Shown here: positions 1 through 64,000 of the stretch, piece by piece
Layout of the letters: every line of letters begins with the position of its first letter
Position numbering within the stretch: position 1 is the stretch's first letter
Source: Ruminiclostridium papyrosolvens DSM 2782
GTDB taxonomy: Bacteria; Bacillota; Clostridia; Acetivibrionales; DSM-1351
Length of the DNA: 64,000 nt
Direction of reading: 5' to 3'
Assembly (NCBI RefSeq): GCF_029318685.1
Contig: NZ_CP119677.1
Coordinates: 434,001 to 498,000, forward strand
Position numbers and translations under genes: made by a program
The notes under the pieces: generated by a model
What the model was told of the DNA's origin: nothing
What the model saw: the letters and a program-made list of their open reading frames with translations, nothing else
Database searches by the model: none

Positions 1-1
1 G

Positions 2-1042
2 AAGAATCAGACAAAAACAGATACGGTTACAGAAGATGACATAGCTGATATAGTTGCCAGTTGGACCGGAATACCTGTAAAGCGGTTAGCCGAGGAAGAA
101 TCTGAAAGATTACTGAAAATGGAAGAGACCCTTCATAAGAGGGTAATTGGTCAGGATGAGGCTGTTAAATCCATATCAAAGGCTATCAGAAGAGGGCGTG
201 TTGGTCTGAAAGATCCGAAACGACCTGTTGGCTCGTTTATATTCATGGGCCCTACGGGAGTCGGTAAGACTGAGCTTTGCAAAGCGTTGGCAGAAGCAAT
301 GTTCGGGGATGAGAAGTCTATGATTCGTGTTGATATGTCAGAGTTTATGGAAAAACACAGTGTTTCAAAACTGGTTGGTTCTCCTCCGGGCTACGTTGGT
401 TATGACGAGGGCGGGCAGCTTACTGAAAGAGTCAGGAGAAGGCCTTATTCAGTACTTCTGTTTGATGAAATAGAGAAGGCACATCCTGATATCTTCAATA
501 TACTGCTGCAAATACTGGAAGATGGCAGACTAACTGATTCACAGGGACGTGTGGTGGATTTCAGAAATACTATAATAATCATGACTTCAAATGTGGGAGC
601 AAGAACCATTACTGAGCCTAAGAGACTTGGCTTCTCAACTTCAAACGATGAGAGCGCAAAGAATTATGAGGATATGAAGAACAATGTAATGGGCGAGCTC
701 AAAAAGATGTTCAGACCGGAGTTTCTCAACAGAATTGATGATATTATTGTTTTCCACCCATTGAGCAAGGAAAATATAAAAGAAATTGTACGTCTCATGC
801 TGGATGTGCTTGTAAACAGGCTAAAAGCTAATGAAATAGCAATGGAAGTGAGTGAAGAGGCTATGGGACATCTTGCTCAGAAGGGCTTTGACCCTGTGTT
901 TGGAGCAAGACCTTTAAGACGAGCAATACAAAGCATGGTGGAGGATAAACTTGCAGAAGACATGCTGGAAGGCAAGGTAAAGGCAGGAGACAGCATCAGA
1001 ATAGACTTTGACGGAGAAAACATTGTTATTAATAAGAAGTAA
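2..1042 (+). CDS. clpC: ClpC AAA+ ATPase, C-terminal part (partial at 5' edge)
   Basis: Reading frame open from base 2, so the gene begins upstream of the window. The product is the second AAA+ module of a Clp/Hsp100 ATPase, which unfolds proteins and feeds them to ClpP in the cytoplasm. Visible in order: the linker motif SWTGIPV, a Walker A GPTGVGKT near 248-271, a Walker B ending [11 protein letters not shown] near 452-485, the sensor motif TSNVGA, and the arginine-rich sensor 2 GARPLRR near the C-terminus. The tail is short, as in ClpC rather than ClpB. In Bacillus the order clpC-radA-disA-yacL-ispD is typical. Here the RiPP locus, a glycosyltransferase and a GH15 gene lie between clpC and radA. 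A strong terminator follows. The N-terminal half is not visible. Confidence 0.95.
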
Positions 1043-1086
1043 GGCAGACTGTTATTTCCGATTAATTAAAAAAAGAATATGGGAAT

Positions 1087-1130
1087 ATAAAACCCCTCTT
1101 TGGCGACAATAGCCAAACGAGGGGTTTTAT
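1087..1130 (+). terminator. Rho-independent terminator after clpC
   Basis: A perfect 12-bp inverted repeat (1087-1098 with 1119-1130) is extended inward by a second paired block (TTTGGC at 1099-1104 with GCCAAA at 1112-1117). The outer arm ends in TTTTAT. It separates clpC from the RiPP locus. Confidence 0.9.
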
Positions 1131-1155
1131 AATGACTTGATTATTTCCGGTAGGT

Positions 1156-1184
1156 TTGACGTATGAATATGATGTATATACAAT
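1156..1184 (+). promoter_or_regulatory. SigA-type promoter of the RiPP locus
   Basis: TTGACG at 1156-1161, a 17-base spacer, then TACAAT at 1179-1184. It lies 60 bases upstream of the radical SAM gene and downstream of the clpC terminator, so the locus should be transcribed on its own. Confidence 0.75.
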
Positions 1185-1243
1185 TATTTACATTGAAGAG
1201 ATAAATTGCAATAAACCAAAATATCGGAAAGGAAGTCTGCATT

Positions 1244-2650
1244 ATGATTGTATATAAGCTTTTAAAGACTCCGTTACAATATTATGTTTATGACAGAAAT
1301 AAGAATAAAATCCTAAATATAAGCAAGGAGGAGTATGAAGAGCTTGACAGATTAAATAAAAAGCAGATTACTGAAAAAGAAGCAGTCTGTCTTAAAAAAT
1401 ATCAGAAGTGTGGATATTTAAAGAATAATATTGTTGAAAATATAGTTCATCCCGAAACTAAATATATAAAGCATTATCTGGAGCACAGAGTACAGTTCCT
1501 CATATTACAGGTTACACAAAGCTGCAATCTCAGGTGCGATTATTGCACATATTCAGGACAATATAACACAAGAGGTCACTCCGGCAAGTCAATGACATGG
1601 GAACTGGCGAAAAAGTCAATTGATTATCTATATCAACATTCAAATGAAATTGAAAAAGTCAGAATAAGCTTCTACGGTGGCGAGCCATTACTTGAAATTG
1701 ACTTGATAAAAAAATGTGTAGAGTACGTTAAAGAAACATATCCTCACAGAATAACAAACTATGGAATTACTACTAACGGTACACTTCTTTCAGGTGAAAT
1801 AGCTGACTTTCTAATAGATAATCAATTCTCTGTTACCATAAGCCTTGACGGCTCTAAAAAGGATCATGATGCCAACAGAAAGTTTGCAAATGGAGAAGGC
1901 AGCTTTGATACAATCATAAATAATATCAAAGTGATAAGTAAACATAACAAGGAATTTATTAAAAATATCAGATTTAATACTGTTTTAAATCCAAAATCAG
2001 ATTATGGTACTGTGAGAAATTATTTCAGCTCGGAAGATGTGGTATGTGATGCAGGTATCGGTCTTAGTCTTATGGAGCAAATTAACCATAAAGGGGACAT
2101 CTCCTTTAGCCATGAATTTATTAATATAAGAAGATATGACTACTTTCTGTTATTAATGACCATGGTAAAAAAGTTAAAAAAAGAGGTAACACCAAAGTTC
2201 ATGGCTGAAATAAAATCAGGAATTGATATTGATTATACTTCCATGGAGGATATTAATAGTGTAAGTAAATCATGGCATCATTCGGGGCCGTGTATTGCAG
2301 GAGCTATGAGAATGTTTGTAAATACTGATGGTGTAATCTATCCCTGTGAAAAAGCAATTGAAACCAGTGAAGCCATGAAAATAGGCGAAATTGATAGCGG
2401 TACGGATGCGGGTAAAGCCTCAAAGGTAATGAATATAGGAAAAATCTCAGAAAGAGATTGCAAAAACTGCTGGGCTATAAACTGGTGCTCCATGTGTGCA
2501 TTATATGCTGAGAAGGATGGAAAATTTGATTCAGTCACAAAAAGGAAAAATTGTGCAAAATCACTTATAGATGCACAAGAAAAGCTTCTGAACATATGTG
2601 CTTTAAAAGAATTCGGATATAAATTCGGAAGGGAGGAAATGTATGTATAA
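1244..2650 (+). CDS. ccpM: Radical SAM/SPASM peptide maturase, CcpM-like
   Basis: A 468-residue radical SAM enzyme predicted to modify the small Cys-rich peptide encoded at 4079. The N-terminal ~85 residues look like a peptide-recognition region. The radical SAM cluster motif CNLRCDYC places cysteines at residues 94, 98 and 101, and GGEP follows at 145-148. The C-terminal SPASM region has seven further cysteines (350, 368, 406, 409, 415, 418, 437), enough for auxiliary Fe-S clusters. The size, the motif layout and the neighbours match the Cys-rich peptide maturase CcpM of the Clo7bot-type clostridial system. RBS GGAAAGGAAG precedes the ATG. The stop overlaps the next start by 8 bases, so translation is coupled. 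The chemistry performed on the peptide is not deducible from sequence. Confidence 0.85.
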   Translation: MIVYKLLKTPLQYYVYDRNKNKILNISKEEYEELDRLNKKQITEKEAVCLKKYQKCGYLKNNIVENIVHPETKYIKHYLEHRVQFLILQVTQSCNLRCDYCTYSGQYNTRGHSGKSMTWELAKKSIDYLYQHSNEIEKVRISFYGGEPLLEIDLIKKCVEYVKETYPHRITNYGITTNGTLLSGEIADFLIDNQFSVTISLDGSKKDHDANRKFANGEGSFDTIINNIKVISKHNKEFIKNIRFNTVLNPKSDYGTVRNYFSSEDVVCDAGIGLSLMEQINHKGDISFSHEFINIRRYDYFLLLMTMVKKLKKEVTPKFMAEIKSGIDIDYTSMEDINSVSKSWHHSGPCIAGAMRMFVNTDGVIYPCEKAIETSEAMKIGEIDSGTDAGKASKVMNIGKISERDCKNCWAINWCSMCALYAEKDGKFDSVTKRKNCAKSLIDAQEKLLNICALKEFGYKFGREEMYV

Positions 2651-3725
2651 ACTTCTGGTCTACCCCTTTAGTATGGAAGACAACTGTATAACAAAATATC
2701 GGGATATGCTTCGGGGCTACGAGCTTGCTAGTTTGGTATGCTTTGAGGGTGCATATGAAAACGGCAGAGATGCAGGAGAGTTTGAGGAAGTAGATACGGG
2801 TTTAATAATAACTGATGATTTTAATACGGAGATTGATAAATGCGATGTGGTACTTTTGTTGGATAAAAGTTTTAATGAATTAAAGGACGCATACATTCAA
2901 AGGATTAATACTGCCGTATCAAAAAATAAAATAGTTATGACAAATAATAAGATATACGACTTTTGCTTAAAAGAGTTTTCCGGCAATAAAAATATAAGAA
3001 TACTGGACAATGTTCTGGAGACCGGATTGAATTATTTTACATATGACAAGAGAATGACACAGCCGGACATTCCTGTAATCACTGTCATGTCCATTGGAGA
3101 GAGCTGTAATAAATTTGAGGCACAGCTTGATTTAAGAAAGAAATTTCAGGATAAGGGCTACAAGATATTACAGTTTGGTACAAAGGATTATTGTGATTTG
3201 TTTGGCTTCAAAAAGCTTCCATCCTTTCTTATGTCCAAAAATATTTCATTTGATGAAAAAGTATATATGTTTAATTACTATATAAACAGAGAAGTGTTAA
3301 AAGACGATTATGATATTGTTATTATTGGTGTGGCAGGGGGAATACTCCCTGTTAACAGATATATAACCAATTACTTCGGAGAAATTTCTTTGATTGTGTC
3401 TTCTGCACTGAATATAGATATTAATATATTATGTTCATATCATAATGAAGACATTAATGTTGAAAGCTTATATGAATGCCGAAATTTCTGCAAAGGACGA
3501 CTTGGGTGCTTTACGGACTACTATTATATGTCTGACAGGCAGTTCAGAATTTCTCATGACCATGATATAGAGTATTTTATGTTGGAAAGACAGCATTGCA
3601 TTAATAATCTGCCGGCTATCGACAATGAAACACTGAAATTCTGTCATGTGTTGGATACAGATGTAAAGGATAATCTGCTGAATGCTTTGGTAGAAGAATT
3701 GGAAGGTAATGTGGCACTTGTATAA
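2643..3725 (+). CDS. Peptide maturation accessory protein (TIGR04066-like)
   Basis: A 360-residue soluble protein coupled to the maturase gene by an 8-base overlap. The N-terminal half (MYKLLVYPFSMEDN, then a D/E-rich Rossmann-like segment with DVVLLLD) and the C-terminal half (from about residue 140, starting IPVITVMSIGESCNKFE) look like two alpha/beta domains. The GESCNK segment sits where a P-loop would lie but is not a canonical Walker A. The arrangement matches the clostridial peptide maturation system protein family (TIGR04066), whose members sit beside CcpM-type enzymes. The biochemical role is unknown. Family membership is from memory of conserved context and length, not from a search. 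Confidence 0.7.
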   Translation: MYKLLVYPFSMEDNCITKYRDMLRGYELASLVCFEGAYENGRDAGEFEEVDTGLIITDDFNTEIDKCDVVLLLDKSFNELKDAYIQRINTAVSKNKIVMTNNKIYDFCLKEFSGNKNIRILDNVLETGLNYFTYDKRMTQPDIPVITVMSIGESCNKFEAQLDLRKKFQDKGYKILQFGTKDYCDLFGFKKLPSFLMSKNISFDEKVYMFNYYINREVLKDDYDIVIIGVAGGILPVNRYITNYFGEISLIVSSALNIDINILCSYHNEDINVESLYECRNFCKGRLGCFTDYYYMSDRQFRISHDHDIEYFMLERQHCINNLPAIDNETLKFCHVLDTDVKDNLLNALVEELEGNVALV

Positions 3726-3738
3726 AAAGGAGGAGCTT

Positions 3739-4014
3739 ATGGAAAAAAGAGAAGTAATGAATGAAATAAAAGAAACTGTATATAAGATAACAGGAATTAA
3801 AATAGAGGATGAAAATGATAATATTATCGGATGCCATCATAACTACCCTATTATATATGCAATTTATATTGTGGATGAACTTGAAAAAATATTCGGTAAG
3901 GAGATTTCAAATATATTTGCTGAAAATGATTACAACGTATGGAAATTATCAAATTTGGCAGATGCCATTATAAATATATGTGGTAATTCTTTAGAAAAGC
4001 TTCAGGCAGTTTAA
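3739..4014 (+). CDS. Acyl-carrier-related small protein of the peptide maturation system
   Basis: A 91-residue acidic helical protein 13 bases after the previous gene. The ATG at 3739 is chosen because AAGGAGG lies just before it; an upstream in-frame ATG at 3709 has no RBS and overlaps the preceding gene. The pattern (helix, loop with IIGCHHNYPIIYAI, helix VDELEKIFG, then LADAI) resembles an acyl carrier protein, in line with the acyl-carrier-related member of CcpM loci. The serine that carries phosphopantetheine in true carrier proteins (DSL motif) is absent; the equivalent stretch reads CHHNYP. It may be a docking or recognition protein rather than a thioester carrier. Confidence 0.65.
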   Translation: MEKREVMNEIKETVYKITGIKIEDENDNIIGCHHNYPIIYAIYIVDELEKIFGKEISNIFAENDYNVWKLSNLADAIINICGNSLEKLQAV

Positions 4015-4078
4015 TTTCAAAAGGGTATATCATTTATTTATTAAATGATTACATAAAAACTTTTCAGGAGGTATTTTT

Positions 4079-4276
4079 ATGAAAAAATTATCCAAAAGAA
4101 GTGAGTTAGTACCTAACACAGTTATGGCATTTTCGTGTTCCTGTTCCAGCAACTGTTATAGGGGATGTGTTTCAAGGTGCAGCGGTAACGGAACCGCAGA
4201 AAGTGCTATCAGCAGCAGTCTTAGTTCAAGTGAGTATGGGGTAGCATATTCTGCAATATCCAGCACATTCGGTTAA
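4079..4276 (+). CDS. Cys/Ser-rich RiPP precursor peptide, Clo7bot-like
   Basis: A 65-residue peptide with a strong RBS (CAGGAGG). The leader-like start MKKLSKRSELVPNTVMAF is followed by a cysteine block with Cys at 20, 22, 26, 30 and 34 (C-x-C-x3-C-x3-C-x3-C), then a Gly/Ser/Ala-rich tail with many serines and the chain end SSTFG. It is the last gene of the locus, after the maturase and two accessory genes and before a terminator. The clostridial Cys-rich Clo7bot peptides have this layout. Core boundaries, cleavage site and final structure are unknown, and no dedicated protease or exporter gene is adjacent. Confidence 0.75.
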   Translation: MKKLSKRSELVPNTVMAFSCSCSSNCYRGCVSRCSGNGTAESAISSSLSSSEYGVAYSAISSTFG

Positions 4277-4293
4277 TAGAGTTTCTGACCACC

Positions 4294-4321
4294 AAAAGGA
4301 GTACCACCCGGTACTCCTTTT
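4294..4321. terminator. Bidirectional terminator between the RiPP locus and the glycosyltransferase
   Basis: A perfect 12-bp stem (4294-4305 with 4310-4321) with a 4-base loop. The arms begin with AAAA and end with TTTT, so it can terminate transcription from both converging genes. Confidence 0.9.
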
Positions 4322-4331
4322 ACAATATTAG

Positions 4332-5594
4332 TTACCCATTGCTTTTCTCCAACTCGCTTATACTAATCTGCCTTGTATGGACGGTGTGGTTCCACTCCTT
4401 GTTGTTTTTTTCAATAAAGCCCTGTATGGTAATAGGTACCCAGGTCAGGCAATAGTAAGGGTAGATAACAAACCCAAGTATAACCTTCAAACTGAACTTC
4501 TTTTCTGCCAGAATAACCAACGGCCCGTAGAGGATTTCAAAGAGGCCCATCAGATACCATACCTGAACGGGAAATACATATTGTACGCTATATATGGGGA
4601 ATTGCGGGTAAACCGTTTGCACCCACATCATAACAGTCATTAAACCTACAAAAATAAATCTTATGGGTTGAAACAAATATAAGGCACAGTCAAGAGAGGT
4701 AAGGTCTCCTTTAAAAAAAGCTTTTTTAAATAAAGCTCCAAGGTATTTCTGGGCGCATTCAGCATGTCCCTGCATCCATCTTTTTCGTTGGTGCCAGGAC
4801 TGTTTCAGAGTAATTGGCTTTTCATCATAAACTACGGCTTCGTGTGCCCAACCAATTCTGACTCCATTTAAAGCCAGCTTCATTGTGTACTCCAAGTCTT
4901 CAGTCAGGCAGGTGGCTCCCCATTTTAAAGATTTAAGTATTGAGGTATCAATACAAAAGCCGGTTCCGCACAGCCCGCAGCTTAGCCTGAGATAGTATCT
5001 TGGCAACTGAAAAATTCTGTTTGACAGCCAGAAAGCAATGGAATAGGAGCAGGTTATCCAACTGTCATAGGGGTTTTTACTGTCAATGTAACCCTGAACC
5101 ACCTTGAAGCCTTTGCACATCTGCTTGTTCATTTCCAACAGAAAGTTTGGTGATACCAGATTATCGGCATCGAAAACAGCAACGGCATCATAGCTTGTAT
5201 CCATACTAAAAATTCTGCTAAACATCCATTCAAGCGCATGTCCTTTACCTCTTTTAGAGGCATCCTCACGGATATGTACTTTGGCTCCGAATTTTCGGGC
5301 AATTACAGCAGTATTGTCAGTACAATTATCAGCTATTACAAAAACATCAAATAGATTTCTGGGGTAGTTTAACTTAAAAAGACTGTCTATAATATGACCT
5401 ATTACAAGTTCCTCGTTATGGGCGGCTACTACAAGAGCAAACTTTTTTTGGGGTACAATAGTTCGTGAGAGTTTTTCCTTTTTCTTAATCCAACCGAAAA
5501 CAGATATTCCGAAAAAATAGCACCCTGCTATAAATACTAATATCTGTATAAGTTCGCTTATATAAAATATTAAATTAACAAATAAACTTTGCAT
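4332..5594 (-). CDS. Membrane glycosyltransferase, family 2
   Basis: A 420-residue processive-type GT2 enzyme, related to cellulose, hyaluronan or poly-N-acetylglucosamine synthases. A transmembrane segment lies near the N-terminus (LIFYISELIQILVF) and about three hydrophobic segments lie at the C-terminus. The catalytic core shows VVAAHNEE, ADNCTDNT, the metal site FDADN, TEDLEY and QRKRWMQGH, i.e. the D, DxD, D and QxxRW signature. The start at 5594 follows GGAGGAAAA; a longer in-frame start at 5621 has no RBS. The polysaccharide made is unknown. No partner genes of an exopolysaccharide cluster are adjacent, and the gene converges on the RiPP locus. Confidence 0.85.
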   Translation of the reverse strand: MQSLFVNLIFYISELIQILVFIAGCYFFGISVFGWIKKKEKLSRTIVPQKKFALVVAAHNEELVIGHIIDSLFKLNYPRNLFDVFVIADNCTDNTAVIARKFGAKVHIREDASKRGKGHALEWMFSRIFSMDTSYDAVAVFDADNLVSPNFLLEMNKQMCKGFKVVQGYIDSKNPYDSWITCSYSIAFWLSNRIFQLPRYYLRLSCGLCGTGFCIDTSILKSLKWGATCLTEDLEYTMKLALNGVRIGWAHEAVVYDEKPITLKQSWHQRKRWMQGHAECAQKYLGALFKKAFFKGDLTSLDCALYLFQPIRFIFVGLMTVMMWVQTVYPQFPIYSVQYVFPVQVWYLMGLFEILYGPLVILAEKKFSLKVILGFVIYPYYCLTWVPITIQGFIEKNNKEWNHTVHTRQISISELEKSNG

Positions 5595-5662
5595 TTTTTC
5601 CTCCAAAATAGTATTTATCAAAAAATAGTTTGTGCATAAAAGGATTAAATTATTTATATAAT

Positions 5663-5693
5663 TTGATACTCTGTAAAATCAATATGCTATAAT
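5663..5693 (+). promoter_or_regulatory. Extended -10 promoter for the GH15 gene
   Basis: TTGATA at 5663-5668 and TGCTATAAT ending at 5693. The spacer is 19 bases, which is long, but the TGN extension of the -10 box compensates. The RBS GCGGAGG follows before the start at 5719. Confidence 0.6.
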
Positions 5694-5718
5694 GAGGTAG
5701 TAAAATGCGGAGGTTTTT

Positions 5719-7653
5719 ATGCAAAAATCATATTATAACAACGCAATCTCGGGAAATTCTTCAATGCTGGCTTGTTTTAGTGAAAGAGCAGAACTTTTAA
5801 GACTCTTTTGGCCGGATATTGATTATGTACAGCATTTAGACAAAATATTTCTGGGACTATTTGAGAAAAATAAAACAGGGAGTACGGTATGGCTTAATGA
5901 CATTCGATGCGATAATCATCAGGAGTACCTTGCTGATTCCAATATAATAAAAAATACTATTACTAATTTTTTTGACGGATACAAGGTAGTACTATATGAC
6001 TTTGTACATCCGGAAATGGATGTTTTGGTTCGCAGGCTTGAAATTGAGAATCTTCATAATGAAAGCAGAGAATTGGGACTAATGAGTTTTTCAGCAGCTG
6101 CAAGCAGTGATGCTGAGGTGTCATGTAGTTTGTTTGATTTCATGAATGAAGCATTGGTTCACTACAAGCCGGATAATTACATTGCCGTTACATCAGATAT
6201 TCCCGCATATCAGTTTCAAATCGGGAATAATGCCAATGACGCCGCAATTAATACATACCTCTATGGCAAAGACGATATAGGAATGACGAAGGATGCAGCT
6301 ATCTCATGGGATTTGGGAGTTTTTCAGCCTCATACGGTAAAGACCGTAAATGTATATATATGTGCGGCAGCTAGTCTGAAATCCTGTAAAGCACTTGCTA
6401 GAAAAGTAAAAACAGTAGGAGGACTGACGGCTTTAAGGGAGACGGGACTGTATTGGAAGGAATATTTGAAGAAAACGACTCAACTAAAGTCGGGTAACAC
6501 ACTTTTGGATGAGCTTTATAAAAGGTCACTTCTTGTATTCAGGTTAATGTATAACAAAAAAAGCGGTGGGTTAATGGCAGCACCGGAAATTGATGAATAT
6601 TTTACGAAATGCGGTAAATATGCTTACTGTTGGGGAAGGGATGCCGCCTTTATAACAGGTGCCTTGGATATTGGGGGGCTAAACGAAAGCGTTGCCAATT
6701 TTTATAAATGGGCTACAGAGGTTCAGGATGAGGACGGCAGCTGGCAGCAGAGATATCATATGAATGGTAATTTAGGCCCTTGTTGGGGGCTTCAGGTGGA
6801 TGAGACAGGGACAATTGTATGGGGAATGTTGAACCATTACAACTATACAAAAAATACAGATTTTCTGAAATCCGTATGGGATAGTGTTAAGGCAGCAGCA
6901 GATTTCCTTGTAAGGTTTATAGATAGTGAAACAGGTCTTCCAAGCCCTAGTTTTGACTTGTGGGAAGAAAGATACGGGGAACATGCATACTCTTCAGCTT
7001 CTGTATGTGCAGGGCTCAGGTCAGCTGCGGAAATAGCACGTATACTTGGAAAACCGGCAGAGGATTTTATTTTATGGGATAAAACAGCGGACGATATAAA
7101 AAAAGCAATGGTAAAAAACTTCTGGAAAGAAGACTACAGACGATTTATCAGAAGTGTCAGAGTAAAATTAAACGGCTTCGGTCAGGAACCGTCCGGCGAT
7201 ACTATGTTAATTACGGTAAATCAAAAGGGTTACGTGCGGGATGTAACCAAAGAGGATTGGATTGTAGATATAAGTCTTGTTGGGCTTGGCATACCCTTCG
7301 GGATTTTTGATTTGGATGATCCTATGCTGAGGGATACGGTTTCTTTAATTGAACAAGTCCTGACGGCACAAAGCGTCGGTGGTATAAAGAGATATGAAAA
7401 CGACACATATATAGGCGGAAATCCATGGATTCTCACCACCCTCTGGATAGCACTGTACCATGCAAAATCAGGCAACTTTGAAAAGGCAAAGGAATATCTG
7501 ATATGGGCTGCAAACGGAAAAACAGATATGGGACTTCTGCCGGAACAGGTTAACAGGGACACGGGAAAACCCGAATGGATAATTCCCCTTACTTGGTCTC
7601 ATGCAATGTATGTACACGTCTATTCAGAGCTTGTAAATGCAGGCGTACTTTGA
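5719..7653 (+). CDS. Glycoside hydrolase family 15 (glucoamylase-like)
   Basis: A 644-residue enzyme with no signal peptide, so probably cytoplasmic. The N-terminal ~270 residues form a beta-sandwich-type domain as in bacterial GH15 glucoamylases. The C-terminal (alpha/alpha)6 domain shows YCWGRDAAF near residue 303, DLWEERYGEHAYSSAS near residue 412 and LLPEQV near residue 605; the WEER and LPEQ glutamates match the acid/base pair of GH15. The likely reaction is release of glucose from alpha-glucans or trehalose-like substrates, perhaps intracellular glycogen. radA follows only 36 bases downstream, so the two may share a transcript. The exact substrate cannot be read from the sequence. Confidence 0.85.
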   Translation: MQKSYYNNAISGNSSMLACFSERAELLRLFWPDIDYVQHLDKIFLGLFEKNKTGSTVWLNDIRCDNHQEYLADSNIIKNTITNFFDGYKVVLYDFVHPEMDVLVRRLEIENLHNESRELGLMSFSAAASSDAEVSCSLFDFMNEALVHYKPDNYIAVTSDIPAYQFQIGNNANDAAINTYLYGKDDIGMTKDAAISWDLGVFQPHTVKTVNVYICAAASLKSCKALARKVKTVGGLTALRETGLYWKEYLKKTTQLKSGNTLLDELYKRSLLVFRLMYNKKSGGLMAAPEIDEYFTKCGKYAYCWGRDAAFITGALDIGGLNESVANFYKWATEVQDEDGSWQQRYHMNGNLGPCWGLQVDETGTIVWGMLNHYNYTKNTDFLKSVWDSVKAAADFLVRFIDSETGLPSPSFDLWEERYGEHAYSSASVCAGLRSAAEIARILGKPAEDFILWDKTADDIKKAMVKNFWKEDYRRFIRSVRVKLNGFGQEPSGDTMLITVNQKGYVRDVTKEDWIVDISLVGLGIPFGIFDLDDPMLRDTVSLIEQVLTAQSVGGIKRYENDTYIGGNPWILTTLWIALYHAKSGNFEKAKEYLIWAANGKTDMGLLPEQVNRDTGKPEWIIPLTWSHAMYVHVYSELVNAGVL

Positions 7654-7689
7654 CGGGCAATATAAGCAACATAATTTGAAAGTAAAAAA

Positions 7690-9081
7690 ATGGGGTTGGT
7701 TAACATAAAAAACAAAACAGTTTTCAAATGCAGCAATTGCGGATACGAGTCCTCCAAATGGGTGGGGCGATGCCCGGAATGCGATAGCTGGAATACCTTT
7801 GAAGAAAGGGAAATTCAAAATCAAAAGAATGCCCGGTCAGCTTCGGCAAGGGTAACGAAACCTATAGTAAAGCTGACTCACGTTAAGGCCGGCAATAGTG
7901 ACCGTATTGTAACGGGTATCAGTGAGTTCAATAGGGTTATGGGCGGAGGAATAGTCAAGGACTCAATAACTATCATCACTGCTAAACCCGGTGCAGGAAA
8001 GTCCACTTTGCTTTTGCAGGTTGCCGGGGACGTTGCCTCAAAAGGGCTGAAGGTGCTTTATGCCTCGGGAGAAGAAAGCGAAAGCCAGATAAAAAGCAGG
8101 GCTGACAGGATTTTTAGTAAAATCCAGGATAATGTGTGGGTATATTCGGACAATAGTATGGATAATGTACTAAGTGTTGTAGCAGAGGTAGACCCGGAGC
8201 TTCTAATAGTAGACAGTATACAGACCTTTGTGTTAGAAGGTTTTCCCGGCTCCAGAGCAGGTTCTCCTACACAGACCATGGAGTGTGCCAACGAGCTTCT
8301 GAAACTTGCAAAAGACCCTGCACGGCCCAGAGCGGTATTTCTGGTGGGGCAGATGAATAAAAGCGAGGAAATAGCGGGACTCAGGGCTCTTGAACATTTG
8401 GTGGATGCGGTGCTGATATTGGATGGGGATAATGAAGAAGAGCTCAGGGGGCTTTCAGTATCAAAAAACAGGTTTGGAAGTACATGGGAACGTGGCTATT
8501 TTTCAATGACAGAAAATGGCCTAGAATCAATAGATAACCCGTCTGAATACTTTATGACCACCAGAGATAAAAATGAAAGAGTGTCGGGAAGTGCACTTAC
8601 CGTCGTAAAAGACGGCTCAAGACCCATTATAGTAGAGATAGAGAGTCTTGTATCAAAGACATATACGCCGTTTCCTTCCAGAATCGGAGAGTGTGTAAGA
8701 CGAGAACAGCTCAATACGCTGATATCCATCCTTGAACAGAGGGGGAAAATATCTCTGTATGATAAGGATGTTGTCATAAAGACCACAGGGGGCTTGAAGT
8801 TCAAAGAGACTGCTGTAAACCTGTCAATAATAATGAGCATTGTATCGTCTGTTTTTGATAAGGAAATACCAAATGACGCTGCTTTCATAGCCGATGTGGG
8901 ACTTACGGGAGAACTAAAAAAGGTACCCTCCCTTGAATTGAGAATCAGAGAGCTTGACAGGAGAGGATTCAGGCATGTTTATGTGGCTAAGGGTGCACTT
9001 ATAAGAGCACTTGATATAAAAAATATAAAAATACATGAAGTAAAATCAATCCAAGAAGTAATAGGTATGGTTTTTAAATAA
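7690..9081 (+). CDS. radA: DNA repair protein RadA/Sms
   Basis: A 463-residue RecA-like ATPase that promotes branch migration during recombination and repair. The N-terminal zinc finger is CSNCGY...CPEC (residues about 14-34). A Walker A AKPGAGKST lies near residue 98, the RadA-specific KNRFG motif is at about 260, and a Lon-protease-like domain forms the C-terminus (FIADVGLTGELKKVPS). The length is typical. The start is the first ATG with only a weak RBS (GAAAG). radA followed by disA is the usual Firmicute order; in Bacillus the pair follows clpC directly. Confidence 0.95.
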   Translation: MGLVNIKNKTVFKCSNCGYESSKWVGRCPECDSWNTFEEREIQNQKNARSASARVTKPIVKLTHVKAGNSDRIVTGISEFNRVMGGGIVKDSITIITAKPGAGKSTLLLQVAGDVASKGLKVLYASGEESESQIKSRADRIFSKIQDNVWVYSDNSMDNVLSVVAEVDPELLIVDSIQTFVLEGFPGSRAGSPTQTMECANELLKLAKDPARPRAVFLVGQMNKSEEIAGLRALEHLVDAVLILDGDNEEELRGLSVSKNRFGSTWERGYFSMTENGLESIDNPSEYFMTTRDKNERVSGSALTVVKDGSRPIIVEIESLVSKTYTPFPSRIGECVRREQLNTLISILEQRGKISLYDKDVVIKTTGGLKFKETAVNLSIIMSIVSSVFDKEIPNDAAFIADVGLTGELKKVPSLELRIRELDRRGFRHVYVAKGALIRALDIKNIKIHEVKSIQEVIGMVFK

Positions 9082-9087
9082 TACAAA

Positions 9088-9116
9088 TTGTTATATATAT
9101 CAATTTATTGTAAAAT
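9088..9116 (+). promoter_or_regulatory. Promoter candidate for disA
   Basis: TTGTTA at 9088-9093, a 17-base spacer and TAAAAT at 9111-9116, in the 84-base gap between radA and disA. It may give disA its own transcription besides read-through from radA. Confidence 0.5.
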
Positions 9117-9165
9117 AGTCTAGGGTAAATATAAAGAATAGAGTCAAATGGAGGAGCAATATAAA

Positions 9166-10251
9166 ATGAGGTTGGAGAGATTAAAAAATGACAGCTTTTT
9201 AGATGTTTTAAGGATGATGGCACCGGGAACTTCACTCCGAGAGGGTCTGGAAAACATATTAAAGGCAAAAACCGGTGCCTTGATTGTAATCGGGGACTCT
9301 CCAGAGGTAATAAAGATAGTTGATGGCGGATTTACCATAAACAAACCTTATACCTCATCACACCTTTATGAACTTGCAAAAATGGACGGAGCAATAATAG
9401 TCAGTAAGGATTTAAAGGTAATTTTGTATGCAAATGCACTCCTTATACCTGATGCCAGTATAGTAACCACTGAAACAGGAACCAGACATAAAACGGCAGA
9501 AAGATTTGCAAAACAGACAGGTGAGATTGTTTTATGTATTTCCCAAAGACGAAATGTTATTACCCTTTACAAGGATAACAGGAAATATATATTAAGGGAT
9601 ACATCAACAATACTGACCCGTGCAAATCAGGCATTGCAGACTCTGGAGAAGTACAAAAGCGTACTTGATGCAGGAATAAAGAATTTAAATGTAATGGAAT
9701 TAGAAGATATAGTTACACTCAACGATGTGGCATATGTTATTCAAAGGACTGAAATGGTAATGCGGATAGTTGACGAGATTGACAGGTATATTTGTGAGCT
9801 GGGCAATGAAGGAAGACTTATAAGCATGCAGTTAGAAGAACTTCTTCAGAATGTTGAGAACAATGTATGGCTTGTTATTGAGGATTACCAAATAAAAAAA
9901 GACGGGCAAAATACAAATGATATAATAAAACAGCTTCGCAGTTTGTCAAACGATGACCTTGTAGAACTTGCAAGCGTTACAAAACTATTAGGCTTCTCAG
10001 GAGCCGCAGTTTCGCTGGATACTGCTGTTTCACCAAGAGGCTACAGAATGTTGAGCCGTCTGCCAAAACTTCCTGTTACCATAATGAAAAATATAATTGG
10101 TGAGTTTCAGAATCTTCAGGGTGTAGTTAAGGCAAGTATAGAAGATTTGGATAAAGTTGAAGGCATCGGGGAAGTGCGGGCAAAATCCATTACAGAAGGC
10201 CTTTCGAGAATAAAGGAGCAGACTATAATGGATAAAAGGTCAATATATTAG
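9166..10251 (+). CDS. disA: DNA integrity scanning diadenylate cyclase DisA
   Basis: A 361-residue enzyme that makes c-di-AMP from two ATP and scans DNA for branched structures. The N-terminal DAC domain carries DGA at residues 74-76 and the RHKTAER motif from 107. A helical spine follows, and the C-terminal helix-hairpin-helix DNA-binding domain contains VEGIGEVRAKSI. The start at 9166 is chosen because GGAGGAG ends nine bases before it; the in-frame ATG at 9148 lies inside that RBS. The gene ends at a bidirectional terminator facing a convergent gene. Confidence 0.95.
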   Translation: MRLERLKNDSFLDVLRMMAPGTSLREGLENILKAKTGALIVIGDSPEVIKIVDGGFTINKPYTSSHLYELAKMDGAIIVSKDLKVILYANALLIPDASIVTTETGTRHKTAERFAKQTGEIVLCISQRRNVITLYKDNRKYILRDTSTILTRANQALQTLEKYKSVLDAGIKNLNVMELEDIVTLNDVAYVIQRTEMVMRIVDEIDRYICELGNEGRLISMQLEELLQNVENNVWLVIEDYQIKKDGQNTNDIIKQLRSLSNDDLVELASVTKLLGFSGAAVSLDTAVSPRGYRMLSRLPKLPVTIMKNIIGEFQNLQGVVKASIEDLDKVEGIGEVRAKSITEGLSRIKEQTIMDKRSIY

Positions 10252-10272
10252 TAAGACATGGGGAAATAAAAT

Positions 10273-10303
10273 AAAGGGATTAACATATTTGTTAATCCCT
10301 TTT
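10273..10303. terminator. Bidirectional terminator after disA
   Basis: A perfect 12-bp stem (10273-10284 with 10291-10302) with a 6-base loop, flanked by A and T runs. It serves disA and the convergent gene at 10306-10701. Confidence 0.9.
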
Positions 10304-10305
10304 AA

Positions 10306-10701
10306 TCATCTCAGATTATATTTGCCAAGCATCCGTATTCTGTCGTTTTCTTTTAAAATAATATCATAAAGATTTAAATCCAATGTGTTACAGATGGAAG
10401 CCAGATAAAAGAGATTTCTCCCAATATCACGTTCTATGGCATCCCTGCAATTGTCACATAAAGTACCTTCAACATGCCCATTCACAGAGTTTTTCATTTC
10501 GTCAAAGTTAGCATCGGCAGGAATATCCTGTTTGTGGGCATTGATGGTTAAACATCCACATTGAGTAACAGATTTAATAACCGCTCTGTTTACCCGGGAA
10601 TTTGAATCCTGATATTTCGTAATTAAGTCTAGAATACTCCTATTTCTTACAAGCAGCTCCTGTGCAGTGTATTGAAAATCATCAACAAGTATATCCTTCA
10701 T
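10306..10701 (-). CDS. Conserved hypothetical protein with a MazG-like tail
   Basis: A 131-residue soluble protein. A central SVTQCGC motif and a CDNC pair could bind a metal. The C-terminal part (IGRNLFYLASICNTLDLNLYDIIL) recalls the helical end of MazG-type nucleotide pyrophosphohydrolases. The start at 10701 follows GAGGTG at six bases; a GTG nine bases upstream is less likely. As I recall, relatives next to disA in clostridia carry a DUF1573-type name, which I have not verified. The gene has a near-perfect promoter. The function is unknown. Confidence 0.65.
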   Translation of the reverse strand: MKDILVDDFQYTAQELLVRNRSILDLITKYQDSNSRVNRAVIKSVTQCGCLTINAHKQDIPADANFDEMKNSVNGHVEGTLCDNCRDAIERDIGRNLFYLASICNTLDLNLYDIILKENDRIRMLGKYNLR

Positions 10702-10734
10702 GTGATTCACCTCAGTATTTAGATGTCTGCCTTT

Positions 10735-10763
10735 ATTATACTTTTACCTATAAATACTGTCAA
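10735..10763 (-). promoter_or_regulatory. SigA promoter for the 10306-10701 gene
   Basis: Read on the minus strand: TTGACA (10763-10758), a 17-base spacer, TATAAT (10740-10735). This is an exact consensus match, placed 34 bases upstream of the start codon. Confidence 0.85.
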
Positions 10764-10822
10764 ACCCCAAAAAACAATATTTAACAGAATTAATTTTAAC
10801 TGTTAATATATATGTTTGATTT

Positions 10823-10851
10823 TTGACATTAAATATTCTTTGTAGTATACT
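10823..10851 (+). promoter_or_regulatory. SigA promoter of the carD leader
   Basis: TTGACA at 10823-10828, a 17-base spacer, TATACT at 10846-10851. The predicted transcript start near 10858 leaves a leader of about 180 bases before carD. No second good promoter was found nearer to carD. Confidence 0.8.
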
Positions 10852-10885
10852 TGAATTATTGAGACAATTTTATATAAATTAATCC

Positions 10886-10934
10886 AAACGCACTCAACTA
10901 TAGTATTAGTGCGTTTTAGTATTTTTGTTTTATA
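10886..10934 (+). terminator. Terminator-like hairpin inside the carD leader
   Basis: A perfect 9-bp stem (AAACGCACT 10886-10894 with AGTGCGTTT 10908-10916) is followed by TTTTAGTATTTTTGTTTT. It lies only about 30 bases after the predicted transcript start and about 105 bases before the carD start, so most transcripts may stop here as a ~60-nt RNA, or read-through may be regulated. Confidence 0.6.
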
Positions 10935-11038
10935 TTTATTAACAGCTCGACTGAATACAGATATTTACATAGATTCATAAGAGCTTTTGGATATACAAAT
11001 AGTGGAAAGGTTTGCGTTATTTTTTATGGAGGATTGCT

Positions 11039-11518
11039 ATGTATAACGTAGGAGATAAAATTGTATATCCCATGCATGGTGCGGGTGTTATTGAATCCAT
11101 AGAGGAAAAGGAAATACTTGGTAAAAAATGCAGCTATTATGTTATGAAAATACCTATTGGTGATTTGAAGGTTATGATACCTACCAATAACATTACTGAT
11201 ATAGGCATAAGAGGTGTAATAAGTGTTTCTGAAGCTGACAATGTCTTTAATTTTTTGAAGGACGGCCAGCATGAAATTCCATCCAATTGGAATAAACGCT
11301 ATCGGGAAAACATGGTCAAGATAAAAAGCGGCGACATTTTTGAGGTAGCTGATGTTGTTAGAAGTCTTATGCAAAGAGAAAAGGAAAAAGGGCTTTCTAC
11401 AGGTGAGAGAAAAATGTTGAGCAGCGCAAAACAGATACTAATAAGTGAATTGGTTCTTGTAAAAGGCATTAATCAGCATGAAGTTGAGATTAAAATCCAA
11501 GAGTACCTTTACGGCTGA
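11039..11518 (+). CDS. carD: CarD/CdnL-family transcription regulator
   Basis: A 159-residue protein of the CarD_CdnL_TRCF family, which binds the RNA polymerase beta subunit and stabilises open promoter complexes. The N-terminal RNAP-interacting domain starts MYNVGDKIVYPMHGAGVI with the usual Tudor-like pattern, and the C-terminal half is helical (YRENMVKIKSGDI, LSTGERKMLSSAKQIL). The start at 11039 follows ATGGAGGA; a longer frame from a TTG at 11012 would place the RBS inside the gene. It is 17 bases from the next gene and probably co-transcribed with the PIN/TRAM protein and ispD. Confidence 0.9.
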   Translation: MYNVGDKIVYPMHGAGVIESIEEKEILGKKCSYYVMKIPIGDLKVMIPTNNITDIGIRGVISVSEADNVFNFLKDGQHEIPSNWNKRYRENMVKIKSGDIFEVADVVRSLMQREKEKGLSTGERKMLSSAKQILISELVLVKGINQHEVEIKIQEYLYG

Positions 11519-11535
11519 GACGCCTTTGAAGGAGA

Positions 11536-12582
11536 ATGAATGTGCTAAACAGGATTATTAAAATATCTTTTTCTATTCTAGGAGCTGTTACCGGATTTAC
11601 TATTTTACATACAATTTTATCATTTAATATAAAAATCGGTGAAAATCTAAAAGTACCATTAGTGATACTGTTTTCATCCGTTTTCTGTGCCATTTTTTAT
11701 TTTATGGCAGCTAAGATAATTGAAGTGCTTACGGGCTTCATTGATAAGATTGAAAAAGGCATTCAAAATGTAACAATGTCTGAGCTGGTTCTGGGAGCTG
11801 CGGGACTTATACTTGGACTCATTGTTGCAAATCTTGTAAGCATACCGATAATGAAAATTCAGATTATAGGGCTGCCCTTTGCAGTAATAATAAATATATT
11901 GTTCGGACTTATGGGAGTTATCCTTTCCCAAAGAAAGAAAAATGAGAGTATAGCAGATATTTTTAAGGAGCAGTCTTCCTCTCGTAATAAGAAACTTGTT
12001 GACACCTGCACAATTATTGACGGTAGGATTCTTGACATATTCAATACAGGGTTTTTGGAAGGTGATATTGTAATTCCTGCTTATGTCCTTGAAGAACTAA
12101 GGCATATAGCTGATTCTCAGGACGGACTGAGGAGAGCCAGAGGCAGAAGAGGATTGGATATACTTAATCTGCTTCAAAAGGAAGGTAATAGTATTGTAAA
12201 AATAGACGAAACAGATTTCCCAGATATACAGGAAGTTGATGAAAAACTTCTTAAAACGGCACAAAAGCTAAAATGCAAGCTTATAACAATTGATTACAAC
12301 CTTACAAAGGTTGCTTCATTAAAGGGAATACAGGTGCTCAATATAAACGACCTTGCCAATGCAGTTAAACCCGTTGCTCTACCGGGGGAGGAAATGAATA
12401 TACTGGTTGTAAAAGATGGAAAAGAAAACGGACAAGGTGTTGGGTTTTTGGAAGATGGAACTATGGTTGTTGTAGATGGGGGTAAAAAGTATCTGGGTCA
12501 GACAATTCCCGTAATGGTAACAAGTATGCTTCAGACATCTGCGGGACGAATGGTTTTTGTTAAACCCAATATAAGTGATTAA
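11536..12582 (+). CDS. Membrane-anchored PIN/TRAM nuclease-like protein (YacL-like)
   Basis: A 348-residue protein related to Bacillus YacL. Four transmembrane segments fill residues ~5-135. A PIN domain follows with VDTCTIIDGRI, an acidic residue in LEELRHIAD, and ITIDYNL, consistent with a metal-dependent RNase site. A TRAM domain ends the chain (MNILVVKDGKENGQGVGFL). It is placed between carD and ispD, as in many Firmicutes (yacL between disA and ispD). RBS GAAGGAGA. The RNA substrate is unknown. Confidence 0.9.
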   Translation: MNVLNRIIKISFSILGAVTGFTILHTILSFNIKIGENLKVPLVILFSSVFCAIFYFMAAKIIEVLTGFIDKIEKGIQNVTMSELVLGAAGLILGLIVANLVSIPIMKIQIIGLPFAVIINILFGLMGVILSQRKKNESIADIFKEQSSSRNKKLVDTCTIIDGRILDIFNTGFLEGDIVIPAYVLEELRHIADSQDGLRRARGRRGLDILNLLQKEGNSIVKIDETDFPDIQEVDEKLLKTAQKLKCKLITIDYNLTKVASLKGIQVLNINDLANAVKPVALPGEEMNILVVKDGKENGQGVGFLEDGTMVVVDGGKKYLGQTIPVMVTSMLQTSAGRMVFVKPNISD

Positions 12583-12610
12583 CTACATAAGGATATGGAG
12601 GCATTTCGAT

Positions 12611-13318
12611 TTGAACTCAAGTGATATATCTAAAAAAGTAACTGCTATTATAACCGCAGCAGGAAAAGGTACAAGGATGAATTCCAGTATTAACAAGCAG
12701 TATTTGGAAATAGCCGGGATACCTGTACTTGCCAGAACAATAAGTGTATTTGAGAGTTGTTCTGAGGTTGATAATATAATACTTGTTGTTAATGAGGAAG
12801 ATATAAATTTTTGCAAGCATGAAATAGTGAAGAAGTTTAATTTTACAAAGGTAATTTCCCTTGTGAGCGGAGGTGCGGAACGTCAAAACTCGGTTTATAA
12901 GGGACTTTGTTCTATTAGGGATGAAAAAGCTATTGTATTGATTCATGATGGTGCAAGACCTTTTGTTTCAAATAAAAACATTGTGGATTGTATAGCTGCC
13001 GCCAAAGAATTTGGTGCCTGCGGAGTTGGGGTTCGGTCAAAGGATACTATCAAGATTTCGGATAATAACGGGTTTGTACAGTCAACCCCGGACAGGAGCA
13101 GTCTTTGGAGTATTCAAACACCCCAGGGCTTTATGTATGAGGTTATAAAGACTGCCCATGACAAAGCTGTACAGAATGACTATATCGGAACCGATGATAT
13201 GGTTTTGGTTGAGAAACTGGGTTTACCGGTTAAAATTGTGGAAGGCAGCTATCAGAATATAAAAATTACTACTCCCGAGGATTTAATAATGGGAGAGTCT
13301 TTGCTGTCTTCTTTGTAA
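12611..13318 (+). CDS. ispD: 2-C-methyl-D-erythritol 4-phosphate cytidylyltransferase
   Basis: A 235-residue enzyme of the MEP isoprenoid pathway that forms CDP-ME from MEP and CTP. The N-terminal loop AAGKGTRM binds the nucleotide; HDGARPFV, IQTPQGF and GTDDMVL are all present. The TTG at 12611 is chosen as start because GGAGG lies nine bases before it; a GTG at 12575 overlapping the previous gene has no RBS. The usual partner ispF is not directly downstream in the same direction: an ABC transporter and a repeat intervene and ispF is inverted. Confidence 0.93.
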   Translation: MNSSDISKKVTAIITAAGKGTRMNSSINKQYLEIAGIPVLARTISVFESCSEVDNIILVVNEEDINFCKHEIVKKFNFTKVISLVSGGAERQNSVYKGLCSIRDEKAIVLIHDGARPFVSNKNIVDCIAAAKEFGACGVGVRSKDTIKISDNNGFVQSTPDRSSLWSIQTPQGFMYEVIKTAHDKAVQNDYIGTDDMVLVEKLGLPVKIVEGSYQNIKITTPEDLIMGESLLSSL

Positions 13319-13341
13319 ATAGTATGAAGGGAATGTGATTT

Positions 13342-14976
13342 ATGGGGAGCTTAAAGAGTCTGCTTAAAATAATACCATTTATCAAAAAGTACCGTTTGTT
13401 TTTTTGTATAGGCATTGCAGGTACTATATTGTGTTCAGCTGTTTCTGTTCCCATACCTTACTTTATCGGGTATATACTTGATAATGTTGTGGAAGGGTCT
13501 AAGAGCTACAAGGAATTATATTACTATATTGGATTAATTGCATTGCTGTATGTGTTAAGATATGCTATTTCTTTTGCAGCACAGTATATTTTTGCAAAAG
13601 TAAGCAATGAAGTTACAAATGAAATGAGATATTCAGTAATAAGCAAGGTGTTGGATCTTCCAATGAGTTATTTATCAAATACAGAAAAGGGCTACATACA
13701 AAGCAGAATAGGGGAATGCGGTAACGTCAGTGTTGTATTTTCACCCTCAAATATAGGGCTGCTTCTTGGTCTTGTTGATGCAGTTGCGGCGGCAATAGCT
13801 ATGTTTTCACTGAATTTCAAACTGGCTTTGGTTACTGTTATTCTATCCCCTGTATTTTACTTTTCCTCAAAGGCATCCGCAGGAGGATTTATGAAGGTCA
13901 CTCACCAGATGATGGAATCAAATGCTGTTTTAAACGGAGAATGTTTTGAAATAATCAACGGGATTGAAGATATAAAGGTATTGAACGGAAAAGAAAATCA
14001 GTTGAAGAGGTTTAAAAGCAAGCTTGATGACCTTGTAAAGAAAAGTATAAAGCAAAGCAAATCAATATTAGTTTTTATTGAGAATATTACAATAGCTAAT
14101 AACATGGGAACTCTTATAATACTGCTGATTGCGGCAATTCTTATTATTAAGGGGCAGTTTACAATAGGTCTGTATACTTCTTTTTCACTATACATAGGAA
14201 GGGTTTTTGGTGCAAGTCAAGGTTTGGCGACAGTAGGAACCACAATAAAGCCTGCGTGTCTTAGTATAGAAAGATTGTATGAGCTGTTGGATATGAAGGG
14301 CGAAAATGAAGGAAAAACAGAGATTCTAGAAAGCAATATTGATTCCATTAAAGTAGAAAATGTATCATTCAGATATAACAGCAATACTAAAAACGTTATT
14401 AATTCCTTAAATTTTGAAATAAGCAAAGGTGAAAAAGTCCTTTTACGTGGTGAAAACGGTTCCGGGAAATCTACACTCATAAAGCTTCTGGTTGGATTGT
14501 ATACACCGGAGGAAGGAAAGATACTTTTTAATGATAAGGATTTATCCACTATAAATAACAAAAGCCTGAGAGATAGAATCGGTATTGTGTCCCAAAGTAT
14601 ATTCCTGTTCAGAGGCACTGTTCTTGATAATATATTGTACGGTCAGAACCAAAAGAAACGCGAGGATGTTGAGCTGCTGATAAAGCAACTGAATCTGGAC
14701 TCGTACATAAAAAGACTCCCGAATGGCTTGGATTCAGAAATATCCCAGAATACAGCCGGTGTTTCGGGAGGACAGGCACAGGTAATTGCCTTTGTGCGGG
14801 CAATGCTTCTGAACAAAGATATTGTAATACTAGATGAGCCTATTTCAAATGTGGACGTTGAAACACGTGATATCGTACTGAATATTCTCAAAAATAATGA
14901 ATTTAAAGGAATTCTCATTGTTGTGTCCCATATAGTGGATAATATGGAATTTATAAACAAAGTGATTGAATTTTAG
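13342..14976 (+). CDS. ABC transporter half-exporter (membrane and ATPase domains fused)
   Basis: A 544-residue type IV exporter half-molecule, presumably a homodimer. The membrane domain covers about residues 1-300 with six hydrophobic segments. The ATPase domain shows Walker A GENGSGKST near residue 370, a signature SGGQAQ, Walker B DIVILDEP, the D-loop SNVD and the H-loop VSH. The signature carries Q instead of the usual R at its end. No protease domain is present, unlike bacteriocin exporters of the C39 type. No second half-transporter or regulator is adjacent. The substrate is unknown. It probably shares the ispD transcript (23-base gap). Confidence 0.85.
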   Translation: MGSLKSLLKIIPFIKKYRLFFCIGIAGTILCSAVSVPIPYFIGYILDNVVEGSKSYKELYYYIGLIALLYVLRYAISFAAQYIFAKVSNEVTNEMRYSVISKVLDLPMSYLSNTEKGYIQSRIGECGNVSVVFSPSNIGLLLGLVDAVAAAIAMFSLNFKLALVTVILSPVFYFSSKASAGGFMKVTHQMMESNAVLNGECFEIINGIEDIKVLNGKENQLKRFKSKLDDLVKKSIKQSKSILVFIENITIANNMGTLIILLIAAILIIKGQFTIGLYTSFSLYIGRVFGASQGLATVGTTIKPACLSIERLYELLDMKGENEGKTEILESNIDSIKVENVSFRYNSNTKNVINSLNFEISKGEKVLLRGENGSGKSTLIKLLVGLYTPEEGKILFNDKDLSTINNKSLRDRIGIVSQSIFLFRGTVLDNILYGQNQKKREDVELLIKQLNLDSYIKRLPNGLDSEISQNTAGVSGGQAQVIAFVRAMLLNKDIVILDEPISNVDVETRDIVLNILKNNEFKGILIVVSHIVDNMEFINKVIEF

Positions 14977-15010
14977 TTTAAAAATGGGTTGTTACTGTTT
15001 TATCATTTCT

Positions 15011-15236
15011 ACTCCCGTATAAAATTATATCAATGATTGCTTCCAAGATATTTGCAAGAGTTTCTATCGGCTCATCTTTGGATATTTTACCGTCGCTCAC
15101 ATTCATCGTCCATGATTCAGTGTGTCGCTAAAACCTACCTCGTGATAGGTTTTCCGGTAAAATCTCCGCGTTCGCCTATAAACATCTGCAAATATCTTTA
15201 ACCAAGCTTCCATTGATATGATTTATACTCTAAAGT
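15011..15236 (-). repeat. Long palindromic dispersed repeat, copy 1 (MITE-like)
   Basis: A 226-bp element that matches the reverse complement of 18369-18562 over almost its whole length, apart from a ~35-base insertion in its centre (within 15107-15147). Each copy is an imperfect palindrome: GATATTTGCA pairs with TGCAAATATC and ATATCAATG with CATTGATAT. The ends read ACT...AGT. No gene with an RBS lies inside. It fills the gap between the ABC transporter and ispF. Confidence 0.8.
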
Positions 15237-15269
15237 ATAGGCTAAAACATCAGCCCATTTTCACAGCTT

Positions 15270-15740
15270 TTATATTGCAGTAACAACACAAAAGGCCTGT
15301 ACTCCTTTGCCCTGACCAAATGCGGTCAGGCCTTCACCTGTCGTAGCTGTTATTCCTACACAGTTTTCGGGAATAGCTAGAAGTTCAGATATGGATTTGC
15401 GCATTTCTGCAATCTTAGGTGATATCTTAGGGTGGGAACACTCTATTGAAATTGATACGTGTACCACCTTAACATCAACCAGATATTTAAGAGCCTCCTT
15501 CAAATATTGGGAGCTGTCTGTAATTCCTTTTTCAAGGCACATTTCATCGCTGATTTTTCCAAGTATGTTAACGCAGGTTACACCGGATATTGCATTGGTA
15601 AGTGCATGGAGAACTACATCCGCATCACTGTTTCCATCCAGTGGTGTTACTTCATCAAAAACCACGCCTCCCAGTATAAACTTTTTAGTATTGTTTTGAA
15701 AATCAAATTTGTGACTGTCTTGGCCAATTCCAACTTTCAT
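15270..15740 (-). CDS. ispF: Divergent IspF-like protein (MECDP synthase family)
   Basis: A 156-residue homologue of 2-C-methyl-D-erythritol 2,4-cyclodiphosphate synthase. The metal ligands Asp8, His10 and His45 are kept (GQDSH, DADVVLHAL), and the C-terminal ITATTGEGL and GQGKGVQA match the family. Several normally invariant parts are changed: GHSDAD is GNSDAD, the GDIG motif reads NILG, and the FPDTD loop is replaced by ISDEMCLEKGITD. The enzyme could be altered or weakly active. The start at 15740 is set by GGAGA five bases upstream. It is divergent from proS and lies between the two repeat copies. Confidence 0.75.
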   Translation of the reverse strand: MKVGIGQDSHKFDFQNNTKKFILGGVVFDEVTPLDGNSDADVVLHALTNAISGVTCVNILGKISDEMCLEKGITDSSQYLKEALKYLVDVKVVHVSISIECSHPKISPKIAEMRKSISELLAIPENCVGITATTGEGLTAFGQGKGVQAFCVVTAI

Positions 15741-15810
15741 AGTATTCTCCATTTCTTAAAAAATGTACAAACACATTATATTATAACCGTTTACGCCCGT
15801 GCAAGTGCTA

Positions 15811-15841
15811 TTGACATACCATGGTAAATATATTATATAAT
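15811..15841 (+). promoter_or_regulatory. Promoter of proS
   Basis: TTGACA at 15811-15816, then TATATA at 15834-15839 (17-base spacer), overlapping TATAAT at 15836-15841 (19-base spacer). The opposite strand has TTGCAC with a TATAAT pair that could serve ispF. The leader of about 85 bases is too short for a T-box. Confidence 0.7.
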
Positions 15842-15932
15842 AGTAGTTAGGACTTTTTTAATTAAGTCGGCAGGCAGATTACTGAATAATAAATATAAAA
15901 TTAAGTGTTTAAATACAGTACTGGAGGTAAAG

Positions 15933-17369
15933 ATGGCTAAGGATAAAAAACTGGTAGAAGAAATAACTTCTATGAATGATGATTTCGCACAGTGGTATAC
16001 CGATGTTATAAAGAAGGCTGAACTTGTAGATTACTCAAGTGTCAGAGGTTGTATGGTTATAAAGCCTTATGGCTATGCAATATGGGAAAATCTTCAGAAA
16101 GCCTTGGATACAAGATTTAAGGCTACAGGACATGAAAATGTTTACATGCCTATGTTCATACCTGAGAGCTTATTGCTAAAGGAAAAGGAGCATGTTGAAG
16201 GATTTGCACCTGAAGTTGCATGGGTAACTCACGGAGGAGATGAAAAGCTGACAGAAAGGCTTTGCGTAAGACCTACTTCTGAAACCCTGTTTTGCGAGCA
16301 TTATTCAAATTCCATCCAATCCTACAGAGACTTGCCAAAGCTCTATAACCAATGGTGTTCTGTAGTAAGATGGGAAAAGACTACAAGACCGTTTTTGAGA
16401 ACACTGGAATTTCTGTGGCAGGAAGGACATACTGCTCATGCTACAGCTGAGGAAGCTCAGGAAGAGACCATAAAAATGCTTAACGTATATGCTGATGTTT
16501 TGGAAAACGTACTTGCTATTCCTGTTATAAAAGGCAGAAAGACCGATAAGGAAAAATTTGCAGGAGCCCATGCTACCTACACAATTGAAAGCCTTATGCA
16601 TGATGGAAAGGCTTTACAATCGGGTACATCCCATAATTTTGGTGATGGGTTTGCAAAGGCTTTTGATATTCAATATACAGATAAGAACAATCAGCTCCAA
16701 TATGTACACCAGACCTCATGGGGCGTAACTACTCGTCTTATAGGTGCGATTATAATGGTACACGGAGATGACAGCGGTTTGGTTCTCCCTCCTGCAGTAG
16801 CGCCTACACAGTTGATTATAATACCTGTTTCTCAACATAAGGAAGGTGTTCTGGAGAAAGCAAATGAATTAAAAGACAGGCTTTCAGCTAAGTTCAGAGT
16901 AAAAATGGACGACAGCGACAAAATGCCGGGTTGGAAGTTCAGTGAATATGAGATGAAGGGTGTTCCTATGCGCCTTGAAATAGGTCCAAAGGATATTGAA
17001 AAGAATCAGGCTGTATTGGTTAGAAGAGATAACAGAGAGAAGATATTTGTTTCTTTGGACAATCTGGAAGAAACAGTTGAAAACACTCTTGCGGACATAC
17101 AGAATTCACTCCTTGAAAAGGCCAGAGAGTTAAGGGATAAGAAGACTTATACTGCTACAACTATTGATGAGTTTGAGCAAATCATAAATACCACCCCGGG
17201 CTTTGTAAAAGGTATGTGGTGCGGCGACCGTGAGTGTGAAGACCTGGTTAAGGAAAAGACAGGTGCAACGGCAAGATGTATGCCTTTTGAGCAGGAACAA
17301 CTGTCAGAGAAGTGCATGTGCTGCGGAAAACCTGCAAAATCAATGGTATACTGGGGTAAAGCATATTAA
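15933..17369 (+). CDS. proS: Prolyl-tRNA synthetase (short, archaeal/eukaryal-type)
   Basis: A 478-residue class IIa aminoacyl-tRNA synthetase that charges tRNA-Pro. It is the short form without the editing insertion found in the bacterial-type ~570-residue enzyme. Visible are motif 2 ([20 protein letters not shown]), motif 3 region ([13 protein letters not shown]), an anticodon-binding domain, and a C-terminal zinc-binding domain with cysteines in WCGDRECE and KCMCCGK. RBS GGAGG. It is a single-gene transcription unit with its own promoter and terminator. Confidence 0.95.
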
Positions 17370-17387
17370 TTAATAATACTAAAATAA

Positions 17388-17432
17388 AAAACAGGCGGAC
17401 ATCATATATTATGATGTCCACCTGTTTTTTTG
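17388..17432 (+). terminator. Terminator after proS
   Basis: A 19-bp stem with one mismatch (from AAAACAGG at 17388 to CCTGTTTT), a 3-base loop and a run of seven T residues. Confidence 0.95.
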
Positions 17433-17542
17433 CTTTTTCATTAATATTTCTCAATAATGTAAATAAATATGGAAAACATGTCAATACTATCAACATAAGG
17501 CTGTTTAACCAAATATAGTAAGTAAAAGCAGGAGGGGTTTCA

Positions 17543-18328
17543 ATGAAAACAAGAAAAAAAACAGCGATAGTATTAAGTATTATGGTTTCCGCATTTACAT
17601 TTTTACCTGTTAGTTTACAGTACAGGGTAGATGCATCACAAGCTTATCAACAGGTGGCTTCAGCAGCCGGAACAGTTACGGCTCAGGACGTACACTTGCG
17701 TACGGGTCCGAATACCAAATTTGAAAGTCTGTGCAAACTCAAAAAAGGTCAGAAGTTAACTGTCATGGGAAAGCTGGGAGATTGGTATGCTGTTTATGAC
17801 AGTGGAAATGGAAATGTCGGAGCAGTATCATCCAAATATTTCAAAGTTACTCAGCAGAAAAAAGCCGAAGCAAAACCAAAGCAGACCGAGACAGCTAAAA
17901 AGACCGTCAAGACTGCTGCACCCAAGACGGTTGCAGCTAAGGTTATAGATGTTTCACCTGATGAAAAGAACATGCTGGATATGGTTAATAAGGCCAGAAA
18001 AGAAGAAGGGTTGAGTCCTCTGGTTTTTGATGAAGGACTTTTAGAGTTGGCTAGAATGAAGGCAACTGATATGAAAAATAATAATTACTTCAGCCATACT
18101 TCTTCATATTACGGAACTCCATTTGACATGATGAAAAAGTACGGTGTGAAATTCAGTGTAGCAGGTGAGAACCTTGCTGGAAATCAATCAATGGAAAAGG
18201 CTTTGACAGCATGGCTTAAAGAAAGCGGAAACAATCTGTACAACAAAGACTTTACCCACACAGGGATTGGTGTTGTAGAGAGTCCCACATACGGTAAGCT
18301 GTTTGTAGAAATGTTTATGAAGAAGTAA
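17543..18328 (+). CDS. Secreted SH3/CAP-domain protein (YkwD-like)
   Basis: A 261-residue exported protein. A signal peptide spans about residues 1-32 (a lysine-rich start, then IVLSIMVSAFTFLP). A bacterial SH3 domain follows (VTAQDVHLRTGPNTKF, about 44-103), then a Lys/Ala/Thr-rich linker, then a CAP (SCP/PR1) domain from about 140 (MLDMVNKARKEEGLSPL, YFSHTSSYYG, GENLAG, HTGIGVV). In CAP proteins a second histidine normally lies in a GH-x-N stretch; here it reads SGNNLYN, so the metal site may be incomplete. The likely place is the cell wall. Relatives are often made during sporulation. RBS AGGAGGGG. Confidence 0.85.
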   Translation: MKTRKKTAIVLSIMVSAFTFLPVSLQYRVDASQAYQQVASAAGTVTAQDVHLRTGPNTKFESLCKLKKGQKLTVMGKLGDWYAVYDSGNGNVGAVSSKYFKVTQQKKAEAKPKQTETAKKTVKTAAPKTVAAKVIDVSPDEKNMLDMVNKARKEEGLSPLVFDEGLLELARMKATDMKNNNYFSHTSSYYGTPFDMMKKYGVKFSVAGENLAGNQSMEKALTAWLKESGNNLYNKDFTHTGIGVVESPTYGKLFVEMFMKK

Positions 18329-18368
18329 AAGCAAAAAAAGGGTTATTGCAAAATCAAATCTTTTCTAG

Positions 18369-18562
18369 ACTTTACGTGAGTATAAATTGTATCAATGGAG
18401 GCTTGGTTAAGGATATTTGCAGTTGTTTATCGGCGAACAAGGATATTTTACCGTAAAACCTTCACAATGAATGTGAGCGACGGTAAAATATCCTATGAAG
18501 AGCCGTTAGAAACACTTGCAAATATCTTGGAAGCAATCATTGATACAATTTTATACGGGAGT
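18369..18562 (+). repeat. Long palindromic dispersed repeat, copy 2 (MITE-like)
   Basis: A 194-bp imperfect palindrome. Perfectly paired blocks: 18387-18397 with 18538-18548 (11 bp), 18412-18421 with 18517-18526 (10 bp) and 18441-18454 with 18480-18493 (14 bp), leaving a 25-base central loop. It is the inverted counterpart of 15011-15236. A 60-codon frame inside it (18395-18577) has no RBS and is not called. The element fills the gap between the CAP gene and the convergent pseudouridine synthase. Confidence 0.8.
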
Positions 18563-18613
18563 ACAGGTGTTAAATAAATAACTTTTCTATTTTGTAATAG
18601 CTCCTTTTTTTAC

Positions 18614-19525
18614 TCACATTTTTTTACTCTGATTATCAGCTACCTGTATCAAGCTGAATGGCGGGTCGATGGCAATGGTTTTTTTATTCAGATAATTTAA
18701 ATGTCTTGCAGAGCTTTGAAAGTCAAAAGTAAGCCTGCTGGCACAAAGAAGCTGGTATTTGGCATTATACTGTTTGTTTTCGATGTTTTTGCCGTACTTG
18801 CCGTCGCCTATTATCGGATGGCCGTAATAGGCGAGATGTGCTCTTATTTGATGGGTTCTGCCAGTAACCAGCTCTACCTCAAGCATACTAAGGGAATTCA
18901 AAGACTCCGTTACACGGTATCTGGTAATTATCTGAACGGAATTTCTGGTTTTCTCAGAGGTTATAAATACTCTGCTGAGTTTTTCATTTTTGTCCAGATA
19001 ATCAACCAGTTCTGCTTTCTTTTTTTCCATTTTGCCTGATACAATACAGCTGTAGTACTTCTGTATTTCCCTGTCCTTTATTTTATCCAGCATAACTTCC
19101 AGAGTGGGATTGTTTTTAGCTACTATCACCAGTCCGCTGGTATTTCTGTCAAGTCTGTGGCATAAGGCCAGATTGGGGCCGTATATGCTTTGGAGCTTAT
19201 CAATCAGTGTCGCTTCTTTTTGATTTTTATCAGGATGAACAGGAATTCCTGCTTCCTTATTTACAATCAGAAGGTTGTCATCATCATAAACCACTGAAAA
19301 ACCTTCGTCATTACGGCCAAGCAGATAATCATCAATAATATAAATATCTATCTTGTCTCCGCAGCTGACAATATAGTCCTCTTTTATGCGTATTCCATTT
19401 ACTTTTATATCCTTCTTTCGAAGTGCCTTGTATAACATACCTGAGGCCAGATTGGGGAAAAAATCACGCACTACCCTATCAATCTTTTTACCCTCATGGT
19501 TTTTTTCTGCTGTAATTGATCTCAT
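18614..19525 (-). CDS. RluA-family pseudouridine synthase
   Basis: A 303-residue enzyme that isomerises uridine to pseudouridine in rRNA or tRNA. An S4-like RNA-binding domain occupies residues ~1-75 and the catalytic domain follows with HRLDRNTSGLVIVAK, which contains the catalytic aspartate, and GRTHQIRAHL. The length fits RluC/RluD types. The start lies one base after the stop of the preceding gene (TAATATG arrangement), so the two are translationally coupled. The target position cannot be assigned. Confidence 0.9.
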   Translation of the reverse strand: MRSITAEKNHEGKKIDRVVRDFFPNLASGMLYKALRKKDIKVNGIRIKEDYIVSCGDKIDIYIIDDYLLGRNDEGFSVVYDDDNLLIVNKEAGIPVHPDKNQKEATLIDKLQSIYGPNLALCHRLDRNTSGLVIVAKNNPTLEVMLDKIKDREIQKYYSCIVSGKMEKKKAELVDYLDKNEKLSRVFITSEKTRNSVQIITRYRVTESLNSLSMLEVELVTGRTHQIRAHLAYYGHPIIGDGKYGKNIENKQYNAKYQLLCASRLTFDFQSSARHLNYLNKKTIAIDPPFSLIQVADNQSKKM

Positions 19526-19526
19526 A

Positions 19527-21959
19527 TTAACTGTTTGTAATAATCCTTTCTACAATATTGTGAAATCTTATACAATGTTCTTTTGCAGCAATTGCAGAGC
19601 TTCCTTCAGAAATTATTTTAAAAGCGGGAGTATCAGCATCAGGTATTATAAGCACCCAGCCGTCTTCAAGGTATAACTTAATTCCATCCAGAAGTTCAGC
19701 TCTTTTGTCTTTATTATCATTTATTATTCTTCGCATTACCGTACCTTTTAACTCCCAAGGGCAGTAAATGCTCTTTTTATCTATGTAAATTTTAGGGATT
19801 TCCAGAAGCAGTTGGTTTAAAGTTATTCCCGATACACACATGTATTCAATTATATTAACAAGTCCTGCTATAGCGTCAAAATTAAGTACAAGTTGGTCAG
19901 AACCTGCTGAACTGCTTCTTTCACTTAAAATCTCATCCATAACCGCCTGCAGGCAATTTTTAGTTCTTTTTACAACACAACGATATCTTGAAGCAAGCCT
20001 TTCTATTACATCTGAACTTGTAATAGGTACATAGAATGTTGTTCCCGGTGATCTTTTGAAAATAATAAGAGAAATAAAGGCCTCAAACAAGTCGTCTTTT
20101 ACAACAATTCCTTCTCTGCTTATTAGAGTAAGATTTTCACCGTTACTGTCAATTATAGCACCAAATTCGCAATTAGTTTCAACTAATACTGAAGTTACCG
20201 AAGGTATATCCGAAAAGTTTTCATAACACGTAGTCTGGCAGCCCATGTTTGTAAGCATTGGGCCAACAATGGATAAAACGAATTCTGATTTGGAGAATAT
20301 ACATATTCTGGGGCTTTGCTGCATTATAGCATTTACATTAGTTTTCTTAATGAGGTCTCTTACGTAATAGCTGCTGAAATCAGTAATATTATTCAACCTG
20401 CTGATTTGTTGGGAAGAACATCTTTTAAAATCTTCACGGAAGAAGGAGTTTTCTATTTTGCGCTCGGAGTACTTATTTATTGAAGTTCCTCGTGAATCCA
20501 TAAAATCCACTCGTATTAAATTGGGATTCTCCATATCAGTCTTTATATGGATTCCGCCTTCTGCTTTTAGATAGCCAATGGAATATCTTGAGATGGGAGT
20601 AAGCAGGCTGCTCATATTGAATACTTCAATGCCTACAGAGAGTATTCCGGAAATAAAAGCGTGTTTGAACATTCGGGCGGAGTTGGAATTGGTTGAGCTG
20701 ACTACAACTTTAGAGCCTGTTTTAAGGTGGGAGCCATAAGCAGCACCGAGTCTCGTAGCATATTCAGGTGAAATATCTACATTTATAATGCCTGATATTC
20801 CGTTTTCACCGAAAATTTTGCTATTATGCTTTGCACCCCAAATCATGTTTCTGTCAACTATGGCAAGAGGCTCCACAACTTTTTCCGGCCACAGCCGTAT
20901 ATTTGGCTTTATAATAGACCGCTCATTTATTTTACAGCCTTCACCTATAACCGAATTTTCAAATACTGAGACATAATTTTTGAGATTAACATGATTACAC
21001 AGTATTGCCCCTCTTAGTTCGCTGCCATTCTCAACATAGCAATTTTCCCATAAAACACTTCTTACTACGGATACATTGTTTTTAACAATGGTGTTATTAC
21101 CTATAACAGTATGGCTTCCGATAACTGAACCACTGCCTATTTTGCAGTTGGAGCCTATAACGCAGGGAGGTATAATCCGAGCACTTTTATCAATGATTGT
21201 ACCGGGGCCAACCCAAACATTCTCATTAAATTGTTCCCCGATATTTATTTTTAGTTTTCCATTAAGAATATCGCAATGTGAGTTTATATATGAGTGTGTG
21301 TCTCCTATGTCACACCAGTAGTTATTAGTGACATAGCCAAAGATTTGCTTGGAGGAGGAAAGAAGAGCTGGAAATACATCCTTACTGAAATCCATTTTTT
21401 TACCCGATTCTATGTAGCTAAGAATTTCGGGCTCCAGTATATATATACCGGTGTTAACCATGTCACTGAAAATCTCACCCCAGCTGGGCTTTTCAACAAA
21501 TCCCTTTACCGAGCCGTTTTCATCAGTTAAAACAACTCCATATTCCAGAGGGACATCAACCTTTGCAAGTATAAGTGTCGCAATGGATTTTTTTGATTGG
21601 TGATATTTCAGGGCTTTATCAATATCCAAATCAGTAAGAGAGTCACCGCTTATTACAATAAAGGTTTCATCCAAAAAGTCCCGGGCATTTTTTATCCCCC
21701 CTGCAGTACCTAATGGAGATTCTTCAAGGAAGTAATATATATTTACCCCGTGAGAATGTCCGCTGCCAAAGTAGTCTTTGATTATTTGAGGATGATACAA
21801 CAAAGTTATACCAATGTCTGTAATACCATAACTTTTTAATAAACCAATAGTATGTTCCAATACAGGTTTGTTCATTACGGGAACCATCGGTTTTGGTAAA
21901 TCACAAGTAAGGGGTCGGAGCCTGGAACCTTCACCGCCTGCCATAATAACAGCTTTCAT
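19527..21959 (-). CDS. Sugar-phosphate nucleotidyltransferase fused to a degenerate phosphomannomutase domain
   Basis: An 810-residue fusion. Residues ~1-235 are a nucleotidyltransferase ([33 protein letters not shown]) of the GDP-mannose/glucose-1-phosphate type. A left-handed beta-helix hexapeptide region follows (~250-380, e.g. [14 protein letters not shown]). Residues ~385-810 have the four-part phosphomannomutase fold. Key mutase residues are degraded: the DGDGDR-type metal loop reads IDSNGEN, and the usual GEESGH and RxSGTEP loops are not seen. The start at 21959 follows CGGGGTG. The family is often annotated mannose-1-phosphate guanylyltransferase/phosphomannomutase; mutase activity here is doubtful. 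Confidence 0.85.
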
Positions 21960-22023
21960 ACTATCACCCCGCATTCATGGTAATTGATACTACTAATGGG
22001 TAAAATTCACTATTATATAATAT

Positions 22024-22320
22024 TCAGCTTTTATTGTAATAATCCTTTAATATTTTAAGGTCTTCAACTCCAAAACTTTCCTCAAGCACAGAAACTGCAT
22101 TTTGTTTATTGTGAGGTTCAACTTCAACCACCACCTTTACAACTGTTGAAAGTAGAGCACCCGGGAATTTTTTGATTAACTGTTTTTCGCTTATACCGAT
22201 GTGAAGTCCGAATTCAGTAGTAGTAAGGTATGCCTTTTGAATTCCGTTATCCTTTAGACTTCCCAGTACGTGTTTTGCATCTGATAAATTTGTATATAGA
22301 AAAACAAGTTCTTCCTGCAT
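22024..22320 (-). CDS. Small conserved hypothetical protein
   Basis: A 98-residue soluble protein with alternating strands and helices (ELVFLYTNLSDAKHVLGSLKDNG, then VVKVVVEVEPHNKQNAVSVLEE), which suggests a compact ferredoxin-like or ACT-like fold. An excellent RBS, AAGGAGG, precedes the ATG. It lies between the nucleotidyltransferase fusion and gtrA on the same strand, so it may belong to a cell-surface operon. I do not recognise a named family. Confidence 0.6.
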   Translation of the reverse strand: MQEELVFLYTNLSDAKHVLGSLKDNGIQKAYLTTTEFGLHIGISEKQLIKKFPGALLSTVVKVVVEVEPHNKQNAVSVLEESFGVEDLKILKDYYNKS

Positions 22321-22393
22321 AATTTTAAAGCCTCCTTGAATTAGTTACAAATAGTATTTGTAACAATGCAAGGATTTAAGCGGGGTTTTTTTG

Positions 22394-22807
22394 TTAATCC
22401 TTAAAAGTAAACATTTTATTTAACAAAAAGCTTACAAGGGTATAAAAAACCATTCCCATAAGCTGAGAAATATTTTTATCAATGTGAATTTTTTCTACAA
22501 GGAGAATAACCAAGCCTAGCTGTACTGCGTAGCATCCTGCAAATACCAGTGCAAACCGTATGAACTGGCTTAAAGTAGACTTTTGGTTACCTTTAAATGT
22601 CCATAACTTATTTAAAATAAAACTATTAATAAATCCGCATACATAACCTGCACCGTTTGCAAGCTTATAGGAAACACCAAAAGCATTCTGCAGAACAAAA
22701 AGAATTATCATGGTGATAAGTGTATTAATTACGCCTACAAGACCATATTTTATCATCTGACTTATAACATTGCCGAATTTATCCTTCAAAACAGCGAAAG
22801 AGTTCAT
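22394..22807 (-). CDS. GtrA-family membrane protein
   Basis: A 137-residue protein with four hydrophobic segments and the GtrA pattern (IKYGLVGVINTLI, NKLWTFKG, LLNKMFTFKD). GtrA proteins are thought to flip or bind polyprenyl-linked sugars for cell-surface glycosylation. The ATG at 22807 is placed after GGTGAGG; a GTG twelve bases upstream is possible. It leads the leftward unit gtrA - hypothetical - nucleotidyltransferase fusion - pseudouridine synthase. Confidence 0.9.
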   Translation of the reverse strand: MNSFAVLKDKFGNVISQMIKYGLVGVINTLITMIILFVLQNAFGVSYKLANGAGYVCGFINSFILNKLWTFKGNQKSTLSQFIRFALVFAGCYAVQLGLVILLVEKIHIDKNISQLMGMVFYTLVSFLLNKMFTFKD

Positions 22808-22840
22808 TATAATCCTCACCCTTTTTAAACATATTTGAGT

Positions 22841-22870
22841 ATTATATAAGTATATATAATACTATGGCAA
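22841..22870 (-). promoter_or_regulatory. Promoter for the gtrA unit
   Basis: On the minus strand, TTGCCA (22870-22865), an 18-base spacer and TATAAT (22846-22841), followed by about 35 bases to the GtrA start. Confidence 0.6.
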
Positions 22871-22963
22871 AAGCCGTAGTTGTCTAATAATTTTACCATA
22901 AAAATTGACTGAATAGCCAGGATGGTGAAAACTGAACTAATATAATTTGATTGGAGATAGAAC

Positions 22964-23650
22964 ATGTCTAAATTCATGAAAAAATTTTCACTTCTTGACA
23001 CAAGGAAAAACAGGACTCCTTTTAGAAAGAATCATGTACTGCATGGAATGATGGCGGCATATTTCATAGTTTTTATAATTCTGTCAATAAAACCTGTTGA
23101 TAAGTTTGAATGGTGGTATGAAAGCATTATTCCCATTATTGCAGTAGTAATGCTTGGATTTTTATACACGAAAAACAGACTTTCAAATTGGGCGTATTTC
23201 TGTATTCTGACGGTGTTGATTTTACATGCGGTAGGTGCTCATTATACCTATGCTGCCTGCCCTGTAGGAACTTTTATCAGCAGGCTTTTTGGTGTACACA
23301 GAAATTATTTTGACCGATTAGTTAATTTTATTTTTGGTCTTCTCATTTCAGTACCGGTTTTGGAAAGTATATATTACAGGCTGCGAATCAGATATATTGG
23401 AGCATGTATGCTTTCAGTGATAATAATTCTTTCCATAGCTGCAATGTATGAGCTTTTTCAGATGTTTTCAGAAATGCTTTTGTCTAACGGACATATGAAT
23501 GCTGTTCTGGGATATCAGAGGGACTTATGGGATTCGCAAAAAGATATGGCATTGGCAGCACTGGGCTCACTCATTTCAATGAGTACCTGCATAATATTAA
23601 GGATTAATAAGAATCATAAAATATATATGGTAATGTACCTAAAAAAATAG
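22964..23650 (+). CDS. YjdF/DUF2238-like integral membrane protein
   Basis: A 228-residue protein with about six transmembrane segments. Its conserved features (GAHYTYAACPVG, NYFDRLVNFIFG, YELFQM, the tail motif YQRDLWDSQKDMALAALG) match the DUF2238/YjdF family. The function is unknown. RBS TTGGAGA. The next gene, uvsE, follows after 17 bases. Confidence 0.8.
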   Translation: MSKFMKKFSLLDTRKNRTPFRKNHVLHGMMAAYFIVFIILSIKPVDKFEWWYESIIPIIAVVMLGFLYTKNRLSNWAYFCILTVLILHAVGAHYTYAACPVGTFISRLFGVHRNYFDRLVNFIFGLLISVPVLESIYYRLRIRYIGACMLSVIIILSIAAMYELFQMFSEMLLSNGHMNAVLGYQRDLWDSQKDMALAALGSLISMSTCIILRINKNHKIYMVMYLKK

Positions 23651-23667
23651 TTTAAATGGAGAAACAA

Positions 23668-24630
23668 ATGATATTCAGACTGGGATTTGTAGCAATGACA
23701 CTAGACCTTGAAGACTGTTCACCGTCAGGAACGGTAACGTATGCCGTATACAGTAAGCTCAAGGATGAGGCCGCAAAACATGCAAGATTGGATAGGATGG
23801 CAAAATGTAATATTAACAATACCTTGAGAATTCTTAAAAACAGTCTTGCATTAAATATAAAGGTGTACCGCTTGACCTCAAAATTAATTCCGTTAGCTAC
23901 TCACGGTGATTTGAAGGACTGGGATTATGTGTCCGACTTTCATGATGAATTTGAACGTCTTGGGGAATATATACGAATAAATAATTTCAGGATAAGTGCA
24001 CACCCTGATCATTTTACAATACTCAACCCAATTAAGCCCGAAATTCTGGAATCCTCCATTCGTGATTTGGATTATCATGTAAAGCTTTTAGAGGCTATGG
24101 GCTTAAATGACTATAGATACAAACTGGTTTTACATGTGGGAGGACTGTACGGGGACAAAGAAAAGTCCATTGACAGGTTCAAGGAAAATTTCTTGAAGCT
24201 ACCCGATAGAATATCGAAAAGAATAATTCTTGAAAATGACGATAAATGTTTTACGGCAGCCGATGTTCTGGGAATTTGTGAAGATTTGAAAATTCCCATG
24301 GTCTTAGATGTGCATCATCACAGATGCGTTAATTATGGAGAGGAATTGGGAGACTTACTGGACAGAATTTTCAATACCTGGAGCTTGGAGCCTGACCCGC
24401 CCAAAGTCCATTATTCCAGTCCCAAAAGCGAAAAAGAATTCAGAAGCCATGCTGATTATGTTGACTTGACTGATTTTATGGATTTCCTTCATACAGCAAA
24501 AAAAACAGACAGGGATATTGATATAATGCTGGAAGCAAAAATGAAGGACAGGGCATTACAAAGGCTTTCCGCAGAGCTTTTTGAGCTTGATGAAATAAAC
24601 AGGCTGGACAAAGCGACATTTCAGATGTAG
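23668..24630 (+). CDS. uvsE: UV damage endonuclease UvsE (UVDE)
   Basis: A 320-residue TIM-barrel endonuclease that nicks DNA 5' of UV photoproducts. Family features include IFRLGFVAMTLDL, ATHGDLKDWDY, ISAHPDHFTIL, LVLHVGGLYGDKE, LENDDKCFTAADVL, LDVHHHRC, HYSSPKSEKEFRSHADYVD and MLEAKMKD; these hold the metal-binding histidines and acids. The start at 23668 (MIFRLGF) follows GGAG with good spacing; an ATG at 23656 includes that RBS. In Bacillus this gene belongs to the forespore programme and protects spores, which suits a sporeformer. Confidence 0.93.
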   Translation: MIFRLGFVAMTLDLEDCSPSGTVTYAVYSKLKDEAAKHARLDRMAKCNINNTLRILKNSLALNIKVYRLTSKLIPLATHGDLKDWDYVSDFHDEFERLGEYIRINNFRISAHPDHFTILNPIKPEILESSIRDLDYHVKLLEAMGLNDYRYKLVLHVGGLYGDKEKSIDRFKENFLKLPDRISKRIILENDDKCFTAADVLGICEDLKIPMVLDVHHHRCVNYGEELGDLLDRIFNTWSLEPDPPKVHYSSPKSEKEFRSHADYVDLTDFMDFLHTAKKTDRDIDIMLEAKMKDRALQRLSAELFELDEINRLDKATFQM

Positions 24631-24750
24631 CAAATGGTACTGCAAAAAGTTGGTTTATAATTTTTATGTTGTTTGTATAAAATAATGCTGATGACTTGTA
24701 GAACAGTCATTAATATTAATGGTGAAATAACTTAAAAAGGGGTGCTGTAT

Positions 24751-24879
24751 ATGGATAAAGGTAAACCAAAAAGCAGTGACAATCAAAAGCTTACACTTGA
24801 AAACGACCAGCTTGGAGAAAACAAAGATAATAGAGAAGCAAGTCAGCAGTCATGTGACTGCAATAAAGAAAATAAGTAA
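24751..24879 (+). CDS. Small hydrophilic protein, 42 residues
   Basis: A short frame with RBS AAAGGGGTG and its own downstream hairpin. The peptide is charged and Asn/Gln-rich (MDKGKPKSSDNQKLTLENDQ at its start) and ends with a CDC motif then NKENK. The composition resembles small acidic spore or stress peptides, but no family is recognised. The evidence is RBS plus terminator only. Confidence 0.45.
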   Translation: MDKGKPKSSDNQKLTLENDQLGENKDNREASQQSCDCNKENK

Positions 24880-24892
24880 TCGAGAAACTGCA

Positions 24893-24928
24893 AAAATAAG
24901 AATCGGCAAAAATGTCGGTTCTTATTTT
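24893..24928 (+). terminator. Hairpin after the 42-residue gene
   Basis: A 10-bp perfect stem (24893-24902 with 24919-24928) extended by weaker pairs, with A-run and T-run flanks inside the arms. It lies 13 bases after the stop codon. Between it and tex (24929-25039) nothing else is seen. Confidence 0.7.
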
Positions 24929-25039
24929 GTTAAGGGATGTTTCCTTTTCTTACGGGAAAAATTAATATATAATATCTATAATTGTTATTAAACAGGATAA
25001 AATTACCTATAATTTAGCATAATAGCGGAGGCAAGATAT

Positions 25040-27196
25040 ATGACAGATATAGTTGGACAGTTAACCGGGGAATTCAACTTGAAGCCTTTTCAGGTACAAA
25101 ATACTGTTAAGCTAATAGATGAGGGAAATACAATTCCATTTATAGCACGTTATAGAAAGGAAGTTACCGGAGAGCTCAATGATCAGGTTTTAAGAGAACT
25201 ATACGAACGATTAGTGTATTTAAGAAATCTGGAGGAACGCCGGGAGGGTGTAAGAAGGCTTATAGAGGAGCAGGGTAAACTTACCGAAGAATTAGCAAAA
25301 TCCTTAGATAAAGCCGTTACGTTGCAGGAGATAGAAGATATTTACAGACCTTACAAGGTCAAAAGGAAAACACGGGCATCCGTTGCCAGAGAAAAAGGTC
25401 TAGAACCCCTAGCGACTATTATATATTCACAGCTTCCTTCTAAAACCCCGGTAAGTGAGATTGCCACAAAATATATTGATGGGGAAAAAGGTGTAAACAG
25501 TGCAGATGAAGCAATTGCAGGAGCATTGGATATAATAGCTGAAGAAATTTCTGATAATGCTGTATTCAGAAAAACTTTAAGAGAAATAATATTTAAAGAC
25601 GGTCTTGTTGTGTCTTCCGGTAAAAAGGAGGAAGATTCAGTATACAGAATGTACTATGATTTCAAGGAGCCTGTTTCCAAAATAGCAAGACACCGTGTAC
25701 TTGCCTTGAACAGAGGTGAAAAGGAAGATTTTCTTAATGTACGGATTGATGTCAAAGAGGATTTGTGTCTGAATTATTTGAAAGCACATACTATTAAAAA
25801 AACAAACCAAGAAATGGCCGGATATGTAGAATCAGCTGTGGAGGATTCTTTTAAAAGACTGATTTTTCCGTCTTTGGAGAGGGACATACGCAATCAGCTT
25901 ACGGAGCTGTCAGAGGATCAGGCAATAAAAGTATTTTCTGAAAATCTGAGAAATCTGCTGCTGCAGCCTCCTGTCAAGGACAGGGTGGTACTTGGGCTTG
26001 ACCCGGCGTACAGGACAGGCTGCAAGCTGGCGGTAGTGGACGAAACAGGCAAAGTACTGGAAACTACGGTTATTTATCCGACTCCGCCTCAAAACAAAGT
26101 AGAAGAAGCTAAAAAGAAAGTAAAGCAGCTTATCGAAAAGTACAAAGTTGACATTATTTCAATAGGTAACGGTACAGCCTCCAAGGAATCTGAGATATTT
26201 GTAGCTGAACTGCTGAAGGAAATAGAAAGAAAGGTTTACTATATGGTGGTCAGCGAGGCAGGTGCATCGGTATATTCTGCTTCAAAGCTGGGGGCTGAGG
26301 AATTTCCTGATTTTGATGTTGCCCTAAGAAGTGCTGTGTCAATAGCCAGAAGGCTTCAAGACCCTTTGGCGGAACTGGTAAAGATAGACCCAAAAGCTAT
26401 CGGAGTAGGACAGTACCAGCATGACATGAACCAAAAGAGGCTTGATGAATCTCTTGGGGGAGTGGTTGAAGATTGCGTAAATAATGTAGGTGTTGATTTG
26501 AATACTGCCTCTGCACCTTTGCTTTCATATGTTTCAGGAATAAGCAGTGCAATTGCAAAGAATGTTGTTGAGTACAGAGAGGAAAACGGTAAATTTAAGG
26601 CAAGAAATGAACTAAAGAAGGTGAAGAAGTTGGGAAATAAAACTTTTGAGCAGTGTGCAGGGTTTTTGAGAATAACTGACGGCGGAAATATCCTTGACAA
26701 TACATCTGTTCACCCTGAATCATATAAGGCAGCAAAGCTTCTTCTGGAGAATATGGGTTACTCTTTGGAGGATGTAAAAGATAAAAAACTGGCAGGCCTT
26801 GACACCAAGGTTGTCCAGACAGGAATGTCACAGGTTGCAGAAAAGTTGGGTATCGGGATACCAACCTTAAAGGATATTATAAATGAATTGCTGAAGCCGG
26901 GAAGAGACCCCAGGGACGAACTTCCAAAGCCTATGCTCCACTCTGATGTACTTAACATGGAGGACTTGAAAGCAGGAATGATACTGACGGGTACTGTAAG
27001 AAACGTTGCTGATTTCGGAGCTTTTGTGGATATAGGTGTTCATCAGGACGGACTTGTCCATATATCTCAACTGGCTGACAAATTTGTAAAAAACCCCATG
27101 GATGTAGTTGCTGTAGGGGATATTGTAAAAGTCAAGGTTATTGAGGTAGATGTTGAAAGAAAGAGGATATCACTGACTATGAGAGAAATAAACTAA
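25040..27196 (+). CDS. tex: Tex-family RNA-binding protein with S1 domain
   Basis: A 718-residue nucleic-acid-binding protein linked to transcription. In order: an N-terminal helical region with FIARYRKEVTGELND, a YqgF/RNase H-like domain (VVLGLDPAYRTGCKLAVVD near residue 317), helix-hairpin-helix motifs (NTASAPLLSYVSGIS near 495), and a C-terminal S1 domain from about 645 (AGMILTGTVRNVADFGAFVDIG). The length and layout are typical of bacterial Tex. RBS GGAGG. Confidence 0.95.
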   Translation: MTDIVGQLTGEFNLKPFQVQNTVKLIDEGNTIPFIARYRKEVTGELNDQVLRELYERLVYLRNLEERREGVRRLIEEQGKLTEELAKSLDKAVTLQEIEDIYRPYKVKRKTRASVAREKGLEPLATIIYSQLPSKTPVSEIATKYIDGEKGVNSADEAIAGALDIIAEEISDNAVFRKTLREIIFKDGLVVSSGKKEEDSVYRMYYDFKEPVSKIARHRVLALNRGEKEDFLNVRIDVKEDLCLNYLKAHTIKKTNQEMAGYVESAVEDSFKRLIFPSLERDIRNQLTELSEDQAIKVFSENLRNLLLQPPVKDRVVLGLDPAYRTGCKLAVVDETGKVLETTVIYPTPPQNKVEEAKKKVKQLIEKYKVDIISIGNGTASKESEIFVAELLKEIERKVYYMVVSEAGASVYSASKLGAEEFPDFDVALRSAVSIARRLQDPLAELVKIDPKAIGVGQYQHDMNQKRLDESLGGVVEDCVNNVGVDLNTASAPLLSYVSGISSAIAKNVVEYREENGKFKARNELKKVKKLGNKTFEQCAGFLRITDGGNILDNTSVHPESYKAAKLLLENMGYSLEDVKDKKLAGLDTKVVQTGMSQVAEKLGIGIPTLKDIINELLKPGRDPRDELPKPMLHSDVLNMEDLKAGMILTGTVRNVADFGAFVDIGVHQDGLVHISQLADKFVKNPMDVVAVGDIVKVKVIEVDVERKRISLTMREIN

Positions 27197-27272
27197 AACT
27201 ATTTATTTATGGGTTATTGTGATATTATTAAAATAAGTTTTTTATAAATAAAAGATGGAAAGAAGAATTGAT

Positions 27273-28160
27273 ATGGGGATAGTTAATAGAGCGGTACATT
27301 TGATTGCCAAAAGACCATCAGTGTTGTTGCTTACGGCACTTCTCAGTACTGTGGTTTGTGTTTTTGAATATTTTTTTATGACTCTTTTTTATGGACTCAC
27401 AATGTTTAAAACGGGAAGTCCCTTTGATGACTATGTAAATATAATTCAATTTGTTATAAATACCATTTCAGTACCCGAGACAGCAGTAAAAATTATTTTG
27501 GCACTTGTTATTGCAGTCATTGCAGTGTCTTTGATTCTTGGGTTAGTATTCTCCGGATGTTTCAATATTCTTTATAATGCGGTTGAAGGAAAAGAGAAAA
27601 AGGAAGGTAGCGAATTTGTTCAGGGAGTAAAGAAATACTTTTTAAGAATGATTTCACTTAATTTATGGACTATATGTGCATTTGTTATTTTTATAATATA
27701 TGCTTTGATAGCGGTTATTCCTGCGGCAATTGTAGTGGATAATTCCATAAACGGAACAATGAACCCGTTAGCGGGGATTTTTCTTTCACTCGTAACTGTG
27801 GTAGTGCTGTTTTTCAGCTATACTTTTTTCAGACAGTATATAGTATTTTGGTACCCGTCGGCTATGATTCATGATAAAAATCATTTTAAACTGGCAAAGA
27901 AAATATCAGACAGAAACTTCTGGCCTTTACTGTCCAAGTTTGTAGCCTTTGACATTATATTGGTTTTGTTCGATATTCTATACATAATTGCTAATTTTAC
28001 ATTGGCGAATACACAGGTGGTATCAGGGACTGTAAATACTATACTGATTGTGGTAAATATTGTATTTAAAACAATAGTATTTGCAGTATTAATTAGCTTT
28101 ATTTTTTCATCATTTAAAAGTTGCAGCGATGCTTACAAGCACAAAAATGCAGTCCGTTAG
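27273..28160 (+). CDS. Multi-pass membrane protein of unknown function
   Basis: A 295-residue protein with about six transmembrane segments (e.g. SVLLLTALLSTVVCVFEYFF near the start, IILALVIAVIAVSLILGLVF). The layout resembles the membrane domains found in glycerophosphodiester phosphodiesterases and related DUF families, without a catalytic domain. The start at 27273 is favoured by GGAAAGAAG upstream; an ATG at 27255 is possible. The 3' end overlaps the convergent gene by 4 bases. Confidence 0.7.
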   Translation: MGIVNRAVHLIAKRPSVLLLTALLSTVVCVFEYFFMTLFYGLTMFKTGSPFDDYVNIIQFVINTISVPETAVKIILALVIAVIAVSLILGLVFSGCFNILYNAVEGKEKKEGSEFVQGVKKYFLRMISLNLWTICAFVIFIIYALIAVIPAAIVVDNSINGTMNPLAGIFLSLVTVVVLFFSYTFFRQYIVFWYPSAMIHDKNHFKLAKKISDRNFWPLLSKFVAFDIILVLFDILYIIANFTLANTQVVSGTVNTILIVVNIVFKTIVFAVLISFIFSSFKSCSDAYKHKNAVR

Positions 28161-28540
28161 AATATATCCAATAACAGATACAGGAGAATAATAAGCAGAA
28201 GTTCATCTTCTGCTTTATCTGTATATATCAATACAATAAGGCCCACAAGCAGCAGGTCATCCAAATATATTTCGTAATCAAAAACCGTAAACAGCGGACT
28301 TCCGGAACGTTCCGCCTTATCTCCGGTTCCAAGGAGCGATGAAAGAAACCCCAAAGACTTGGGGGCTTTTGCTTCACGGCTGACTGGGGGAGCGGAAGAC
28401 GGTGTTTCTTCGGTCTGAATATCCACCGGCTGTTCTTCTGCTACGGGTACATTTGTATCAATTTGCTCCTGCTCGCTGTTTGCAGCAGAGTGATTTTTAT
28501 TATATCTGCGGGATTGTGGGGGACGCTTTCTGTAAACCAT
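28157..28540 (-). CDS. Small protein with C-terminal DDLLL-type hydrophobic tail
   Basis: A 127-residue protein. Residues ~1-20 are basic (YRKRPPQSRRYNKNH), the middle is Pro/Glu/Ser-rich and disordered-looking, and the last ~35 residues (YLDDLLLVGLIVLIYTDKAE then DELLLIILLYLLLDIF) form two hydrophobic stretches. Such acidic-Leu tails occur in small clostridial proteins next to sporulation genes, as I recall. RBS AGGAGTG at 28540. First of three like-oriented small genes of unknown function. Confidence 0.6.
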   Translation of the reverse strand: MVYRKRPPQSRRYNKNHSAANSEQEQIDTNVPVAEEQPVDIQTEETPSSAPPVSREAKAPKSLGFLSSLLGTGDKAERSGSPLFTVFDYEIYLDDLLLVGLIVLIYTDKAEDELLLIILLYLLLDIF

Positions 28541-28591
28541 ACTATCCACTCCTAAAACCTTTGGGTATGATCAGAGAGTATATTGTTTTGC

Positions 28592-28993
28592 TTAAACAGA
28601 ACGTCCCTCCGATTCATCCAACATCTTGGTTAAACTGCCAATTTTAATAATTTTCATACAATTCTGAAGTTTTTTTTGCCTGTTATCATTGAGGTAGGGT
28701 TTTATTGCGTTGAGCAGATTAACTCTTGGATCGTTGTTCGTGTTAAGCAAATTCATAGCCTTCTTCATTTTTCTGGCCATATCAGCTAGGTCGTCTGTAT
28801 CAGCTCTTGAAGAATCTTCAGATGGGTTTTCCTTTTCTGAAGAGGTGTCATCTGATGAGGTTTCATCCTTTGAACTGTTTTGTGACATGAACATATTTAA
28901 AAGCCCTTTAACGTTGTCAGGGATACCGCTATTTGAGTCCTGCCCAAGCATTTCGGCTATCTGTTTTATCTTATCTCCCATGTCGTCACTCAT
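28592..28993 (-). CDS. Small conserved protein with DPRVNLLNAIKPYL motif
   Basis: A 133-residue soluble protein. An acidic Ser/Asp/Glu-rich centre separates a short N-terminal helix (MGDKIKQIAEMLG) from a C-terminal motif NNDPRVNLLNAIKPYLNDNR followed by a helix. The latter pattern recurs in uncharacterised clostridial proteins next to DDLLL-type proteins. The start at 28993 follows GGAGGT; a longer frame from 29011 contains that RBS. Confidence 0.6.
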   Translation of the reverse strand: MSDDMGDKIKQIAEMLGQDSNSGIPDNVKGLLNMFMSQNSSKDETSSDDTSSEKENPSEDSSRADTDDLADMARKMKKAMNLLNTNNDPRVNLLNAIKPYLNDNRQKKLQNCMKIIKIGSLTKMLDESEGRSV

Positions 28994-29029
28994 CAAAATA
29001 CCTCCAAGCAATTGATTATATGTACAAAA

Positions 29030-29344
29030 CTAGGAATTTAGAAAATCATTAACCTTCTTCATTATTGCATCGCTGTCTTTGCCAAGTATTTTTTGAAGCT
29101 TATCTAAATCCTTCTGGGTAACTTTCTTTTTTATCTCTTCTTTATCAATTTTTACATTTTTGAGTTTTTCTTCGTCAAATTCGTTTATTTTTTCCATTAG
29201 CTCATCCTTGTCAAAAGATGAAAGTTTTTTTTCAAGATCCTTGGGGCTGTCTTTTTTTAGCATATCTATAGCTTTATTTACTTTAGATTGGACTAATTTG
29301 TCTTGCATCATTTCCTGAATTTTCTTACTTAAAGAATCTCCCAT
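29030..29344 (-). CDS. Small lysine-rich helical protein
   Basis: A 104-residue protein rich in Lys, Asp and Glu, almost entirely helical (SKKIQEMMQDKLVQSKVNKA, DLEKKLSSFDKDEL), with no cysteine or membrane segment. The start at 29344 follows AGGAGGT. It is 36 bases upstream of the previous gene on the same strand, so they probably share a transcript. I do not recognise the family. Confidence 0.55.
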   Translation of the reverse strand: MGDSLSKKIQEMMQDKLVQSKVNKAIDMLKKDSPKDLEKKLSSFDKDELMEKINEFDEEKLKNVKIDKEEIKKKVTQKDLDKLQKILGKDSDAIMKKVNDFLNS

Positions 29345-29435
29345 AAAAATACCTCCTATAACCTGTTTTAACAGTATCATTACAGTGTATGCTATATGGT
29401 TGGACTAATATGTTGGATAATAACCCATAATCTGA

Positions 29436-29470
29436 AATAGAAGCTTGGATATGTAACCCAAGCTTCTATT
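29436..29470. terminator. Perfect 13-bp hairpin between small genes
   Basis: AATAGAAGCTTGG (29436-29448) pairs fully with 29458-29470, loop of 9. Neither side has a T run, so it may be a weak terminator or an RNA-stabilising structure at the 3' end of the 29500-29706 transcript. Confidence 0.55.
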
Positions 29471-29499
29471 CAAAATTACTCTTAATAGCTTTGACAAAA

Positions 29500-29706
29500 T
29501 TAATCGCAGCAGCCATCTCCGTTATTGCAAAGGTAGAATATAAGCAGGATAACAGCCAGGCATACCAACCAATCGCAATCATCATTAAAGAAATTAGAAC
29601 CTCCGAAGAATCCACCATTACCACCACAGCAGCAGCAGATAATTATTAATAATATTATTATCCACCACCAGTCAAAACCATTAGAAGAACCACCAAAACA
29701 TCCCAT
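29500..29706 (-). CDS. Tiny Gly/Cys-rich membrane peptide
   Basis: A 68-residue protein with a Gly/Cys-rich start (MGCFGGSSNG), a hydrophobic segment (WWWIIILLIIICCCC), a Gly/Asn/Phe-rich loop, a second hydrophobic segment (WLVCLAVILLIFYLC) and the tail GDGCCD. The layout is like small sporulation-associated membrane peptides of the YjcZ kind, though richer in Cys. RBS GGAGG. It is divergent from the thioredoxin reductase gene. Confidence 0.6.
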   Translation of the reverse strand: MGCFGGSSNGFDWWWIIILLIIICCCCGGNGGFFGGSNFFNDDCDWLVCLAVILLIFYLCNNGDGCCD

Positions 29707-29878
29707 GATTTTACCTCCAAATAAAAGATTTAAGATACTGCATATTATGAATTTGCTTTAAAAGGTGTTACACATGTAATAAATAATTTTTTAAAAAATT
29801 GTTTATAAATATTTAAAAAGGGTATAGTATTTTGGTATATTGAATCATATAAAAAAGCTGTCTCTTGGAGGAAAAAGT

Positions 29879-30754
29879 ATGGTTGATGTAATTATAATAG
29901 GCAAGGGGCCTGCGGGGATTTCTGCCGCACTTTATACAGTACGTGCGGGGCTGAGAACTTTAGTTATAGGTTTGGATAACAGCGCACTGCACAAAACAGA
30001 TAGAGTGGAAAATTATTACGGCTTTGCTGAGCCGGTGTCGGGGAAATATCTTCTGGAACAGGGAGAGCAACAGGCCAGACGCCTTGGGGTAAAGTTTGTT
30101 CATAGTGAAGTAATAGCGTTAGAAAAAGCTGAGTATTTTGAAGTATATACAGCCGATGAAAACTATTCTGCCAAGGCAGTACTTATGGCTACGGGACAAC
30201 AAACAAAAAAAGTAAATATAAATGGTCTGGAAGAATTTGAAGGCAGAGGGGTAAGTTATTGCACCACATGTGACGGCTTTTTCTATAGAGGGCTGAAGGT
30301 GGGCCTTGTGGGCTTTAAGGATTACGCAATGCATGAGGCTATGGAATTGGAGCCTTTAACAAAAAATATAACCATTTATACAAACGGCAATGAACTTGAG
30401 CTTACTGAAAAATATAAATTTCATGCGTCAAGATTTTCAATCAATAATAAGAAGATAAAAAGCGTAGCAGGAAATGAAGTCATTGAGGGTATAACCTTTG
30501 AAGATGGTTCGGTTGAAAAGCTTGACGGTCTATTTGTAGCTTTTGAATCAGCATCGAGTGTTGATTTCGCCAGAAAGCTCGGGGTAATAACAAAAAATAA
30601 TTCAATAGTGGTTAATGAAAATCAAGGCACAAACCTAAATGGCCTTTTTGCGGCAGGAGACTGTACAGGAGGTTTCAAACAAATAGCAACTGCGGTTGGA
30701 CAGGGTGCCATGGCCGGGAGAAAAATTATTGAATATATAAGAAATAATTCCTAG
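29879..30754 (+). CDS. Thioredoxin reductase-like flavoprotein, probably not NADPH-linked
   Basis: A 291-residue FAD protein. The FAD motif GKGPAG lies at residues 8-13, the redox pair is C128-x-x-C131 (CTTC), and the C-terminal FAD motif is LFAAGDCTGG. The second nucleotide-binding region, normally GGGDSA with HRRxxxR after it, reads GFKDYAMHEA and lacks the HRR stretch. This matches the clostridial ferredoxin-dependent flavin thioredoxin reductase (FFTR) group rather than NADPH-TrxR. The start at 29879 follows TTGGAGG. A TTGTTT...TATAGT promoter lies at 29799-29828. No thioredoxin gene is adjacent. Confidence 0.85.
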   Translation: MVDVIIIGKGPAGISAALYTVRAGLRTLVIGLDNSALHKTDRVENYYGFAEPVSGKYLLEQGEQQARRLGVKFVHSEVIALEKAEYFEVYTADENYSAKAVLMATGQQTKKVNINGLEEFEGRGVSYCTTCDGFFYRGLKVGLVGFKDYAMHEAMELEPLTKNITIYTNGNELELTEKYKFHASRFSINNKKIKSVAGNEVIEGITFEDGSVEKLDGLFVAFESASSVDFARKLGVITKNNSIVVNENQGTNLNGLFAAGDCTGGFKQIATAVGQGAMAGRKIIEYIRNNS

Positions 30755-30825
30755 AAAAACGGTCGAAATACCTATGTTTTATTAATAATGCTTTGCACAT
30801 TGCGTTTACCTTGTTTTAGTACATA

Positions 30826-30854
30826 TTGAAAAAATTTACAATTAGTGATAAAAT
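30826..30854 (+). promoter_or_regulatory. Promoter of the sensor kinase gene
   Basis: TTGAAA at 30826-30831, a 17-base spacer, and TGATAAAAT ending at 30854, i.e. an extended -10 box. Confidence 0.7.
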
Positions 30855-30904
30855 ATGACCACGCCTTAAAAGTAAAATAGTATTACTTGAATAGGAGATA
30901 TAGT

Positions 30905-32311
30905 ATGTTTGTCATATTCATTTTATTGTGGATTATTTCTATTCTGATTATTTATGCCAACCCTAAAGAATACTGGGCGTGGTGTGCAAGTCTTTGCCTT
31001 TTATTTAATGGTTTTGGCGGGTTGGCGGCGGTCATAGAACAAAATTTTATTCCATTTTTACAAGGTTATGGTAATGAAGAGCTAATTATGGCCAGCCGTA
31101 TACTTAAAGGTACGGCGGACATTTTTCAGCATTACTTTGCTACATACCTATTTTTGATTTTCGTTCTTCTGTTTACAAACTTTCTTGATATTCAAATAAA
31201 ATCAAAAGCTAAACTGGAAATTGTAGCTGCTTTGTCTCTTCCAAGTATTCTCATGCTTTTCCTTTATCCTATCACTCCCGAGTTTAATCCTAACTATAGG
31301 GTATTATCTTGTTGGGTTTGTGTCTATACACTTCTTGGGTGTGGAATTCTCATAATAAGTATAATTAAGGAAAGGGATGACTACACAAAAACACAGAGAG
31401 TTCTCACAGCTTTATTTGTAATTCCGGCTACAATGTGCGTTCTCTGGACAAGCTATATATTGGTGGCCATGGGGTACACGAAGGTCTGGCAGATTAATGT
31501 ATGGGTAATAGCTGTTGAATTTATTTTGTTTTTTGTCTTCTGTATAAAATACGGAGTATTGGGGATACATTTCAAGATAGAAAGAATTAATATTGATAAC
31601 AATATAGATTCTGCTATAGGTGGAATGAGTATTGTTTCCCATGCAATAAAAAATGAAGTTTCCACTATCAGTTTATGTGTAGAAACTATAATGTGCGTGG
31701 AAAAAACAAGTCCGGGAATGGCCAATAAATTATCTATTATAAAGGATTCCTGCAAAAATCTTTTGGAGTTTACAAGAAAGCTTAATGAAATTAAGCTATA
31801 TAAGATGAATTTTAAGCCTTGCCTTTTAAGTGATATTATATCAAAAGTAATAAATCAGGTTGCACCTTCTATCTGCGAAAAGGATATACGGATTATTAAT
31901 GACAGTAAAATTGATATTACAGTGCTTATTGATCCCGTTCACGTATCAGAAGTTTTGAAGAATCTCATTATAAATGCTATTGAAGCTATCCATGCTGAGG
32001 GTGTTATTAAAGTAAATACAGAGTTTTTAAACAACAAAAAATTGTGTATAAAAGTTTCTGACAATGGAATAGGTATACCAAAGGATTGTATAAATAAGGT
32101 TATGACACCATTTTTCTCCACAAAAAAAGGAAAAAATAATTATGGATTGGGATTAAGCTATTGCTTTAAAGTTATGAAATCACACAACGGAAGTCTTCAG
32201 ATAAAGAGCAAGGAAAATCAGGGGACTGAAATGTGCTTGGTATTTCCCGTTAATAAGGTTGTACATGTCTATAGTAAATCATTACCTCAGTCTAAAAATT
32301 ATCATTCATAA
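30905..32311 (+). CDS. Orphan membrane sensor histidine kinase
   Basis: A 468-residue kinase. Seven or so transmembrane segments cover residues ~1-220, of the histidine-kinase 7TM type. The phospho-acceptor region is GGMSIVSHAIKNEVSTI, with the histidine in SHAIKNE. The ATPase domain has the N-box NLIINAIEAI, G1 VSDNGIGIP, F-box FFSTKKG and G2 GLGLSYC. No response regulator lies nearby. In clostridia orphan kinases often feed phosphate to Spo0A, so a sporulation role is an inference. The start at 30905 follows AGGAGAT. Confidence 0.85.
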   Translation: MFVIFILLWIISILIIYANPKEYWAWCASLCLLFNGFGGLAAVIEQNFIPFLQGYGNEELIMASRILKGTADIFQHYFATYLFLIFVLLFTNFLDIQIKSKAKLEIVAALSLPSILMLFLYPITPEFNPNYRVLSCWVCVYTLLGCGILIISIIKERDDYTKTQRVLTALFVIPATMCVLWTSYILVAMGYTKVWQINVWVIAVEFILFFVFCIKYGVLGIHFKIERINIDNNIDSAIGGMSIVSHAIKNEVSTISLCVETIMCVEKTSPGMANKLSIIKDSCKNLLEFTRKLNEIKLYKMNFKPCLLSDIISKVINQVAPSICEKDIRIINDSKIDITVLIDPVHVSEVLKNLIINAIEAIHAEGVIKVNTEFLNNKKLCIKVSDNGIGIPKDCINKVMTPFFSTKKGKNNYGLGLSYCFKVMKSHNGSLQIKSKENQGTEMCLVFPVNKVVHVYSKSLPQSKNYHS

Positions 32312-32461
32312 TTAATGCGTATTTCTCTAATGTGTATTTCCCATTAAAAAATATTGACAAGTTTAGAATACTTCGGCATGCTTGGGCATAAAAATAAGTG
32401 TGTAAGGGATGAATATTCATAAATACAACTTTTAACATTTTAATGTGAGGTGCATGAAAAA

Positions 32462-33199
32462 ATGCGAAAACTATTATGTCTATTTATGGTATTTGGAATT
32501 ATTTTAACTATGCTTGTAGGCTGTGGGGCTAAAAGTAAGGATGCTGACAGTGATGAATTGACTCCGGTCAGCAGTCTTACAATGGGTCAGGATGAGGCTG
32601 ATGGCTTAAAGGATAAAACTCCGGTTCAGTTATACTTTATCAATGAACAGGGTACAAAACTTGCTGCAGAAACAAGATACATTCAAAATACGGATGCCGG
32701 TAAGGGTAATGAACACATGGCGACAGCTGTTTTAAAGGAACTTATAAGCGGCCCTGCAAAAGGCAGTCTCTTAAAAGCTTCTATTCCTAAAGAGACTAAA
32801 GTAACTACAAATGTTAAAATAAAGGACGGTGTAGCAACTGTAGACCTATCAAAGGACTTTATTGAAAAGCACCCGGGTGGCAAAAAGAATGAGCAGCTAT
32901 CGCTCTATTCTATCGTAAACACGTTAACAGAAATAAAGGATATAACTTCGGTACAGTTCAGAATAAACGGAAAAGTAACTAAAGAATTCAAGGGCAGCTA
33001 TCAAATAGACATAGCTTATTCAAGAGACACCCATCTTATAAGCAGCGAGCCCGGAAAAGACAGCACAATAAAAACAATAACAGAAGACAAGGATAATACC
33101 GGGGACAAAACAGCTCAACCCACAAAAGAAAATGAGACAAAAAAGTCAAGTTCGGACACTAAAACAAATGCTGATTTGGATGATGATATTCTGGAATAA
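32462..33199 (+). CDS. GerMN-domain lipoprotein
   Basis: A 245-residue exported protein. A lipoprotein signal ends LVGC (about residues 18-21). The GerMN domain follows (~55-185), including PVQLYFINEQGTKLAAETR, LKELISGPAKGS, IKDGVATVDLSKDF and SIVNTLTEIKDI. The tail is Thr/Lys/Asp-rich. GerM-type proteins act in spore envelope assembly and germination. Upstream, AGAATA at 32365-32370 and CATAAAA near 32387 are spaced like a forespore SigF/SigG promoter, a tentative reading. RBS GAGGTG. Confidence 0.85.
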   Translation: MRKLLCLFMVFGIILTMLVGCGAKSKDADSDELTPVSSLTMGQDEADGLKDKTPVQLYFINEQGTKLAAETRYIQNTDAGKGNEHMATAVLKELISGPAKGSLLKASIPKETKVTTNVKIKDGVATVDLSKDFIEKHPGGKKNEQLSLYSIVNTLTEIKDITSVQFRINGKVTKEFKGSYQIDIAYSRDTHLISSEPGKDSTIKTITEDKDNTGDKTAQPTKENETKKSSSDTKTNADLDDDILE

Positions 33200-33226
33200 T
33201 TCCGGTTGGCCATCTGTTATATACAG

Positions 33227-33276
33227 CAAGGTATCTTTTAGGATAGTAACAGCTCCTTTAAGATACCTTGTTTTTT
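33227..33276 (+). terminator. Terminator after the GerMN gene
   Basis: An 11-bp stem CAAGGTATCTT (33227-33237) with AAGATACCTTG (33260-33270) and a T6 tail. Confidence 0.85.
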
Positions 33277-33310
33277 ACAGTAATAAATCAAACATCCCCA
33301 CAGGTAAAAA

Positions 33311-33526
33311 TCAGTGATTGCAACACCCGCCGCACACATGTCTGTTTGGACAGTCTCCTCCGGAATCTTTTCTGGATTGAATAATATTTACATTCTTAAA
33401 TATGGTTTCAAGTTCATTGTTTCCGCAGTCAGGGCATTTAATTTCTTTGTTTTCACGTTGGGACATTTTAGCCATTACGTTGAATTCGTTGCCGCACTTA
33501 CTGCATTTAAGATCATAAAATGGCAT
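33311..33526 (-). CDS. FmdB-type zinc ribbon protein
   Basis: A 71-residue protein starting MPFYDLKCSKCGNEF with a second pair CPDCG, the standard FmdB regulatory zinc ribbon. The tail is Cys/His-rich (DCPNRHVCGGCCNH). The start at 33526 follows AAAGGAGG; a longer frame from 33613 adds a non-conserved hydrophobic extension. It is divergent from ku. The role is unknown. Confidence 0.88.
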   Translation of the reverse strand: MPFYDLKCSKCGNEFNVMAKMSQRENKEIKCPDCGNNELETIFKNVNIIQSRKDSGGDCPNRHVCGGCCNH

Positions 33527-33639
33527 AAAGCTACCTCCTTTGTTATTTTGTATTATATCATCTAAAAAAACGTGGATAAATAGTTGAATAAATAAAAACT
33601 TAAATACGGACAATAAATATTAATAATGGAGGACCAATT

Positions 33640-34572
33640 ATGCATACAGTTTGGAAGGGCTCTATCAGTTTCGGTTTGGTTAATATTCCTGTAAAAATGT
33701 TTACGGCAACAGAAGACAAGGATATCCGGTTTAAATATATTCATAAGGAATGTCATAGTCCGGTAAAGTACAAAAAGGTGTGTCCCATCTGTAATAAGGA
33801 GGTTCAGCCGGATGATATTGTCCGTGGTTTTGAATATGAGCCCGGTAAATACGTTATAATGAGCGGCGAAGATTTTGAATCTCTGCAGGTAAAAAGTGAA
33901 AAAGCAGTTGAAATATTGGACTTTGTAAAATTGGAAGAAGTTGACCCTGTGTATTTTGACAAGACATATTTTCTTGCGCCTCAGGAGACAGGAGGAAAAG
34001 CCTATACACTTCTGAGAGAGGCCTTGGGACAGAAAGAAAAAATTGCTGTTGCCAAAATAACTATAAGAGACAGAGAATCACTTGCTGTTATAAGAGTATA
34101 CAAAAATGTTCTGATGCTTGAAACAATATTCTATCCTGATGAAGTAAAGGATTCGTCACAGGTACCGGGCATACCTGAAAACGCCAAGACAACTCAGGCA
34201 GAACTGGACATGGCAACACAGCTTATAGATAATCTGACTACGGATTTTGACCCGTTGAAATATGTGGATACCTATAGAGAAAAGCTGGTTGAGCTAATTA
34301 ATGCCAAGGTTGAAGGAAAGCAGGTAGTAGCAAGAAAAGAAGTTGAAAAGGAAAATGTGGTAAGCCTTATGGAGGCATTGAAACAAAGTATACAAATGTC
34401 AAAGGGGACTAATAAAAATGAAAAAGATAAGGACGCTGATAAAGCTGATAAAAGTGCTAAGGAGGTTAAAAACCGCAAGAAGGACCCGGTAGAGGTAGAA
34501 ACCGGTGACAGTACGCCTGAGGAAAAACCAAAGAAAAGAACGAGGAAGGCCAGAGAGAAGGTTGAATCATGA
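33640..34572 (+). CDS. ku: Ku protein for non-homologous end joining
   Basis: A 310-residue homodimeric DNA-end-binding protein. The Ku core runs from residue 1 to about 255 (TVWKGSISFGLVNIPVKMFTA, ETGGKAYTLLREAL, TQAELDMATQLIDNL). The last ~55 residues are Lys/Glu-rich and probably disordered, like the basic tails of other bacterial Ku proteins. RBS AATGGAGG. The stop overlaps the ligase start by 4 bases (ATGA), so the two are co-translated. Confidence 0.95.
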   Translation: MHTVWKGSISFGLVNIPVKMFTATEDKDIRFKYIHKECHSPVKYKKVCPICNKEVQPDDIVRGFEYEPGKYVIMSGEDFESLQVKSEKAVEILDFVKLEEVDPVYFDKTYFLAPQETGGKAYTLLREALGQKEKIAVAKITIRDRESLAVIRVYKNVLMLETIFYPDEVKDSSQVPGIPENAKTTQAELDMATQLIDNLTTDFDPLKYVDTYREKLVELINAKVEGKQVVARKEVEKENVVSLMEALKQSIQMSKGTNKNEKDKDADKADKSAKEVKNRKKDPVEVETGDSTPEEKPKKRTRKAREKVES

Positions 34573-35543
34573 ACTGGATTATACCAATGGAGCCGGTAAT
34601 TTGTCCTCAGGTAAAGGAGGGTTCCGGCTACATCCATGAAATAAAATGGGATGGTATAAGAGGACTGGTTTATATACAGGACGGAAACGTTAAAATCTAC
34701 ACAAAGAAAGGCAAAGAGAGGACAGGCTTCTATCCCGAACTGGATGTTTTTAAAAAAGGTCTTGGAGGCAAAAATGCAATATTAGATGGTGAATTTGTTG
34801 TTCTGGATGAGGACGGAGTCCCCTCATTTTATAAAAGCCTCATAAGAGAACGTGTCCGTAATAGCAGTAAATTGCAATACTACACAAGTTCATACCCTGT
34901 TTGTTATATGGTATTTGATATATTACAGTATGAGGACAATATCCTTGTGAATATGCCCTTAATTGAAAGAAAACAGTTGCTTGAAAAAAATCTAAGTTCG
35001 TTAACAGGCGATGATACTAAAATATTTTTGGCGAAGATGTACCAAGACGGTAAAGAACTGTTTGAAAAAATGAAAAAACGCAACATGGAAGGTATTGTTT
35101 CAAAAAAGACAGACAGTCTGTATATAGGCGGAAAAAAACACGAGGGATGGTTTAAGACGAAGTTTATTAAAAAAATGCTTTGTGTAGTAGGAGCAATACA
35201 GTGGAAGTCTTCGCAGCCTAACTCGTTAGTTCTGGGAATAAAACCAAGAGACAGCGAAAAGCTTGTATATGTGGGTAAAGCATCTATTGGACTTAAACAA
35301 TCTGATTTAATGCTTATAAAAGAGTATAGCGGGCAGCTTGAACAGGAGGAATGTCCCTTTACAACTGATGAAATTATACAATTGGACAGGACGGGTGAAA
35401 GGTTTTCATGGCTGTATCCTGCTCTTACTTGCTGGATTAGTTTTCTGGAACTGACAAATGACGGACATTTGAGACATCCTAAAATCGAGGGGTTTGCAGT
35501 ATTTCCTGTGGAAGAAGCGGACGGAAAGGTGTTGACTGATTAA
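34569..35543 (+). CDS. ligD: ATP-dependent DNA ligase (LigD ligase module)
   Basis: A 324-residue stand-alone ligase. The AMP-accepting lysine lies in EIKWDGIRG, followed by GEFVVLD, MVFDIL, MEGIVSKK and WFKTKF, which are the classical nucleotidyltransferase motifs; an OB domain forms the C-terminal ~100 residues. It corresponds to the ligase module of LigD, without the phosphoesterase module. It overlaps ku by 4 bases and the polymerase gene by 1 base. Confidence 0.93.
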   Translation: MNWIIPMEPVICPQVKEGSGYIHEIKWDGIRGLVYIQDGNVKIYTKKGKERTGFYPELDVFKKGLGGKNAILDGEFVVLDEDGVPSFYKSLIRERVRNSSKLQYYTSSYPVCYMVFDILQYEDNILVNMPLIERKQLLEKNLSSLTGDDTKIFLAKMYQDGKELFEKMKKRNMEGIVSKKTDSLYIGGKKHEGWFKTKFIKKMLCVVGAIQWKSSQPNSLVLGIKPRDSEKLVYVGKASIGLKQSDLMLIKEYSGQLEQEECPFTTDEIIQLDRTGERFSWLYPALTCWISFLELTNDGHLRHPKIEGFAVFPVEEADGKVLTD

Positions 35544-36454
35544 TGGCTGCTGTTACAGATATTATAAAAGTAGAAATTGAAAACAAAGTTATTGATATAA
35601 AAAATCCCGACAAGCTATTTTGGCCGGAAGCCGGGATTACTAAGCTTGAGTTTGTGAAAACCATGACAAAGCTTGCTCCCTTTTTAATAAAATATTCAAA
35701 AAACAGAATGCTCACATCAATACGTTATCCTCATGGTATCAACGACAAAAGCTTTTTTCAGAAGGAAAAGCCTCAGGGAACACCGGAGTGGGTGGAAACA
35801 GTGGAGTTCAATAAAAAGAACTATATTGCCTTAAATTCTGCCGCCACACTTGTATGGCTTTGCACCCAGGCGGCACTGGAGCTTCATACCAGCTTTAACG
35901 TACATGAAAGGCCGAACTATCCCTCCAGTCTTGTGTTTGACTTGGACCCGGACGATGACCTTCATTTTGAAGATGTTGCAGAGCTTGCGGACAGAATACA
36001 TGAAACCTTGGAAGCTCTGGGTATAAAGGGTTTTATAAAGACCTCCGGTGCAACGGGATTGCAGATATTTGTTCCTACTGCAGCAAAGTTCAACTATGAC
36101 ACCGCCCGGAGCCTCAATGAATTTTTTGCACAGTATTTTGCTGAAAAGCTTAAAAACACAGTGACTATAGAAAGAATGAAGAAGAAAAGGGATGGCAAGA
36201 TTTATTTTGACTGGCAGCAGATGTGGCTGGGAAAAAGCATGATAACAGCTTATTCTGCAAGGGCAGTGAAAAGTGCCGCTGTGTCGGCTCCAATACAATG
36301 GGATGAGCTCAATAGTATACGGCCGGAAATGTTTACTCTCAAAAATATGGTAAACAGACTGGAGCAAAAAGGGGATATCTTCGAACCAAGCCTGAAATGC
36401 GACAATTCACCGCAGCTGCACGAAATACTAAAGCAGATTAAAACTGTCAGGTGA
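35543..36454 (+). CDS. NHEJ primase-polymerase (LigD polymerase module)
   Basis: A 303-residue archaeo-eukaryal-primase-type polymerase that fills gaps during end joining. Key features: PDKLFWPEAGITK at the start, the catalytic acids in VFDLDPDDD, TSGATGLQIFVP, and a later aspartate in YFDWQQ. It starts on the last base of the ligase stop (TAATG). Ku, ligase and polymerase as three separate coupled genes is a split version of the multidomain LigD system. Confidence 0.93.
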   Translation: MAAVTDIIKVEIENKVIDIKNPDKLFWPEAGITKLEFVKTMTKLAPFLIKYSKNRMLTSIRYPHGINDKSFFQKEKPQGTPEWVETVEFNKKNYIALNSAATLVWLCTQAALELHTSFNVHERPNYPSSLVFDLDPDDDLHFEDVAELADRIHETLEALGIKGFIKTSGATGLQIFVPTAAKFNYDTARSLNEFFAQYFAEKLKNTVTIERMKKKRDGKIYFDWQQMWLGKSMITAYSARAVKSAAVSAPIQWDELNSIRPEMFTLKNMVNRLEQKGDIFEPSLKCDNSPQLHEILKQIKTVR

Positions 36455-36463
36455 AGTAAAATG

Positions 36464-36492
36464 TTGTTATATTAATAAATATTGTATAAAAT
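36464..36492 (+). promoter_or_regulatory. Promoter of galE
   Basis: TTGTTA at 36464-36469, a 17-base spacer and TAAAAT at 36487-36492, within the 117-base gap after the NHEJ operon. Confidence 0.6.
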
Positions 36493-36511
36493 ATGGTTAT
36501 GGTTAAATTAA

Positions 36512-37585
<1,074 letters not shown>

Positions 37586-37614
37586 TTACAATTGGGCAAG
37601 GAGATTATAGTGAC

Positions 37615-38544
37615 ATGGAAAACAACACAGCTTTAGTAATAATGGCAGCAGGTATGGGAAGCAGATATGGCGGTTTAAAACAGATTGACCCTGTAGGGCC
37701 TAATGGCGAAATAATAATGGAATACTCTATTTATGATGCCATCAGAGCCGGCTTCAACAAGGTTGTATTCATAATTAAAAAGGAAATAGAGGACACCTTT
37801 CGGGAGGTTATAGGTAAGAAAATAGAGGGAATTATAGATGTGGAGTATGTTTATCAAAAAGTAGACAATCTGCCTCAAGGCTTCAGCGTTCCCGAAGGAA
37901 GAGTGAAACCCTGGGGAACGGGACATGCGGTGCTGAGTGCAAAAAATGCAGTTAAGACTCCTTTTGCAGTTATAAATGCAGATGATTTTTATGGGGCTGA
38001 GACATACAGGCTCTTAAATGGATTTCTGACAAAAAATCAGGATGCAGATAACAAATACAAGTATTGTATGGTGGGCTTCGTTATAGAGAACACACTTACC
38101 GAAAACGGCCATGTTGCAAGAGGCGTTTGCAATGCAGACAGTCAGGGAAATCTCATTGATATTCATGAAAGAACAAAGATAGTGAAATTCGGAAATGAGA
38201 CTAAATACACTGAGGACGATACAAACTGGATTAAAATACCCGAAAAGAGTATTGTGTCAATGAATACATGGGGCTTTAATCCAAGCATTTTACAGGAGCT
38301 TGAGGAGCGTTTTCCCGAATTCCTGAGAATGAACAAGGATAATCTTTTGAAAGCGGAGTATTTTCTGCCTACTGTTGTGGATAATCTTATCAAAGAAGGC
38401 AAAGCAGATGTCAAGGTACTCTCAACTGCGGATAAATGGTACGGTGTTACATACCAAGAGGATAAGCCTGTTGTAAAGAAATCTATAAGCGATATGGTAG
38501 CGGAGCATAAATATCCTAACCGCCTTTGGGATAATATAAAATAA
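37615..38544 (+). CDS. Sugar-phosphate nucleotidyltransferase
   Basis: A 309-residue enzyme with the activation loop MAAGMGSRYGGLKQ, the metal site INADDFYG and a conserved WGTGHAVLSA. Such proteins transfer a nucleotide to a sugar 1-phosphate. The family is found next to galE or sugar-kinase genes in gut and soil clostridia, but the exact sugar and nucleotide are unknown. Cytoplasmic, with no left-handed helix domain. RBS AAGGAGA. Confidence 0.85.
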   Translation: MENNTALVIMAAGMGSRYGGLKQIDPVGPNGEIIMEYSIYDAIRAGFNKVVFIIKKEIEDTFREVIGKKIEGIIDVEYVYQKVDNLPQGFSVPEGRVKPWGTGHAVLSAKNAVKTPFAVINADDFYGAETYRLLNGFLTKNQDADNKYKYCMVGFVIENTLTENGHVARGVCNADSQGNLIDIHERTKIVKFGNETKYTEDDTNWIKIPEKSIVSMNTWGFNPSILQELEERFPEFLRMNKDNLLKAEYFLPTVVDNLIKEGKADVKVLSTADKWYGVTYQEDKPVVKKSISDMVAEHKYPNRLWDNIK

Positions 38545-38620
38545 ACTGTACTTAACTTACTGCTTCAGTCAATTTTTAGGTAACTATTGTATCAATTGTA
38601 TATGTATGGAAAATTAAATA

Positions 38621-38649
38621 TTGAAAAATAGGGCCATATGTAATATAAT
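38621..38649 (+). promoter_or_regulatory. Promoter of the zinc-ribbon gene
   Basis: TTGAAA at 38621-38626, a 17-base spacer, TATAAT at 38644-38649. Confidence 0.75.
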
Positions 38650-38683
38650 GTAAAACAAATACCTGTGAAGTGAGGGAGATAAA

Positions 38684-38947
38684 ATGTACACTGACAAAAC
38701 CTTGGTTTGCAAAGAATGTGAAAATGAATTTATTTTTTCTGCGGGTGAACAGGAGTTCTATGCTGAAAAGGGTTTTCAAAATGAACCCACCAGATGTAAA
38801 GCTTGTAGAAGTAAGCGTGATCACTCGTCAAAAAGAGAATTATTTGAGGCTGTTTGTGCAGAATGTGGGCAAACCACAAAGGTTCCGTTCAAACCTCATT
38901 TAGATAAGCCTGTATTATGTAGCAAATGTTTTGCTAATAAAAAATAG
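38684..38947 (+). CDS. Zinc-ribbon domain protein (CxxC...CxxC)
   Basis: An 87-residue protein with four CxxC-type pairs: CKEC, CKAC, CAEC and CSKC, spaced as two zinc ribbons. The N-terminal part fits the zf-trcl family and the C-terminal part the CxxC-20-CxxC family. The likely function is nucleic-acid or protein binding; no specific role is known. RBS GAGGGAG, own promoter and terminator. Confidence 0.85.
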   Translation: MYTDKTLVCKECENEFIFSAGEQEFYAEKGFQNEPTRCKACRSKRDHSSKRELFEAVCAECGQTTKVPFKPHLDKPVLCSKCFANKK

Positions 38948-38984
38948 TACATACTTAATAACATATTAATAAATAATATAATTG

Positions 38985-39028
38985 GGTTGACTGTAAGGAT
39001 TATTTTATCTGAGAGTCAACCTGTTTTT
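38985..39028 (+). terminator. Terminator after the zinc-ribbon gene
   Basis: GGTTGACT (38985-38992) pairs with AGTCAACC (39014-39021), followed by TGTTTTTA. Confidence 0.8.
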
Positions 39029-39058
39029 ATATTAACAATTTTAAAGATGGCCGGATAA

Positions 39059-39166
39059 TTATCCACAGTGGAAAATTCCTTAATTATAAGTTATAAACAA
39101 GGTTATACACATTATCCACAGAAACATATACACAAAACAGGTGTTTTGTTGAATACCTGTGTAAAA
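39059..39166 (+). other. Cluster of DnaA-box sequences in a 400-bp intergenic region
   Basis: Exact TTATNCACA boxes lie at 39059-39067, 39103-39111 and 39112-39120 (the last two abutting). One-mismatch boxes are at 39091-39099 and 39127-39135, and an inverted one-mismatch box is at 39158-39166. A CAGGT...ACCTG inverted repeat (39138-39158) sits in the last part, and an AT-rich tract (about 39186-39232) follows. The rest of the gap 38948-39347 holds a terminator and the hpf promoter. No dnaA or dnaN gene is in the window. Confidence 0.65.
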
Positions 39167-39244
39167 CTTTTGCGATTCCAAACTGAAATAAAACATATAA
39201 TAAGTTAAATTGTTATAAAATTATGTTTATTAGCAAAGTTTGGG

Positions 39245-39274
39245 GAAGGATTTTCGTGGTATAACGTAGAATAA
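39245..39274 (+). promoter_or_regulatory. SigH-type promoter of hpf
   Basis: GAAGGATTT (39245-39253) and GTAGAATAA (39266-39274) match the Bacillus SigH consensus RnAGGAwWW and RnnGAATWW with a 12-base spacer. In Bacillus the orthologous hpf (yvyD) is also transcribed by SigH in stationary phase. Confidence 0.75.
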
Positions 39275-39347
39275 TAGATTCATAACATGTACCGCTATTG
39301 GATATTATAAAGTAATACTTAGACAAAAATGGAGAGGGGCTGTTATT

Positions 39348-39878
39348 ATGAATATAATTATTAGCGGAAAAAATATTGAGATTACAGAGGCACTTAGAGA
39401 AAAAGTTACAAAAAGAGTAAAGAAACTTGAAAAATTTTTTAACAGTGATACTGAAGTGCATGTAACATTGAGCGTTCAGAGAGTAAGCCAGATAGTTGAA
39501 ATAACAATACCATTCAATGGGGTTACATTAAGAGCAGAAGATCAAAACGAAGATATGTATACATCTATCGATAGAGCAGTAGACCTGATAGAAAGACAGA
39601 TAAGGAAGAATAAGACCCGACTGGAAAGAAGATTCCACGACAACGATTTCAGAGTAGATAACACAAAATTTATCGATGATGTTCAGGAAGAAACTGAATT
39701 CAAGGTTGTAAGGTCAAAGAGGTTTGCTGTAAAACCTATGGATGTTGAAGAGGCAATATTGCAGATGAATCTTCTGGGACATGAGTTCTTTATGTTCTAC
39801 AATGCAGATTCAAGGCAGGTTAACGTAGTTTATAAGAGAAAAGACGGAAACTACGGGCTGATTGAACCGGAATTCTAG
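39348..39878 (+). CDS. hpf: Ribosome hibernation promoting factor, long form
   Basis: A 176-residue protein. The N-terminal ~100 residues are the HPF/YfiA ribosome-binding domain (MNIIISGKNIEITEAL, IERQIRKNKTRLERR). The C-terminal ~60 residues are the dimerisation domain of long HPF (VVRSKRFAVKPMDVEEAILQMNLLGHEFFMFYN), which joins two 70S ribosomes into inactive 100S dimers. RBS GGAGAGGGG. The SigH-type promoter upstream fits stationary-phase expression. Confidence 0.95.
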   Translation: MNIIISGKNIEITEALREKVTKRVKKLEKFFNSDTEVHVTLSVQRVSQIVEITIPFNGVTLRAEDQNEDMYTSIDRAVDLIERQIRKNKTRLERRFHDNDFRVDNTKFIDDVQEETEFKVVRSKRFAVKPMDVEEAILQMNLLGHEFFMFYNADSRQVNVVYKRKDGNYGLIEPEF

Positions 39879-39890
39879 TAATACGAAAAT

Positions 39891-39947
39891 AAAAACAGTA
39901 TGTATCAGTAAGCTGAAGGGCTGCTGATGCATACTGTTTTTATTTTT
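39891..39947 (+). terminator. Terminator after hpf
   Basis: AAAAACAGTATG (39891-39902) pairs with 39930-39941, with an inner ATCAG/CTGAT pairing and a T-rich tail. Confidence 0.9.
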
Positions 39948-40000
39948 ACTAAAAAATGAAAAACTTCAACAAATTTACATGTATAATTTAGAAAACTTGT

Positions 40001-40029
40001 TTTACATTTAACCTGTAAAGTAATATAAT
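40001..40029 (+). promoter_or_regulatory. Promoter of the LtaS-like gene
   Basis: TTTACA at 40001-40006, a 17-base spacer, TATAAT at 40024-40029. Confidence 0.75.
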
Positions 40030-40077
40030 ACATACAGTCTGTATATAATTTATAAAATTTACGGGAGATTTGTATTT

Positions 40078-41955
40078 ATGCTGGGAAAACCTTCATATGG
40101 AATAGTCATGGTAAATCGCAGGGGTTTTGGCCGTAAAACACGTATAGTTGATTATCTTACTCAGGAATGGATGTCAATATTAACTCTTGCAATACTTTTT
40201 TTTAAATCAGTAGTTCTTATGGGATTTGTGTACAGCTCGGATAAATCCATTATTGACATAGGCCGTGGTTTTAGTAATATCAGGTATATGGCTGTATGTG
40301 TAGCTTTTTTACTTATAATCGTATCCTTCAACTTTTTGGCTAAAGGAAAATGGCGATTATGGCTTCTGCTGATACTCAATTTCTTATGTTCATTTCTTTT
40401 TGTATTTGATGCAGTGTACCTTAGAGCAAACGGGAATTTTCTGTCCACTCAGTTATTGAGACAAACAGGAAATGTAAATAATCTTTGGGGCAGCATTTTT
40501 GCAATGTTCAGGCCCTGCGATATAGTATTTTTTATTGATATACCGATTCTTGCAGCAATACTTATTATTACAAGAAAGCTGTATTACTCATCGCCTTTAT
40601 TTATAAGTCTGAAATCCAGACTTATTGCCTTCGCATCATTATTTACCTTGTCTATAGCCGTTATTGTGGGCAGCTATATTGCTGTTGACGTGTACGGAAA
40701 CAATAAATATAATTATATATTCCATACATACTGGAGGCCTGAAGCCACCATATGCAATGCTACTCCTTTAGGATATCATGCATATGACTGCTATGTATTC
40801 TTTGCGGATTTCAAACCATATAAAATATCGGAAAAAGACAGGACAAATATTCAGAAATGGATTGACGACAAAAATGAGAATCTGCCGGACAACAACTACA
40901 AAGGCATGTACAAAGGTAAAAATCTTTTGGTGCTTCAGGTAGAGTCTCTTGAAAACTTTGTTATCGGACAGTCTGTAAAAGGACAGGAAATTACTCCTAC
41001 CCTGAACAAGCTTTTGAAGAACAGCATATATTTTGACAACTATTATACTCAGGTCAATGAGGGAACAAGTTCTGATTCGGACCTGATGACTAACACCTCT
41101 GTTTTCCCGGTGCGAAAAGGAAGTACATTTTTCAGATTTCCATATACGCACTATAATTCACTGCCAAAGATAATGGAAAAGAACGGTTACTCCACAAAAG
41201 CTATTCACCCGGATGACGGAGGATACTGGAATTGGAAAGAAGGATTGACAAACATAGGTTTCCAACAGTGTATAGATGCCAAAAGCTTTAAAATGGATGA
41301 AGTTATATTTCTGGGATTAAGTGACGGGTCTTATTTCAGACAGATAAAGGATACTATTATCAAGCAAAAGCAGCCATTTTATAATTTTATGGTTACTCTT
41401 ACCAGTCATTCTCCTTTTGAAATGCCTGTAGAGCACCAAAAACTAAAATTGGACAGTTACCTTGAAAATACAAGGCTTGGGGGTTACTTCCAGAGCATAA
41501 ACTACACTGACAGCTGTATAGGAACTTTCCTTGATGAGCTTGATAAAGCCGGAATACTGGATAACACAGTAGTAGCTATTTATGGAGACCACGATTCAGT
41601 TCATAAGTATTTTGATGACCAAATAAAAAACATAAAGCCGTCTCAGGATTGGTGGCTTAAAAATGATAAAAAAATACCTCTTATACTGTATGAAAAAGGA
41701 CAGGCACCAAAGGTTATTAACACAACAGGAGGTCAGATTGATTTAATGCCAACGCTTTTATATTCCTTTGGAATAGATAAGAGTGAATACGAATCAACTT
41801 CTTTTGGAAGAAATCTTCTAAATACACAGGAGGACTATGTTTTACTGGCTGATGGGGAATTCAGAGGGAATATAGACAGTGCTAAGCAAAAGGAACTCCT
41901 GAACGGACTTGATTATGCAGATATGGCAATAAAGACAAACTTTTTCAAAAAATAG
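40078..41955 (+). CDS. LtaS-like phosphoglycerol transferase (sulfatase superfamily)
   Basis: A 625-residue membrane enzyme. About five transmembrane segments lie between residues ~25 and 220, followed by an extracellular sulfatase-fold domain. The catalytic threonine lies in NEGTSSDSD; metal ligands are expected in LQVESLE and YGDHDS. LtaS enzymes polymerise glycerol-phosphate from phosphatidylglycerol into lipoteichoic acid outside the cell. Whether this member makes a polymer or only primes one cannot be told. RBS CGGGAGA is ten bases from the ATG. The shikimate-kinase-like gene follows after 18 bases. Confidence 0.88.
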   Translation: MLGKPSYGIVMVNRRGFGRKTRIVDYLTQEWMSILTLAILFFKSVVLMGFVYSSDKSIIDIGRGFSNIRYMAVCVAFLLIIVSFNFLAKGKWRLWLLLILNFLCSFLFVFDAVYLRANGNFLSTQLLRQTGNVNNLWGSIFAMFRPCDIVFFIDIPILAAILIITRKLYYSSPLFISLKSRLIAFASLFTLSIAVIVGSYIAVDVYGNNKYNYIFHTYWRPEATICNATPLGYHAYDCYVFFADFKPYKISEKDRTNIQKWIDDKNENLPDNNYKGMYKGKNLLVLQVESLENFVIGQSVKGQEITPTLNKLLKNSIYFDNYYTQVNEGTSSDSDLMTNTSVFPVRKGSTFFRFPYTHYNSLPKIMEKNGYSTKAIHPDDGGYWNWKEGLTNIGFQQCIDAKSFKMDEVIFLGLSDGSYFRQIKDTIIKQKQPFYNFMVTLTSHSPFEMPVEHQKLKLDSYLENTRLGGYFQSINYTDSCIGTFLDELDKAGILDNTVVAIYGDHDSVHKYFDDQIKNIKPSQDWWLKNDKKIPLILYEKGQAPKVINTTGGQIDLMPTLLYSFGIDKSEYESTSFGRNLLNTQEDYVLLADGEFRGNIDSAKQKELLNGLDYADMAIKTNFFKK

Positions 41956-41973
41956 AGGCTTTTCGGAGGGAAT

Positions 41974-42477
41974 ATGAAAAATATTATTCTTATTGGAATG
42001 CCAAGTGCGGGTAAAAGTACTGTAGGAGTTATTGTTGCAAAGCACCGGGGCATGTCGTTTATCGACACCGACGTACTGATACAGACAACACAAGGAAGGC
42101 TGCTGCAGGAAATCTTAAATAGCGATGGTACAGATGCTTTTCTTAAAATAGAAGAGTCAGCAGTAGAAACCCTAAACTGTTCTGATACAGTTATTGCAAC
42201 AGGGGGAAGTGTGGTATACAGTGAGAAGGCGATGGAGCATTTAAAGAAAACAGGAATAGTAATTTATCTGTATGTAGATATGGACACTGTATACAAAAGG
42301 CTGAACAACCTTAAAACAAGAGGAGTTGTATTAAGCCCCGGGCAAAGTCTGGATGATATATATAGAAAAAGACAGCCCTTGTATGAGCGGTATGCAGATA
42401 TAATAATAGATTGTTCAGAGGGTTCAATTGATTCAACAGTAGAAATGATACATGAAAAACTTGATTCCTTGTCATAA
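41974..42477 (+). CDS. Shikimate kinase-like P-loop kinase
   Basis: A 167-residue kinase with Walker A GMPSAGKST and the shikimate-binding aspartate in FIDTD. Two usual substrate residues deviate: the FR-x-x-E arginine is replaced (FLKIEESAVE) and GGG is shortened to GGS. The later RGVVL keeps an arginine. The kinase fold is clear; shikimate as substrate is uncertain. No other aromatic-pathway gene is adjacent. RBS CGGAGGG. Confidence 0.7.
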   Translation: MKNIILIGMPSAGKSTVGVIVAKHRGMSFIDTDVLIQTTQGRLLQEILNSDGTDAFLKIEESAVETLNCSDTVIATGGSVVYSEKAMEHLKKTGIVIYLYVDMDTVYKRLNNLKTRGVVLSPGQSLDDIYRKRQPLYERYADIIIDCSEGSIDSTVEMIHEKLDSLS

Positions 42478-42501
42478 AACTTGAAATGAAATATAATTAT
42501 T

Positions 42502-42530
42502 ATGCCGGGTAGAACTTATCCGGCATTTAT
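42502..42530 (+). terminator. Hairpin after the shikimate-kinase-like gene
   Basis: ATGCCGG (42502-42508) pairs with CCGGCAT (42520-42526) and is followed by TTATAATG. The T run is poor, so it is a weak terminator. Confidence 0.5.
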
Positions 42531-42593
42531 AATGTTAATTACTTAATCTGATAAATTATTTATAGCAATATACAGAGGTAACGGAGGGGAAAA

Positions 42594-44945
42594 ATGGATT
42601 TATTAAGCGGCTTGAACGCAGAGCAAAAAGAAGCAGTACTTCATAATGAAGGTCCTCTTTTGATATTGGCCGGAGCAGGGTCAGGCAAAACAAGAGTTCT
42701 TACTCATAGAATAGCCTATCTTATTGAACAACATGGAGTATACCCTTCAAATATTCTGGCTATAACCTTTACAAATAAGGCAGCAAGAGAAATGAAAGAG
42801 AGAATAGCCGGACTTATAGGTGATTTGAGTAACGACATGTGGGTAGGCACCTTTCACTCCATTTGTATAAGAATACTCAGAAGGGATATTGAGAAGCTTG
42901 GCTACGACAGAAGCTTTGTAATATATGATACGCAGGACCAGCAGGTAGTAATAAAGGAATGTCTTAAAGAATTAAACTTAAACGATAAGAACTTTCCTCC
43001 TAAATCAGTCCTTGAAACAATAGGAAAGCAGAAGGATGAACTAATAGACGCGGAGCAATATGAAAAGCAGTACGCATCTGATTTTAGGATGGGTAAAATT
43101 GCAAAAGTTTACAAGCTTTATGAAAAGAAGCTCAAAGCAAATAATGCCTTGGATTTCGATGATATTATAATGAATACCATAAAGCTTTTCGAAAGGCATC
43201 CGGAAGTCCTTGAATATTATCAAAGAAGGTTCAGGTACATTCTTGTGGATGAGTATCAGGATACAAATACTGCCCAGTACACGCTGGTGCGCAAAATGTC
43301 ACAGGCGCATGAAAACCTTTGCGTTGTAGGTGACGACGACCAGTCAATATATGGTTGGAGAGGCGCCAATATCAGAAATATTCTGGATTTTGAGAAGGAT
43401 TTCAAGAAATGCTGTACTATTAAGCTGGAGCAGAACTACAGGTCAACACAGAACATATTGGATGCTGCAAACCATGTAATCGGTAATAACACAGGCAGAA
43501 AAAACAAGAGCCTTTGGACTGACAACAAGGGTGGAAGCAAGATAGTAATATGTGAAAATGACAATGAGCATGAAGAAGCTCTTTATACAGCAAGGGAAAT
43601 ACAGAGAATAATATCCGATGAAGACAGGAAATACAAGGATTTTGCAGTGCTTTACAGAATTAATGCCCAGTCCCGTGTACTGGAAGAAATGTTTATGAGG
43701 GAAGGAATACCCTATAAGATTGTTGGGGGGCAAAAGTTCTATGACAGAAAAGAAATAAAAGATATAATTGCATATATGAGGTTGGTACAAAATCCCGGGG
43801 ACAATGTAAGTCTAAAAAGGGTTATTAATGTGCCTAAAAGAGGAATAGGTGATGCAACAGTTGAAAATGCAGAGGTACTGGCATACCAAACAAATGTATC
43901 CTTGTTTACGGTTATCTCAAATACAGAAGAGTTTCCTTCATTAAAAAGAGCCGCCCAAAAATTAGGAAGCTTTTCACTTATGATAAATAAATTCAGGACT
44001 ATGAAAGAAAATATGTCAATATCCCAACTTTTGGATGTAGTAGTTGAAGATTCTGGGATTTTGAGGGAGTATGAGCTTGAGAATACAGTTGAAGCTCAGT
44101 CAAGAATCGAGAATATAAAAGAATTGAAATCCGTTGCTCTGGAGTTTGAAAAGCAAAGTGAGGATAATTCACTGGAAGAATTCCTTGCACATATTTCTCT
44201 GGTTTCGGACATTGACAGCCTCCAAGAGGACCAGGACTATGTGGTGCTTATGACAATGCACAGTGCAAAGGGACTGGAATTTCCTGTTGTATTTATTCCG
44301 GGTCTGGAAGAAGGAGTTTTTCCGGGTTACAGGGCAATTACCGAGGGGCCGGAACAGCTTGAAGAAGAGAGAAGGCTTTGTTATGTGGGTATAACCAGAG
44401 CCAGAGAGAAACTATATATGTCAAATGCCCGTTTCAGAACTCTTTTTGGAAATTCCAGCTACAACAGACCCTCCAGATTTTTAGCAGAGATACCTGAGGA
44501 ACTTGTGGAGTATCCTTTTAAATCATCGGGAAGCTTTTCAAAGCCCAAAGAAACACAAGTATGGGGTAAGAGCTCCGGTACATCAAAATCAATTTCGGCA
44601 ACAACTTCAAGTACACCTGCCGGTTCAGGTTCCTTGAAGGATTTAATAAATTCAAATCTTGTTACACGTGGATTTGGGGGCAGCTCAGCAGGTACAGCAG
44701 TAAAAAGTCCTGCCGGTCAGCAGATTAATAGCTTTGGACGCAGTATACCGATGAAACCTTCATCCGGGGGTTCCAATACATCGGATGATTTTAGTGTAGG
44801 TGATAAAGTCGAGCATAAAAAATTCGGAAAAGGAACTATTTCCAAAGCAACAGCAGACAGCGGTGATCAGGTATTGGAAATACAGTTTGAAGGTGCAGGA
44901 ATGAAAAGACTAATGGCTTCTATGGCAAACTTAAAAAGATTATAA
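42594..44945 (+). CDS. pcrA: ATP-dependent DNA helicase PcrA/UvrD
   Basis: A 783-residue superfamily 1A 3'-5' helicase for repair and replication. Motif I GAGSGKT, Ia TFTNKAA, II DEYQDT, III GDDDQSIYGWRGA, IV EQNYRS, V TMHSAKGLEF and VI YVGITRAREKL are all intact. The C-terminal region is Ser/Gly-rich and ends in a Tudor-like domain (VEHKKFGKGTI) that in PcrA binds RNA polymerase. RBS ACGGAGG. Confidence 0.95.
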   Translation: MDLLSGLNAEQKEAVLHNEGPLLILAGAGSGKTRVLTHRIAYLIEQHGVYPSNILAITFTNKAAREMKERIAGLIGDLSNDMWVGTFHSICIRILRRDIEKLGYDRSFVIYDTQDQQVVIKECLKELNLNDKNFPPKSVLETIGKQKDELIDAEQYEKQYASDFRMGKIAKVYKLYEKKLKANNALDFDDIIMNTIKLFERHPEVLEYYQRRFRYILVDEYQDTNTAQYTLVRKMSQAHENLCVVGDDDQSIYGWRGANIRNILDFEKDFKKCCTIKLEQNYRSTQNILDAANHVIGNNTGRKNKSLWTDNKGGSKIVICENDNEHEEALYTAREIQRIISDEDRKYKDFAVLYRINAQSRVLEEMFMREGIPYKIVGGQKFYDRKEIKDIIAYMRLVQNPGDNVSLKRVINVPKRGIGDATVENAEVLAYQTNVSLFTVISNTEEFPSLKRAAQKLGSFSLMINKFRTMKENMSISQLLDVVVEDSGILREYELENTVEAQSRIENIKELKSVALEFEKQSEDNSLEEFLAHISLVSDIDSLQEDQDYVVLMTMHSAKGLEFPVVFIPGLEEGVFPGYRAITEGPEQLEEERRLCYVGITRAREKLYMSNARFRTLFGNSSYNRPSRFLAEIPEELVEYPFKSSGSFSKPKETQVWGKSSGTSKSISATTSSTPAGSGSLKDLINSNLVTRGFGGSSAGTAVKSPAGQQINSFGRSIPMKPSSGGSNTSDDFSVGDKVEHKKFGKGTISKATADSGDQVLEIQFEGAGMKRLMASMANLKRL

Positions 44946-44968
44946 AAACAAAGGCGGGTGTTAAATTA

Positions 44969-46321
44969 ATGGCATTCAAAAAAGGTTTTGTTTGGGGTAC
45001 TGCAACAGCATCATATCAGATTGAGGGAGCTGTAAAGGAAGGTGGCAGAGGTGAGTCTGTCTGGGACGAATTCTGCAGGATGAAAGACAAAGTAGCTGAC
45101 GGTGATAACGGAGACTTTGCATGTGACAGCTATCACAGGTATTCCCAAGATGTACAGCTTATGAAACAGATTGGAATTAAAGCATACAGGTTTTCTATAA
45201 GCTGGAGTAGAATATTACCTGACGGTACAGGTGAAATAAACATGGAAGGTGTAAACTACTATAATAATCTTATTAATGAGTTAATTGAAAACGACATAGA
45301 GCCTTATGTTACTTTGTTTCACTGGGACTACCCCATGGAGCTTCAATATAAGGGAGGATGGCTTAATTCTGAAAGCCCTTTATGGTTTGAAAATTATGCG
45401 GCTATATGTTCAAGACTATTTTCCGACAGAGTAAAGTATTGGGTAACCAGTAATGAATCACAATGTTACATTGGATTTGGTTATGGCACAGGCTGGCATG
45501 CACCGGGCTTCGAGCTTCCCAAGAATCAGGTGGTAAGGGCATGGCATCATAACTTAAAGGGATTAGGACTGGCTGCAAAAGCAATACGTGAAAATGCTAA
45601 GGGAGAAGTCAAAGTCGGACTTGTATCCTGTGGAGAAGTTGGAATTCCTGCATCAGATAGTGAGGCAGACCTGCAGGCTGCACGTAATGTACTTTTTGAC
45701 AGAGAACGGTCTGAGGATTCAATGGACTTTGGATTTGGAGACCTTTTTGAGCCTGCAATAAAGGGGAAGTATCCCGAAAGCCTGATACCATATCTTCCGG
45801 AAGGCTGGCAGGAGGATATGAAGGATATCTGCGTTCCTCTTGATTATATAGGCATAAATGTTTATATAGGTGCAATTGTAGAAGCAAGTGACGATAAAAA
45901 GTACAGGCACCTTAAATTACCTGTTGGTATAGGCAAAACTTCCATGGAATGGTCCTTTAAACCCGAAACTCTGTACTGGGCAACCAGATTTATCTCCGAA
46001 AGGTATAACTTGCCTGTATATATTACAGAAAACGGTATGGCGAATAATGACTGGATAAGCACTGACGGAAAAATTAATGATACTCAGAGAGAAGATTATA
46101 TGAATCAATATCTTTCTGCACTGTCAAAAGCTATAGATGACGGGGCGGACGTAAGAGGATATTTCTACTGGTCTCTTCTTGACAATTTTGAGTGGTCATA
46201 TGGATATGCAAAAAGATTTGGCCTAGTGTACGTAGATTATAGTGATTACAGCCGTAAATTAAAACAGTCGGCATTTAGATACAAGAAAATTATCGAAACA
46301 AATGGCGAAATTTTAGTATAA
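44969..46321 (+). CDS. Beta-glucosidase, glycoside hydrolase family 1
   Basis: A 450-residue enzyme with no signal peptide, so it acts on cellobiose or other short beta-glucosides inside the cell. The N-terminus FVWGTATASYQIEGA is the GH1 signature. The acid/base glutamate lies in TSNESQC, where most members read NEP, so Pro is replaced by Ser after the catalytic Glu. The nucleophile lies in YITENGMA. The last part (FYWSLLDNFEWSYGY) forms the aglycone site. The intracellular beta-glucosidase fits a cellulose degrader. Confidence 0.92.
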   Translation: MAFKKGFVWGTATASYQIEGAVKEGGRGESVWDEFCRMKDKVADGDNGDFACDSYHRYSQDVQLMKQIGIKAYRFSISWSRILPDGTGEINMEGVNYYNNLINELIENDIEPYVTLFHWDYPMELQYKGGWLNSESPLWFENYAAICSRLFSDRVKYWVTSNESQCYIGFGYGTGWHAPGFELPKNQVVRAWHHNLKGLGLAAKAIRENAKGEVKVGLVSCGEVGIPASDSEADLQAARNVLFDRERSEDSMDFGFGDLFEPAIKGKYPESLIPYLPEGWQEDMKDICVPLDYIGINVYIGAIVEASDDKKYRHLKLPVGIGKTSMEWSFKPETLYWATRFISERYNLPVYITENGMANNDWISTDGKINDTQREDYMNQYLSALSKAIDDGADVRGYFYWSLLDNFEWSYGYAKRFGLVYVDYSDYSRKLKQSAFRYKKIIETNGEILV

Positions 46322-46335
46322 AGTCAAAAAAAGAT

Positions 46336-46376
46336 AAAGTTTCAGAAAAATTTATATTTTTCTGAAACTTTTTTTC
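46336..46376 (+). terminator. Terminator after the GH1 gene
   Basis: A perfect 15-bp stem (AAAGTTTCAGAAAAA from 46336, paired with 46357-46371), a 6-base loop and a T run. Confidence 0.95.
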
Positions 46377-46426
46377 TTTTTGTGTGTATATATAATCAAG
46401 GTACACAAAAAGGGTGTGAAAAATAT

Positions 46427-46996
46427 TTGGACGTTTCGGATATAACCATATTGAAGGAATATAAAAAGAATAGCAGACGGGGTCTGGAACTTGTATATGA
46501 CAGATACAAAAAATATGTTTATACCATAGCGTTCCATTATGCCGGTAATAAGGAAGATGCTCTGGATATAACTCAGGAGGTTTTCATAGCTGTTTTTAAA
46601 TCAATGGATGGCTTTAAGGAACAGTTTTCAATGCTACCCTGGATTAAAAAAATTACAGTAAATAAGAGCCTTAATTTCTTGAGAAGTAAAAAACAAAATT
46701 TATCGCTTAATGAAACAAATGAAAACGGGGACGAACTGCAAAGTATTATCAGTTCAAATGAAACAACTGATGATACAGTCTTATACAAAGACACCAGACA
46801 AATACTTCAACAATCCATCGGCAGACTTCCTGAAAAGGAGAGAATGGTTTTGGTGTTGAGACACGTAAAGCAAATGAAATACAGTGAAATTGCAACTGTA
46901 ATGAAGCTCCCGCCGGGTACTGTGAAAACACTCATACATAGAGCGAGAAAGACAATCAAGGAAAATATGGTTAGCTTGGGTATTTGGGAGGTATAA
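46427..46996 (+). CDS. ECF-type RNA polymerase sigma factor
   Basis: A 189-residue group 4 sigma factor. Region 2 has ITILKEYKKNSRRGLELVYD and GNKEDALDITQEVFIAVFKS; region 4 has LPEKERMVLVLRHVKQMKY followed by the helix-turn-helix ending TVKTLIHRARKTIK. The start is uncertain: a TTG at 46427 after AGGGTG is chosen; a GTG at 46382 would lie upstream of a TATAAT (46391-46396). The anti-sigma gene follows after two bases. The target regulon cannot be read from the window. Confidence 0.85.
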   Translation: MDVSDITILKEYKKNSRRGLELVYDRYKKYVYTIAFHYAGNKEDALDITQEVFIAVFKSMDGFKEQFSMLPWIKKITVNKSLNFLRSKKQNLSLNETNENGDELQSIISSNETTDDTVLYKDTRQILQQSIGRLPEKERMVLVLRHVKQMKYSEIATVMKLPPGTVKTLIHRARKTIKENMVSLGIWEV

Positions 46997-46998
46997 AC

Positions 46999-47409
46999 AT
47001 GAGCTGTGACAAAATAGATGCTTCATTGCTTCAGGATTATTTAGACAACACAATAGATCCACTTGAAAAAATATTTGTTCAAAATCATTTAAAAATTTGC
47101 GATAAATGCAGAAGAGAATTATCAGAATTAAAGCTTTTGCTTTATGACCTTGATGATAAAAATAATTATATAATTGACTATCCTCCGGAGTTGGAAACAA
47201 TGAGAGATGATATAATTGACTCCTTTTTGGGAAAAAGGAAAAGCCCGTCAAAGAAAATTATTGAAATGCAGGTTGAAACCATCAAAACTACAGGTAAATT
47301 TATTGAGCATTTGCCGGGGGCAAAGCAAGCTCCAAAACTTCTAAAGCTAGCATCAAAAGGACTGAAAAAAGGAGTCAAGCAAGGGGTCCAAAAATTAGTT
47401 GCTAAGTAA
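46999..47409 (+). CDS. Zinc-finger anti-sigma factor, soluble
   Basis: A 136-residue protein. The N-terminal zinc-binding anti-sigma domain shows H-x-x-x-C-x-x-C in HLKICDKC (residues ~29-36) with an upstream acidic/cysteine element. The rest is basic and helical (KLASKGLKKGVKQGVQKL) and has no transmembrane segment, so it would be a cytoplasmic rather than a membrane anti-sigma factor. The start at 46999 follows GGGAGGT. It is paired with the preceding sigma factor. Confidence 0.75.
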   Translation: MSCDKIDASLLQDYLDNTIDPLEKIFVQNHLKICDKCRRELSELKLLLYDLDDKNNYIIDYPPELETMRDDIIDSFLGKRKSPSKKIIEMQVETIKTTGKFIEHLPGAKQAPKLLKLASKGLKKGVKQGVQKLVAK

Positions 47410-47430
47410 TACATGTAAATGGAGGCTCAG

Positions 47431-48132
47431 ATGGTAGCTCTTATAATAACTCTTAAAATAATTTTATATGTGGTTTTGACTATTGTTGCCTTGGTTTTAT
47501 TAATAGTTTTTGTACCTTTCAAATACTACGCAGAGGGAGCAAAGTATGAGATCACTGCTGTAAAAGGCTATGCAAACTGGCTTTTTGGTGCTGTTGCCAT
47601 AAGATTTAGCTACAGTACTCAAAACGGCTTTAATACAAAATTCAGCTTGTTCGGTATTAAGAAAAGCTTTAAGAAAAAAAATGAAAGCAAGTCAGTTAAA
47701 CAAGACCGGGAAAGTAAGGCAAAAGAGTCAAAGAAAAAGCCTGCATACAGTTACTTTACATATGAAGTATTTATGCAGGGATTAAAATCAGTTTTTAAAA
47801 TACTAAACCATTTCAAACCAAGAAAATTCAAAATAGATGCAAAAGTAGGCTTTGAAGACCCAATGTACACAGGCTTGCTCTGTGCAATAAGCAATACATT
47901 GTTTGAAAGTTTTAATAAAGACAGCATTCGGATTCGTACAAATTTTGAAGACGAAATGCTGGAAGGCAGCTTTTTAATCGGTGGAGGAATTCAAATTTTC
48001 TATTTAATACTAGTTGGAATAGAATTTGTTTTTACAAAGCCTTTCAAAAGTATATTATTTAAAAACATTAAGTTCAAAATTAAGAGGAGGTTAAAAAAAT
48101 GGCCAATAGTTTCAATTTTAGTGAAAGCATGA
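47431..48132 (+). CDS. DUF2953 membrane-anchored protein
   Basis: A 233-residue protein with an N-terminal transmembrane segment (LYVVLTIVALVLLIVF), a Lys/Ser-rich linker and a C-terminal domain with AKVGFEDPMYTGLLCAI, the pattern of DUF2953. The family usually precedes GerW. The ATG at 47431 follows GGAGG; an ATG at 47419 would contain that RBS. The 3' end overlaps the GerW gene by 34 bases. Confidence 0.8.
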   Translation: MVALIITLKIILYVVLTIVALVLLIVFVPFKYYAEGAKYEITAVKGYANWLFGAVAIRFSYSTQNGFNTKFSLFGIKKSFKKKNESKSVKQDRESKAKESKKKPAYSYFTYEVFMQGLKSVFKILNHFKPRKFKIDAKVGFEDPMYTGLLCAISNTLFESFNKDSIRIRTNFEDEMLEGSFLIGGGIQIFYLILVGIEFVFTKPFKSILFKNIKFKIKRRLKKWPIVSILVKA

Positions 48133-48488
48133 GTGCTATATTTGACAAGCTGGAGAATTTTTTAAAGACAAAGACAGTAGTAGGTGAACCTATAAAGATT
48201 GGTGATGTGACATTGGTACCGTTTATAAATATGAGCTTTGGGCTTGGATTAGGCGTAGGCAATGGTACTGATGAAAAAGGTATGGGGGGAGAAGGAGGCG
48301 GAGGAGGAACAGGAGCAAGAATTTCTCCAACAGCTGTTCTGGTTATTAATGGTGACAAGGTAGAACTTCTTCCTATAAAGAAGTCCGGCGGCTTGGACAA
48401 ATTGATTGACATGGTACCGGGTATTGTAGAAAAAGTACAGGATAAAAAAGAAGAGGAAAACTCTAAAAAAGAACTAAAAGAAGAGTAA
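48099..48488 (+). CDS. gerW: GerW/YtfJ-family spore protein
   Basis: A 129-residue protein with the YtfJ pattern VVGEPIKIGDVTLVPF, SFGLGLGVGNG and a Gly-rich loop, then TAVLVINGDKVELLPI. GerW is needed for spore germination or maturation in Bacillus. The tail is Lys/Glu-rich. RBS AGAGGAGG lies inside the end of the preceding gene. Terminator follows at 48524. Confidence 0.92.
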   Translation: MANSFNFSESMSAIFDKLENFLKTKTVVGEPIKIGDVTLVPFINMSFGLGLGVGNGTDEKGMGGEGGGGGTGARISPTAVLVINGDKVELLPIKKSGGLDKLIDMVPGIVEKVQDKKEEENSKKELKEE

Positions 48489-48523
48489 TAACACCATAAT
48501 AATCATATAACAAGTAAAACCAA

Positions 48524-48566
48524 AAAAACTGCTTGAAAAAGAATAAATTCAAGCAGTTTTTTTGTA
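48524..48566 (+). terminator. Terminator after gerW
   Basis: AAAACTGCTTGAA (48525-48537) pairs with 48548-48560, followed by TTTTTTG. From here to 48791 only a possible mini-ORF and the RBS of the GH5 gene were seen; no clear promoter was found. Confidence 0.92.
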
Positions 48567-48707
48567 TTTAATAAATTATATTCAATTCCTTTCTCATACT
48601 TTTAAACAAATTAATGGTAAAATTAGATATATTCATCTCTTTATCTATACCAACCCAATCTATCTATCACTTTCCTTAGCCAAATTTAATAAGAGAGGAG
48701 GACAAGT

Positions 48708-48749
48708 TTGTTAAAATTTTTGTCAGGTGAATCGAAAGTGAGAATATAA
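48708..48749 (+). CDS. Possible 13-codon leader peptide before the GH5 gene
   Basis: A short frame from TTG at 48708, preceded by AGAGGAGG and ended by TAA. It would encode MLKFLSGESKVRI. The RBS is strong and no other gene uses it. It could be a regulatory upstream ORF for the cellulosomal enzyme or a chance match. Confidence 0.25.
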   Translation: MLKFLSGESKVRI

Positions 48750-48791
48750 ACAGAATCATCTATTTAAAAGGAAGAAAGGAAGGATAAACAC

Positions 48792-50990
48792 ATGAACAAA
48801 ATTTATTTAATAGTATCTTTGCTGGCTGCTATGTTCATATTTCCTATAACAGCAAATGCAGCAACAGATTCAACACATCCCGGCTTTAGAGTTGATGGAA
48901 GATTTCTTTATGACAATACGGGAGAAAAGGTAATTCTCTATGGCGTAAACAAAATGTGCATATGGACTGATAAGGATGGTGTTCCGTCTTTTTCGGAAAT
49001 AGCAAAAACAGGAGCAAATTGTGTAAGAATTACATGGGGAATAGACGGTTCAGCAGAAGACTTGGATACGGTTATACGTAATTGCCGTGCCGAGCACATG
49101 ATTCCTATTATTGAACTTCACGATGCCACAGGTGACTGGTCGAAGCTTCCTGCTCTTGTGAATTATTGGGTAAGACCTGATGTAGTTAATGTGTTAAAAA
49201 AGCACGAGAAGTATTTATTGGTAAACATAGGAAACGAAGTGGGGCAGAGCGTAACTGAAACTGCTTTTAAAACAGATTACGAGGCTGCTGTCAACAAAAT
49301 GAGGGAAGCCGGAATTCATGTGCCGCTTATTATAGATGCCTCCAGTTATGGTCAGGACATAAATATACTGCAGGCATGCGGGCCTTATCTCATATCTGCC
49401 GATCCCGACAAAAATTTAATGTTCTCTGTACATATGTGGTGGCCATATATGTGGGGAAATACAGATCAGAAAGTCATAGATGAAATTGCTGAATCAGTGG
49501 ATATAAATCTTCCTCTTCTTGTAGGCGAATTCGGACATAAGTGGGATGAAACGGAAAACGGTAAAATACCGTACCAAACAATTATGGAACAGTGCTATAA
49601 AAACCAAATCGGTTATCTTCCGTGGGAATGGGGCCCGGGAAACAACCCTCAGACCTTCTTAGATATGACCTCTGACAGTACCTTTGCTACATTGAACGAC
49701 TACGGTAAGGAAGTTATGCTTACCAATAAGTACAGTGTAAAGAACATTGCCAAAAGACCGGCATCCATGTTATCCAACCTGCCTCCGGTTCTCCCTAAGG
49801 AACCTCTGCCCTATGGAAATCTGGCCTATAAAAAGCCGGTAAAAGCTACATCTGTAGAAAACACCCAAAACAATGAAAGTAATGTAACAGACGGCGATCT
49901 TGAAACAAGGTGGGCTTCACAGGTATCAGACCCAAACTGGATTTCTGTTGATCTTGGTGAGAAAAAAGAAATAAACAGACTCATTATATGCTGGGAGGCT
50001 GCATACGCAGCACAGTATAAAATTCAGGTATCAGATGATGAAAATACATGGACTGATGTGATTACTCAGTATAACGGAACAGGAAAGACAGAAGATATAA
50101 AGCTTTCATGCTCCGGCCGTTACCTTAGAATATACGGAATGCAGAGGGCAAATTATCAATGGCCTTATTCAATATGGGAGATAGGAGTATACGGCCCTGA
50201 ATCAGAATTGAGTTCAGAAATATCCCCTGCAGTAGCAGTATTTGACAAGAATCCTGCCAATGCTGCAGACATAGCTGTAACACTTGATTCAAAGAGTAAC
50301 ACCCTTAATGCAGTATTAAACGGACCATCAGTTAAGTTAGTAGAAGGACAGGATTATATATTAGAAAATAATACAAATCTGATAATAAAAAAAGAGTTTC
50401 TGTTGGGACTGCCTTCAGGTACAACAAAACTGATTTTTGATTACAGTAACGGAGTAGACCCTGTATTGGCCATTGCCGTAGGCGATACAACACCGGGAGG
50501 CTCTGACCCAAGTCCAATAATCAGTCCCACTACTGTAAAATACGACAGAACATCATCAACGGATTTAAAGATAACTATGTCTCCTAATGGTACTACCCTA
50601 AATGCAATAATGAATGGTTCAGCAGCTCTGGTACCGGATGTTGATTATACTATTACAGGAGATACTGTAACAATTAAGAGGAGCTACCTTGCGGCCCAAA
50701 CTTCTGATAGCCTAAATCTTACTTTTGACTTCAGCGGAAACGGAATAGACCCTGTACTTGAAATTACTTTTCTTAAAAACACTACTTATGGTGATGCAAA
50801 CATGGACGGTGCTATAGATTCTATTGATTATGCAATACTCAAACAACATCTTTTAGGGCTAAAAACACTGGATCATGATATTTTACACTTCCTTGACCTT
50901 AATTTGGACGGTGCAACCGATTCAATTGACTTATCTATATTAAAACAGTATTTACTGGGGAAAATTACCGACCTTCCAGTGACAAAATAA
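48792..50990 (+). CDS. Cellulosomal GH5 enzyme with CBM32, two X2 modules and dockerin
   Basis: A 732-residue secreted enzyme. Signal peptide about residues 1-23 (ends ANAA). A GH5 (mannanase/glucanase-type) domain spans ~25-320 with acid/base Glu149 in GNEV and nucleophile Glu246 in VGEFG. A CBM32 (F5/8 type C-like) runs ~345-468. Two X2-type Ig-like repeats occupy ~475-565 and ~577-661, each with ISP...Y/FD and FD(Y/F)S...DPVL. A type I dockerin fills ~667-724, with two calcium repeats GDANMDGAIDSIDYAILK and DLNLDGATDSIDLSILK. The dockerin anchors it to a scaffoldin cohesin. The substrate is probably beta-mannan or a related glucan. RBS GAAGGAAAGG. Confidence 0.93.
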   Translation: MNKIYLIVSLLAAMFIFPITANAATDSTHPGFRVDGRFLYDNTGEKVILYGVNKMCIWTDKDGVPSFSEIAKTGANCVRITWGIDGSAEDLDTVIRNCRAEHMIPIIELHDATGDWSKLPALVNYWVRPDVVNVLKKHEKYLLVNIGNEVGQSVTETAFKTDYEAAVNKMREAGIHVPLIIDASSYGQDINILQACGPYLISADPDKNLMFSVHMWWPYMWGNTDQKVIDEIAESVDINLPLLVGEFGHKWDETENGKIPYQTIMEQCYKNQIGYLPWEWGPGNNPQTFLDMTSDSTFATLNDYGKEVMLTNKYSVKNIAKRPASMLSNLPPVLPKEPLPYGNLAYKKPVKATSVENTQNNESNVTDGDLETRWASQVSDPNWISVDLGEKKEINRLIICWEAAYAAQYKIQVSDDENTWTDVITQYNGTGKTEDIKLSCSGRYLRIYGMQRANYQWPYSIWEIGVYGPESELSSEISPAVAVFDKNPANAADIAVTLDSKSNTLNAVLNGPSVKLVEGQDYILENNTNLIIKKEFLLGLPSGTTKLIFDYSNGVDPVLAIAVGDTTPGGSDPSPIISPTTVKYDRTSSTDLKITMSPNGTTLNAIMNGSAALVPDVDYTITGDTVTIKRSYLAAQTSDSLNLTFDFSGNGIDPVLEITFLKNTTYGDANMDGAIDSIDYAILKQHLLGLKTLDHDILHFLDLNLDGATDSIDLSILKQYLLGKITDLPVTK

Positions 50991-50995
50991 AAGCT

Positions 50996-51032
50996 ATATA
51001 AAAACCGGCTCCTAAAGGGCCGGTTTTTATAT
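50996..51032 (+). terminator. Terminator after the GH5 gene
   Basis: A 13-bp perfect stem (50996-51008 with 51020-51032), GC core CCGG, T5 tail. Confidence 0.95.
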
Positions 51033-51058
51033 CTGGGTGATTCAAAAGGATTTTGCTA

Positions 51059-51087
51059 TTGACTCGTGGAATAAAATAAAATATAAT
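51059..51087 (+). promoter_or_regulatory. Promoter of the histidine operon
   Basis: TTGACT at 51059-51064, a 17-base spacer, TATAAT at 51082-51087. The leader to hisZ is about 85 bases and shows no T-box hairpin series or run of His codons. Confidence 0.85.
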
Positions 51088-51178
51088 GAATATAATTTAG
51101 TAATTTAGCACTTTAATTAGATGAAGTAAATAAGATGGATTTTAAATTAAAATTAATATAAATGAGAGGTAGTTGCTT

Positions 51179-52438
51179 ATGTCCAGATGGAAAATATATA
51201 CCCCTGACGGTGTACAGGATATTCTGTTTGATGAATGTTACGTAAAGAGGGAAATAGAAAAAAGAATCAGAAATACATTCAGGTCTTATGGCTATTATGA
51301 GATAGAAACTCCAACCATAGAATTTTTTGATGTATTTTCATCGGAAATAGAGCATTTTCCTCAGGAATCAATGGTAAAATTCTTTGATCAAAAAGGAAGG
51401 ATTCTTGTATTAAGGCCGGATATAACTGTTCCTGTTGCAAGAATAACTGCTACGAAAAACAGGGATGTGCAGCTTCCGATAAAATACTCCTATATAGGCA
51501 ATGTATTCAGATTTAACGAAGTTGGAGGCGGACGCCAGAACGAGTTTACACAGGCAGGAGTTGAAATGCTTGGGGATTCATCCTCAGAAAGTGATGCAGA
51601 AATAATTGCTATGGCAATAAATACACTTAAAGCCGCAGGACTAAAGGAGTTCAAGATAGAAATCGGTCAGGTAGAATTTTTTAAAGGCTTGGCAGAAGAA
51701 GCGGGATTTTCCAGTGAGGATATAGATGCGATATCCAAACAAATTGACAAAAAGGATCTTGTTGGCGTAGAGGAGATACTTAACCGATATGAAATAAGTG
51801 CAAGATTAAAACAGCTTATATTAAAGCTGACGGGATTATTCGGATTGGCAGATGTAATACAGGAATTCAAGAACTCTTCAATAAACGAAAGAAGCCTTAA
51901 AGCAATTGAAAATATAGAAGAAGTAGTATCAATATTGTCAGATTACGGCTTATCAGAATATGTGTCAATAGATTTAGGCATGTTAAAAAGCCTCAATTAT
52001 GATACCGGAATAACCTTCAGGGGTTTTACAAACGGAGTCGGGTTTCCGATACTTTCAGGGGGAAGGTACGACAACCTTACCTCCAGTTTTGGGAAGGAGT
52101 GTCCTGCCACAGGCTTTTCAGTGAGGATAAATATGCTTATGACAGCAATGGAAAACTCAGGAATTACTTTTGAAAGGCCTTCTGTGGATTCATTAATATG
52201 TTATGAAAAGACAAACCGAAAAAGGGCAATAGAAATAGCCGAAGCCCTTAGAAAACAGGACATGAAAATAGAAACTTTTGTTTTGACAGAGAATATAGAC
52301 CAAGGCAAAAAATATGCTTCCTCAAAGACAATCGGAGGAATCATATATATTGGAGAAAACGATAAAATCACAGTGTACGATATGATAAACGATACTAAAG
52401 AGGAAACAAGCTTCAATGCCCTTTTAAACATTGGATAA
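51179..52438 (+). CDS. hisZ: ATP phosphoribosyltransferase regulatory subunit HisZ
   Basis: A 419-residue histidyl-tRNA-synthetase-like protein without tRNA charging. It keeps class II motifs (IYTPDGVQDI, TPTIEFFDVF, LRPDITVPVARI, FRFNEVGGGRQNEFTQAGVE, LSGGRYDNL) but serves as the regulatory subunit of short HisG. It is the first gene of the his operon. The ATG at 51179 follows GAGAGGTAG. The adjacent short HisG requires such a partner, which supports the call. Confidence 0.93.
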   Translation: MSRWKIYTPDGVQDILFDECYVKREIEKRIRNTFRSYGYYEIETPTIEFFDVFSSEIEHFPQESMVKFFDQKGRILVLRPDITVPVARITATKNRDVQLPIKYSYIGNVFRFNEVGGGRQNEFTQAGVEMLGDSSSESDAEIIAMAINTLKAAGLKEFKIEIGQVEFFKGLAEEAGFSSEDIDAISKQIDKKDLVGVEEILNRYEISARLKQLILKLTGLFGLADVIQEFKNSSINERSLKAIENIEEVVSILSDYGLSEYVSIDLGMLKSLNYDTGITFRGFTNGVGFPILSGGRYDNLTSSFGKECPATGFSVRINMLMTAMENSGITFERPSVDSLICYEKTNRKRAIEIAEALRKQDMKIETFVLTENIDQGKKYASSKTIGGIIYIGENDKITVYDMINDTKEETSFNALLNIG

Positions 52439-52488
52439 TAAAACTGTTTTTAAGTTTATAAAATAAATTTTTGTGGGGAGTAAAGAAA

Positions 52489-53133
52489 ATGAGATATTTG
52501 ACAATTGCTCTTTCAAAGGGCAGACTTACAGATATGTCGGTAGAAATATTTGAAAAGATAGGAATAGACTGTACAGAACTTAAATCATCCACCAGAAAGC
52601 TTATACTGTCCGATGAAAAAAATAAGATAAAATTTTTTCTTGCAAAGCCTGCAGATGTACCAACTTATGTAGAGTATGGGGCAGCAGATATAGGAATAGT
52701 GGGAAAGGACACTCTGCTTGAAGAGGGTAGGAACCTGTACGAGGTGCTTGATTTGGGCTTTGCAGCCTGCAAAATGGCATTGGCAGGTCCTGCGGAATTA
52801 CAGGGAAAGATAGAAGAGCTGAATATAAAAAGAGTAGGCACAAAGTATCCTAATATTACAAGAAATTATTTCGAAAAAGCCAGAAGAGAAAGCGTGGAGA
52901 TAATAAAACTCAACGGTTCTGTAGAGCTTGCACCTTTGGTGGGTTTATCAGAGGTTATAGTAGATTTGGTTGAAAGCGGCAGAACACTCAAGGAAAACGG
53001 CTTGGTAGTACTGGATACAATTGCAGATATCAGTGCAAGAATGGTTGTAAACAGAGTAAGCATGAAAATGGAAAACCAAAGAATACAGAAAATAATAGAC
53101 GGAGTTAGAGAAGAATTATCCGCAAGGGGGTAA
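52489..53133 (+). CDS. hisG: ATP phosphoribosyltransferase, short catalytic subunit
   Basis: A 214-residue enzyme, the short form that lacks the C-terminal regulatory domain. It joins PRPP and ATP, the first step of histidine synthesis, and is active only with HisZ. Visible: ALSKGRLTD at the start, [22 protein letters not shown] and [20 protein letters not shown]. The start at 52489 follows GGGGAG. hisD follows 4 bases after the stop. Confidence 0.96.
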
Positions 53134-53137
53134 CGTT

Positions 53138-54442
53138 ATGCTAAACATTGTAGATTTACGAAATGACTTTGACGGGAGTATTAAAAAGGATTTATATAAG
53201 AAATTAACACAGAGAACCGGAACACAGAATGGCACAAATACAATCAGTATTGTAGCAGAAATAATTGACAACGTTAAACAAAATGGTGACAGTGCATTAA
53301 AAGAATACACAAAGAAATTCGATAAAGCACAAATAGAAACCATTAAAGTCTCGGAAGAAGATATTACAGCTGCATACAAAGAGGTTGCCCCGGAGCTGTT
53401 GGAGACTATAAAAAAATCAAAACAGAATATATGGAGCTTTCATGAAAAACAGCTTCAAAACAGCTGGATAAGTCCTAAAGAGGACGGAACTATGCTGGGA
53501 CAGCTTGTAAGACCTCTTGAAAAGGTAGGCTTATATGTTCCCGGAGGAACAGCTCCACTTATATCCTCGGTATTGATGACGGCGGTTCCCGCAAAGGTAG
53601 CCGGAGTGGAAAAGCTCATAATGTGTACACCGCCTTCACAGGATGGAAGTATAAACCCTGCAATTCTGGTTGCAGCCAGAGAAGCAGGAGTGGATGAGGT
53701 ATACAGAGCCGGAGGTGCACAGGCGGTGGCGGCAATGGCATACGGAACAGAAACGATACCGTCGGTGGATAAGATATGCGGCCCCGGCAATGTCTATGTT
53801 GCTACAGCCAAGAGACTGGTATTCGGAGACTGCGACATAGATATGTTTGCAGGTCCAAGCGAAATACTGGTAATAGCAGATTCCAGTGCGGTACCCGAGT
53901 ACGTAGCTGCGGATCTTCTGTCACAGGCGGAGCATGACATATTGGCCTCCTCAGTGCTGGTTACAGATGATGTAAGTCTTTTGGACAGTGTAAAAACTGA
54001 GATAGAGAAGCAGCTTTTAGGCTTAAAAAGAAACGAAATAATTGAGAAATCCTTAAAGAGCTATGGCTTTGGGATATTGGTAGATAACCTAGAAGAGGCA
54101 ATAGAGGTATCAAATAATATAGCACCCGAGCACTTAGAGCTATGTATAAAAGAGCCCATGAGTATACTGGGAATGATAAAAAATGCGGGAGCAATATTCG
54201 TAGGAAACTATTCGCCGGAACCCTTGGGAGACTACATGGCAGGTCCAAGTCACGTTCTTCCTACCAGTGGAACCGCAAGGTTTTCGTCACCGGTAAATGT
54301 AGACCAATTTATTAAAAAATCAAGCCTGATTTATTATAACAAACAATCACTTGAGGCGACAAACAACGATATTGTAAGGTTTGCGGAAGCTGAATTGTTG
54401 GATGCACATGCAAATGCCATAAAAGTAAGATTTAATAAATAA
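53138..54442 (+). CDS. hisD: Histidinol dehydrogenase
   Basis: A 434-residue NAD- and zinc-dependent enzyme that oxidises histidinol to histidine, the last step. Conserved: YVPGGTAPLISSVLM, KICGPGNVYVATAKR, the zinc and catalytic region ADLLSQAEHDILASS, NIAPEHLEL, GNYSPEPLGDYMAGPSHVLPT. Full length. RBS AAGGGGG. Confidence 0.97.
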   Translation: MLNIVDLRNDFDGSIKKDLYKKLTQRTGTQNGTNTISIVAEIIDNVKQNGDSALKEYTKKFDKAQIETIKVSEEDITAAYKEVAPELLETIKKSKQNIWSFHEKQLQNSWISPKEDGTMLGQLVRPLEKVGLYVPGGTAPLISSVLMTAVPAKVAGVEKLIMCTPPSQDGSINPAILVAAREAGVDEVYRAGGAQAVAAMAYGTETIPSVDKICGPGNVYVATAKRLVFGDCDIDMFAGPSEILVIADSSAVPEYVAADLLSQAEHDILASSVLVTDDVSLLDSVKTEIEKQLLGLKRNEIIEKSLKSYGFGILVDNLEEAIEVSNNIAPEHLELCIKEPMSILGMIKNAGAIFVGNYSPEPLGDYMAGPSHVLPTSGTARFSSPVNVDQFIKKSSLIYYNKQSLEATNNDIVRFAEAELLDAHANAIKVRFNK

Positions 54443-54478
54443 ACTGAACTTCGTTGTATTACTGAAAGGAAGGTTACT

Positions 54479-55555
54479 ATGATAGAAGAATTAATCAGAA
54501 CGGAAATACGTTCATTTATACCATATAATGCAAATCAGCAGCCCTATAAAATAAAACTGGATGCCAACGAGAGTCCTTTCAACCTACCGTCAGCAGCCAG
54601 AAAAAAACTGGCTGAATATGTACTGGAAGATCCCCGGTTGAACATGTATCCTGATACGGATTCTATTCAATTAAGGGAAGCCTTAGGCTCATACTGGAAC
54701 GTGGATAAAGAAAATATCATAGTGGGAACAGGCTCCGACCAGCTTATACAGATTATAGCAAATGTATTTGTGGAGAAGGGCGACAAGGTTCTCTATCCTG
54801 CCCCCTCCTTCGGCATGTATAAGGACTCCTGTATAGTAGCAGGAGGTAAGGCTGTGGACTATATTCTGGACCAGAGCAATAACTTTTCCTATTGTGCTGA
54901 TAAAATAATACAGGCCTACGAAAGAGAAAAGCCCAAAATTATATATATATGCAGTCCTAATAATCCCACCGGCAATCTGATGCCACAGGATGAAATAATA
55001 AAAGTAGTGAAGGCATGTACAAAATCAATAGTTGTAGTGGATGAGGCATATGCAGACTTTTCCGATACAACGGTAACTCCATATATAAAGGAATATGAAA
55101 ATTTGCTTATTCTGCGTACGTTTTCAAAGGCTTTCGGATTAGCAGGAATAAGGTGCGGATATTCCATAGCCTCGGAAAAGCTTACCAGGGCTGTAAATCT
55201 GGCAAGACCTCCTTATAATATCAGCTCATTGTCACAGTATGCGGCTGCACTGGTTTTATCCAATATAGATGAAATCAAAACAAACATAAAATATCTAGTA
55301 GAAGAGAGGGAACGTGTTTCCTTAAAACTGGCTGAGATAGATGGAATAAAAGTGTACGCCTCAGCAGCAAACTTTATACTGGTGAAAATTCAGAACTCCA
55401 AGGATGTTTATACAAAATTATGCGAAAGAGGTATTTTTATCAGAGCCTTTGGTTCTTCTCCCCTTTTATCAGATTGCATGAGAATAACCATAGGAACACA
55501 TGAACAAAATTCCGTATTGCTTGATGAACTATGCACTATCTGCTATAATAAATAA
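54479..55555 (+). CDS. hisC: Histidinol-phosphate aminotransferase
   Basis: A 358-residue PLP enzyme that converts imidazole-acetol phosphate to histidinol phosphate. Features: KLDANESPFN, SPNNPTG, VDEAYADFS, and the PLP lysine in TFSKAFGLAGIRCGY. RBS GAAAGGAAGG. hisB begins 61 bases after the stop; a longer in-frame start for hisB inside this gene has no RBS. Confidence 0.97.
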   Translation: MIEELIRTEIRSFIPYNANQQPYKIKLDANESPFNLPSAARKKLAEYVLEDPRLNMYPDTDSIQLREALGSYWNVDKENIIVGTGSDQLIQIIANVFVEKGDKVLYPAPSFGMYKDSCIVAGGKAVDYILDQSNNFSYCADKIIQAYEREKPKIIYICSPNNPTGNLMPQDEIIKVVKACTKSIVVVDEAYADFSDTTVTPYIKEYENLLILRTFSKAFGLAGIRCGYSIASEKLTRAVNLARPPYNISSLSQYAAALVLSNIDEIKTNIKYLVEERERVSLKLAEIDGIKVYASAANFILVKIQNSKDVYTKLCERGIFIRAFGSSPLLSDCMRITIGTHEQNSVLLDELCTICYNK

Positions 55556-55616
55556 CGAACATTACAACGAAAAACATAAAAAAGGTTCGGGTTTTAAATT
55601 GAACGGAGGAACACAT

Positions 55617-56201
55617 ATGAGAGAGGGTTTGGTTACAAGAAACACAAAAGAAACTCAAATCAATGTAAAAATAAATCTGGACGGTAAAGGTGATTGTGAA
55701 GCAAACACCGGCATCGGGTTCTTTGACCACATGCTTGTATTATTTACAAAGCATGGACTTATGGATGCCTGCTATGACGTAAAAGGTGATTTGCATGTGG
55801 ACTGCCATCATACCATTGAGGATACGGGTATAGCCATGGGCCTTGCAATCAGGCAGGCACTTGGAGATAAGAAGTCCATAAGAAGATATGGTACTGCCTA
55901 TGTTCCAATGGACGAGGCTCTTGTACTTGTATCTCTTGATTTGAGCGACAGACCGTATCTTGTATTCGATGCTGATTTCTCACAGCCCATGGTAGGACAA
56001 ATGGATACTCAAATGGTAGAGGAATTCTTCAGAGCAGTTGCATTTAACGCCGGAATTACCCTTCATATCAAAGTTCTTCACGGTTCAAACTGCCATCACA
56101 TAATAGAAGCAATGTTCAAGGCATTCGGCAGGGCTATTGACGATGCAACACGATTGGACACCAGAATTGAAGGCGTCATGTCAACAAAAGGTACGTTGTA
56201 A
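55617..56201 (+). CDS. hisB: Imidazoleglycerol-phosphate dehydratase
   Basis: A 194-residue monofunctional dehydratase. Metal-binding histidines are seen in GFFDHML, CHHTIEDTGI and LHGSNCHHIIEAMFKAFGRA. The start at 55617 follows GGAGGAA. The phosphatase domain of enterobacterial HisB is absent, and no histidinol-phosphate phosphatase gene is in the operon, so that step must be encoded elsewhere. Confidence 0.97.
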   Translation: MREGLVTRNTKETQINVKINLDGKGDCEANTGIGFFDHMLVLFTKHGLMDACYDVKGDLHVDCHHTIEDTGIAMGLAIRQALGDKKSIRRYGTAYVPMDEALVLVSLDLSDRPYLVFDADFSQPMVGQMDTQMVEEFFRAVAFNAGITLHIKVLHGSNCHHIIEAMFKAFGRAIDDATRLDTRIEGVMSTKGTL

Positions 56202-56235
56202 TTTAAAAAGTTAATATATACAGGAGGTAGTAAAA

Positions 56236-57132
56236 ATGTTATTAAACAATACAGATTTCATCAAATTACCCTTATTCGTAAAAGGAAAGGTAAGAAACGT
56301 ATATGATTTGGGAGATCAGCTCCTTATAGTAGTAACAGACAGAATATCAGCCTTTGACGTGGTATTTGATGAATTAATACCTAACAAGGGAACAGTCCTG
56401 AACAGTATATCAGCATTTTGGTTTGACTTTACAAAGGATGTTATCGGAAACCATGTAATAACCACCGATGTGGACAAATATCCAAAAGAACTATCGGCTT
56501 TCAAAGATGAGTTGCAGGGCCGTTCAATGCTAGTAAAGAAAGTACAGATGCTTCCGGCAGAATGTATTGTAAGAGGATATCTGGAAGGGTCAGGACTCAA
56601 GGAATATCAAAAAACAGGAACTGTATGCGGTATAAAACTTCCCGCGGGATTAAAACAGGCTGACAAACTGCCTGAACCAATATTCACACCATCCACAAAG
56701 GAATCAGAAGGTCATGATATAAATGTGTCTTTTGAAGTACTATGTGAGAAGATTGGATTAGAAATGGCACAAAAGCTAAAGGATGCAAGCTTGAAGCTTT
56801 ACGAAAAAGCCAGCAAACATGCTGAAAGCAAGGGACTTATATTAGCAGATACAAAATTTGAATTCGGAATGTTAGACGGAGAACTGGTTGTAGGTGACGA
56901 AATGTTCACACCTGATTCCTCAAGATTCTGGGCAATGGATGAATACCAACCGGGAAGAGCACAGAAGAGTTTTGACAAGCAATATTTAAGGGAATACCTT
57001 GAAAGTATTACATGGGATAAACAGCCTCCTGCACCTGAGCTTCCAAAAGAAGTAATCAGAAAAACAGAGGAGAAATATGTAGAAGCCTATGAAAGAATCA
57101 CCGGGAAAAAGTTTCAGGGAGATAATCTATGA
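56236..57132 (+). CDS. purC: SAICAR synthetase inside the histidine operon
   Basis: A 298-residue purine-pathway ligase joining CAIR and aspartate. Key motifs: KGKVRNVYDLGD, VTDRISAFDVVF, NKGTVLN, VRGYLEGSGLKEY, TPSTKESEGHD and LADTKFEFG. It is the long, yeast-like class (~300 residues) rather than the ~235-residue bacterial one. RBS CAGGAGGT. The stop overlaps hisH by 4 bases, so its translation is coupled to the histidine genes. Confidence 0.95.
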   Translation: MLLNNTDFIKLPLFVKGKVRNVYDLGDQLLIVVTDRISAFDVVFDELIPNKGTVLNSISAFWFDFTKDVIGNHVITTDVDKYPKELSAFKDELQGRSMLVKKVQMLPAECIVRGYLEGSGLKEYQKTGTVCGIKLPAGLKQADKLPEPIFTPSTKESEGHDINVSFEVLCEKIGLEMAQKLKDASLKLYEKASKHAESKGLILADTKFEFGMLDGELVVGDEMFTPDSSRFWAMDEYQPGRAQKSFDKQYLREYLESITWDKQPPAPELPKEVIRKTEEKYVEAYERITGKKFQGDNL

Positions 57133-57737
57133 TAGCTATTATAGACTATGGCGTGGGTAATCTTGCCAGTGTTAACAAGGCATTGCGCTTTATAGGATTT
57201 GATTCAAAAATAACTTCTGACCATGTAGAAATACTTGCAGCTGACAAGGTTATACTGCCCGGTGTCGGTGCATTTGCTGATGCTATGAATAGTCTTGAAA
57301 AGACTGGAATGATATCAGTCATAAAGCAGGTTGCGGAAAAGGGAACACCCTTGTTGGGCATTTGTCTTGGAATGCAGCTGCTTTTTGACTACAGCACTGA
57401 AGGCGGGGAAAAAGTGGGAGGCTTGGGACTGTTAAAAGGCTCGGTAAACCAATTTCCCCTGGATATGGGACTGAAAGTTCCTCATATGGGCTGGAACAGT
57501 CTAGAAATCAGGCAGGAAAAGGGCATTTTTAGCGGAGTACGACAAAATAGCTATGTATATTTTGTACACTCATACTTTGTGACTGCTGAAAATGCCTCCG
57601 ATGTTGCCGCAGTGTGCAAATACGGAATCGGGTTTGATGCCGCTGTTTGCAGGGGGAACATTATTGGAACACAGTTCCACCCTGAAAAGAGCGGAGATGT
57701 AGGACTTGAAATACTCAAAAATTTTGCTTTAGCTTAG
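57129..57737 (+). CDS. hisH: Imidazole glycerol-phosphate synthase, glutaminase subunit
   Basis: A 202-residue class I glutamine amidotransferase that supplies ammonia to HisF. The nucleophilic cysteine is in GICLGMQ, and the His/Glu pair is in FHPEKS. MIAIIDYGVGNLASVNKAL is the usual start. Overlaps purC by 4 bases. Confidence 0.97.
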   Translation: MIAIIDYGVGNLASVNKALRFIGFDSKITSDHVEILAADKVILPGVGAFADAMNSLEKTGMISVIKQVAEKGTPLLGICLGMQLLFDYSTEGGEKVGGLGLLKGSVNQFPLDMGLKVPHMGWNSLEIRQEKGIFSGVRQNSYVYFVHSYFVTAENASDVAAVCKYGIGFDAAVCRGNIIGTQFHPEKSGDVGLEILKNFALA

Positions 57738-57761
57738 CACCAAGGAGGCTGAAAAATTACT

Positions 57762-58472
57762 ATGATTATTTATCCCGCAATTGACATAATAGGCGGAAAG
57801 TGCGTAAGGCTGCAGCAAGGCAGCTATAGTGATGTAACTGTTTTCGGGGACAGCCCTGTGGATATGGCAAGAAAATGGGAAAGCCTTGGAGCAGAATACT
57901 TGCATGTAGTTGATTTGGACGGTGCAAGGTCAGGTAAATCAGAAAATGCAGAGATTATAGCACAAATAGCAAAAACATTGAAAATTCCGGTTCAGATAGG
58001 CGGTGGGATAAGAACTCTTGAAACCATTGAGGCTTACCTGTCGGGAGGTTTGAGCAGAGTTATACTGGGTACCTCGGCGGTGAATAACCGTGAAATGTTG
58101 ATATCGGCACTAAAAGAATATAAAGACAAAATAGCTGTAGGAATAGATGCAAAGGATGGGAAGGTTGCCATCCATGGTTGGGAAAAAACAAGTGATTTTA
58201 CGGCCGTTGAGTTTGCAAAGGAAGTAGAAGCCCTTGGTACAAAAACAATTATATACACTGATATTTCAAGGGACGGTATGCTAAAAGGCCCGAATCTGCA
58301 GGCAATGAAAGAAATGGCGGACAGTGTTTCATTAAACGTAATAGCCTCCGGAGGAGTAAGCAAACTTGCAGATATAGTTGACTTGAAGCAGACGGGAGTC
58401 AGCGGAGTAATTGTAGGCAAAGCCCTTTATACCAAAAATGTAAATCTAAAAGAAGCCATAGAAGCTATATAA
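57762..58472 (+). CDS. hisA: ProFAR isomerase
   Basis: A 236-residue TIM barrel that opens the ribose ring of ProFAR. Catalytic aspartates lie in YPAIDIIGGKCVRL and IYTDISRDGML; phosphate loops are IGGGIR and ASGGVS. RBS AAGGAGG. Confidence 0.97.
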   Translation: MIIYPAIDIIGGKCVRLQQGSYSDVTVFGDSPVDMARKWESLGAEYLHVVDLDGARSGKSENAEIIAQIAKTLKIPVQIGGGIRTLETIEAYLSGGLSRVILGTSAVNNREMLISALKEYKDKIAVGIDAKDGKVAIHGWEKTSDFTAVEFAKEVEALGTKTIIYTDISRDGMLKGPNLQAMKEMADSVSLNVIASGGVSKLADIVDLKQTGVSGVIVGKALYTKNVNLKEAIEAI

Positions 58473-58493
58473 CCAAAAGAAAAGGAGCAAATT

Positions 58494-59255
58494 ATGCTGA
58501 CCAAAAGAATAATTCCCTGTCTTGATGTACATGCAGGGAGAGTTGTTAAAGGCGTACAGTTTGTAAATATAATAGATGCCGGAGACCCGGTGGAAGCGGC
58601 TGCATTTTATGACAAAGCCGGAGCAGATGAGCTTACTTTTCTGGATATTACTGCTTCTTCAGACGCAAGGTCAATAATGCTTGATGTTGTCAGCAGGGTA
58701 GCAGAGCAAGTATTTATTCCCTTCACTGTAGGCGGTGGAATCAGAACGGCAGAGGATTTTCGCCAGATATTGAAAGCAGGAGCTGACAAAGTGGGTGTAA
58801 ATTCTGCGGCACTGAAAAGACCTGAGCTGATATCAGAAGCAGCGTGGAAATTCGGAAGTCAGTGCGTAGTTCTGGCAATAGATGCAAAAAAGCGTGCTGA
58901 CGGTTCGGGATGGGATACATATCTCAACGGCGGAAGAGTAAACACAGGTAAGGATGCCGTTGAATGGGCTATAGAAGCTGAAAAGCTGGGAGCCGGTGAA
59001 ATCCTTTTAACAAGCATGGATAAGGACGGGACAAAAGACGGATATGATATAGCTTTAACAAGAACAATATCCGAAAATGTAAAAATCCCTGTCATAGCCT
59101 CCGGCGGAGCAGGGAAAATGGAGCATTTCAAGGATGCTTTATTAGACGGAAAAGCGGATGCGGTATTGGCAGCGTCACTATTTCATTTTAGAGAGATGGA
59201 AATCCGTGATTTAAAAGGTTACTTAAAAAATAATGGTATAGAAACCAGACTTTAA
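58494..59255 (+). CDS. hisF: Imidazole glycerol-phosphate synthase, cyclase subunit
   Basis: A 253-residue TIM barrel that forms imidazole glycerol phosphate and releases AICAR. Catalytic aspartates are in [14 protein letters not shown] and [14 protein letters not shown]. Full length. RBS AAGGAGC. A 79-base gap follows before hisIE, without a clear promoter. Confidence 0.97.
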
Positions 59256-59334
59256 AAAATAAAAACGTTTAAAAGCTGTACAAACAAAAAATTTTTGATA
59301 TGATAAATAAATGAGTGTATGGAGGCGTTCAATA

Positions 59335-59970
59335 ATGAATAACTTAAAAAGTTCAGTTAAATTTGATGAGAAAGGTCTTGTTCCGGTAGTTACTCAGGAT
59401 ACTAAAACAAAAGAGGTTCTGATGGTAGCTTATATGAATGAGGAAGCCTTTGACAAGACAATAGAAACAGGAAAGGTTCATTATTACAGCCGCAGCCGCA
59501 GTAAGCTTTGGCTAAAAGGTGAGACATCAGGCCATTTTCAGCTTGTTAAGTCAATAAAGCTGGACTGTGACGGAGACACAATTTTGATAGAGGCTGAACA
59601 GATTGATGCTGCTTGCCATACAGGAAACAAGTCATGCTTTTACAGAACAATGGTTGACGGAGAATGGAAAGAAAATGAAGAAGAGAAGCCAACTGCAGCA
59701 ATTCTTCATGAAGTTTACAACGTAATAGTAGACAGAAATGTTAATCCTAAAGAAGGTTCATATACTAATTATCTGTTTACAAAAGGTTTAGATAAGATAT
59801 TGAAAAAAGTAGGAGAAGAGGCTGCCGAGGTTATCATTGCGGCAAAAAACAAATCAAAAGAAGAGATTAGATACGAAGTATCGGATTTAATGTACCATCT
59901 TATGGTATTACTTGTAGAGAGAGGCCTCACTCTTGAAGACATATACGGAGAATTAAAAGGAAGAAGATAA
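59335..59970 (+). CDS. hisIE: Bifunctional PRA-CH / PRA-PH
   Basis: A 211-residue fusion of HisI (residues ~1-105: [39 protein letters not shown], the metal cysteines in [14 protein letters not shown]) and HisE (~115-205: [35 protein letters not shown]). It catalyses steps two and three of histidine synthesis. The start at 59335 follows ATGGAGG. The next gene starts on the base after its stop. Confidence 0.95.
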
Positions 59971-61389
59971 GTGAAAAATAATTTATTAAGCATCGATGAA
60001 TATCGGAACAATCCGGAATTTTATTTCTATAAGGGACTGCGTTGCGCCAACAAAAGGAACATAAACGAAGCCTACAAACATCTGATAAAAGCGGCTGAGC
60101 TAAGTCCTGAGAATATGGAGTATAAATTTAACATAGCATGCTTTCTTTCTGAAATGCAAAGGCCCAAAGAAGCCAACAGGATATTCATGGATATACTTTT
60201 ACACTATAACCCTACAATGTATGATTGTTATTTCGGTATGGGTTGTAACAGCTTTGAGCTTGGTGATATGAAAAAATCAGCCGAATACTTTGAAAAGTAT
60301 ATTTATTTTGACAGTGATGGCGAATTCAGCGAAGAAGTTTCAGAAATGATATTTTATTTAAAACTGTATAATAACATTTCCGTAGACAACAGATTTTTAA
60401 AGTTGTCTCAAACTAGCTTAAAAAATGCTAAAAAAAGCCTTTTAAATAACAAAACCGGCGAGGCGGTAAGAGAACTATATAAGGCAATAGGATTTAACCC
60501 TATGAACACCGATGCACGTAATCTGCTGGTACTTATACTTATAGAACAGCAGAATTATAAACGTGCATCAAATTTTATTGCCACAGTTACAAATATATAT
60601 AGTGAAGACATTTGGGCTAACAGCCTTAAAATATATAACTTATATGGCTCCCGGAAATATTCCCGGGTAGAAAAATTATTAAAGATCCTTCCATTTAGAA
60701 GTATATATAACAGGAAGGACCTTTTATGTATTGCAACTACTTTAATAATATTTAATAAAATAGATGAATTGATTCAATTGCTGGAAACATATATTGTTGA
60801 GTACAGCGACTTATTCGTATGTTCTTTGCTGCTTATAGGATATATAGCATCAAAAAATTATGAGAAGGCAAACCCGATTATTAATAATCTGCAAACAATT
60901 AAAACGTTGGATACAGATTTTTCGGATTGGATTAAAAGGGTCAGTGAAATTTTAAAGGAAGATACTTCGGAAGTGTCTGTTTTGGATGAATATAAGGAAA
61001 TATTCAGAATAATCGGGGAGCCTGAAGATTACATGTATAGTCCCTTCAGGTATTTAGAAATATTTGAAAATGCCTCGAAACCAAGGCAGAGAACTATCAG
61101 AAAGGTTCCAAAAAAGTATAATTCTGTAGTTGAGTGTGTTGTACTGCATAAGGAAATAATGTATGTTCCTGAATACGAAAAGGAAATAATACAAATATTG
61201 TATAACATAATATATCATACAGGCGAACTTTTGATAGAGAGTGAAAAAGATATAGTAGGTCTTTCTGCTGTAATTGAATACATCTATTGCAAAGAGAATT
61301 TTATTGATTTGGAAAAAGAGGAATTAATACAAAAGTATGGAATTTCTTCTATTGCGTTTAATAAGTTACTCAAAAAAATAAATTATTAG
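59971..61389 (+). CDS. TPR-repeat protein coupled to hisIE
   Basis: A 472-residue soluble protein. GTG start directly after the hisIE stop, with GGAAGAAG as RBS. TPR-like repeats occupy residues ~15-115 (FYFYKGLRCANKRNINEAYK, MYDCYFGMGCNSFELGD) and again ~150-300; the C-terminal ~130 residues are a separate helical domain ending in a putative helix-turn-helix (LIQKYGISSIAFNKLL). Its function is unknown; the coupling suggests only co-expression. Confidence 0.7.
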   Translation: MKNNLLSIDEYRNNPEFYFYKGLRCANKRNINEAYKHLIKAAELSPENMEYKFNIACFLSEMQRPKEANRIFMDILLHYNPTMYDCYFGMGCNSFELGDMKKSAEYFEKYIYFDSDGEFSEEVSEMIFYLKLYNNISVDNRFLKLSQTSLKNAKKSLLNNKTGEAVRELYKAIGFNPMNTDARNLLVLILIEQQNYKRASNFIATVTNIYSEDIWANSLKIYNLYGSRKYSRVEKLLKILPFRSIYNRKDLLCIATTLIIFNKIDELIQLLETYIVEYSDLFVCSLLLIGYIASKNYEKANPIINNLQTIKTLDTDFSDWIKRVSEILKEDTSEVSVLDEYKEIFRIIGEPEDYMYSPFRYLEIFENASKPRQRTIRKVPKKYNSVVECVVLHKEIMYVPEYEKEIIQILYNIIYHTGELLIESEKDIVGLSAVIEYIYCKENFIDLEKEELIQKYGISSIAFNKLLKKINY

Positions 61390-61500
61390 GATAAAAACTG
61401 ATAATATTAATAAAATAGAGTAAATGGAAGAAATAATTAGCAATAAAACCATGAATGGACTAAATGGCAAAATATTGCTTAATTCATGATTATAAAGCGT

Positions 61501-61527
61501 TTGATAATATTTTATTCAATATATAAT
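61501..61527 (+). promoter_or_regulatory. groESL promoter candidate
   Basis: TTGATA (61501-61506) and TATAAT (61522-61527) with a short 15-base spacer, placed just before the CIRCE operator. TAATAT at 61524 would give 17 bases. Confidence 0.5.
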
Positions 61528-61540
61528 ATTATAAATGTGA

Positions 61541-61889
<349 letters not shown>

Positions 61890-61895
61890 TTATAA

Positions 61896-63542
<1,647 letters not shown>

Positions 63543-63555
63543 GAATAAAAAAGTT

Positions 63556-63595
63556 ATAGAGGGTGGCTACAAAATAGTCATCCTCTATTTGTATT
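63556..63595 (+). terminator. Terminator after groEL
   Basis: ATAGAGG (63556-63562) pairs with CCTCTAT (63582-63588), with further pairs inside (GGCTA / TAGTC) and a T-rich end. Confidence 0.8.
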
Positions 63596-63711
63596 TAAAT
63601 GGTAAAATAAAAATAATTTCACTAAATACTTGATATTATCCTGTTAATTTATTATTATTTTAACAAGCTTAAAAAATGCTTTGTTTGTTCCAATGAGGAG
63701 GGGCTTTAAAA

Positions 63712-64000
63712 ATGGATATATTTATGGAAAAAATTGTAAAACGCAGAAAATCTGCTGTTGACTCAATAATAATTGCAGGAACAATTGTTATTGGACTAGT
63801 ATTAATCATGATAGTTGGTTCAGTGAGCTTCCTACAAACCTTTATGCCGGTATTGCTTGTAGCAATCGGGTATTTAGGCTATATGCTGATTAGGAACAGA
63901 AACGTAGAATATGAATATATCGTCACAAACGGTGATTTAGATATAGATATGATAATAGCACAGAGAAAGAGAAAAAGAGTATTTAGTGGATCCTGCAAGG
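63712..64000 (+). CDS. Small membrane protein, DUF6106-like (partial at 3' edge)
   Basis: A frame open to the window end (96 codons visible). RBS GAGGAGGGG. Residues ~18-60 contain two transmembrane segments (IIIAGTIVIGLVLIMIVG and FMPVLLVAIGYLGYML), then EYEYIVTNGDLDIDMIIAQR, a pattern I recall from the clostridial DUF6106 family. The function is unknown. Confidence 0.65.
   Translation, partial: MDIFMEKIVKRRKSAVDSIIIAGTIVIGLVLIMIVGSVSFLQTFMPVLLVAIGYLGYMLIRNRNVEYEYIVTNGDLDIDMIIAQRKRKRVFSGSCK

Follow-up and report, generated by a model that had tools for sequence, protein, structure and literature searches.

The CLI_3235 family of RiPP precursors has been described in print (PMC10731318, PMC7343975, PMC4573289), and the accessible text reports antibacterial activity for one of its members, SacP23 of Paenibacillus polymyxa (PMC10731318). 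As far as the available parts of these papers go, an ABC transporter and a subtilase both belong to the clusters of SacP23 (PMC10731318) and Roseburia (PMC4573289), and what is said of the function of the two accessory proteins of CLI_3235/CcpM systems is guesswork. No mapped crosslink of a CLI_3235 peptide was found in the literature searched, which was mostly open-access text. Two further systems are close to the one studied here. In the accessible description of how the gamma subunit of quinohemoprotein amine dehydrogenase matures, the QhpD-QhpE-QhpF system comprises a SPASM radical SAM thioether former and a subtilisin-like leader protease (PMC7876137), and in sactipeptides, especially RumC (PMC8172795, in its available text), CxC and CxxxC donors precede the acceptor residues.

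The locus analysed here lies in a window of 64,000 nt of Ruminiclostridium papyrosolvens DSM 2782 (genome G000), and all coordinates are window positions. Open reading frames were found at 1244-2650, 2643-3725, 3739-4014 and 4079-4276, the third nested in a longer frame starting at 3709, and they encode the maturase CcpM, a TIGR04066 protein (T4066), an ACP-like protein and a precursor peptide, respectively. The exporter-less four-gene RiPP cassette is thereby confirmed as first described, including its two accessory genes. Its neighbours are clpC upstream and a convergent glycosyltransferase gene downstream, and, as had been noted, neither an exporter nor a leader protease is among these adjacent genes. 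Maturase, T4066 and an ACP-related gene are shared with the CLI_3235/CcpM system (TIGR04065, TIGR04068, TIGR04066, TIGR04069), whereas the window cassette lacks the ABC transporter and subtilase of the SacP23 and Roseburia clusters, as these appear in the accessible text, and has its precursor gene in last position.

Between clpC and the cassette lies a terminator-type hairpin (1086-1131, no strand assigned, -28.5 kcal/mol), for which an equal or better fold was obtained in 0 of 200 shuffles and whose stem is preserved in an alignment of five syntenic loci. A sigma-70-like promoter follows at 1156-1184 on the plus strand (TTGACG-17-TACAAT, 10 of 12 matches), its -10 box being identical in all five syntenic loci and its -35 box preserved in four. 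By number, however, promoter-like sites are no commoner than chance (16 versus 17.0 expected in shuffles). Ahead of the precursor gene there is a conserved inverted repeat (4029-4049, plus strand) with both arms invariant in 5/5 syntenic loci, and the region 4014-4085 folds weakly better than shuffles, of which 9 of 200 were as good. The terminator predicted after the precursor was found as a hairpin at 4294-4321 (no strand assigned, -17.8 kcal/mol, 0 of 200 shuffles equal or better). A simple terminator scan reported neither of the two hairpins.

The predicted SPASM radical SAM enzyme proved to be CcpM (1244-2650, plus strand), which scored 642.9 bits against NCBIfam TIGR04068, above the equivalog cut-off of 500. 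All ten cluster Cys of the radical SAM CX3CX2C motif and the SPASM auxiliary clusters are present (C94, 98 and 101, and C350, 368, 406, 409, 415, 418 and 437) and invariant in the 18 proteins of alignment A6, taken from the 38 CcpM proteins in hand. With Pfam, Radical_SAM was matched with 68.3 bits (above 29.5) and SPASM with 14.7 bits (below 21.5). Among the families related by profile are the PapB, RumMC, SCIFF and QhpD maturases, none of which reached its cut-off (165.5 bits for QhpD versus 453); a further relative is the structure 5wgg, with a match beginning in the N-terminal region. The window enzyme belongs to a separate CcpM clade, whose members group together (7/7) in a tree that was built without the SacP23 and Roseburia maturases.

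The precursor gene (4079-4276, plus strand) encodes, as anticipated, a peptide of 65 residues with Cys at 20, 22, 26, 30 and 34 (C-x-C-x3-C-x3-C-x3-C) and a Ser-rich part beyond Cys34. Its assignment as a Clo7bot-type peptide was unsupported and has been dropped: in the NCBIfam library searched, in which a Clo7bot model is presumably present, the sole match at E<=1 was TIGR04065 (CLI_3235), with 60.3 bits versus a cut-off of 26 over residues 1-36. SacP23 is placed in this same named family by the accessible text. The family is named and in print, whereas the product chemistry is not mapped in the literature, at least in its available text. A homologous precursor is present in all seven clade loci read, the opposite of what would have refuted the original prediction. 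The leader is conserved (MKKLSKRxxLxxNTVxAF), the final CxxxC is preserved in 7/7 clade precursors, and in all of them a Leu/Ile and a Ser follow it in constant register, at +14 and +16 respectively; the overall Cys spacing varies, with six patterns among the seven. Compared with four syntenic orthologues, dN/dS was 0.21-0.29 for the leader and, for the core, 0.24 and 0.13 in two comparisons; diversifying selection on the core is not claimed, since synonymous sites were saturated in the other two.

As a working model, thioethers would connect the Cys block with the fixed-register tail, and processing would proceed as in QhpD/QhpE/QhpF. Compared with the Qhp system, the window substrate is short and Cys-rich, and T4066 and the ACP-fold protein are additional partners. 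The predicted order of donors and acceptors is that of the sactipeptides; accessory genes differ from theirs, and the predicted thioethers might run to an alpha-carbon, as in sactipeptides, or to another carbon, as in ranthipeptides. Alternatively, CcpM might carry out another radical chemistry (a C-C or ether crosslink, or epimerisation), and the Cys would then end up in disulfides or bind a metal. YhhB, FxsB, GrrM and DynA, SPASM maturases that make C-C bonds or cyclophanes, do occur among the CcpM profile matches, though with lower scores (59-94 bits) than the best relatives with a chemistry in their name; the latter, at 145-200 bits, form thioethers or mature sacti- and ranthipeptides. Together with the constancy of Cys in the precursors, this argues against such a chemistry, which we hold to be unlikely.

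The new findings include the distinct maturase clade fixed behind clpC, with open frames, in five Ruminiclostridium species; the family itself was already named. The locus also occurs in the laboratory strain R. papyrosolvens C7 (L076). To call the cassette self-contained, as in the original prediction, is misleading: L077, the Anaeromicropila member of the clade, keeps an ABC exporter, adjoining the maturase gene, and a subtilase in the same cluster, and the window genome has an orphan protease of this type elsewhere. The ABC transporter of L077, absent from the window cassette, is a further likeness to QhpD-QhpE-QhpF. A scan with two short peptide patterns returned 2 loci and its reach was therefore limited.

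The window genome yielded no CcpM-type exporter: its best match to the L077 exporter was 26% identical and the best score with a CcpM-type exporter as query was 272.3 bits, versus at least 445 in seven other genomes. Such an exporter is absent from four of the 11 genus genomes (G000, G002, G007 and G008). These absences, and the position of the cassette behind a clpC stress operon, would suit a product that stays in the cell, for instance as a metal-binding or regulatory peptide, with no export or secretion. Against this, L077 of the same clade retains an exporter beside its maturase gene, and exporter-type ABC proteins of other kinds are plentiful in the window genome (34 matches at E<=1e-20), so that we give an intracellular product little probability and prefer export by a non-dedicated transporter.

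The orphan S8 subtilase of the window genome is located at G000:C1:4967898-4969097, away from the cassette. It scored 56.2 bits against Pfam Peptidase_S8 (above 21.8), and its best NCBIfam match was QhpE with 98.1 bits, below the cut-off of 165. Subtilases 67-80% identical to it occur in G002, G005, G006 and G007, always in the same conserved context. Since the orphan subtilase is found elsewhere in the genome in five Ruminiclostridium genomes, leader removal may occur in trans, as judged from these sequences. The joint pattern of subtilase and cassette is not independent evidence, because the five subtilase-bearing genomes form one closely related group (glycosyltransferase identity of 89-95% versus 76-80%). 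G000, G002, G006 and G007 each have three or four CcpM loci, and no second S8 was found in them at E<=1e-15 with the orphan as query; the orphan might, however, act for the other CcpM loci and not for the cassette.

The first accessory protein, T4066 (2643-3725, plus strand), matched NCBIfam TIGR04066 as expected from the original prediction (409.1 bits, cut-off 200). Its Walker A motif is degraded, the Ser/Thr being replaced by Phe in all 25 proteins of alignment A3, drawn from 33 regions with a T4066. By hhalign, T4066 scored 44.6 against DUF1611, with 26.7 as the highest of 200 shuffles, and the profiles aligned colinearly over two domains (PF07755, PF17396); the DUF1611 side consisted of two sequences, DUF1611 having been found in 2 of 99 genomes. 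The relation is thus one of profile-profile comparison. In single-sequence scans with Pfam PF07755, two of the 25 T4066 proteins were among the matches, none significant (best E 0.19), and the window protein had no Pfam match at E<=10. A PDB profile search gave nothing significant, with the DUF1611 structure 2g0t as a lead only (E 0.95). An AF2 model from three sequences had a pLDDT of 46.1 and was kept out of the fold searches. Some DUF1611 enzymes act as acetyltransferases. This activity was not found in the literature searched, nor was anything relevant among the six items listed for DgcN, which we take to be a DUF1611 enzyme.

A T4066-like domain recurs at the C-terminus of subtilases. The subtilase C-terminus scored 61.9 against T4066 (at most 20.0 in 100 shuffles), versus 15.0 for the S8 N-terminal part; 11 of 12 subtilases were used, the truncated L075 being excluded, and one subtilase is counted twice, in L053 and L054. 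Because of this domain, the subtilase set, which had been chosen among 14 negative controls for DUF1611/T4066, scored 37.3, whereas the remaining 13 reached 23.2 at most. DUF1611 itself gave nothing against the S8 C-terminus (18.4).

The third protein (3739-4014, plus strand) has a carrier-protein fold according to its AF2 model (pLDDT 77.9), which has the four helices of this fold and mostly ACP/PCP among its fold matches. Unlike what had been predicted, and unlike its counterpart in the CLI_3235/CcpM system, it had no match to TIGR04069 (cut-off 70 bits), nor to any other NCBIfam or Pfam model, at E<=1; the window locus was not among the 12 TIGR04069 matches of its own genome at E<=10. The window-type set was related to the TIGR04069-type set with a score of 24.3 and aligned weakly with true carriers (25.8), the shuffle maximum being 18.0 in both cases (60 shuffles in the former); 29 + 6 proteins were compared, with L068_72, which is truncated, and L044_67, a true carrier, excluded. 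In the alignment of the serine site (30 + 6 proteins), the prosthetic-group Ser of the DSL motif is absent from all six window-type proteins, with Ile or Val in its place.

Both accessory proteins look like non-catalytic platforms, a serine-less acyl-carrier fold and a degraded P-loop DUF1611-like protein. The carrier-type fold and the DUF1611 relation might also indicate an active acyl- or nucleotide-dependent pair adding a further group to the peptide, which the missing Ser (6/6) and the Walker A Phe (25/25) make very unlikely. That the cassette is a decaying relic of a formerly complete cluster is hardly credible, even with exporter and protease missing here yet present in L077 and with broken pieces of CcpM-type loci in relatives, given the open frames in five species and dN/dS near 0.1 versus four syntenic orthologues for CcpM (0.09-0.11) and T4066 (0.08-0.11; 0.10-0.31 for the ACP-like gene).

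The earlier reading, which had a CcpM-type enzyme act at a RiPP locus, is thus partly supported, and a CLI_3235-type cassette with CcpM thioethers, platform accessories, cleavage in trans by an S8 protease and non-dedicated export is, in our judgement, probable. CcpM would bind the conserved leader, probably via its N-terminal region, and form thioethers from the Cys 20-34 block to the Ser/Ala/Ile-rich tail in the manner of nested hairpins, with T4066 and the serine-less protein holding or handing on the substrate. The QhpE-like orphan S8, with its T4066-like C-terminal domain, would then cut off the leader in the cytoplasm, and the exported product may have an antibacterial function. More tentatively, and less likely than not, the platform might carry the leader from maturase to protease, the protease docking via the platform domain that it carries itself, with protease and exporter acting from elsewhere and one subtilase serving all three CcpM loci in the genome.

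Should the platform be confirmed, this would be an unusual handover of a peptide from maturase to protease for a RiPP pathway. The carrier fold without carrier function, the DUF1611 relation, the domain shared with the protease and the trans-acting candidate protease are testable proposals, for which the cassette offers a compact four-gene test system.

The cassette lies between clpC on one side and a convergent glycosyltransferase gene on the other, with hairpins at 1086-1131 and 4294-4321 and a promoter-like site at 1156-1184. NCBIfam profiles upheld the labels given in the original prediction to the radical SAM/SPASM maturase CcpM (1244-2650; 642.9 bits, cut-off 500) and the TIGR04066 protein, here T4066 (2643-3725; 409.1 bits, cut-off 200). 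The third, ACP-like protein of 91 residues (3739-4014) had no match at E<=1 in the NCBIfam/Pfam profile search. The 65-residue precursor (4079-4276) had been called Clo7bot-type, a label that is not supported because NCBIfam assigns it to TIGR04065 CLI_3235 (60.3 bits, cut-off 26). Ahead of its gene lies an inverted repeat (4029-4049), both arms of which are invariant in five species and which possibly sets the precursor level.

The window genome (5.03 Mb, one contig) carries three CcpM loci. CcpM matches at E<=1e-60 were obtained in 11/11 genus genomes (37 in total; cut-off passed in 10/11), and, at E<=1e-130, in 15 of the 391 genomes of the class, with 14 passing the cut-off. In the 35 regions read, containing 37 CcpM frames, six frames were of the window type. 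Five of these loci, including L076 from R. papyrosolvens C7, are syntenic behind clpC in the window genome (G000) and its relatives G002, G005, G006 and G007, and the sixth is elsewhere in G007. In a midpoint-rooted FastTree tree of 38 proteins, the six and locus L077 of Anaeromicropila populeti formed one clade (7/7, support 1.0). When the 391 genomes were searched with a window-type profile, scoring at most four candidates per genome, only these six loci exceeded 900 bits (next, 397.6); a window-type precursor profile gave at least 99.8 bits at six loci in 58 genomes of the order (next, 33). L052 and L070 hold a second, distant CcpM-like group, and T4066 was not found in those regions.

On the stretch read, clpC and the glycosyltransferase gene occurred without CcpM between them in five of six cassette-less genus members, with no genes in the gap in G004 and G009 and other genes in G003, G008 and G010; in G001, clpC is missing from the contig. 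Inserts in this gap (window 1043-4331; L162, L163, L164, L166) differ between species. The site therefore takes insertions and looks like a hotspot. The simplest reading is that the cassette was gained once, in the ancestor of the five syntenic genomes.

An ABC-cluster frame of 549-622 residues was present in 12/35 regions and a subtilase frame in 8/35 (L053 and L054 overlap). L077 has an ABC exporter (5356-7014) directly upstream of the window-type genes, and its subtilase (9732-10895) separates the ACP-like gene from the precursor. The best window-genome match to this subtilase was an orphan away from the cassette (G000:C1:4967898-4969097; 93.8 bits, 33% identity), followed by three weaker ones up to E 0.01. 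Its gene group, sugar-nucleotide-like by eye, recurs in G002, G005, G006 and G007 with subtilases 67-80% identical to the orphan. A search with the orphan at E<=1e-15 gave one or more hits in every one of the 11 genus genomes, with best identities of 44-55% outside the five cassette genomes. At that threshold, G000, G002, G006 and G007 each gave a single hit versus three or four CcpM loci, and G005 gave two versus seven. Judged from sequence, cleavage of the precursor in trans by this candidate protease would fit; the pattern is not proof because the five genomes are each other's closest too.

A CcpM-type exporter (at least 445 bits) was found in 7 of the 11 genus genomes searched and none in G000, G002, G007 and G008 (best, 272.3 bits). 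The C-terminal domain of CcpM-associated subtilases (L094 7896-9098 (-), L077 9732-10895 and other subtilase-cluster proteins) is related to T4066, with an hhalign score of 61.9 versus at most 20.0 in 100 shuffles. CcpM-type loci decay in relatives. An exporter remnant with stops lies at G009:C2:31031-31810, and the CcpM frame at L054 5187-6416 contains a stop.

The likeness to the Qhp pathway lies in the sequence of steps. In that pathway, QhpD forms Cys-to-Asp/Glu thioethers, a leader of 28 residues is cut off by QhpE in the cytoplasm, and the product is exported by an efflux ABC transporter (PMC7876137). The proteins differ in falling outside the Qhp families: CcpM matches the QhpD family TIGR03906 at 165.5 bits (cut-off 453), and QhpE is the top NCBIfam match of the orphan subtilase at 98.1 bits (cut-off 165). 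The L077 exporter has MsbA as top NCBIfam match, below cut-off.

The leader is conserved across the seven clade precursors, and most of the 15 alignment columns invariant in six of them fall within it. Six patterns of Cys spacing occur among the seven peptides; all retain the final CxxxC, with Leu/Ile at +14 and Ser at +16 from the last Cys. In L063, the anchor is short and the tail otherwise different. In RumC2, the acceptors joined to the CxC and CxxxC donors lie 7 to 20 residues further along the chain (PMC8172795). From this donor pattern and the kept CxxxC/tail register, thioethers would be expected to connect the last few Cys with tail positions at about +8 and further on. The best solved relative of CcpM is 5wgg, which we take to be CteB, an enzyme that forms the thioether of SCIFF and binds the leader through a domain at its N-terminus. 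The related NCBIfam families include sacti- and ranthipeptide formers alike, so the sequence does not fix which carbon is attacked. At L042 in the window genome, two frames about 5 kb apart (11353-11616 and 16332-16595) encode an identical CLI_3235 precursor, and the CcpM operon there is followed by genes for a large surface protein of the SpaA/collagen-binding type and for a sortase.

The CcpM/CLI_3235 family is known in silico from Roseburia, where a precursor was not found (PMC4573289), and from Paenibacillus, where the predicted peptide went undetected in active fractions (PMC7343975). SacP23 was reported to be antibacterial once eight genes were cloned into B. subtilis, its product having m/z 3404 and a blocked N-terminus versus 4455 Da predicted; the authors name an empty-vector negative control and state that thioethers remain to be demonstrated (PMC10731318). 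This assignment deserves a recheck against the host's own subtilosin A. The reason is that subtilosin A of B. subtilis is circular and nearly equals the SacP23 product in mass. As far as the literature searched shows, the window-type clade and its candidate trans protease are new, as are the serine-less carrier fold of the ACP-like protein, the profile-profile relation of T4066 to DUF1611 and the domain common to T4066 and the protease.
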